34,595 nucleotides of DNA, taken from NCBI GenBank assembly GCA_027002475.1, contig JALWZS010000045.1, positions 1 to 34,595 on the forward strand, read 5' to 3'. The notes beneath the pieces are model-generated. The model had not been told where the DNA came from. It worked only from the letters and a program-made list of their open reading frames with translations, and did no database searches. Below are positions 1-34,595 of the stretch, one piece after another. How positions within the stretch are numbered: the first letter of the stretch is position 1; every line of letters begins with the position of its first letter. The stretch comes from a bacterium. GTDB taxonomy: Bacteria > Patescibacteriota > 4484-211 > GCA-002791395. Made by a program: the position numbers and the translations under genes.

Positions 1-1163
1 TCTGCCAATATTACGTTAACGTTACCATCATGTTCTTTATCAAAGTAGTCAACACTACCAACCATGCCAAGAATCTGACCAGTCTTAGGATCAACAGTAA
101 TAACACCAGCTTGAGACGCATTTGCACTTTGTGATTGTAAATAGTCTATTTGTTTTTTTGCCTCTTCTTCCAAAACTTGCTGAGCCTTCCAATCTAGCGT
201 CGTGTAAACACGAAGACCTCCTTGTTCTACCATCTTTTCACCAAACATCTCAGTCAGTTGGTTTTTTACAAAAAGAACAAAGTGCGGAGCTTTTATATCT
301 TTAGCGCTATAACCATAACAAACGACTTTCGGATCTTGTGCCAACACCTCATCTTTTTGTTGTTTGGTTATATAGCCATTCTTAACCATAAGCGAAAGAA
401 CAACTTCTTGCCGTTTTTTGGCGTTTTCAGGGTATGCTCCACATGGAGAGTACAAACTTGGCGCTTGCGGCAACCCTGCAATAAGTGTTGCTTCGGCTAG
501 GGTCAAGTCTTTAACGTCCTTACCAAAATACATCTCAGCCGCTGCACCAACCCCCCATGCCTGTCCACCGTACGGGCTTTCGTTAAAGTACATTTGAAGA
601 ATTTCATCTTTTGTATATTTGCGTTCTAACTCAATAGATAAAATTAACTCTTTAATTTTTCTCGAGTAAGTTCGTTCAGGGCTAAGCAGCGTGTTTTTAA
701 CAACCTGCTGGGTAATTGTTGATCCACCTTCTAATCTGGTGCCCGTGATAATACGATAAGCAGAACGTAGTATACCGCCCATATCAAAACCTTCATGAGA
801 ATAAAAATCTTTGTCCTCAACCGCAATTGTAGCCTGCTTTAAGTACTCTGGAATATCATCAAGCGATACCAATGTACGCCTTTCGTCACCATAAATTTCA
901 TACAACAGAACCCCATCGCGTGAATATATTTTGGTTGACTCTGCAATTTTACGCGTGCTTAACTTTTCAGGAGAGGGGAGATCCCTTGAAAAGAATGCAA
1001 TCACACTAAAAACAGTAATTACACCAAATAGCACCAAAAACAGCACACCCGCCGCCAAAAACGATATTATCTTGGCACGTCGCTTGCGGGATTTGACTGA
1101 AACTCGGCGCTTCCTTTTCGAAAGCCATCTTTTCATTTTAGGTTTTTTAACATTAATCGGCAT
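1..1163 (-). CDS. Class A penicillin-binding protein (transglycosylase/transpeptidase), N-terminal part
   Basis: Peptidoglycan synthase of the PBP1A type, cut by the left edge of the window; about 387 residues are visible. The start at 1163 is supported by AAGGAAG eight bases upstream. A very basic cytoplasmic tail (residues 1-31) is followed by one transmembrane helix (about 32-57). The GT51 glycosyltransferase domain shows the expected motifs in order: EDKDFYSHEG (from residue 116, with the catalytic Glu), GGSTITQQ, RKIKE and ILQMYFNES. The visible end, DGNVNVILA, is the sequence that normally lies just before the transpeptidase SxxK motif, so the catalytic serine should lie just outside the window. 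The protein acts on the outer face of the cytoplasmic membrane, polymerising lipid II. The family call is secure; which PBP1 paralogue it is cannot be told. Confidence 0.95.
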   Translation of the reverse strand, partial: MPINVKKPKMKRWLSKRKRRVSVKSRKRRAKIISFLAAGVLFLVLFGVITVFSVIAFFSRDLPSPEKLSTRKIAESTKIYSRDGVLLYEIYGDERRTLVSLDDIPEYLKQATIAVEDKDFYSHEGFDMGGILRSAYRIITGTRLEGGSTITQQVVKNTLLSPERTYSRKIKELILSIELERKYTKDEILQMYFNESPYGGQAWGVGAAAEMYFGKDVKDLTLAEATLIAGLPQAPSLYSPCGAYPENAKKRQEVVLSLMVKNGYITKQQKDEVLAQDPKVVCYGYSAKDIKAPHFVLFVKNQLTEMFGEKMVEQGGLRVYTTLDWKAQQVLEEEAKKQIDYLQSQSANASQAGVITVDPKTGQILGMVGSVDYFDKEHDGNVNVILA

Positions 1164-1171
1164 AAATCGAA

Positions 1172-1178
1172 CTTCCTT
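1172..1178 (-). promoter_or_regulatory. Shine-Dalgarno site of the penicillin-binding protein
   Basis: AAGGAAG on the minus strand lies eight bases before the ATG at 1163. It is one of few clear ribosome-binding sites in the window and fixes the start codon. Confidence 0.65.
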
Positions 1179-1276
1179 ATTTTAACATCAACTCACTGAA
1201 AGTGCCTTTGCTATAACACCCATCTTATTTTATATTACATACAAGAGTAAGGCTAAGCATACCTACACTTTATAAC

Positions 1277-1304
1277 TTTACTATCCCAAAAGAGAAGGTA
1301 CAAT
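1277..1304 (+). promoter_or_regulatory. Promoter of the small peptide gene and rsmD
   Basis: TTTACT (1277-1282), 16-base spacer, TACAAT (1299-1304). The -10 box is six bases before the ATG at 1311, so the transcript would start at or next to the start codon. Confidence 0.5.
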
Positions 1305-1310
1305 ATCAAT

Positions 1311-1421
1311 ATGAAATTTTTACGTAAACATACATGGATATGGATTGTCATTTCGCTACTTGTGGCGATTAGTATGGTTCTTATACCAATAGTTGCAGTC
1401 ATTCCGGGTTTACTATCATAA
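1311..1421 (+). CDS. Small single-span membrane peptide (36 aa)
   Basis: A 36-codon frame from ATG at 1311 to TAA at 1419-1421. It encodes a short basic N-terminus (MKFLRKH) followed by one continuous hydrophobic helix rich in Ile, Val and Leu. A promoter-like pair (TTTACT, 16 bases, TACAAT) precedes it, and its stop is separated by a single base from the ATG of rsmD at 1423, which suggests translational coupling. I do not recognise a family. It could be a genuine membrane peptide or a leader frame that positions ribosomes for rsmD. The topology (positive N-terminus inside) is inferred from the charge. Confidence 0.5.
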   Translation: MKFLRKHTWIWIVISLLVAISMVLIPIVAVIPGLLS

Positions 1422-1422
1422 A

Positions 1423-2001
1423 ATGAGAGTTTCAGGAGGCAAAGCAAAAGGGCACCGCTTAAACGTCCCATCAGCAGTCAGTGATTTAAGACCTTCGCAA
1501 GATCAGGTAAGAGAAGCCATATTTAATATTCTTAGTGACTGGATTGTTGGCAAGGATGTCTTAGATTTATTTGCTGGCACAGGTAGTCTTGGAATTGAAG
1601 CCTTAAGCAGAGGAGCAAGGACTGCAGATTTTGTTGATAAAAGCCACGATGCATGCGACATGATAAAGCGAAACATCAATCACACATACTTGCAGGGCAA
1701 ATCAGACATTTTTGAATCAGACGTTTTTAAGTTTCTAAACTCGCCGCATCATCAACTTTATGATCTTATATTCTTAGATCCACCGTACGCACACACTCCA
1801 CGTGACGAGATAATGAAAATCCCACAGTTTTTAAAGGATAATGGGGTTCTAATCTACCTTCACGGAAACAAAATAATTATGGAAAACAAAGAAGACAGAG
1901 CCTTAATAGGGGATAAACTTGAACTATTTGACACTCGCCGCTACGGTCGCACATTTGTGTCATTCCTCCGTAAAACCAAAAATAAAGATAGGGTTGCTTA
2001 A
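1423..2001 (+). CDS. rsmD: 16S rRNA (guanine-966 N2)-methyltransferase RsmD
   Basis: S-adenosylmethionine-dependent methyltransferase that modifies G966 (E. coli numbering) of 16S rRNA in the small ribosomal subunit. The start at 1423 gives MRVSGGKAKGHRL, the usual RsmD N-terminus; an in-frame start at 1393 would add ten residues inside the preceding peptide gene and is rejected. The SAM-binding motif DLFAGTG is at residues 48-54 and the catalytic DPPY motif at 119-122. The length of 192 aa is normal for the family. It lies one base after the 36-aa peptide gene and is followed closely by rpmF, which has its own -10 box. Confidence 0.95.
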   Translation: MRVSGGKAKGHRLNVPSAVSDLRPSQDQVREAIFNILSDWIVGKDVLDLFAGTGSLGIEALSRGARTADFVDKSHDACDMIKRNINHTYLQGKSDIFESDVFKFLNSPHHQLYDLIFLDPPYAHTPRDEIMKIPQFLKDNGVLIYLHGNKIIMENKEDRALIGDKLELFDTRRYGRTFVSFLRKTKNKDRVA

Positions 2002-2006
2002 TACGT

Positions 2007-2012
2007 TATAAT
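2007..2012 (+). promoter_or_regulatory. -10 box of rpmF, leaderless configuration
   Basis: Perfect TATAAT seven bases before the ATG at 2020. No convincing -35 hexamer is visible at normal spacing. Confidence 0.5.
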
Positions 2013-2019
2013 ATGTCCC

Positions 2020-2235
2020 ATGGGAGCAGTACCCAAAAAGAAACCATCAAAAACGCGTGCTCGTAAACGACATAGTGCGTGGGAAGCATCTCAAATAAAA
2101 GCACAGTCCGTTCAAACCGTTACTTGCCCGAAGTGTGGAGAACAACGTTTACCGCACCGAGCATGTCCACATTGCGGATATTATAAGGACACATTAGTTG
2201 TTGAACCTAAAGCGACAGTAAAAAAGGTTAGCTAA
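2020..2235 (+). CDS. rpmF: 50S ribosomal protein bL32
   Basis: Large-subunit ribosomal protein. The N-terminus [19 protein letters not shown] is the standard basic bL32 start. A zinc ribbon follows, with CPKCG and CPHCG pairs about residues 36-53, so this is the zinc-binding (C+) form. The length of 71 aa is slightly above the usual 56-65 because of a short C-terminal tail. It is preceded by rsmD and followed by a hairpin terminator and nusB. Confidence 0.95.
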
Positions 2236-2266
2236 CAAAATTCTAAGACGCGTTAGGATTTTGTTT
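2236..2266 (+). terminator. Rho-independent terminator between rpmF and nusB
   Basis: Immediately after the rpmF stop, an 11-bp stem with one G-T pair (CAAAATTCTAA / TTAGGATTTTG) closes a six-base loop and is followed by a short T-rich stretch. The right arm overlaps the most upstream TTG start of nusB. Confidence 0.6.
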
Positions 2267-2275
2267 ATAAATACA

Positions 2276-2770
2276 TTGAAAACTAGAAAGGATCCTAGAC
2301 ACCAAGCCAGACGCCTTGCTGTCCTTGTCCTATTCGAATGGGCATTTAGACCTGATAGACCCATCTTAGAACACCTTGACGCAATAAGACGCGAAGGTAG
2401 TCAACTCTTAAGAAAGAAAAATAAAAAAGAATATCAATACGACAATACCTTATTCGAAGAGTTAATAAAAGGAATTCCTGTATATAAAGACGAGATCGAT
2501 AGCATCATATCTAAAAGCGCTCCAGAGTGGCCAATAGATCAAATATCCAAAGTGGACTTATCTATTCTAAGAATAGCAATCTTTGAGCTTTTGCACAGAG
2601 AAGCTACTCCAACCAAGGTGGCAATTGATGAAGCGGTAGAGCTTGCTAAAGAGTTTGGTGGAGCAAACAGTTCAAAATTTGTAAATGGAGTACTTGGAAC
2701 AGTTGTTAAAGAATATCTAGAAGAAGAAAGTAGGAAAGAAAAGGCGGTTGCTAAGTCAGACAACGAGTAA
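2276..2770 (+). CDS. nusB: Transcription antitermination protein NusB
   Basis: RNA-binding factor that acts with NusE (S10) in rRNA antitermination. The sequence from TTG at 2276 reads [22 protein letters not shown], the usual NusB start. The all-helical NusB domain ends with the typical [33 protein letters not shown] longer start at TTG 2261 falls inside the terminator hairpin and is less likely. No ATG is available in this position and no Shine-Dalgarno site is seen; TATAAA at 2266-2271 lies four bases before the TTG. The length of 164 aa includes a charged C-terminal tail of roughly 20 residues. It is followed by rnc after twelve bases. Confidence 0.93.
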
Positions 2771-2776
2771 TAGAAT
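2771..2776 (+). promoter_or_regulatory. -10 box of rnc, leaderless configuration
   Basis: TAGAAT directly follows the nusB stop codon and lies six bases before the rnc ATG at 2783. No -35 box is clear. Confidence 0.4.
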
Positions 2777-2782
2777 ACGCCC

Positions 2783-3493
2783 ATGAACACTCCAGATTTT
2801 AAGCCATTATTAGATGAAATTGGTATTAAGTTTAATAATGAAGAGCTACTTCTTAACGCTTTTGTACATAGGTCGTTCTTAAATGAAAATAGAGGATTTA
2901 AACTTCCTTCTAATGAGCGATTAGAGTTTTTAGGCGACGCATGTTTGGAACTAGTTGTTAGTGAACATCTTTACAAAAACTATCCCCAAGAGCCAGAAGG
3001 CAAATTAACTAGCTACAGAGGCGCACTGGTTAACACCCAGTCTTTAGCGCAAAGCGCAAAAAGTATTAACCTTGGCAACTATCTTTTACTAAGTAAAGGG
3101 GAGGAAGAAGGTGGGGGCAGGGATTCAAATTACCTAATGGCAAATACCTTCGAGGCGTTGGTTGGTGCAATATACTTAGATCAAGGCTATAAAACTGCAC
3201 AAAAGTTTATTGAAAAGTATGTTATTAGCAAATTGGACGAGATTATACGACTTGAGTTGTACCGTGACCCTAAATCAAAACTTCAAGAACTAACCCAAGC
3301 TCAAATGAGTATTACTCCAACCTACAAAGTAGTTAGTGAATCTGGACCAGATCACGATAAGACCTTCGAGGTTGAAGTGTACCTTAACGATAAAGTCGCT
3401 GGTAAAGGGGTCGGTTCAAGCAAACAAAAAGCAGAAATTGCAGCAGCTAAAAACGCGCTAGAAAAACTCTCTACAAAACAGAGCAATATTTAG
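2783..3493 (+). CDS. rnc: Ribonuclease III
   Basis: Double-strand-specific endoribonuclease for rRNA precursor processing and RNA turnover. The signature NERLEFLGD is at residues 44-52 with the catalytic Glu and Asp, and the second acidic site (NTFEALVGAIYLD) follows at about 113-125. A double-stranded RNA-binding domain occupies about residues 160-230 (DPKSKLQELTQ through KQKAEIAAAKNALEKL). The length of 236 aa is normal. Its last 23 bases overlap, in convergent orientation, the end of the cysteine-rich protein gene on the other strand. Confidence 0.97.
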   Translation: MNTPDFKPLLDEIGIKFNNEELLLNAFVHRSFLNENRGFKLPSNERLEFLGDACLELVVSEHLYKNYPQEPEGKLTSYRGALVNTQSLAQSAKSINLGNYLLLSKGEEEGGGRDSNYLMANTFEALVGAIYLDQGYKTAQKFIEKYVISKLDEIIRLELYRDPKSKLQELTQAQMSITPTYKVVSESGPDHDKTFEVEVYLNDKVAGKGVGSSKQKAEIAAAKNALEKLSTKQSNI

Positions 3494-4118
3494 AAAACTC
3501 TTTTGTATATTTTTCTTTCCTAGCGTCATTATTCGCATCGTAAGTATCCTGACACTCTTGGAGCTGTGGTGAGTATGTCTGATCACAATTTTGTAGACAA
3601 AAGAGACTTCCAGAAGCAGCACAATCATCCATACAAGCATTAAGCTGAGCCTCTAACGGTTCTTTACATGCATTGTACTCTTGTTCGTTTTCTTGTGCCT
3701 CGACGTCACATTGCACCATTAAGGTGTTCACAGAACTTAAAGTGTTTTGTGGACAAATTAAGGTTGAGGATATGCAATCGGCTTTAACTTGGGTACTTTG
3801 TGGAACAGGGGTGTTAGTGGCTTGGATATATAGTGTTGGAGTAGGGGAGTTGCTTTTTGTAACAGTTGGTGTAACGGTTTCGGTTGATGTAGTTGGTGTT
3901 GGCTTCCCACTTGTTGGAGCAATAGAAATCCGTAAGGTTGGCATCGGCTTAGGCGTATATTTACCAATAACTATTGGAACACCACTAATTTGTCGACCAG
4001 AGTCATCAATAGGAGTGGTTGTATCGTTAATGTCTAGGGCATAACTGCCCCAAACCAACAGTGCAATAATAACAGCACTTACTACCATAACCGCACCTAA
4101 TCCAACTCCTTTGATCAT
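3471..4118 (-). CDS. Membrane-anchored exported protein with Pro/Thr linker and symmetric cysteine ladder
   Basis: No family recognised. From ATG at 4118 (215 aa) the protein has a transmembrane anchor or signal at about residues 5-25, a Pro/Thr/Ser-rich linker at about 45-112, and a cysteine-rich C-terminal domain with ten Cys. Six of these (151, 162, 166, 174, 178, 189) form a mirror-symmetric pattern C-x10-C-x3-C-x7-C-x3-C-x10-C. This suggests a helical hairpin stapled by stacked disulfides, like the plant alpha-hairpinins, but no homology is claimed. The linker and cysteines point to a location outside the membrane. A longer start at 4151 is possible but adds a non-signal-like segment. 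Its 3' end overlaps rnc by 23 bases. Confidence 0.8.
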   Translation of the reverse strand: MIKGVGLGAVMVVSAVIIALLVWGSYALDINDTTTPIDDSGRQISGVPIVIGKYTPKPMPTLRISIAPTSGKPTPTTSTETVTPTVTKSNSPTPTLYIQATNTPVPQSTQVKADCISSTLICPQNTLSSVNTLMVQCDVEAQENEQEYNACKEPLEAQLNACMDDCAASGSLFCLQNCDQTYSPQLQECQDTYDANNDARKEKYTKEFSKYCSVL

Positions 4119-4179
4119 ACTTTTAGCATAGCATAAATACCAAAAACCCACTAGGAACTTAAGGAAAGATAACTAATAA

Positions 4180-4208
4180 TTGAAATCAATATGTCTTTCC
4201 AGTATAAT
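4180..4208 (+). promoter_or_regulatory. Promoter of rpsP-khpA
   Basis: TTGAAA (4180-4185), 17-base spacer, perfect TATAAT (4203-4208). The expected transcription start is about 4214-4217, at or next to the rpsP ATG at 4218, so the mRNA would have almost no leader. The promoter covers the alternative upstream ATG at 4191. Confidence 0.75.
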
Positions 4209-4217
4209 CCCAAAAGC

Positions 4218-4466
4218 ATGGTACGAATACGATTACAAAGACTAGGTCGCAAAAACAGGCCCTACTACAGAGTAGCGGTTATGAACAGTACACAAAAGCG
4301 CGAAGGTAAAGCATTAGCACTTATTGGGCGCTACGATCCTGCTAGTAAACTCTTTGAGCTAAATAGGGAAGAATACGATGCGTGGATTGCTAAAGGTGCA
4401 CAACCAAGCGAACGAGTAAAGAAGCTTGCCGAAGGGCAAATTAAGGCATACACAAAGAAAGACTAA
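4218..4466 (+). CDS. rpsP: 30S ribosomal protein bS16
   Basis: Small-subunit ribosomal protein. MVRIRLQRLGRKNRPYYRVAV is the typical bS16 N-terminus and GRYDP follows as expected; 82 aa is the usual length. The start is placed at 4218 rather than the in-frame ATG at 4191 for two reasons: the family begins here, and a near-consensus promoter spans 4180-4208, which would put the upstream ATG inside the promoter spacer. It is followed after one base by the KH-domain gene, an arrangement common in bacteria (rpsP-khpA), although rimM, trmD and rplS do not follow. Confidence 0.95.
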   Translation: MVRIRLQRLGRKNRPYYRVAVMNSTQKREGKALALIGRYDPASKLFELNREEYDAWIAKGAQPSERVKKLAEGQIKAYTKKD

Positions 4467-4467
4467 C

Positions 4468-4707
4468 ATGACTGAACTGCTTGAATACATTACAAAAAGG
4501 ATTCTAAGACACCCAGAGGCAGTTAAAGTAGAAGAGGAAGTAGATGGTAACACGGTTCGCGTTACACTTTATACTCACCCTGACGACATTGGGCTAGCAA
4601 TTGGCAAAAATGGTAAAACGGCAAACGCGCTACGTGAGCTTCTAAAGGTAAAAGCAATTAACTCAAAGCAACGCATTTTTCTTGATATAAAAACTGCACA
4701 GGAGTAA
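4468..4707 (+). CDS. khpA: KH-domain RNA-binding protein (KhpA/YlqC family)
   Basis: Single KH domain of 79 aa, MTELLEYITKRIL onward, with the RNA-contacting GxxG loop in AIGKNGKTANALR at about residues 47-59. Family members bind RNA, often with a partner (KhpB), and influence cell division and ribosome-related processes in Firmicutes; the target here is unknown. The start at 4468 is two bases after the rpsP stop; a longer frame from 4426 would read through the end of rpsP and is rejected. It shares the rpsP promoter. It ends 61 bases before the convergent end of pilO. Confidence 0.9.
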   Translation: MTELLEYITKRILRHPEAVKVEEEVDGNTVRVTLYTHPDDIGLAIGKNGKTANALRELLKVKAINSKQRIFLDIKTAQE

Positions 4708-4768
4708 GCCTTCTCACTCAATTAACGTACTTCCTTGTTTTACAGATAACTAAAAAGTCTAGTAGGTT

Positions 4769-5599
4769 CTAAAAGGGGTCGTTTTTTCCTGTTTGATATT
4801 GTGATTGTGGGTCAATGGTTTTTTGGTCATACAAAGAGGTGTATTGTACTAACTCCTCCAAGATTTTCTTATCATTTTCACTTAGCCCAGTTATTGGATC
4901 TGAGGGGGCACCAATAGAATTAACCAACCCCTCAAAAGGTGATTCCAAACTAAGGGTTAAATCTTTACTTGGAGAATGTACTGCTTCTTCGCCCTCTTGT
5001 TCTGGAGAGTAAGCCTCGGTAGGCGCAGCAGTTATATCAATACTCGTAACGCGCATTAATGGAAGTGAGTTATGAAGTTTTTTAATCGCATCAAGTATTT
5101 GATACATCTCACCACTAGCAGTAATGTTAACGCTTATAGTTCCGTTCCCATCACTTGGAATATCTGTGTCAAATATTACCTGATTACTTTCACTTGTGTT
5201 GGTCTCGCCTTTTTGCGCAATGACATCTTCAGAGGACATGGCCTCAGACGCCTTATCCTTAGCGTTAATTCCACTAAAATAAATGTTTTGCAATGCCATA
5301 CCAGAACCAACAATTTCATTCTCAACAGAAGACAGTATTACTGGAGCAACAACTCGGCGGGGGACAGCTATATTTAGTTCTATAAAGTACTTTTCTAAAT
5401 CGTTGACATCCTGAGCATTTAGTAAGTCAAGTTTAGGAACCATACTTTCCACTTTATTTTCTAGCGATTTTATTTTTTCTTGTTTATCTTCAATATCCTG
5501 CCACCAACGTCCCAACACAAAAACCCCAACTACGATCCAAAACAATAGAGCAATTAGTGGAAAAGCTATTATTGTTGACAGGTTTTTTATATCTTTCAT
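4769..5599 (-). CDS. pilO: PilO-like pilus assembly protein
   Basis: Bitopic inner-membrane protein of the type IV pilus alignment complex. A short cytoplasmic start (MKDIKNLSTI) and one transmembrane helix (about residues 10-32) lead into a coiled coil (about 36-60) and then an extracytoplasmic domain. The region GTISVNITASGEMYQILDAIKKLHN with SLPLMRVTSIDI matches the ferredoxin-like PilO core. At 276 aa it is longer than typical PilO (about 200), with an acidic Ser/Thr-rich insertion and a C-terminal extension. It starts seven bases after pilN. Assignment rests on fold pattern and on the order pilM-pilN-pilO; individual PilO sequences diverge strongly. Confidence 0.8.
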   Translation of the reverse strand: MKDIKNLSTIIAFPLIALLFWIVVGVFVLGRWWQDIEDKQEKIKSLENKVESMVPKLDLLNAQDVNDLEKYFIELNIAVPRRVVAPVILSSVENEIVGSGMALQNIYFSGINAKDKASEAMSSEDVIAQKGETNTSESNQVIFDTDIPSDGNGTISVNITASGEMYQILDAIKKLHNSLPLMRVTSIDITAAPTEAYSPEQEGEEAVHSPSKDLTLSLESPFEGLVNSIGAPSDPITGLSENDKKILEELVQYTSLYDQKTIDPQSQYQTGKNDPF

Positions 5600-5606
5600 G
5601 CTTGTA

Positions 5607-6161
5607 TCAATTATTACCTTCCTTAGTCTCAGATGCTAGTTTTATAGAGATATCAAAGCCATACGTATAATCCTTATCACTAAAACGAAGACCAGTGATT
5701 TGTGGTTTAGCAAATGTATCTGTATCTTCTGCTAAGTTTTTAAGATAAGTTGCCAACTGCGATAACTTTTCAGTAGAACCACTTAAAATTAACGTGCCAT
5801 CATCTTTTAACGACAAATCGCCAATAGTCATGGTGTCGCCGACAGATTGCACTAACCTTTCTATGATCTGATCGTAGTTAATCCTCTTATCAATAAACTC
5901 TCTAGCAGTTTTGCTTTTTTGAGTAATAGAGCGAAGATACCACTCTTCAGTTTTTTTGGTATCTATCTGAGCAACTAAATCGCTAGCTTGCTTATCAATG
6001 CTTTGGTATTGCTTAGTTACTGTGTATCTATAAGCAAATAGACCTGCCGTAGTAGCGACAAGACTAATTAAAAGCACCAATGACAACGACACTGAAATTA
6101 ACTTATAGTTATGGTGCTTTTGAGCCTTTTGTAGGTTTTGAGGTAAAAGGTTAATCGCCAT
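5607..6161 (-). CDS. pilN: PilN-like pilus assembly protein
   Basis: Bitopic membrane protein that binds PilM through its N-terminal tail. The sequence begins MAINLLPQNL, the conserved PilN INLLP motif that docks in PilM. A transmembrane helix (about residues 23-46), a coiled segment and a ferredoxin-like domain follow, with the typical GDLSLKDDGTLILSGSTEKLSQLATYLKNL written here in pieces: GDLSLKDDG and LSGSTEKLSQL. The length of 184 aa is normal. It overlaps the end of pilM by 11 bases and ends with TGA, rare in this window. Confidence 0.88.
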   Translation of the reverse strand: MAINLLPQNLQKAQKHHNYKLISVSLSLVLLISLVATTAGLFAYRYTVTKQYQSIDKQASDLVAQIDTKKTEEWYLRSITQKSKTAREFIDKRINYDQIIERLVQSVGDTMTIGDLSLKDDGTLILSGSTEKLSQLATYLKNLAEDTDTFAKPQITGLRFSDKDYTYGFDISIKLASETKEGNN

Positions 6162-7224
6162 CTTCTTCCCGCCTTGCTAATCCAACAGCCACGGCAAAGG
6201 AAACTTGGTTTTCTACCTGTTCGGTCTTTGCGCGGAACTGTTCTGGGATAACAACTCCCTCCCAAGGATTTCCAATTTGAACTTCCAAACCGAGTGTATT
6301 AGCTAAAAAGAGCACTAAACCTGGTAGTTGGGCAGTTCCTCCAGTTAATACAACCCGCTTGACAGTTGTTTGAGGATTATGCGTTTGGAAATACATTATC
6401 GCGCGCTCGACCTCGTTAACAATAACCTCAACAACAGGACGAACAACTTTCATAATCTTTCCTTCTAGCTGGTCTTCCATAAGACCGTATGCCTTCTTGT
6501 ACTCCTCTGCCTGGTTCATATCAAATCCGAGCTCTTGAGATATTGCTCTTGCAATAGCTGTTCCACCTGTTCCAATGCTCCTAGTAAATTGGATTACACC
6601 GTTATCAACAACTGCTAAATCTGTAGTACTAGCACCAATCGACATAAGAAGTGTCGTTGGAACGTGCCCGGCGCTAACTGGGGTTAAAGAACGAGCAATA
6701 GCAACAGTTTCCGTCTCTAGTGCAATTGGTCTTAAACCTGCTTTATCCAAAACGTTCACATATCTGTCAATCAAAGTATTTGGAGCAGCAACTAATAAGA
6801 CTTTAACCTTTGGCTTCTTATCTTCAGCGGACTTCCTAGCGTTTTTTAATACATCTTTATCTAAAACCATCCAAGAAAGCTTAATCTCGGTTAAGGGCAT
6901 TGGAATGTATTGTTCTGCCTGCCATTCTATTGCATTGCCTAATTCTGCTTCGCTAACAGCTGGCACTTCTATAACTCGAGTGAAAATTAAACTCTCAGGA
7001 AAGGCAGCTACAACATTACGAGACTGTATTCTACTTTCCTCAACCATTTGGCGAATGTATCGGCTCAACTCACGTTGATCACTATCTGAATCAGAAAATA
7101 TAGAGCCCGCTGGGGTAGGGTGGTAACCAAAAGTCTTAAGCTTAAATTTGCCGCCATTGTTTTCTAACTCTACGGCTTTAAGCGAATTTGATCCGATGTC
7201 TAGTCCAAAATATTCTTCTTGCAT
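6151..7224 (-). CDS. pilM: Type IV pilus actin-like ATPase PilM
   Basis: Cytoplasmic FtsA/actin-like protein that anchors PilN at the inner membrane. The N-terminal phosphate-binding loop is FGLDIGSNSLKAVEL (residues 5-19); later motifs are MSIGASTTDLAVVDNG and VVLTGGTAQLPGL. The length of 357 aa is standard. It is the first gene of the pilM-pilN-pilO operon, preceded by TTAACT, 17 bases, TATAAA on the minus strand (7270-7242). Its leader would be about ten bases with no Shine-Dalgarno site. The promoter overlaps that of the divergent gene at 7275. Confidence 0.95.
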   Translation of the reverse strand: MQEEYFGLDIGSNSLKAVELENNGGKFKLKTFGYHPTPAGSIFSDSDSDQRELSRYIRQMVEESRIQSRNVVAAFPESLIFTRVIEVPAVSEAELGNAIEWQAEQYIPMPLTEIKLSWMVLDKDVLKNARKSAEDKKPKVKVLLVAAPNTLIDRYVNVLDKAGLRPIALETETVAIARSLTPVSAGHVPTTLLMSIGASTTDLAVVDNGVIQFTRSIGTGGTAIARAISQELGFDMNQAEEYKKAYGLMEDQLEGKIMKVVRPVVEVIVNEVERAIMYFQTHNPQTTVKRVVLTGGTAQLPGLVLFLANTLGLEVQIGNPWEGVVIPEQFRAKTEQVENQVSFAVAVGLARREEDGD

Positions 7225-7241
7225 AAGGGCAGATTTACGTA

Positions 7242-7270
7242 TTTATAGATTCAGTCTATGGTATAGTTAA
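7242..7270 (-). promoter_or_regulatory. Promoter of pilM-pilN-pilO
   Basis: On the minus strand TTAACT (7270-7265), 17-base spacer, TATAAA (7247-7242), 17 bases before the pilM ATG at 7224. The -35 box overlaps the -10 box of the divergent gene (7262-7267), so polymerases could exclude each other. Confidence 0.5.
7262..7267 (+). promoter_or_regulatory. -10 box of the gene at 7275, leaderless configuration
   Basis: TATAGT seven bases before the ATG at 7275; the -35 region is weak. It overlaps the pilM -35 box on the other strand. Confidence 0.4.
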
Positions 7271-7274
7271 AGTG

Positions 7275-7628
7275 ATGTCAAGCGATAAAAGTGTTTCTAC
7301 CAAATACAATCCCATGCCATTAATCTTTACACTAACTGTAATAGCAACCAGCCTTATAATTGCACTCCTAGCACTATTTATTGCAAACAAGATTAGCAAG
7401 GCACAAAAAGAAGTATCTGTATACACTAACTATGAAAAGCTTAACATCAATATCACGCCTCAACCCACTAAAGCCATTACTCCCACCCCTAGATCGGCAA
7501 CACCAACACCACTTCCAACTCTAAGTGAAGAACAAAAAGAAGAGGTGAAAGATACATTTAAAAAAGAATTCGATGACAAAGGCTTAGAGATTCCACCAGA
7601 GGCGCTAAAAGAACTAGAGAACCTCTAA
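7275..7628 (+). CDS. Membrane-anchored protein with Thr/Pro linker, unknown function
   Basis: 117 aa from ATG at 7275; a GTG three bases earlier is the only alternative. A hydrophilic N-terminus is followed by one transmembrane helix (about residues 15-40), then a short segment, a Thr/Pro-rich linker of the TPTP type (about 62-85), and a charged, probably helical C-terminus. The design (anchor, proline linker, small head) resembles the exported protein at 3471-4118 without sequence similarity. It lies between pilM and the adhesin gene, convergent with the latter (stop codons three bases apart). A link to the pilus is suggested by position only. Confidence 0.75.
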   Translation: MSSDKSVSTKYNPMPLIFTLTVIATSLIIALLALFIANKISKAQKEVSVYTNYEKLNINITPQPTKAITPTPRSATPTPLPTLSEEQKEEVKDTFKKEFDDKGLEIPPEALKELENL

Positions 7629-7631
7629 CTT

Positions 7632-9575
7632 CTAGCGGGGAACCTCACCCCAGTAGTAATGTTGTGTTTCGTTGTTTAGATATTGTGCGAGTTTTGAGTC
7701 CAGAACGTAGCGAGGTTGCCATACAAATTTTTCAGCAGGTGTATTTGTATTGTTATCTGTGCCACTTGTTCCTAAGTCTCTAGATATACTAAACCCTGCT
7801 AGAGCAATTACAGAACCATTAACGGTTAATGTCTTCCTTGATAAACCTGTTGTGTCTGAATCAAAGGTCCCATCACAAATAAAAAATCCTGCAATGTTCT
7901 CTACGTTCTGATTCGTAACAGAAATATCTCCCTCAACAAGAAAAACAACAACGTTATCATCTCCCACAGTGTAGTCTGTAGATATATCCATATCTCCTTC
8001 AACAATTACAACTTGAGTTACGTCTGCATTCTTCCATGAATTTTTAACAGTCGTAGCATCTAGATCATAGTCACCATGTTCTATGTATATTCCGTCACTC
8101 GTAGGAAGAGCCGCGCCGCTCAAATCTGTTGCGCGCTGTTTTAGCTCAGTATATTTGGGTAAAACATCACTAATTTGCGATTTATTACTTAATGCGTGAG
8201 TATAAGAATCGTCTATCCAGCCGGTAGAAGACTCAATCGTTACAGATCCGTAATCACTAGCTACATCTGCTTCACTAGTATCATCACCTGTTGGGGGAGT
8301 AGGCAAGTAAATTTCGCCTTGAATAAACATCGATCCATCTGGGGCTAAGACCCAAGGAGCAGCAAGTTCGTAGGCAGGGCTTGTACTACAATTACCAGCC
8401 ATATCACAGATTCGATACTGCACTCTAAAAGGATAGTGCGCACTATCTCCAAAGTCTATCTCTCCTGTATTTAATTCAACTAAGCTAGTCTCACCATCGC
8501 TTGCATTTTGCCCATTAGAAATTAATTTGACTGAGTCAACAGGTAGCCAACTACTCCAATATTGGCCGTTATGTTCTGTATAGTATTTGTACTCTGCTGT
8601 GCTAACATCCACTCCACTAGTTACATCCTGAATATCTGCACTAGTGCTATAGCAGTGGTTACAAGTACCATTAGTTGCCGTAAAGTTTTGCCACGGGTTA
8701 GGAATAACTGTATCAATCTTTAATGGTGCAGTATGTTCGCTTTCAACGTTACCATCGTTATCCTCACTATAATAATGCAAAGTGTGCGCTCCTTCATCAG
8801 AAAACGTAAAGTTAACATGCTCCGTAGTCCCACCTGCAGACCTAACTTCTACCTGATCCCAATAGACTAAAGCGGCAGGCGTACCAGTCGCACCAAGTTT
8901 TACATATATGTAATTTGTTGAAGAAGGAACAGTAAACGTAGCAGTAGCGTTATGCCACGACCAATTAACACCTTCGATATGATTGGATGTTGCAAGCAAA
9001 GTATCGTTATCTCCATTAACATCTTCACCCCAAACCTCAAAGTACGCGTAGTCACCACTAAACATTAAAGTCCTAGCCCAGGCGCTTATTTCAACCAACT
9101 CTCCTGCAGGTAGCTCTATCGAATATGGCTCGTTATACCAATAATAGAAAGTGGGTGTAAGCCCAATAAACAAAATCGCAGCAGAACGAGACCCATCATG
9201 TGCTGAAAACGAACTACTATAGTACAAGACCAAACCAGAGGTACCTTTATACCAGTTGTCTATGTCTGAACCAGTTAAAGTCTCGAAAGAGTTATTTAAA
9301 AAAGGATTTAACTGTGTAGTTGTAAACTGTGTAACAACAGGTGTACCGCTATCAATCCAATATGTATTTTCAGCAACACCACTTTCCGAGTCAGTAATAG
9401 ATAAATCCACATCAATATTGCTGCGATACCAGTTATCCTGGCCTGCAGTTCCAGAATAACTCCTAGTTGTAGTAGGTGGAGTAGTATCAGCTGCATACAC
9501 ATTCCTAGACGGAAATACCACCACAAGAACGAAGCCAATAAGGAATGCTACAAACAACTTTCTGGCAGTTCTCAT
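7632..9575 (-). CDS. Large secreted adhesin-like protein of the pilus cluster
   Basis: Predicted 647-aa exported protein. A signal peptide (MRTARKLFVAFLIGFVLVVV, cleavage near residue 28) precedes an OmpL47-type Ig-like domain that begins TTPPTTTRSYSGTAG and ends FSDEGAHTLHYYSEDNDGNV. Between these halves (about residues 90-235) sits a CBM4/9 (CenC)-like jelly-roll: NPFLNNSFE at its start, a W-rich centre, and VYWDQVEVR at its end. A second Ig-like repeat with paired Cys follows, then a Thr/Asp-rich C-terminal domain of about 220 residues ending HYYWGEVPR. The start at 9575 is preferred to GTG 9590 because a -10 box overlaps the latter. It is the last gene after the minor prepilins and PilX-like gene, which suggests a pilus-tip or surface adhesin, perhaps for glycans. 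Function is inferred. Confidence 0.8.
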   Translation of the reverse strand: MRTARKLFVAFLIGFVLVVVFPSRNVYAADTTPPTTTRSYSGTAGQDNWYRSNIDVDLSITDSESGVAENTYWIDSGTPVVTQFTTTQLNPFLNNSFETLTGSDIDNWYKGTSGLVLYYSSSFSAHDGSRSAAILFIGLTPTFYYWYNEPYSIELPAGELVEISAWARTLMFSGDYAYFEVWGEDVNGDNDTLLATSNHIEGVNWSWHNATATFTVPSSTNYIYVKLGATGTPAALVYWDQVEVRSAGGTTEHVNFTFSDEGAHTLHYYSEDNDGNVESEHTAPLKIDTVIPNPWQNFTATNGTCNHCYSTSADIQDVTSGVDVSTAEYKYYTEHNGQYWSSWLPVDSVKLISNGQNASDGETSLVELNTGEIDFGDSAHYPFRVQYRICDMAGNCSTSPAYELAAPWVLAPDGSMFIQGEIYLPTPPTGDDTSEADVASDYGSVTIESSTGWIDDSYTHALSNKSQISDVLPKYTELKQRATDLSGAALPTSDGIYIEHGDYDLDATTVKNSWKNADVTQVVIVEGDMDISTDYTVGDDNVVVFLVEGDISVTNQNVENIAGFFICDGTFDSDTTGLSRKTLTVNGSVIALAGFSISRDLGTSGTDNNTNTPAEKFVWQPRYVLDSKLAQYLNNETQHYYWGEVPR

Positions 9576-9581
9576 GTGATA

Positions 9582-9587
9582 AATATA
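9582..9587 (-). promoter_or_regulatory. -10 box of the adhesin gene
   Basis: TATATT on the minus strand six bases before the ATG at 9575. Supports the ATG over the GTG at 9590. Confidence 0.35.
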
Positions 9588-9623
9588 CACTAAAAACGAC
9601 TAGTAGGGTAGAGAAAAAGAAAC

Positions 9624-10412
9624 TTACTTAGATAAAGATCCCTGACTCGAAAATAACACGTAGTCCAATATAGATGGTGGCACTGGAGCACTTCTTTGCA
9701 CTTGTACAGTCCTTTCAGTCTCTCCAGACTGCCCAGTAGAAGTAAGTACCGTACTTTGTACAGGAATTACATTAGAAGCAGATGGCGACACTGATAGTGA
9801 TGTGTCTGCATACATAGCTCTAAAGCGAATGACTCGATCCTTTCCACCTGCACTTCTGTTATCTACGGAGATACTTTCTGTGCATTTTCGTGTATTGACA
9901 TTAAAAGTTCCAGAATCAAAGTTAGCACCACTAATACTCCCACACTCGTAAGCGTATCTAGAAACTGTGTATGGTTCGGCATCACCGTGTATTTTAGTAA
10001 CAACTAATGCAGTGCCTTCATCCCATGTATATGAAACAGTACCAGCGATACAAGTAGCGCAGTCCAGATTAATTTGTGCCACTGAATCCTTTTCTAGTTT
10101 ACTTATATTGAGAGCAGTAGATTGCTCTACTGTAACTTCTTTGATATACGCACCACTCTGCAGGGGAGTAGGGGTTGTAATTGGCACTGGAGCGCCGCCA
10201 CCTTGTTCTAATTCTAGAAGCTTTTCTTCTAACCCCGCCTCTGCCGCAGAGTACGCACGATTACTTTCCTCGTTTAGGTTCGTTTCCTCAATGTTTTTTA
10301 TTGCGGTACCTGCAATTGAAAAACCTATTGTAGCGGCAACTAAGATAACAAGTAGTATAAGTGGCAAGACCTGACCTTCTTTATTAACTAAGGCAGTTCT
10401 TTTTATTTCCAT
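9624..10412 (-). CDS. PilX-like pilus assembly protein
   Basis: 262 aa from ATG at 10412. The N-terminus KEGQVLPLILLVILVAATIG, followed by NEESNRAYSAAEAGLEEKL, is the PilX-like pattern: a hydrophobic helix with a preceding Gly and then the AAEAG segment. The canonical FTLIE with Glu at position +5 is absent, so it is a non-classical prepilin or membrane-retained protein. A Pro/Thr stretch (about 76-85) leads to a beta-rich C-terminal domain with four Cys. A longer start at 10448 is possible but adds a charged stretch uncommon in this family. It follows three canonical minor prepilins and precedes the adhesin gene, which suggests it helps initiate or cap the pilus. Confidence 0.75.
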   Translation of the reverse strand: MEIKRTALVNKEGQVLPLILLVILVAATIGFSIAGTAIKNIEETNLNEESNRAYSAAEAGLEEKLLELEQGGGAPVPITTPTPLQSGAYIKEVTVEQSTALNISKLEKDSVAQINLDCATCIAGTVSYTWDEGTALVVTKIHGDAEPYTVSRYAYECGSISGANFDSGTFNVNTRKCTESISVDNRSAGGKDRVIRFRAMYADTSLSVSPSASNVIPVQSTVLTSTGQSGETERTVQVQRSAPVPPSILDYVLFSSQGSLSK

Positions 10413-10461
10413 ATTTATTAAATTACCCTTTAAGCATCGACTTGTCAATTTAAGTTATACA

Positions 10462-11034
10462 CTAGTAGCCTCTTGTAATAACTATGCGTTTAAATTCAAG
10501 AGTAGCTTGACCATGAACATCCGAGAGCGCGTCAGATTGACTAAGCTTTAACGCAATTGTTACCTTATCTGGATCAACTACCGACTCATCTACATTTGCA
10601 GTAAATGAGTCAACTGTTACTGTGCTACTAGTTAGTTCACACCCATCCCCACTACTACAAGTAGACGTGCCGTCACAATCAGACGTCTTTTTGTATAATT
10701 TCCCGTTGCTGAGGTAAATGGTAACTGTCGAGCAATTACCATTTGATGCATACTCTAGATTAGAATCGCTATTAGGGATCGTCAGTTGTACACCTGTATT
10801 AGAGTAAACACTAGTAGCGTCTTCTGCACTTCGTATTGTCCTAACAAGTTGTTCCATAACCCTTAACCCCTCATGGTTAACCTGAGTAACGACATCAGCC
10901 TTATCATATGCACCAGTTAAAGAAATAAATGCAGTTATAGAAACTCCTGCGATTGCCATAATCAAACCTATTGATACAAGGAGCTCTATAAGTGTAAAAC
11001 CGGAATATTTTGAAGGCGAGTTTAATTTCTCCAT
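10462..11034 (-). CDS. Minor prepilin (PilW/GspJ-like)
   Basis: 190 aa. A short basic leader ends at the prepilin peptidase site, SG/FTLIELLVSIGLIM (from residue 11), with Glu at +5. The helix is followed by a region typical of PilW/GspJ proteins (VNHEGLRVMEQLVRTIRSAE) and a beta-rich C-terminal domain with several Cys (DCDGTSTCSSGDGCE). It starts inside the end of the preceding prepilin gene (13-base overlap), so the two are translated together. Cleaved by PilD and built into or near the pilus tip, by analogy. Confidence 0.9.
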   Translation of the reverse strand: MEKLNSPSKYSGFTLIELLVSIGLIMAIAGVSITAFISLTGAYDKADVVTQVNHEGLRVMEQLVRTIRSAEDATSVYSNTGVQLTIPNSDSNLEYASNGNCSTVTIYLSNGKLYKKTSDCDGTSTCSSGDGCELTSSTVTVDSFTANVDESVVDPDKVTIALKLSQSDALSDVHGQATLEFKRIVITRGY

Positions 11035-11504
11035 TTAGTTAAAATAGTACCAGTTTCGACTTTAGAATATCCAGAAGCAGAACTACCGTTATTCCATAAG
11101 ACATAAACTGTGACTTCTTTTCGTGTAGCATCTCCTGAAATTCTAAAGACTTGGTAAAGATGCACTGTAGCGTTATTTATTACAACCCCTTGTATTTCGC
11201 ATCCCTCCTTCATAGTACCCGAATCGATACTGCACTGAGAAGGCTCCAGTCCATCGCCACTTGGGTTTTTCTGGTAGTCCCCATTGCCTAATGCAAAGAA
11301 TTCAGCCGAGTTGGTATCACGATAAAATCTAACAAAGTCAATCCCAGCATCCGCATATTCTTGAGCAACTGATCGAATCCTTGAGGCATCTGAGGTATTC
11401 AACGTAGTAACCGCCAGCTTGGTTAATGCCGCAACAACAACAAGCATTAACCCAATAGCAATTAAGATTTCAATAAGTGATAAACCTTTATCATTTACAA
11501 ACAT
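11022..11504 (-). CDS. Minor prepilin (PilV/GspI-like)
   Basis: 160 aa from ATG at 11504, giving MFVNDKGLSLIEILIAIGLML: peptidase site KG/LSLIE with Glu at +5, then the pilin helix. An alternative start at 11540 would overlap the upstream prepilin and push the site too far inward. The head domain is short, with one predicted disulfide pair (CSIDSGTMKEGC). It lies in the minor-pilin run between a GspG-like and a PilW-like gene and overlaps the latter by 13 bases. PilV-like identity is inferred from order and helix type. Confidence 0.88.
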   Translation of the reverse strand: MFVNDKGLSLIEILIAIGLMLVVVAALTKLAVTTLNTSDASRIRSVAQEYADAGIDFVRFYRDTNSAEFFALGNGDYQKNPSGDGLEPSQCSIDSGTMKEGCEIQGVVINNATVHLYQVFRISGDATRKEVTVYVLWNNGSSASGYSKVETGTILTKWRN

Positions 11505-11517
11505 ACTCTTTACAATA

Positions 11518-11970
11518 TTAGTTGTCGCAATACCCGGCATCCGCCTGACAAGTCAATGAACCACCACACGTAGTATATGTTCCTTCATTATTCTCAAGTG
11601 TAGCTGATAGTTGGTAGCACTTTGGTATTGAATTTATTTCATGCACTGAGTACGAATAATAGTATGTAGAATCATTTATAGGGTCAGTTGGCCATTCAGA
11701 TATATAGTCGGCGAGCACAGTAGATAAATCTGAGTAAGTTGGTGCATCAGTTGACGAAGGGTACTGTCTCCCATGATCTAAGTAATATTGCTCGAGCGCA
11801 CTACGAACCGCCTGTAAGTCAGTTTCACGCTTTGTGTTTCTCCCCTTACCATAAAAAACGGCAGGCTTTAAAATGGCTATAGAAACAGCTGAAAGAACAC
11901 CTAGGATTACAATTACAACCAACAGCTCAATAAGGGTAAATCCTTTGTTTTTATTAAAACGTCTTTTCAT
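11518..11970 (-). CDS. Prepilin, GspG/PilA-like
   Basis: 150 aa. MKRRFNKNKG/FTLIELLVVIVILG is a textbook type III signal with Glu at +5. The region TKRETDLQAVRSALEQYYLDHGRQYPSS is typical of pseudopilin G or PilA-like proteins. Four Cys lie in the last third (KCYQL, TTCGG, TCQADAGYC). A -10 box TATATT (11986-11981) lies ten bases before the ATG. It is the first prepilin downstream of pilD on the same strand. Confidence 0.92.
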   Translation of the reverse strand: MKRRFNKNKGFTLIELLVVIVILGVLSAVSIAILKPAVFYGKGRNTKRETDLQAVRSALEQYYLDHGRQYPSSTDAPTYSDLSTVLADYISEWPTDPINDSTYYYSYSVHEINSIPKCYQLSATLENNEGTYTTCGGSLTCQADAGYCDN

Positions 11971-11980
11971 AAAAGGCAGT

Positions 11981-11986
11981 AATATA
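11981..11986 (-). promoter_or_regulatory. -10 box of the GspG-like prepilin gene
   Basis: TATATT on the minus strand, ten bases before the ATG at 11970. No -35 box is clear. Confidence 0.3.
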
Positions 11987-11997
11987 TGTTTAGACTA

Positions 11998-12807
11998 CTA
12001 GATAGCAATGCTTAATGTCAAGTATCCACTGATAATAATATCAGCCCACAAGAATGCAATTAATGCTCCTGTTGCCATATATGGTCCAAAAGGAATCGTT
12101 TGTCCAATCTTACGCTTTCCAATAAGTAAAAAGACTACAGCAATAAGCCCTCCAATCATAAACGACAAATACATTCCAACTAAAGTGCCTAGCGCCGAAA
12201 GAAATAGTCCTATTACAAACGCTAACTGCACGTCACCGCCCCCCATACCTTTACCCTTTGTTCCAAAATGAAGAATCGCAAAAAAACTCGAAGCTGCAAG
12301 GGCAGATAAAACTCTAACTGTTAATTCAAATATCCACTCATTCTTATCCGCTGATACTACAAATAAGTAAACTTGCCAAAAGACGAAAACAAGAAGTAAG
12401 AAATATAAAACGCTTTCGTTGATAATCCCGTATTTAATGTCAATCATGCTTATAACAAATAGGGAATAGGCGAACAACATAGCTATGGCAACAGTTAATA
12501 AAGTTGTATTTGATTGCACCCAAAAAGACCACATTACAAACATCGTTATTAAACCCGTTAAGATTTCTGAGATAACGTACTGTATTGACATCTTCTTGCC
12601 GCAACAACATGTTTTACCCCGCTGCACAAGAAAAGAAATCACAGGAATGAGTTCGTACCATGCTAGCGTATGGTTGCAGTAGTCACAATGAGAACGCCCA
12701 ACTATTACACCTTCTCCCGCAGGTAATCTATCTATAACTACATTCAAAAACGACCCTATAAATGCGCCTATTATAAAAAACACACATAAACTAAGTATCC
12801 ACCACAT
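11998..12807 (-). CDS. pilD: Prepilin peptidase / N-methyltransferase PilD
   Basis: Integral membrane aspartic protease that cleaves prepilin leaders and methylates the new N-terminus. The N-terminal segment GAFIGSFLNVVIDRLPAG is diagnostic. The cytoplasmic cysteine domain shows CDYC and then CCCG, where the usual second CxxC has collapsed to three adjacent Cys. The two catalytic aspartates are in DIKYGIIN and GGGDVQ. Several transmembrane helices fill the rest; 269 aa is normal. All five canonical prepilins in the window are likely substrates. It heads the run of minor prepilins and diverges from the prepilin gene at 12866. Confidence 0.96.
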   Translation of the reverse strand: MWWILSLCVFFIIGAFIGSFLNVVIDRLPAGEGVIVGRSHCDYCNHTLAWYELIPVISFLVQRGKTCCCGKKMSIQYVISEILTGLITMFVMWSFWVQSNTTLLTVAIAMLFAYSLFVISMIDIKYGIINESVLYFLLLVFVFWQVYLFVVSADKNEWIFELTVRVLSALAASSFFAILHFGTKGKGMGGGDVQLAFVIGLFLSALGTLVGMYLSFMIGGLIAVVFLLIGKRKIGQTIPFGPYMATGALIAFLWADIIISGYLTLSIAI

Positions 12808-12813
12808 TTAATT

Positions 12814-12819
12814 ATTGTA
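12814..12819 (-). promoter_or_regulatory. -10 box of pilD, leaderless configuration
   Basis: TACAAT on the minus strand six bases before the pilD ATG at 12807. Confidence 0.45.
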
Positions 12820-12865
12820 TCAGTACATTTTGCTACAAAATATTTTATGTTAGGATTATTTAAGT

Positions 12866-13393
12866 ATGGATGGTAAAAATTCAAGCGGGTTTTCGCTAAT
12901 TGAACTTATGATTGTTGTTGGAATCATAAGCATGGTCTCAGCGATCTTGATGCTCACAATAAATCCTCTACAGATAATGTTTCGAGCCCGTGATAGTGAC
13001 AGAGTTACCGACATTGGAACTATTAACAACGCAATACAAAACTACATGACAATAAAAAAGCAAACCATTTGCGAAGGAGTAGGGCAGTGCAATGTCGATT
13101 TTGAGCTAAATGGAAGCGATCCGGTCAGTCAAGTTCTAGTAAATTCACAAGTCCTAAAAACAATACCCGAACCACCAAAAGACGCACTTAGCGAAAAATG
13201 CGATTACCACATTTTTCTTTTAAATAACGACGATGATTATTTACTACGTTGGTGCTTTGAGTCTTGGACAAAAGCAGATGTTGACCGCTTAGTAGGAGAT
13301 GAAGCGCATTTTTGTACTTGGGATCAAACAGACAACATTGCCATATGTTTTGCTAATAAAAAATATTCAATCCCTGCGATAAAATATAATTAA
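12866..13393 (+). CDS. Prepilin encoded opposite to the main pilus genes
   Basis: 175 aa. MDGKNSSG/FSLIELMIVVGIISMV carries the PilD site with Glu at +5 and a pilin helix. The segment RARDSDRVTDIGTINNAIQNYM resembles GspG/PilA helices. The head contains six Cys in three local pairs or loops (TICEGVGQC, KCDYH with RWCFE, HFCTW with AICFA). Unlike the other prepilins it is on the plus strand, divergent from pilD, and paired with a small membrane gene that starts two bases after its stop. A specialised minor pilin is likely; its role is unknown. Confidence 0.88.
   Translation: MDGKNSSGFSLIELMIVVGIISMVSAILMLTINPLQIMFRARDSDRVTDIGTINNAIQNYMTIKKQTICEGVGQCNVDFELNGSDPVSQVLVNSQVLKTIPEPPKDALSEKCDYHIFLLNNDDDYLLRWCFESWTKADVDRLVGDEAHFCTWDQTDNIAICFANKKYSIPAIKYN
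13385..13390 (+). promoter_or_regulatory. -10-like box overlapping the prepilin stop
   Basis: TATAAT five bases before the ATG at 13396 and adjoining the TAA of the upstream prepilin. It may be fortuitous, since it encodes the last Tyr-Asn codons. Confidence 0.3.
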
Positions 13394-13395
13394 CC

Positions 13396-13602
13396 ATGCT
13401 TAGAATACTGAAAATACTAAACGACAACAGCCTTGTTTTACTGAGTGTTGGTGCTCTTCTAACTGTAATAGGCATTGTTACTTACACAATAAGACGACGA
13501 CGTAATAAGACGCGACCGACACAACAAGCTGATAATAAACAACACGTTCCAAACCAGGAAGAACTACAACGAGCTAAAGACATCTTCCGAAATATCGAGT
13601 AA
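13396..13602 (+). CDS. Small single-span membrane protein downstream of the prepilin
   Basis: 68 aa with no recognised family. One transmembrane helix (about residues 12-31, LVLLSVGALLTVIGIVTY) is followed directly by a strongly basic stretch (IRRRRNKTR), a Gln/Asn-rich linker, and a short amphipathic helix (PNQEELQRAKDIFRNIE). The basic stop-transfer segment places the C-terminus in the cytoplasm. It starts two bases after the prepilin stop and is probably cotranscribed, so a role next to that prepilin is plausible but unproven. Confidence 0.7.
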   Translation: MLRILKILNDNSLVLLSVGALLTVIGIVTYTIRRRRNKTRPTQQADNKQHVPNQEELQRAKDIFRNIE

Positions 13603-13660
13603 ATATCCTTTCGTTTCTATAAAGTCTCAAGGTATAACCACAATTAGTCGTGAACGGTGG

Positions 13661-13704
13661 CACATAAGCGAAGAGACCGCCAAAGCGGTCTCTTGCTTTA
13701 CGTG
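13661..13704. terminator. Long bidirectional hairpin terminator at the end of the major pilin gene
   Basis: AAGAGACCGC / GCGGTCTCTT form a perfect 10-bp stem with loop CAAA (13671-13694). It extends through AAGC/GCTT past one bulged G, and further through CACAT/ACGTG with a bulge and a G-T pair. It serves the major pilin (minus) and the small membrane gene (plus). Flanking AACCAC (13636-13641) and GTGGTT (13702-13707) can also pair, in competition with the outermost part. The T-run is weak on both strands, so it may act also as an mRNA 3' stabiliser. The rest of 13603-13716 shows no frame. Confidence 0.7.
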
Positions 13705-13716
13705 GTTTACTCAAGA

Positions 13717-14199
13717 TTACTGAGCAGTACAACTTGTTCCACCGCCAGGTGAATCTTCAGAATCTGCGAACACAAATGCTCCTGCAGTACCTACACTTGG
13801 AGCTGTGTCACAACACAAATACGTTTGGCCGTCACCGGAGTAATATGTCCAGTATCCGGTGCTAGTACAACCAGTACTCTTGGCATCTAACTCACCGTAA
13901 ACGATTGTTTGATACGTTCCCACGTCGAGGGTCACATCAGAGACTTGCTGCTTCAAGAACCCTTGGGAAACAAGCGTACTCATTGTTAACCCAGAGTAAC
14001 TACCGCTGTTAGTAGTGTAGTAAGACTCAACAGCAGTTGCCACTTGACCAACGTCGTTCTTGACTCCTGAGTCGTTAGCTTCTTTGATACGCTCTGAAGG
14101 ATTGATAGCGACCAAAACAACTGACGCAAGAATACCAAGAACTGCGATCACGACCAAAAGCTCAATAAGGGTGAATCCCTTTTTGGCAAATTTAAACAT
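13717..14199 (-). CDS. Major type IV pilin
   Basis: 160 aa. MFKFAKKG/FTLIELLVVIAVLG is a classical prepilin with a seven-residue basic leader and Glu at +5; NPSERIKEANDSGVKNDVGQVATAVESYYT is the usual helix continuation (shown partly: NPSERIKEAND). The head ends in a Cys-rich, Gly/Ser-rich tail (YLCCDTAP, GGGTSCTAQ). It is called the major pilin because it has by far the strongest ribosome-binding site in the window, sits right after pilC, and ends in a strong hairpin. A GTG at 14208 lies within the ribosome-binding site and is not the start. Confidence 0.92.
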   Translation of the reverse strand: MFKFAKKGFTLIELLVVIAVLGILASVVLVAINPSERIKEANDSGVKNDVGQVATAVESYYTTNSGSYSGLTMSTLVSQGFLKQQVSDVTLDVGTYQTIVYGELDAKSTGCTSTGYWTYYSGDGQTYLCCDTAPSVGTAGAFVFADSEDSPGGGTSCTAQ

Positions 14200-14204
14200 C
14201 TTTC

Positions 14205-14215
14205 TCACCCCCTTT
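14205..14215 (-). promoter_or_regulatory. Extended Shine-Dalgarno site of the major pilin
   Basis: AAAGGGGGTGA on the minus strand, five bases before the ATG at 14199. It can pair over eleven bases with the usual 16S rRNA 3' end (one G-U pair). Confidence 0.8.
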
Positions 14216-14276
14216 CAAATTTTTAACTTTTTCAATCTTTTTTCTAAGGTTTGGGCAGTTTGACATGAGCTTTAGG

Positions 14277-14308
14277 TTTATAGTTTCATACTAAAATTGA
14301 CTTGTCAA
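14277..14308 (-). promoter_or_regulatory. Possible promoter of the major pilin
   Basis: TTGACA (14308-14303) at the end of pilC and TATAAA (14282-14277), but with a 20-base spacer, longer than usual. It would give a leader of roughly 70 bases containing the strong ribosome-binding site. Confidence 0.35.
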
Positions 14309-15496
14309 GGAATAAATCGGCAAAATCAAGGCTACAACCAAAAATCCAACCATAACCCCAAGCAAAACCATGACAATTGGCTCAATTGCACTGGCTAAGT
14401 TTTCAGTCTTACGCGATGCTTCACTTTCATAATACTTTGAAATCTTAAGTAAAACTTCATCAACCTTACCAGTTTGCTCTCCAACAGCTAACATTTCACT
14501 TAATAGGGGAGGGAACTCTTTGTGCATCTTAAATGCATCTGCAAGTGGCTTCCCTTTCTCAACTTGAACAGCTGCTTCTTCTGCTGCACTTCTAAATATC
14601 ATATTCCCAAGGGTTTCCTTAGAGATGTCTAATGCATTAAGAAGCGGGATACCTGACTTCACAAGCATACTAAGAGTTCGAGTGAAAGAGGTTAATTGTA
14701 CTTGTGCTATTAGGGAGCCAAAAACTGGCATCTTCAACATTAACTTTGCCCATGCCTTTGCTACAGCAGGTCGTTTCATTAGTTTTTTTAGCCCAACTAT
14801 AAAGGCAACTATCCCCAACAGCATTAGATACCAAGTCTTAACAAGCAAATCGCTAAACTGAATCATTAGTTTTGTAACAATAGGTAACTCCGCCCCCATA
14901 TCTTCGTACATTCCAGCCATTTGTGGGATCACAAATATAAACATAACTAGTAACACCGCAATCATAACTACAATTATGATTACTGGATATATCATTGCTC
15001 CCTTAACCTTACCTTTAAAGTTTTCCTCTGCCTCCATCGTTTCAGAAAGCCTTGAAAGAATTACCTCTAAGTTTCCAGATGCTTCACCAGCTTCAATTAG
15101 AGAAAGGTATAACCTATCAAAAACTTTTGGATGAGCCGCCAATGCTTCATGGAAGCTTGTACCACCATCAATCTGCTGAATCATATCTGTTATAACCCCT
15201 GCAAAATAGGCATTTGTTGTTTGACCAGCCAGAATTTTCATTGCTTGGTTAATTGGCAGTCCAGCTCCAATCATAGTACCTAGCTGCCTAGAAAAGACCA
15301 CTATCTCTCGCTTGGGGACACCTTTTATCTTGGCGAGGAACTCTCCGACATCTGTAGTCGTTTTCTCTTCAAGCTTTGTGACTATGTAATTTCTACTCTT
15401 TAATATATTGATAGCCTGCTGGCGACTGACCGCCTGCAATTGACCCGATTGTGGTAATCCGTCTGAGTCTACTCCTGTATATTTAAACGTCTTCAT
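14291..15496 (-). CDS. pilC: Type IV pilus platform protein PilC
   Basis: Polytopic inner-membrane protein (GspF family) on which PilB and PilT act. The start MKTFKYTGVDSDG at 15496 is the standard PilC opening; the longer frame to 15559 overlaps pilT and is rejected. Two GspF cytoplasmic domains are visible (from about residue 50, PKREIVVFSRQLGTMIGAGLP, and from about 255, SFTRTLSMLVKSGIPLLNAL), each followed by transmembrane segments, with a final helix near the C-terminus (VMVLLGVMVGFLVVALI). The length of 401 aa is normal. It begins four bases after the pilT stop. Confidence 0.97.
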   Translation of the reverse strand: MKTFKYTGVDSDGLPQSGQLQAVSRQQAINILKSRNYIVTKLEEKTTTDVGEFLAKIKGVPKREIVVFSRQLGTMIGAGLPINQAMKILAGQTTNAYFAGVITDMIQQIDGGTSFHEALAAHPKVFDRLYLSLIEAGEASGNLEVILSRLSETMEAEENFKGKVKGAMIYPVIIIVVMIAVLLVMFIFVIPQMAGMYEDMGAELPIVTKLMIQFSDLLVKTWYLMLLGIVAFIVGLKKLMKRPAVAKAWAKLMLKMPVFGSLIAQVQLTSFTRTLSMLVKSGIPLLNALDISKETLGNMIFRSAAEEAAVQVEKGKPLADAFKMHKEFPPLLSEMLAVGEQTGKVDEVLLKISKYYESEASRKTENLASAIEPIVMVLLGVMVGFLVVALILPIYSLTSQF

Positions 15497-15500
15497 AGTT

Positions 15501-16553
15501 TTAGCTAAACATGCGCGAAAGCTCGTCAGGACGCAATGTATGTTGCATTGCCATCTCACGGCTTATATGTCCAGATTTAACTAAGGTGTAGAGCGAATGT
15601 TCCAGTGACATCATTCCCAACTCCTGTGATGTAAGAATTGCATTATCAATTTGGTGAGTTTTCCCTTCGCGTATTAAGTTTCTGACAGCTGGCGTAACCT
15701 TAAGGATTTCAGTTGCAGGGTAACGCCCACCTGTAATACCTGGTATCAACCTTTGGCTAACGACCGCCTCTAATGTCATTGCTAACTGTGAACGCACCTG
15801 TGCCTGTTGATGTTCAGGGAACACATCAATAATCCTGTTAATGGTTGATGCAGCACTATTGGTGTGTAACGTTGAAAATACCAAGTGTCCAGTTTCAGCG
15901 ATTGTTAACGCCGCAGATATCGTTTCTAAGTCGCGCATCTCTCCAACTAACACTACGTCAGGATCTTCCCTAAGAGCAGACCTTAAAGCAATATCCCAAG
16001 AGTGTGTATCTAAATGTAACTCACGCTGTGAAATTAGTGATCTTTTGTGCGGAAATACATACTCAATCGGATCTTCAATCGTTATAATGTGTTCAGCTCG
16101 ACTTTCGTTAATCTCGTTAATAATTGCAGCTAAGGTAGTAGATTTGCCGTGCCCCGTTGGCCCAGTTACCAGCACAAACCCTTGAGGAAGAGTAACAAAT
16201 GTATTCACAATAGATGGTAGATTTAATTCACTTATAGTCCTTATTTGCGTGGGGATATAACGAAGTGCTGCAGCAAGGTATCCCTTTTGGTGATAAACAT
16301 TAACCCTAAATCGCGCAACTTCACCCAAAGCAAACGAAAAGTCAATCTCGCGATTTGCTTCTAGGATTTCTTTTTGTTCATCAGTAAGAATTGAGTTAAT
16401 AAGCTCTGTAACGACCTCTTCCGTTACAGCATCGTAACCTTCCATAGGAACCAAGGAGCCGTCAATTCTAAGAGAGGGGAGCGCACCAACTAATAAGTGC
16501 AAATCGCTTGCATTACGCTTTATTACTTCTTCGAGCAGTTGTTGAATATTCAT
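15501..16553 (-). CDS. pilT: Type IV pilus retraction ATPase PilT
   Basis: Hexameric AAA-like ATPase that drives pilus retraction. The sequence opens with MNIQQLLEEVIKRNASDLHL. Walker A is GPTGHGKSTT (residues 131-140), followed by the Asp box (TIEDPIEYVF), Walker B (DPDVVLVGEMRD) and His box (GHLVFSTLHTNSA). The length of 350 aa is standard for PilT rather than PilB. Its presence beside pilB implies that the pilus is retractable. Leader 16554-16627 shows no strong promoter; transcription may continue from pilB. Confidence 0.97.
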   Translation of the reverse strand: MNIQQLLEEVIKRNASDLHLLVGALPSLRIDGSLVPMEGYDAVTEEVVTELINSILTDEQKEILEANREIDFSFALGEVARFRVNVYHQKGYLAAALRYIPTQIRTISELNLPSIVNTFVTLPQGFVLVTGPTGHGKSTTLAAIINEINESRAEHIITIEDPIEYVFPHKRSLISQRELHLDTHSWDIALRSALREDPDVVLVGEMRDLETISAALTIAETGHLVFSTLHTNSAASTINRIIDVFPEHQQAQVRSQLAMTLEAVVSQRLIPGITGGRYPATEILKVTPAVRNLIREGKTHQIDNAILTSQELGMMSLEHSLYTLVKSGHISREMAMQHTLRPDELSRMFS

Positions 16554-16627
16554 ATCTCAAGTACTAGTTAACCTAAAGTAACTTTACCGTTTTTTATATG
16601 CGAACGCAATAGTAGATATATAAAAAC

Positions 16628-18337
16628 CTACTCATTTGCAACGCGCAAGACTTCTTCTAGAGTAGTCTTGTGTTGAATAGCTTTTAGTAAACCATCTTGC
16701 CTAAGTTTAATCATTCCGTTTTCTATTGCGGCTTTCTCGATATCTTCCGAGATTGCTCTTTCTAAAATCAGATGCTCGATTTTTTCATTTATTACCAAAA
16801 CCTCAAATATTCCCATTCGACCAGAGGCGTAATCGTTGGCATGCTCAGGCTTTGGTCGTACAAGTTTTAATTCACCCTCTTTAATATCCTTAGGGAACAA
16901 AGAACCTAAGTCTTGCCTTATCATTTCTTCCACTTCTTTAGTAACGGTATATTCTTCAACCTTTTCAGGAATAACAACCCTAACCAACCTTTGCGCCACA
17001 ATACATTGAATCGTAGAGGCTAGCAAAAACGGCTCAGCACCCATATCAAGTAGACGAGGTAGCGCCCCTGCAGCAGAGTTTGTGTGAATGGTGGAAAAGA
17101 CTAAGTGCCCAGTTAGCGCCGCCTGAACGGCTAATTCCATAGTTTCGCCATCTCGAATCTCACCGACCATAATAACATCTGGGTCCTGCCTTAAAAGTGC
17201 CCTTAGTCCATTGGCAAACGTCAACCCAGCTTGTACATTAACCTGACTTTGGTTAATTCCAGGAATTCGATATTCCACTGGGTCTTCAAGCGTTGATATA
17301 TTAACGTCAACGCTGTTTATCATACTTAGTGCGGTACGCAAAGTTGTGGTTTTACCACTTCCAGTTGGTCCAGTTACAAGGATAATTCCATGTGATTTAT
17401 GGATTGCGTCATTAAAGTTTTTCCTAGCAGAACCGACCATTCCTAGTTGATCTAGTGTAGGTACATGAGCACTTTTTCTAAGAAGTCGCATAACGACTTT
17501 TTCACCAGTCGCAGTTGGTAGAGTAGAAACACGAAGGTCTATATCCTCGCCATCTGCAGAAAACTGGAATCGTCCATCTTGTGGAATTCGTTTTTCGTCA
17601 ATTTTTAAGTCGGATAAAATCTTTATACGAGACACAACCGCATCATGAACCCGCTTAGGCAAAGACAAACGCTCCTTTAAGATACCGTCAATCCTAAATC
17701 GCACCCTTGTCCTATCTTCTAGTGGTTCTATATGAATATCAGATGCTTTTGCTTTCATTGCGTAAGTAACAATTGTTGACACAATCCTTGCAACTGGAGC
17801 CGACTGCACAATATCCTGTGCCTGGTCCATCGTCTCAAGCTCTTTTTCTGCCTTTTGCATCTCCTCCGCGGTTTCAGAAAGAGCCTCTTTAACTTCACTT
17901 TCAATCCCAGCGCTGTAACTACGGTTAATCGCATCAATGATGTCATCAGGTACCGCCAATTGTGGTTCAATCTTAAGTCCTGTCTTTGCTTCCAAAAACT
18001 CTATAACCTGTAAATCAAGCGGGTCTTTCATTGCTACTTGCAACTTTCCTTCAACAATTCGAAGAGGTATCAGCGTGTAATGCCTCGCGACAGATTCAGG
18101 AATCTTAGACACTACGTCTGCAGCCACTGCAATCTCTCGTACGTCTACAAACGGAATTTTAATCATTTGAGCTCGCGCTTCTACCAGCTGTCTTGGCGTA
18201 GCCCATTCCTTATTAAGAATAATCGTTTCTAAATCCCGTCCAGTATTTATTTGCTCAACCCTAACCTGAGAGGCTTGGTCGTCGGTTAATACACCCTGCG
18301 CAACAAGAATTTCCGCGATATCAGTACGTCCTGCCAT
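16628..18337 (-). CDS. pilB: Type IV pilus assembly ATPase PilB
   Basis: GspE-family ATPase that powers pilus extension. An N-terminal MshEN-type domain (about residues 1-145) is followed by a helical linker and the ATPase core with Walker A GPTGSGKTTT (323-332), Asp box LEDPVEYRI, Walker B DPDVIMVGEIRD and His box GHLVFSTIHTNSAA. The zinc-binding tetracysteine found in most PilB proteins, between AQRLVR and GRMGIFEVL, is absent: no Cys remains there. The length of 569 aa is typical. First gene of the pilB-pilT-pilC-pilin run, with promoter TTGACT, 16 bases, TATAGC overlapping the divergent holB-like gene. Confidence 0.97.
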   Translation of the reverse strand: MAGRTDIAEILVAQGVLTDDQASQVRVEQINTGRDLETIILNKEWATPRQLVEARAQMIKIPFVDVREIAVAADVVSKIPESVARHYTLIPLRIVEGKLQVAMKDPLDLQVIEFLEAKTGLKIEPQLAVPDDIIDAINRSYSAGIESEVKEALSETAEEMQKAEKELETMDQAQDIVQSAPVARIVSTIVTYAMKAKASDIHIEPLEDRTRVRFRIDGILKERLSLPKRVHDAVVSRIKILSDLKIDEKRIPQDGRFQFSADGEDIDLRVSTLPTATGEKVVMRLLRKSAHVPTLDQLGMVGSARKNFNDAIHKSHGIILVTGPTGSGKTTTLRTALSMINSVDVNISTLEDPVEYRIPGINQSQVNVQAGLTFANGLRALLRQDPDVIMVGEIRDGETMELAVQAALTGHLVFSTIHTNSAAGALPRLLDMGAEPFLLASTIQCIVAQRLVRVVIPEKVEEYTVTKEVEEMIRQDLGSLFPKDIKEGELKLVRPKPEHANDYASGRMGIFEVLVINEKIEHLILERAISEDIEKAAIENGMIKLRQDGLLKAIQHKTTLEEVLRVANE

Positions 18338-18345
18338 ATCCCCAT

Positions 18346-18373
18346 GCTATACTTTTAGCACCCATGCAGTCAA
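18346..18373 (-). promoter_or_regulatory. Promoter of pilB
   Basis: On the minus strand TTGACT (18373-18368), 16-base spacer, TATAGC (18351-18346), eight bases before the ATG at 18337. The -35 box lies inside the first codons of the divergent gene at 18364, and the -10 box shares bases with that gene's own -10 box. Confidence 0.55.
18348..18353 (+). promoter_or_regulatory. -10 box of the holB-like gene
   Basis: TATACT ten bases before the ATG at 18364, overlapping the pilB -10 box on the opposite strand. No clear -35 box. Confidence 0.4.
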
Positions 18374-19008
18374 GGAGTTACCTTTTCATAGAAAACGATA
18401 TGCGCTTATCTATCGAGCAAAATGCCAATAATTTCGTTGTCGATGGAGACTCCTTAAACTACGGAATAGATATCGTTCGAAAATTAAAAAAATGGTCGCT
18501 ACTAAAACCTTTTAATGCTAACGTCAAACTCGCTTTAATACAGCATGCCGACAAACTAACAACAGAAGCACAAAACGCATTACTTAAACTAATAGAGGAA
18601 CCTCCTCAAGACACACTTATATTTTTAACTACCAAAAATAAAAATCTATTGCTTGAAACGATACAAAGCCGTTGCCAAACAATAGACTCGACGTGGTTTG
18701 ATAAATCTAAAGTTGGAAAATCAATTAAACAGCTTGTGAATCTAGAAAAAATTAAGCAAAGTACTATAGAACCCTTCCCAACCATAACAGGAAAGTCAGA
18801 TGCTCTTAAAAAAGCCAACGAATTTAGCAAAAAATACAAAAGAGAAGAACTCTTAACAATTTTAGAAGATTGGCTAGACGAACTACTAGCTAACCCAACC
18901 CCTCGAAACGTAATGGCTTCAAATAAAATAATCGATGCAAAAGAGCAACTATCCCACAATACAAATATAGAGTTAACACTAGACGTGCTATTTCTCGCAC
19001 TCACATAA
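18364..19008 (+). CDS. holB: Short DNA polymerase III delta-prime-like subunit
   Basis: Clamp-loader-related protein of the AAA+ class. The segment ALIQHADKLTTEAQNALLKLIEEPPQDTLIFLTT (seen as TTEAQNALLKLIEEPP) is the delta-prime/tau signature, and ETIQSRCQTI matches the sensor-1/SRC region. At 214 aa it is much shorter than E. coli delta-prime (334): the P-loop and zinc-module portion before the signature is compressed to about 60 residues, and little of the C-terminal collar domain remains. It begins 26 bases from the divergent pilB. A minimal delta-prime in a reduced genome is most likely; a degraded copy is less likely because the frame is intact. Confidence 0.8.
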   Translation: MQSRSYLFIENDMRLSIEQNANNFVVDGDSLNYGIDIVRKLKKWSLLKPFNANVKLALIQHADKLTTEAQNALLKLIEEPPQDTLIFLTTKNKNLLLETIQSRCQTIDSTWFDKSKVGKSIKQLVNLEKIKQSTIEPFPTITGKSDALKKANEFSKKYKREELLTILEDWLDELLANPTPRNVMASNKIIDAKEQLSHNTNIELTLDVLFLALT

Positions 19009-19050
19009 ATACTATTTAGTAAAAACCTTTTAGAATTACCATCCTAATGC

Positions 19051-21076
<2,026 letters not shown>

Positions 21077-21084
21077 ACCTAAAC

Positions 21085-22041
21085 ATGAATATTGGAATCA
21101 TAGGACATAAAAAACCAGACCTAGACGCTACCGTTGCGGCAATCGCTTATGCGTACCATTTGGCCAATTGCAACCATCACGATAGTAACGACATAGTAGC
21201 CTTAATTGCCGACCCAATTAACAAAGAAACTAATTACGTCCTTAGTAGATTCAATGTAGAAGAACCTAACGTCTTAGATGCAAACATAGCCCAAAATATT
21301 GATAAGTATATTCTCGTAGACCATAACGAAGAATCACAACGCTCAGAACTAATAGAGAACGACGCCATTGTCGAGGTCGTGGACCACCACAAGGTGAATG
21401 TGAACATCCCTCATCCGATAAACATGACAGTTCGAACCTGGGGTTCTACGACAACGGTCATTTACGACATGATGAAGAAAGAGGATGTGACTCCAAGCCA
21501 ACAACTGGCTGCCATTATGCTATGTGCAATACTATCCGATACTATCGGGCTTAAATCGTCTCTTACCACCCCAATAGACGTAAAGTTTGCAAACGAATTA
21601 AAGCAGTTAGCAAGTATAGAGGACTTGGACAGGCTAACCAAAGACATATTTAAAGCTAAATCCGACGTATCTGGGTTATCTAGTAAAGAGTTGGTTCTTA
21701 AAGACTATAAAATCTTTGACTTTGCAGGGGAAAAAGTCCTAATAAACCAAATTGAGACAACAGAACCCGAAAACATCGAAAACCAAAAGGGTGGACTTAT
21801 TGAAGCTATGCAAGCAGTAAAAACCGAACAAAACATTGATCTATTCTTTTGCATAGTAACAGACATCTTAAACATGAGAAGCGATGTCATAGTAACAAAC
21901 CACGACGAAGCAGAAATAACTAAGCGAGCGTTTACCGATACAGTAGAAAAACAAGACCTAATTTATGACATTGGAAACAGAGTGTCCAGAAAAAAAGAAA
22001 TTGCACCCTTCATAGAAAAAGCAGTTGAGTATGGAAAATAA
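21085..22041 (+). CDS. ppaC: Family II (manganese-dependent) inorganic pyrophosphatase
   Basis: DHH-family enzyme hydrolysing pyrophosphate to phosphate, pulling nucleotide and protein synthesis forward. The family motifs are in order: GHKKPDLDA (metal site), LVDHNE, VVDHHK (DHH), [10 protein letters not shown], and the C-terminal [13 protein letters not shown] with the phosphate-binding Arg-Lys pair. The length of 318 aa is typical. It sits between gyrB and gyrA, starts nine bases after the gyrB stop, and overlaps the gyrA start by 11 bases. Its insertion between gyrase genes is unusual compared with the common gyrB-gyrA neighbourhood. Confidence 0.95.
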
Positions 22042-24055
22042 TAACGACAACAAACAACAAGCTCAGGTAATCCAGCAACCAGAAAAAACAGATTTTGGTC
22101 TAGTTAAACACGTATCCATTACCAAAGAAATGGAGAAGTCATACCTTGACTACGCAATGAGCGTTATTGTATCAAGAGCACTTCCTGACATTCGAGATGG
22201 GTTAAAACCAGTCCAAAGACGCATCTTGTATGCAATGAAGCTACTTGGGCTCTCACACACTTCTTCGTACAAAAAATCTGCACGAATAGTGGGTGAAACA
22301 ATCGGTAAGTTCCACCCACACGGAGATGCAGCAGTTTATGAGGCTATGGTACGAATGGCACAAGATTTTAGTCTTAGATATCCACTCATTTGGGGACAAG
22401 GAAACTTTGGCTCTGTAGACGGCGATCCTGCAGCTGCGCAAAGATACACAGAAGCAAGGATGCACAAGATAACTGCAGAGATGCTTGCAGATCTTGACAA
22501 AAATACTGTCAACTTTGTACCAAACTTTGATGGGTCAGAAATACAACCAGAGGTTATGCCAACAAGATTCCCAAATCTTCTAGCTAATGGGGCAGAGGGT
22601 ATTGCAGTTGGTATGGCAACTAAAATACCACCACACAACTTAGGGGAACTCATCGACGCAATTCTTTTCATTATCGAAAACGCAAAGGTGCATAAGTACA
22701 AAACAATAGAGGAACTACAAGAATCAGATCCCGAGATCCTTGAGCAAATGGAGGTATTTTATACAAAATATGATGAGGATGCTCCATACTTTAGAAGACC
22801 AACCATTCAACATTTCTACCTAGATGACAGCGAAATAACTACAGAAGACTTAATGAAGTTTATCCCTGGACCAGATTTCCCAACAGGCGGAGAAATATAC
22901 GATAAAAAAGAGATACTCCAAGCATACGCAACCGGTCGCGGACGTGTACTAATGCGCGCCAAAAGTAATATTGTCGAGGCTAAAAACGGCAAGATGCTTA
23001 TTCAAATTACTGAGTTGCCTTACCAGCAAAACAAGGCAATGCTTGTTCAAAAGATAGCCGAACTCGTAAAACAAGGGAAACTTGACGAAATTAGCGATCT
23101 AAGGGACGAAACAGACAGAACAGGCATGAAGATTGTTGTCGAACTAAAACGTGGTGCAAACCCACAAAGAGTACTAAATAACCTTTACAAATACACTCCA
23201 ATGCAGCAAAACTTCAGCGTTAATATGGTTGCGCTTGATAACAATGTGCCTAAGCTCATGACGCTTAAGGCACTCCTCATGGGATTTGTTAAGCACCGTC
23301 AAGAAGTTGTCATTCGACGCACAACACATGAGTTAGTAAGTTCCCTTCACAGAGCGCATATTCTAGAAGGATTAAAGATCGCTCTAGATAACCTCGATGA
23401 AGTTATATCCACCATTCGAAACAGCAAAGATGTTGACATTGCACGAGAAAACTTAATGAACAAATTCAAACTGTCAGAGATACAAGCCAACGCAATTTTG
23501 GAGATGCAATTAAGGCGTCTTGCCGCCTTAGAGCGCGAAAAGATTATAAATGAATATAAAGATGTTCTAAGTAAGATCAAGGAGTTAGAAGAAACACTTG
23601 CTGCTCCAAATAAAATAATAAAGATTATTGCGGATGAGTTGTCGCAGATAAAAGAAAAATATGCCGACAAGCGCCGCACCAAAGTTTATAAAGGGCGACC
23701 AGGTGAGATAACTGAGGAAGAATTAATTAAAGAAGAAGAAACTATAATTGTTTTGAGTCGAGGTGGATACATAAAACGAGTATCGCCACTTAGTTTCAAA
23801 ACACAGGGTAGAGGAGGCAAAGGTGTTAGTGGAAGCAAACTAAAAGAGACCGACATAGTTCATTTAATCATAAGTGCTAATACTCACGACGAGGCATTAT
23901 TCTTCACAGATAGAGGTCGAGTCTTTACAAAGCGTGTCTGGGACATTCCAGAAGCTAGTAGAACAGCCCGAGGAACGCCAGCAGTAAATATTGTGGGTAT
24001 TGACTCAGACGAAAAGATAATGAGTATATTAACGATAAGTAAAAACGGTAAGTAA
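22031..24055 (+). CDS. gyrA: DNA gyrase subunit A, N-terminal and first pinwheel part
   Basis: Breakage-reunion subunit of gyrase. From ATG at 22031 (674 aa) it contains the winged-helix and tower domains, the active-site Tyr139 in QRYTEARM, and the quinolone region [17 protein letters not shown] with Ala and Glu where E. coli has Ser83 and Asp87. The C-terminal domain starts with RGGYIKRV and the GyrA box QGRGGKG. The frame then stops at 24053-24055 after TISKNGK, well short of the usual 800-850 aa. The remaining pinwheel is encoded by the next frame, one base downstream. A true split gene, a frameshift or a sequence error are all possible. Confidence 0.95.
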
Positions 24056-24056
24056 C

Positions 24057-24710
24057 ATGTATTATCTATTTGCAACAAAAAACGGAACTGTTAAAAAAAC
24101 GCCTGCTAGCGAATATGAAAACATTCGTCAGAACGGGCTAATTGCAGTAAAGCTTGAAGAAAACGACCAGCTGTTATCTGTTAAACCAACAAGCGGCAAT
24201 GATAAAGTTCTTTTAATTACAGCAAAAGGGAAGTCTATTCTTTTTGATGAAAATGATATCCGACCAACAGGACGTGCAACAATGGGGGTTCGGGGTATAA
24301 AGATTAAAAAAGATGACTTCGTTGTTGGGATGGATGTAATTACTGCAGAAGACGAAAAGCAAGCTAAAAACTATGAGGTGTTAGTACTAACAAGCAATGG
24401 CTACGGAAAAAAGACACTACTTTCTGAATACAGTATACAAGGTAGGGGAGGACAAGGCGTTTACACAGCCAAACTTAACCACAAGACAGGCGATCTTGTC
24501 GCAATGCGAGTATTACGAAATAATCAAGCAAGCCAAGAAGAAACCCCTGAAACTATAACAGAACCATCCGACCTACTAGTTATCTCTAAGTTAGGCCAAG
24601 CCATTCGACTACCATTAAACGAGGTACCAACGCTTGGTCGCTATACACAAGGAGTTAGAATAATTCGTCTTAACGAAAACGATGAGGCTAGCGCTCTCGC
24701 GTTACTGTAG
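24057..24710 (+). CDS. gyrA: DNA gyrase subunit A, C-terminal pinwheel part (separate frame)
   Basis: 217 aa starting MYYLFATKNGTVKKT, which aligns with the internal GyrA sequence (Y)LFATKxGTVKKT that normally follows the end of the upstream frame. It carries the remaining beta-pinwheel blades: RQNGLIAVKL, PTGRATMGVRGIKI, QGRGGQGVYTAKL and GRYTQGVRIIRL. It begins one base after the stop of the first part (TAACATG), in the +1 frame. If made as its own polypeptide by coupled re-initiation, it would complete the pinwheel by association. A +1 shift on AAG TAA C would instead give one continuous protein of ordinary length. Confidence 0.85.
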   Translation: MYYLFATKNGTVKKTPASEYENIRQNGLIAVKLEENDQLLSVKPTSGNDKVLLITAKGKSILFDENDIRPTGRATMGVRGIKIKKDDFVVGMDVITAEDEKQAKNYEVLVLTSNGYGKKTLLSEYSIQGRGGQGVYTAKLNHKTGDLVAMRVLRNNQASQEETPETITEPSDLLVISKLGQAIRLPLNEVPTLGRYTQGVRIIRLNENDEASALALL

Positions 24711-24738
24711 TTAACCTCTGGTGCTTTAGGGTTATAAT
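24711..24738 (+). promoter_or_regulatory. Promoter of the DUF998 gene
   Basis: TTAACC (24711-24716) directly after the gyrA stop, 16-base spacer, perfect TATAAT (24733-24738), seven bases before the ATG at 24746. Confidence 0.55.
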
Positions 24739-24745
24739 CTAATCT

Positions 24746-25402
24746 ATGCGGAAATTACGTCTAATAGCTGTACTGCTAATCGCTAATTCCGTCATTGCCG
24801 CACTTATTTCATATATAAACTTTCATGGAGTCCTAGGCGAACCTTACTCACCCCTAAATCACTTTGTATCAGAGCTAGGAGATTTACGATACTCGTCAAC
24901 GGCTTGGGTATTTAACGCATCCTTAGTAACACTAACATTTATCATAAGTTTTTGGTTTTACGAGATTCTTAAAGAGGTAAACTTAAAAAACAAACAACTA
25001 GTCACAGCGCTCTTTGTAATTGCAATGATTGCTACCGCTTCAGTTGGGATATTCAATCGCAATATACAGCCATGGCATAAAATCGCTACGACGCTAACTT
25101 TTACAAGCAATGCACTTTTAATGATTGTTTTAACCAACGCACTTCACCAGACCAATAGTTTTGCGAGTAAGATTTACGAAAATGTTACTACCTTTCTTGT
25201 GTTTTTATACTTTAGCTTGTTTGGAGTTGCCGCTTTCTTTTTTAATGTTGCGTATATGACGATGGTCACCGATGGCATGGTAGCGCGCCCTCATATATGG
25301 CCAATAGCTGTGATAGAGTGGGGGATTTTTATTAGCATGTTAGCATGGGTAATATCCATTGCCATTGGGTTGAAACCACGAGTCGTAAGTGAAAAAAGCT
25401 AA
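24746..25402 (+). CDS. DUF998 family integral membrane protein
   Basis: 218 aa with about six transmembrane helices. After the first helix (residues 4-27) comes YSPLNHFVSELGDLRYSS, the SExG-type loop characteristic of DUF998, and then alternating helices, one ending with VGIFNRNIQPWHKIATTLTF, a conserved polar loop. The biochemical function of DUF998 is unknown. It has its own promoter just after gyrA and ends with a 4-base convergent overlap with xseB. The family assignment rests on the loop motif and topology. Confidence 0.75.
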   Translation: MRKLRLIAVLLIANSVIAALISYINFHGVLGEPYSPLNHFVSELGDLRYSSTAWVFNASLVTLTFIISFWFYEILKEVNLKNKQLVTALFVIAMIATASVGIFNRNIQPWHKIATTLTFTSNALLMIVLTNALHQTNSFASKIYENVTTFLVFLYFSLFGVAAFFFNVAYMTMVTDGMVARPHIWPIAVIEWGIFISMLAWVISIAIGLKPRVVSEKS

Positions 25403-25614
25403 TCACCGTTTTCGTCTAAATCGGTCTTCACCTCTTCTATCTCATTTTCTATTTCCTCTAGTCGTTTTTTTAACCGCTTAGCAAGCGTTACCCCATGTTT
25501 AAATTTAGCCAGACTTTCTTCTAAATCGACCTCACCGCTTTCTAGCTCATCAACAAGCTTACTTAACTCTTCAAAATCTTTCGACAACGAACTTTTATCT
25601 TTTTCATTAGTCAT
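25399..25614 (-). CDS. xseB: Exodeoxyribonuclease VII small subunit
   Basis: 71 aa. The three-helix small subunit signature is clear: DFEELSKLVDELESGEVDLEESLAKFKHG (seen as ELSKLVDELESGEVDLEES), then LAKRLKKRLEEIENEIE. It binds the large subunit to form the XseA-XseB exonuclease that degrades single-stranded DNA. It overlaps xseA by eight bases, so translation is probably coupled, and its 3' end overlaps the DUF998 gene by four bases in convergent orientation. Confidence 0.93.
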   Translation of the reverse strand: MTNEKDKSSLSKDFEELSKLVDELESGEVDLEESLAKFKHGVTLAKRLKKRLEEIENEIEEVKTDLDENGD

Positions 25615-26806
25615 CTTTTGATTGTATACTATTTACTGTAGAATCGATACTTCCATCTATTAGAACTGTACGAATTATGTCTCCCCTTGAAGCTAAAGCT
25701 GTGCTTTTTAGAAGTTTCCCGTTTCTATCATAGGTCATACTAAATCCACGCTTTAGTACACTTTTTACATCTAAAGCAAGCAGTAACCGTTCAAGTCCTA
25801 GTACATTACTTTTCACTGTTTTAACTTCCATTGCTTTAGCGTCTACTTGCTGCTTAAACCGATCCAGATAATCGTGTATGACATCAAGTCTTGTTTCAAG
25901 TGCGCTAATGGAACGCTCTATTGCTTCACTTACTTGTTGGTAATAATCGTTAATTCGCTCTTTCAAACCCCAGAGAGCACTCTTTAACATATGATCAATT
26001 TCCAAAGCCACAGTATCTCTGTGCGGGACAATAAGCTCTGCAGCATTAGAAGGCGTTGATGCACGTAGATCCGCAACTAAATCACTAAGACTCCAGTCTC
26101 CTTCATGCCCTACAGCGCTAACAATTGGAATATTTGAAGCAAAAATAGCACGAGCAACTTGCTCATCATTAAAACCAATAAGATCTTCAAGACTACCACC
26201 ACCACGTGTAATTACAATCAGGTCAAGATCAGGATAATTATTATTCAAAAACTTAATTGCATTTACTACCGACATGGGTGAATCTTTTCCTTGTACAAGA
26301 ACAGGAGCAAACACTACCTTTAAACCTCCCATACGCTCACTTAGTACTTTTACAAAGTCGTTATATGCCTGCGAGCCTTTAGCAGTTACTAGTCCAATTT
26401 TTTCTGGAAAACGGGGTAGGGGACGCTTTCGTGCCACGTCAAATAACCCTTCTTTTTCTAACTGCGCCTTCAGTTTCTCAAACGCACGTTGCAATGCGCC
26501 TTGCCCACTTGGAACAATCTGAGATACAGACACACTAAAACGGCCTGTTTTTTGATACAAGCGGGGAATACCATATACTTTAACAAGCATGCCTTCTTCT
26601 AACTGATTTAGGTTTGTTATTTGAAAAACTGTGGAGAAAATATCAACACTCGCTTTGTCATCTTTTATAGTGCCAAATATCCAGCGATTCTGACTTACTT
26701 TAAGCTGACTGATTTCCCCTTCAATAGTAACTTGCCCGATACCCTCTAGGTACGTGCTTATAAATTCATTAAACTCAGAAACTTGAAAAACTTTTTCCAA
26801 CTCCAC
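25607..26806 (-). CDS. xseA: Exodeoxyribonuclease VII large subunit
   Basis: 399 aa. An N-terminal OB fold (about residues 8-100, EFISTYLEGIGQVTIEGEIS onwards) precedes the nuclease domain with PEKIGLVTAKGSQAYNDF, DLIVITRGGGSLEDL and VSAVGHEGDWSLSDLVADLRASTPSNAAEL (seen as GHEGD and ADLRASTPSNAAE). A long coiled coil and a small C-terminal RGFSMTYD segment follow. The start is GTG at 26806, preceded at six bases by TACAAT, and there is no ATG alternative nearby. The enzyme degrades single-stranded DNA in mismatch repair and recombination. Confidence 0.96.
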   Translation of the reverse strand: MELEKVFQVSEFNEFISTYLEGIGQVTIEGEISQLKVSQNRWIFGTIKDDKASVDIFSTVFQITNLNQLEEGMLVKVYGIPRLYQKTGRFSVSVSQIVPSGQGALQRAFEKLKAQLEKEGLFDVARKRPLPRFPEKIGLVTAKGSQAYNDFVKVLSERMGGLKVVFAPVLVQGKDSPMSVVNAIKFLNNNYPDLDLIVITRGGGSLEDLIGFNDEQVARAIFASNIPIVSAVGHEGDWSLSDLVADLRASTPSNAAELIVPHRDTVALEIDHMLKSALWGLKERINDYYQQVSEAIERSISALETRLDVIHDYLDRFKQQVDAKAMEVKTVKSNVLGLERLLLALDVKSVLKRGFSMTYDRNGKLLKSTALASRGDIIRTVLIDGSIDSTVNSIQSKDD

Positions 26807-26812
26807 TTGCTA

Positions 26813-26818
26813 ATTGTA
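26813..26818 (-). promoter_or_regulatory. -10 box of xseA-xseB, leaderless configuration
   Basis: TACAAT on the minus strand six bases before the GTG start at 26806. Confidence 0.45.
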
Positions 26819-26838
26819 ACCTGTGTTAATAAAACTCT

Positions 26839-27672
26839 CTAATGCAATCTTTCCACCTGTTGGTTGCCCCTATACTTAGCAAGCAAAGAGCGCGCATTAT
26901 CAAGCCATGCTCGCTTTATTTTGTTAAACTGATCGTCCGATGTTACAACTTCTGTTAAAAACTTCCACCTGTGATAGTCCTTTTTTGGATATACACGTTC
27001 TCCCGTAGTAGCGAGAACAAAATCTTTACTAGAAGCAGATAACGCATTTAACGCCGCACGCATGCGACTACCATGAAGATCTATAGCTGCTTGCTTTTCT
27101 TCACCAAACCTAGAATCTCTTCTTCGATGGAAATCGAATCCCACATCAACCGCACTCCCTTTGCTTTTATTGACGTTACTATACACAACCGTAGATCTAA
27201 TACCATTAGCCTCTACATGCCAACTGACTGTACGCGGGTACATCACGTACTCTTTTAGTTCACCCTCAACTACTTCATAAAACTTAACTCCTAACTTCTG
27301 CCCATCGATTCGAGCAAATAGATCTTGTCCTGCAATGCGCTCACTAAAATCTGTAAAACTGTTACCAGAGTCAAAAATCAATTGCTCAACAATAGACACC
27401 ATCTTAAGCTCCGCAAGACCATTAAGTAAAACTGCCTTCTTATAAATATCACTCTCACAAGATTCTAATTCTGCCTTAATGTCATCCACCACCTCTAATA
27501 GAGTGTATTTATATGCCTCACCTAAACCATTGCCCGGCCATAAAGATTCGTAAGACGTAGACAAATCGTCTATAACGGCTTCTATACTACCCCTTTCGTG
27601 TACCACAGCTACTTCGTGTTTTGGGGATGCCTCAACTCCACTCATTTGCCTAGCGTGTAGTCCAACCACCAT
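26839..27672 (-). CDS. Soluble protein of unknown function
   Basis: I do not recognise this 277-aa protein. From ATG at 27672 (TTG 27690 and ATG 27645 are alternatives) it shows no signal peptide and no membrane helix. The N-terminal half is acidic and helical (VIDDLSTSYESLWPGNGLGE, LLEVVDDIKAELESCESD). A middle beta-rich part (FARIDGQKLGVKFYEVVEGE, TVSWHVEANGIRSTVVYSN) follows. A basic stretch with FDFHRRRDSRFGEEKQAAIDLHG at about residues 180-205, and a C-terminal helix (KIKRAWLDNARSLLAKYRG), complete it. It lies alone between xseA and a divergent zinc-ribbon gene. Nothing in the context indicates a role. Confidence 0.7.
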   Translation of the reverse strand: MVVGLHARQMSGVEASPKHEVAVVHERGSIEAVIDDLSTSYESLWPGNGLGEAYKYTLLEVVDDIKAELESCESDIYKKAVLLNGLAELKMVSIVEQLIFDSGNSFTDFSERIAGQDLFARIDGQKLGVKFYEVVEGELKEYVMYPRTVSWHVEANGIRSTVVYSNVNKSKGSAVDVGFDFHRRRDSRFGEEKQAAIDLHGSRMRAALNALSASSKDFVLATTGERVYPKKDYHRWKFLTEVVTSDDQFNKIKRAWLDNARSLLAKYRGNQQVERLH

Positions 27673-27713
27673 ATAATTATGGTACAACAAACTGCATCAA
27701 CATGCATAAGTGC

Positions 27714-27719
27714 TACAAT
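27714..27719 (+). promoter_or_regulatory. -10 box of the zinc-ribbon gene
   Basis: TACAAT eight bases before the ATG at 27728. Confidence 0.35.
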
Positions 27720-27727
27720 TTTTAAGT

Positions 27728-28042
27728 ATGACTTGTCCTTACTGCAATAAACAAGCAATGTCCTTTTGGCAGTTTATGTGGCAAATAAATCCTAGCAAGC
27801 TTAAATGTAACCACTGCAAGAAAACTTTTTCCTTAACAGGAGTAGGGAAGCATTTACTAATAACTATGGTAATTATCGCCTTTATACTAGGTTTTGGTGT
27901 AGCGTTACTATCAGAAAAAGTACCACTAGTCATAAGTATCCCTGCACTATTCATAGTACTCTCTATAATCGGAGCACCACTTGAATATTACTTATGGAAG
28001 TATGCAAGATACGAAAAAAAAGTGGCAACAAGCTCAAAATGA
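27728..28042 (+). CDS. Zinc-ribbon membrane protein
   Basis: 104 aa from ATG at 27728; a TTG at 27710 is upstream of, and partly inside, the -10 box. An N-terminal treble-clef or ribbon with TCPYC and KCNHC (Cys 3, 6 and about 26, 29) is followed by two transmembrane helices (about residues 41-62 and 68-90) and a basic C-terminus. The pattern is like small CxxC membrane proteins annotated as putative zinc-finger proteins in many bacteria. It ends in TGA, one of two such stops in the window. Function unknown. Confidence 0.75.
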   Translation: MTCPYCNKQAMSFWQFMWQINPSKLKCNHCKKTFSLTGVGKHLLITMVIIAFILGFGVALLSEKVPLVISIPALFIVLSIIGAPLEYYLWKYARYEKKVATSSK

Positions 28043-28059
28043 AGAGTCAGTTGCGCTTA

Positions 28060-28076
28060 GAGTAAGTAACTTACTC
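28060..28076. terminator. Small hairpin between convergent genes
   Basis: GAGTAAG / CTTACTC form a 7-bp stem with a three-base loop, overlapping the stop codon of the minus-strand gene (28071-28073). No T-run on either side, so termination is uncertain. Confidence 0.3.
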
Positions 28077-28346
28077 AGTAGTAATAGTTTTGTCGATGCG
28101 AGCAGCACTGTCGGTGATTTTGCCGTCTTCGTCAGAAGCTTTTTGCACACTGCCTTGTGAGGATATTTGTTGAACATCATCGGTTACACTTATAGCACCT
28201 GCATCGCTCATAGTATCCAGAACAACTCTTGTGGGTTGCACACTAGAATTCACCTCTTGGGTAGAAGAGTAGAGAAAACCAGCGCTAACTGGCACTATAA
28301 CCATTGTCCCTACGATTAGTATGGCGCGAATTGCAAGACCTAACAT
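28071..28346 (-). CDS. Small exported or membrane-anchored protein, unknown
   Basis: 91 aa from ATG at 28346, chosen because a near-consensus promoter (TTGACT, 17 bases, TATACT) ends nine bases upstream; the longer frame to 28484 would run through that promoter and through the divergent gene. A hydrophobic N-terminus (LAIRAILIVGTMVIVPVSAGF) is a signal peptide or anchor. The rest is Ser/Asp/Thr/Gln-rich and lacks Cys; it is probably disordered outside the membrane. No family recognised. Confidence 0.6.
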   Translation of the reverse strand: MLGLAIRAILIVGTMVIVPVSAGFLYSSTQEVNSSVQPTRVVLDTMSDAGAISVTDDVQQISSQGSVQKASDEDGKITDSAARIDKTITTE

Positions 28347-28355
28347 AACGTAACT

Positions 28356-28384
28356 AGTATAGCACGGGCACAGCCTATAGTCAA
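28356..28384 (-). promoter_or_regulatory. Promoter of the small exported protein gene
   Basis: On the minus strand TTGACT (28384-28379), 17-base spacer, TATACT (28361-28356), nine bases before the ATG at 28346. One of the two best promoters in the window. Confidence 0.7.
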
Positions 28385-28401
28385 GAGGTTCGCTCCCGTA
28401 G

Positions 28402-28407
28402 TATAAT
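28402..28407 (+). promoter_or_regulatory. -10 box of the gene at 28414, leaderless configuration
   Basis: Perfect TATAAT six bases before the ATG. At a 17-base spacing upstream lies the hexamer that serves as -35 for the opposite strand (28379-28384), a poor -35 on this strand. Confidence 0.5.
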
Positions 28408-28413
28408 ACCGCC

Positions 28414-28869
28414 ATGAATAAAACAACGGTGATTTTTATACTTAGTGCAATTGCACTAATCTTGTTTGTTTTAGTCATCAACAAACCAAACTATCACCCT
28501 AGCAAAGAGCAAATTAAGAAAGACTTACAAAATATAACCGTAACAAGCGTTTCTGTTGACACTGCAGAAGATAATAATTACCCAAAGGTAGTAATTAAAG
28601 GCGAGCTGCCTAATGACTGTATTTCCGTTAGCGATGCCTCTATTAACCTAAGTAATGACATCTTCTACATAAACCTAAAACCCATGCAGTCAAAGCAGTC
28701 CTGCCACAACCGCAAAGAGCCATTTAGTTTAACACTCCCAATAGACACCACAGGGCTAGCCAAAGGAACATATCAAATAAAAGTAGGGGACAAACAGGCG
28801 AAACTTGAGCTCAGTAAAAATATGCTTAAGATTGAAGACCTTAAGAATGAAAAAGTCCCTACGAACTAG
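28414..28869 (+). CDS. Membrane-anchored extracytoplasmic protein, unknown
   Basis: 151 aa. An N-terminal transmembrane helix (about residues 4-22, TVIFILSAIALILFVLVIN) is followed by a beta-rich head domain with two Cys (NDCISVSD and KQSCHN), which may form a disulfide. The segment PFSLTLPIDTTGLAKGTYQI resembles the end of Ig-like or Gmad2-type domains seen in exported proteins, but the match is too weak to name a family. No lipobox Cys is present. Its last 11 bases overlap typA on the opposite strand. Confidence 0.65.
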   Translation: MNKTTVIFILSAIALILFVLVINKPNYHPSKEQIKKDLQNITVTSVSVDTAEDNNYPKVVIKGELPNDCISVSDASINLSNDIFYINLKPMQSKQSCHNRKEPFSLTLPIDTTGLAKGTYQIKVGDKQAKLELSKNMLKIEDLKNEKVPTN

Positions 28870-30700
28870 TTTTTCGCCTAGCGCGACGACGATCTAAGTC
28901 CGTTAGAAGCTTTTTTCTAAGTCTTAAAGATTTTGGTGTAATTTCTAGTAATTCGTCATCTTCCAAAAAACCAATTGCTTGCTCAAGGCTCAATTTCACT
29001 GGCGGAACAATATGCAAGATTCCATCTGCACCGCTTGAACGCATATTTGTTAGTTGCTTCCCTTTACAAACATTAATAGTTAGATCACGTTCATTCGAGT
29101 TAAGACCAATAATCATCCCTTCGTAAACCTTAGTACCTGGAGCGACAAAAGTCGTTCCTCGCTGTTGTGCTGCATGCAAGCCGTAAGAAAGAACTTCCCC
29201 AGTAGTATCAGCAATCAACGCTCCTAGTCGAAGCTTTTTTAGCTCTGTTCCGACCGAACGGTATCCTAACACTTGAGAGTTAAATACAACAGTCCCCTTA
29301 GTCATCGTTAAAAGTACACCCCTTAGCCCAATAGTAGCCCTAGTTGGCATGTGGTAAACAAACTCTGTCTCATACTCATTGATTGCCTCATGTTTAACCA
29401 AAACCGCATACCGCTTTCCCAATTCTTGATTAATAACACCGACATGTTCATTCGGAACAATAATAGTAACTTCTTCATAAGGCTCTTGCCTTACGCCATC
29501 AATGGTTTTAACAATGACCTCAGGCTTACCAACCTCCATCTCATAACCCTCACGCCGAAGAGTTTCTAGTAAAACAGATAAATGAAGCTCACCTCTTCCG
29601 GAAATCATAAACTTGCCACCTTCTAGTTTTTTAAGTCTTAAACTTAAGTTAGTCTCTAGTTCACGTTCCAGTCTTTTTTCTAACTGGCGGCTAGTTGTAA
29701 ACTCACCTTCTTGCCCTGCAAATGGTGAGGTGTTACTGCCTAGATACATATGCAAAGTCGGTTCACTTACAACTATTGTAGGAAGTGGCTTATCATCACC
29801 GGCACTTGAGATGGTTTCTCCTATAAACACCTCCGGAATGCCAGAAATGGCTACTATATCACCAGATTTAACCTCGCCCACATCGACTTTGTTAAGTCCT
29901 TCAAACATCATCAATTTAGTAACCTTAAACAAGCGTCCCGGTCTATTAGCTACCTGTATACTATCTCCAATCCTTAAAACTCCCTGACGGACTCGCCCAA
30001 TAACAATTCTTCCTAAATGATTATCGTAATCTAGTGAGCTAACAAGCATTTTAAAATTAGAATCGACATCACTAATTGGAGCAGGTATGTTATTTATAAT
30101 GGCATCTAGTAGGGGAGTGACCGACTTTTGTGTGGGGGCTTTAACCGGGAACTCACTCCAAACTGCACCTTCCCTCGCTACAGCAAACAAAACTGTAAAG
30201 TCTAAATGTTTATCATCTGTTGCAAGCTCCATAAACAAATCCTCAGTCTTACTGATTACTTCTTCAACCCGCGCAAACTTTTTATCTATCTTGTTAACAA
30301 CAACAATTACCTTCAAACCGAGCTCAAAAGCCTTTTTAAGGACAAAACGAGTCTGCGGCATTGGTCCCTCCTGTGCATCAACAATAAGGATTGCTCCATC
30401 AGCCATGCTTAAAGTACGCTCAATCTCCCCAGAAAAATCGGCATGACCAGGTGTATCAATAATATTTATATGTACATCTTGGTATCGTACGCTGCAGTTT
30501 TTTGCCAAAATAGTAATGCCACGTTCGCGCTCTAAATCGTTGGCATCAAGGATCTGACTTTGTCGCATCTCTTGCTGATTTTCACGAAAGACATGTGTTT
30601 GCTTTAACAATGCATCTATTAAAGTAGTTTTACCGTGATCGACATGAGCTATTACTGCTATATTCCTAATATCTTCTCTACGATTCATGCTTTCACTCAT
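28859..30700 (-). CDS. typA: Translational GTPase TypA/BipA
   Basis: Ribosome-associated GTPase linked to 50S assembly and growth at low temperature or stress. From ATG at 30700 (613 aa) the G1 motif AHVDHGKTT is at about residues 18-26, with RERGITI (G2), DTPGHADF (G3), NKID (G4) and the EF-G-like domains following; the TypA-specific C-terminal domain includes TNMRSSGADG and RLRKKLL. The GTG at 30718 is an alternative start, but TACAAT (30714-30709) lies eight bases before the ATG and overlaps it. Convergent 11-base overlap with the gene at 28414. Confidence 0.97.
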   Translation of the reverse strand: MSESMNRREDIRNIAVIAHVDHGKTTLIDALLKQTHVFRENQQEMRQSQILDANDLERERGITILAKNCSVRYQDVHINIIDTPGHADFSGEIERTLSMADGAILIVDAQEGPMPQTRFVLKKAFELGLKVIVVVNKIDKKFARVEEVISKTEDLFMELATDDKHLDFTVLFAVAREGAVWSEFPVKAPTQKSVTPLLDAIINNIPAPISDVDSNFKMLVSSLDYDNHLGRIVIGRVRQGVLRIGDSIQVANRPGRLFKVTKLMMFEGLNKVDVGEVKSGDIVAISGIPEVFIGETISSAGDDKPLPTIVVSEPTLHMYLGSNTSPFAGQEGEFTTSRQLEKRLERELETNLSLRLKKLEGGKFMISGRGELHLSVLLETLRREGYEMEVGKPEVIVKTIDGVRQEPYEEVTIIVPNEHVGVINQELGKRYAVLVKHEAINEYETEFVYHMPTRATIGLRGVLLTMTKGTVVFNSQVLGYRSVGTELKKLRLGALIADTTGEVLSYGLHAAQQRGTTFVAPGTKVYEGMIIGLNSNERDLTINVCKGKQLTNMRSSGADGILHIVPPVKLSLEQAIGFLEDDELLEITPKSLRLRKKLLTDLDRRRARRKTSS

Positions 30701-30708
30701 GGTCAAGG

Positions 30709-30714
30709 ATTGTA
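30709..30714 (-). promoter_or_regulatory. -10 box of typA, leaderless configuration
   Basis: TACAAT on the minus strand eight bases before the ATG at 30700. No clear -35 box. Confidence 0.4.
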
Positions 30715-30776
30715 CCACGTTACTTACTTATTTAGCCGATAAGCACCGCAAATAAACTTTTTAACGTTTCATAGTC

Positions 30777-30782
30777 TATAAT
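30777..30782 (+). promoter_or_regulatory. -10 box of the rhomboid-helicase operon, leaderless configuration
   Basis: Perfect TATAAT seven bases before the ATG at 30790; the -35 region is poor. Confidence 0.5.
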
Positions 30783-30789
30783 GAAGTAA

Positions 30790-31458
30790 ATGTTCCCGCT
30801 CCGCGATCATAACTCTTCACACAAGATACCAATAGTTACATGGAGTTTAATTGTTATAAACGTCGTCTTATTCATAATTGAAATAACATCACCCAATCTA
30901 GAAGCATTCATATACAAATGGGCATTAGTTCCTGCATTTGTTGACTTTAGTAACCTTGGTACATTAGTCCCATTTTTCACCTCAATGTTTTTACATGCGG
31001 GATTATGGCATCTAGTATCAAATATGTGGTTTTTGATGATTTTTGGCGACAACGTTGAAGCAAGGTTGGGCAGTATAAAGTATCTTGGATTTTACCTAGC
31101 AGGCGGTTTAATTGCTGCATTCGTGGAGTATTTAAGCGTTAGTAACGCTTTTATACCCATACTTGGTGCAAGTGGCGCAATTGCAGCAGTACTTGGTTAC
31201 TATCTAATTGCCTTTCCTCACAATAGAGTCGATACACTAATTGCATTTATTTACATTAGAATTATTAGTCTTCCGGCTCAGATAGTCTTAGGGTTGTGGT
31301 TTGTTTTACAGTTATTTAATGGCACATCTACGCTAATTGATTCATCTGCCAGCTCTGGCGTCGCATGGTGGGCGCACATCGGAGGCTTTGTTTTTGGTAT
31401 GCTTGTTGCTAAACTTAGCGAAGGAAGAAAACAGCACCTTACTCATGTTAGATACTAG
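30790..31458 (+). CDS. Rhomboid family intramembrane serine protease
   Basis: 222 aa with six transmembrane helices. The rhomboid hallmarks are present: the HAGLWHLVSNMWFL segment (HxxxxHxxxN), the active-site serine in GASGAI (Ser128), and the catalytic histidine in WAHIGGFVFG (His196). The N-terminus MFPLRDHNSS is typical of bacterial rhomboids that precede a DxxP-like loop. It cleaves transmembrane substrates within the membrane; substrates are unknown. The helicase gene starts inside its last codons (14-base overlap), so the two are probably translated together. Confidence 0.94.
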   Translation: MFPLRDHNSSHKIPIVTWSLIVINVVLFIIEITSPNLEAFIYKWALVPAFVDFSNLGTLVPFFTSMFLHAGLWHLVSNMWFLMIFGDNVEARLGSIKYLGFYLAGGLIAAFVEYLSVSNAFIPILGASGAIAAVLGYYLIAFPHNRVDTLIAFIYIRIISLPAQIVLGLWFVLQLFNGTSTLIDSSASSGVAWWAHIGGFVFGMLVAKLSEGRKQHLTHVRY

Positions 31459-34411
31459 TGTATACGAGAGGCTACAATTTAAGTATCCATTCCGCCATTA
31501 CCAAAAACTTATACTAGAAAAAGTAAAAAACTCTAAAGGCGATGATAAGTACCATATTGTTGCACCTCCAGGCTCTGGTAAAACTATAGTCGGTATTGAA
31601 TTAATTAGACGCCTAAAAGCACCTGCGGTCATATTTGCCCCAACAACAACAATCCAAGCTCAGTGGAAAGAAAAAATCTCAATGTTCATACCAGATGATT
31701 CTGGTTTACATATCGACGATTTCGTTAGTACCGTAGCAACCGACATTAAGTTAATTAATATCTACACATACCAATTAATTTCAACCTCTAACGAAGGACT
31801 CGAGTATGTAAAAAACATTGCACGACAAGACTGGGTACAAGACCTAATAATAAGTGGTACATGCGCACACGAAACCGAAGCAATGCATCGCATTCAAACA
31901 ATGCGGCAAAACAACAAAAAGGCTTACAACAAAGAACTATCGCGTTACTACAAAAAAGTAAAACGAGACATCTTAAAAGATCCAACTGCCGACAGAACAC
32001 AGTTCCTACACGAAAACGCAAAACAATTAATTCAACGATTAGTTAATGCTGGGATCAAGACTGTTGTCATGGATGAAGTACATCATCTTCTTGACTACTG
32101 GGCAATCGTTTTGTCTCAGCTTCTAAGCTCTATTGAAGGAGAAAAGGTTATTGGATTAACCGCTACACCACCGGAGTCTGCAAGTAATAACGAACTAAAT
32201 AACTACCTTTCAATTGTTGGTGCAATTGATTTTGAAGTTCCAACTCCTGCTGTTGTAAAAGAAGGAAACCTAGCTCCGTATCAAGACCTTGTTTATTTTT
32301 GTTGCCCCACAGACCGCGAGAAACGCTTTTTAAATAGCCTCCAGAGCCAGTTTAACGAACTGCTAAAACAGTATCAAAATGATGAAACCTTCAACAACTG
32401 GCTTATAGATTCAGTACTAAAACGGTTAGACAAAGATGGCAAAAAGATAGCCTGGACGTATTATTTCAACAAACACCCAACATTTTCCTTAGCTGCTCTT
32501 AGATACTTTAAGCAAGTACTGAAAGTAAAATTGCCAGGAGACATTATAGACATTGAAGAATCTGACAACCCAATCACCCTTGAAGATTGGGTAGAGCTCT
32601 TATCTACATACGCCTTAACACGGCTTAAACTTAGTCCAGACAAAAAAGATCAAACCCGTTTTTACAACATAAAACAAGTCCTAAAAAGTTTTGGATTTGC
32701 CTTAACAGAACGAGGACTTATAAAAAGACGAGCACCAAGCGATATAGTCCTGTCCTTATCCGAGTCAAAACATAACGCGGTAATTAAAATACTTGATACC
32801 GAGATCAAGTCGATGGGGAACGATATTCGAGCCGTTGTTATAACCGACTTCGAAAAAGAAAGTGCAGTCGTATCACACAAATTGCAAGGAATTTTGGATC
32901 CTGATGCAGGAAGTGCAGTTAGCGTATTTCATAAGATTGTTAATAGCCCTAAAACCACTGAGTTAGAACCAATACTAGTTACCGGGACAACGGTTCTTTC
33001 GGATGCAGATTACATAGATGACATCCTCACATCAATGGAAAAGTGGCGTGAAGAAAACAGACTTTCTTTTACACTGTTAACAGAAAAAACTAGCAACCCA
33101 CGTGTTGTTAAGATAACAGGAAAAGGAAAAGATTGGAAATCAAGCACTTATGTGCGGATGGTAACGGCTCTTTTTGAAAAAGGTGTTACACGATGCCTTG
33201 TTGGAACACGTGGGCTCTTAGGTGAAGGCTGGGATAGTATTCGCCTTAATACATTAATTGACTTAACAACAGCCACAACAAGCACCACAGTAAACCAAAT
33301 ACGCGGGCGTTCCATCCGCCTAGATCCAGAACTTACACATAAAGTTGCAAACAACTGGGACGTTGTTTGTGTTGATCCCAAATTCTCAAAAGGTTCAAAA
33401 GACTTTGAAAGATACCAAAGAAAGCACAGATACTTGTATGGAATAACACCAAGTGGCGCGATTGTAAAAGGGTTGGCACACTCTAACGAGCAACTTTTCA
33501 TGCAGTTTGTAAATCACGGATTTAGTTCAATAGACTTTTTTCTTATCAATCAACAGATGCTTGCAAAAGCTAAAGACCGCAAAAAGATATACGAGCTTTG
33601 GAGGGTAGGGGACAAGTACCAAAATGTGGCATACTCATCACTCAAACTAAACCCCACCACTATCAACTTTAAAACGGTCTTTACCCTTAAAAATAGTCTT
33701 AAAGCAATTTTTAACAGAATCTTATTTACGGTTATCACAACAACATTGTGGTTTATGTACATTACTGGTGGCTTCGATCCAATTACTCTTATGTACTCGC
33801 CAGTAACTATAGTGCTGGTAACACTTTTGCTGATTGTAATATTAGTTCGCACATGGAAGGATTTAATCAAATACGTACACTTAGCATTTATAGAGGTTCC
33901 AATTGACTCCTTTCTGCTTGATATCTCTTATGCCCTGCTGCTAGCGTTAAGAGATAGCGATCTTATATCTAAAAATGTCCATGAAGACAACGTTGTGGTT
34001 TCACAAGCTCCAAATGGATACATAGACGTGACATTAGATAGAGTTACAAAAGAAGACAGTCAAACATTTACTCAAGCATTTAATGAATTAATGGCTCCAG
34101 TATTAAACCAGCGGTACTTGATTTCAAGAAGCGAAGATAGCATTCCTCTTGGGTTTTACAAACCAATATGGTGGGTTTTACGCAAACTATTTCGTTTAGT
34201 AAGACAAGAAAAGGTCGCGTATCACCCTGTACCTAACATATTAGCGGCAAACAGAAAAAGAGCTAATATTTTTGCTAAGTACTGGCAAAAGTACGTAGGA
34301 GGCGGAAAGCTAATATACACAAGATCGACTAAAGGTCGCAAAATCCTTCTAAAACTTCGTGATTACAACCACCGAAAAATCGAACGGTTTATGTTTACAA
34401 TGTGGAAATAG
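31445..34411 (+). CDS. SF2 DEAD/DEAH-type helicase with two C-terminal transmembrane helices
   Basis: 988 aa from ATG at 31445; an earlier in-frame start at 31337 lies inside the rhomboid gene. The N-terminal RecA domain shows FRHYQKLIL (Q-like), Walker A APPGSGKT (residues 40-47), DEVHH (210-214) and GLTATPP (237). The second RecA domain shows TRGLLGEGWDSIRLNTLIDL and QIRGRSIRLDP (about 617). A long charged helical insertion separates motifs I and II. Two hydrophobic helices at about 759-777 and 783-802 then predict membrane anchoring, followed by about 185 cytoplasmic residues ending in a very basic stretch. This architecture resembles ResIII/type III restriction motors, without any nuclease motif seen. 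Role unknown. Confidence 0.88.
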   Translation: MLDTSVYERLQFKYPFRHYQKLILEKVKNSKGDDKYHIVAPPGSGKTIVGIELIRRLKAPAVIFAPTTTIQAQWKEKISMFIPDDSGLHIDDFVSTVATDIKLINIYTYQLISTSNEGLEYVKNIARQDWVQDLIISGTCAHETEAMHRIQTMRQNNKKAYNKELSRYYKKVKRDILKDPTADRTQFLHENAKQLIQRLVNAGIKTVVMDEVHHLLDYWAIVLSQLLSSIEGEKVIGLTATPPESASNNELNNYLSIVGAIDFEVPTPAVVKEGNLAPYQDLVYFCCPTDREKRFLNSLQSQFNELLKQYQNDETFNNWLIDSVLKRLDKDGKKIAWTYYFNKHPTFSLAALRYFKQVLKVKLPGDIIDIEESDNPITLEDWVELLSTYALTRLKLSPDKKDQTRFYNIKQVLKSFGFALTERGLIKRRAPSDIVLSLSESKHNAVIKILDTEIKSMGNDIRAVVITDFEKESAVVSHKLQGILDPDAGSAVSVFHKIVNSPKTTELEPILVTGTTVLSDADYIDDILTSMEKWREENRLSFTLLTEKTSNPRVVKITGKGKDWKSSTYVRMVTALFEKGVTRCLVGTRGLLGEGWDSIRLNTLIDLTTATTSTTVNQIRGRSIRLDPELTHKVANNWDVVCVDPKFSKGSKDFERYQRKHRYLYGITPSGAIVKGLAHSNEQLFMQFVNHGFSSIDFFLINQQMLAKAKDRKKIYELWRVGDKYQNVAYSSLKLNPTTINFKTVFTLKNSLKAIFNRILFTVITTTLWFMYITGGFDPITLMYSPVTIVLVTLLLIVILVRTWKDLIKYVHLAFIEVPIDSFLLDISYALLLALRDSDLISKNVHEDNVVVSQAPNGYIDVTLDRVTKEDSQTFTQAFNELMAPVLNQRYLISRSEDSIPLGFYKPIWWVLRKLFRLVRQEKVAYHPVPNILAANRKRANIFAKYWQKYVGGGKLIYTRSTKGRKILLKLRDYNHRKIERFMFTMWK

Positions 34412-34418
34412 GTAAAAA

Positions 34419-34447
34419 TTGCATTTGTCTATAAAAGAGTTTAGGAT
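34419..34447 (+). promoter_or_regulatory. Possible promoter of the right-edge gene
   Basis: TTGCAT (34419-34424), 17-base spacer, TAGGAT (34442-34447). Moderate match. Confidence 0.35.
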
Positions 34448-34457
34448 TAAAGAGTAT

Positions 34458-34466
34458 GGAGGTGAT
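34458..34466 (+). promoter_or_regulatory. Strong Shine-Dalgarno site of the right-edge gene
   Basis: GGAGGTGAT, with GGAGG seven bases before the GTG at 34470. It decides the start codon, because nearby ATG and TTG codons lead straight into a TGA. Confidence 0.7.
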
Positions 34467-34469
34467 GTT

Positions 34470-34595
34470 GTGAATCAAAAATCTATAGCGTTACTAGGAT
34501 TGATTTTAGGATTACTAGGACTATTTATCCCCATGCTTGCCAAAAAATTATTTTACTTTGATATCCAGTCAATAGCTGGGGTCTTATTTGGCTAC
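34470..34595 (+). CDS. Membrane protein, N-terminal part at the right edge
   Basis: 42 codons are visible from GTG at 34470. The sequence begins MNQKSIALLGLILGLLGLFI, a hydrophobic glycine-rich helix that would be a transmembrane segment or signal anchor, then PMLAKKLFYFDIQSIAG. The frame continues off the window. A strong ribosome-binding site supports it. The family cannot be told from this fragment. Confidence 0.7.
   Translation, partial: MNQKSIALLGLILGLLGLFIPMLAKKLFYFDIQSIAGVLFGY

Follow-up and report, generated by a model that had tools for sequence, protein, structure and literature searches.

A CBM4/9-like module nested in an Ig-like domain of a candidate type IV pilus tip adhesin from Patescibacteria

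How Patescibacteria recognize host cells is largely open, and the window analyzed here (the whole 34,595-nucleotide stretch) raises the question of whether a split-domain protein encoded among the pilus genes of this ultrasmall bacterium could contribute. The gene order is pilB, pilT-like, pilC, pilin, pilD, three minor pilins, a PilX-like gene, the nested-domain gene, pilM, pilN, and a pilO-like gene (Table 1), a complete type IV pilus cluster. The preliminary description placed the nested gene at the end of a minor-pilin operon; it does belong to the minor-pilin part of the cluster, but lies between the minor pilins and pilMNO rather than at an end. A small opposite-strand open reading frame (7272-7628, plus strand), encoding a membrane helix and a Pro/Thr-rich tail, separates it from pilM and has counterparts in family f1 relatives. 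Another pilin gene (12866-13393, plus strand) is divergent from pilD, on the strand opposite to the rest of the cluster.

Table 1. Coordinates of the nested-domain gene, its parts, and the surrounding pilus genes (window positions unless a contig handle is given).
Feature	Position	Strand	Details and basis
Nested-domain protein gene	7632-9590	minus	652 aa; open reading frame and translation, full-length homologues in 26 genomes
Sec-type leader	9489-9575	minus	MRTARKLFVAFLIGFVLVVVFPSRNVYA-A, without class III prepilin motif; read from sequence, no N_methyl match
OmpL47/Ig-like domain, first half	9318-9488	minus	residues 35-91; profile matches and uninterrupted homologues
Nested CBM4/9-like jelly-roll insert	8826-9317	minus	residues ~92-255, ~160 aa; boundaries set from uninterrupted homologues
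NPFLNNSFE motif, insert start	9282-9308	minus	residues 95-103
W113	9252-9254	minus	invariant
VYWDQVEV motif, insert end	8844-8867	minus	residues 242-249
OmpL47/Ig-like domain, second half	8700-8825	minus	residues 256-297; profile matches and uninterrupted homologues
Second conserved region, probably Ig-like	8358-8699	minus	residues 298-411; alignment conservation
C-terminal beta-rich domain, weakly DUF7305-like	7635-8357	minus	residues 412-652; recurs in other proteins of the phylum, one pilX-adjacent
PilX-like putative tip pilin, directly upstream of nested gene	9624-10448	minus	no Glu5 (KEG|QVLPLILL); homologues beside pilW/pilV in other families
Three minor pilins	10462-11970	minus	10462-11034, 11022-11540, 11518-11970; N_methyl PF07963
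Prepilin peptidase PilD	11998-12807	minus	PF06750 (1.2e-30), PF01478
Pilin, PilC, PilT-like, PilB	13717-18337	minus	PilC 14291-15559, PilT-like 15501-16553, PilB 16628-18337; PF07963, PF00482, PF00437, MshEN
pilM, pilN, pilO-like (downstream)	4769-7224	minus	pilM 6151-7224 (PilM_2, 5.5e-58), pilN 5607-6161 (PilN, 2.9e-4), pilO-like 4769-5599 (by position only)
Type IV pilin with C-terminal CBM_4_9	L092:704-1717	plus	same gene at L110:8704-9717; N_methyl and CBM_4_9

The interruption of the OmpL47/Ig-like domain is genuine. Although Pfam scores for the 652-residue protein as a whole are weak, the NCBIfam model barrel_OmpL47 (NF047446) recovers the domain in two stretches that span both halves, just below the 40-bit cut-off in the window protein (38.3 bits, 1.4e-9), and matches seven of eight members of the order (best 2.1e-12). 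In other patescibacterial proteins, ten homologous domains that carry no interruption align to the two halves consecutively with nothing between (about 1e-9 to 1e-20 for each half, in a small search space), and they have a short turn where the window protein carries some 160 residues. Free-standing copies of the insert found in other proteins by insert-profile search lack flanking Ig halves among those examined. A misread frame or chance is ruled out by 28 full-length open homologous loci; the gene may alternatively start at an ATG at 9575. The split described in the preliminary account is thus real and correctly placed on the minus strand, with both boundary motifs present, but the insert is longer than the ~145 residues proposed, and the interval given for the nested arrangement (8830-9480) contains the first Ig half and the insert and leaves the second half outside.

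Several comparisons, of sequence profiles and of predicted structure, support the identification of the insert as a CBM4/9-like jelly-roll, as had been suggested from its end motifs. Pfam CBM_4_9 (PF02018) matches 15 of 27 inserts (best 1.4e-6); since the window's own insert has no Pfam match by itself, its CBM identity is drawn from its homologue family. When searched against the PDB, a profile built from the 27 inserts matched a hyaluronate lyase chain (4d0q) over its whole length at 1.7e-5, followed by a phage central fiber protein and, at lower significance, by modules of xylanases. Restricting the profile to the first 30 insert residues gave a match to CBM16-1 (0.008) that aligned the invariant W113 with a CBM16-1 tryptophan that we take to lie in the binding cleft of that module. 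Structure models, made for the window and one relative (L006), are of low confidence: the insert model has a mean pLDDT of 56.5, with the first 65 residues below 50, and is usable only for insert residues 66-159. Foldseek nevertheless placed CBM16, CBM4, and CBM22 near the top for this model (probability 1.00, E 1.5e-4 to 1e-3, TM 0.37-0.57), and a model of the whole nested domain (mean pLDDT 44.9) recovered the same fold families at E >1e-3. Phage baseplate and fiber proteins also appear among the Foldseek and profile matches. As far as these modest-confidence models go, they do not speak against a separate jelly-roll.

The nested arrangement arose once and has been conserved across eight families. 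Among 380 genomes sampled from this one phylum, 28 near-full-length loci occur in 26 genomes, and all 27 loci taken into the alignment carry the insert at the same position with an N-x-S-F-E motif. No aligned homologue lacks it, and the insert family is homologous to carbohydrate-binding folds. That motif, W113, W212, and D245 are invariant, and W/F/Y residues at 148, 183, 187, and 243 are for the most part retained from family to family. When nested and free modules were placed in one tree, the nested inserts formed one clade (99/94 support, 99% of bootstraps), which points to a single ancient insertion. Distances between inserts rise in step with those between the remaining parts of the protein (r 0.88-0.92), and a recent or strain-specific insertion is ruled out on both counts. 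The rapid variation that the preliminary description expected of the insert was not seen: within one genus, dN in the insert (0.065-0.144) was similar to that in the Ig halves (0.06-0.164) and in the C-terminus (0.09-0.115). These values rule out a hypervariable head at the available divergence, although dS is mostly saturated and they give no strain-level reading. Two scans of viral contigs found no relatives.

The protein carrying this insert is neither a pilin nor PilY1. Pilin identity is ruled out by the Sec-like leader, which has no class III N-terminal methylation motif, and by the lack of an N_methyl match in Pfam, and PilY1 identity by the absence of any PF05567 match, including the C-terminal beta-propeller, in the protein or its genome. 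Its gene does, as is typical of pilY1, lie beside minor pilins. The protein sequence shows neither a cell-wall anchor nor a membrane helix at its C-terminus, and no known pilus-docking motif was identified. The DUF7305-like C-terminal domain may be a pilus-docking module; it recurs in other proteins, encoded beside PilX-like genes and at further sites in the genome (L069:1110-3527, L070:8775-11189, L002).

Linkage to pilus genes is kept in five families and lost in another one. A WWE3 relative has the same gene order as the window, and the slot beside the PilX-like gene (itself without a Pfam match in the window), pilM, or both recurs in families f1, f2, f57, f73, and f121. In family f39, the nested gene is not linked to the pilus cluster and is usually found next to cysS-like genes; in the f39 cluster examined, the PilX-like gene runs straight into pilM; some second copies of the nested gene are also unlinked. 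A PilM-family match was present in 25 of 25 related genomes searched, which is weak evidence because PilM is widespread and the weakest match (G035) is not a clear PilM. In family f2, a 1506-residue protein encoded between the nested gene and pilM (L069:6480-11000) has DUF5060, apiosidase-like, CBM-like, and beta-helix stretches; it is a putative glycosidase encoded among the pilus genes.

A CBM module also occurs on a true pilin. One genome without the nested protein (G147) encodes, inside a complete pilB-T-C-A-D-V-W-X-M-O cluster, a pilin of 337 residues that has the N-terminal methylation motif and, at its C-terminus, a CBM_4_9 domain scoring above the curated cut-off. This is the strongest insert-profile match outside the nested family (2.1e-15; 56 bits, versus at most 8 for ~1,900 shuffles), and by its domain content it is a modular lectin-type pilin in Patescibacteria. 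Taking this pilin and the nested protein together, the phylum appears to place CBM-type heads on pili by two routes.

Because the nested arrangement is real, of single origin, and kept in eight families, the protein makes a good candidate for the cell-gripping part of a pilus. In our judgment, the chances are about even that the nested protein is a secreted, non-pilin tip adhesin of the type IVa pilus with a glycan-binding head, occupying a slot (PilX-like to pilMNO) comparable to that of PilY1 in diderm bacteria. The leader would route the protein through Sec, and the C-terminal domain, the second Ig-like domain, or both could attach to the PilX-capped minor-pilin complex. As a stalk, the N-terminal Ig-like domain would then display the jelly-roll from one loop, the head may bind a glycan carried by another cell or by a surface, and pilus retraction would pull the cell in. 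This reading draws on analogy with PilY1, which sits on PilX in Myxococcus xanthus (PMC7541494), with the modular lectin pilin PilC of Streptococcus sanguinis (PMC9934059), and with PilX2, which Saccharibacteria require for full host binding (PMC12206443). It is strengthened by the slot kept in five families and by the module on a true pilin of a relative. The unlinked copies, the missing anchor or docking motif, and the low pLDDT of both models count against it, as do the purely structural roles of CBM4/9-like folds in, for example, phage fibers.

Alternatively, the same CBM-like head could belong to a secreted cell-surface adhesin held by the envelope rather than the pilus, its operon position reflecting co-regulation. 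The Sec leader without a prepilin motif and the unlinked f39 genes and paralogues fit this rather unlikely reading, whereas the conserved slot between the PilX-like gene and pilM, the related module on a true pilin, and the lack of any visible wall anchor or C-terminal helix argue for the pilus. Location aside, the head may have lost sugar binding and instead space or stiffen the tip, bind protein, or only help prime pilus assembly. Most of the invariant residues (N99, S101, F102, E103, and D245) look structural or calcium-related, and phage baseplates and fibers use similar folds, but W113, with its CBM16-1 counterpart, and the candidate ligand aromatics largely kept at four other positions make such a loss improbable in our view. 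We also think it unlikely that the ligand is a polysaccharide or biofilm matrix rather than a host cell, a role that could, for example, aid twitching on polymer surfaces. The CBM16, CBM4, and CBM22 relatives bind plant-type polysaccharides, and the apiosidase-like protein of family f2 would suit this, but the window's own cluster has no such enzyme, and all cultivated Patescibacteria are episymbionts (PMC12206443).

If the tip-adhesin reading holds, the nested protein would resemble known systems only in part. Like PilY1/PilC of type IVa pili (PF05567), it is a secreted non-pilin encoded beside PilV-PilW-PilX-like minor pilins, with a putatively adhesive N-terminal part and a different C-terminal part, but its Ig, CBM, and DUF7305-like layout has no homology to the PilY1 beta-propeller. 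S. sanguinis PilC likewise adds a carbohydrate-binding beta-sandwich to a type IV pilus in a bacterium without PilY1, but it is a pilin with an appended, concanavalin-like lectin (PMC9934059), whereas the putative pilus component described here has no pilin part and a nested CBM4/9-like module. PilX2 of Saccharibacteria is also a patescibacterial pilus protein with a non-standard leader, an extra domain, and a proposed adhesin role; unlike the nested protein, it carries an RCC1-type beta-propeller on a pilin-like lollipop, without nesting (PMC12206443). CBM4/9, CBM16, CBM22, and the 4d0q module share with the insert, by profile and fold matches, an NPxFE start, a probable jelly-roll, and an aspartate near the last strand, but those modules are attached in series to enzymes, while the insert is displayed from an Ig loop without one.

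The PilY1-like slot is thus occupied here by an unrelated protein. It is a tentative and somewhat doubtful proposition that such proteins replace PilY1 in Patescibacteria as a new class of non-pilin adhesins at the type IV pilus tip, in which a putative nested lectin head would read envelope glycans and set host cell choice. For the question of host recognition, the nested insert offers one defined, soluble module of ~160 residues, kept over eight families, whose putative glycan binding is directly testable without culturing the organism.
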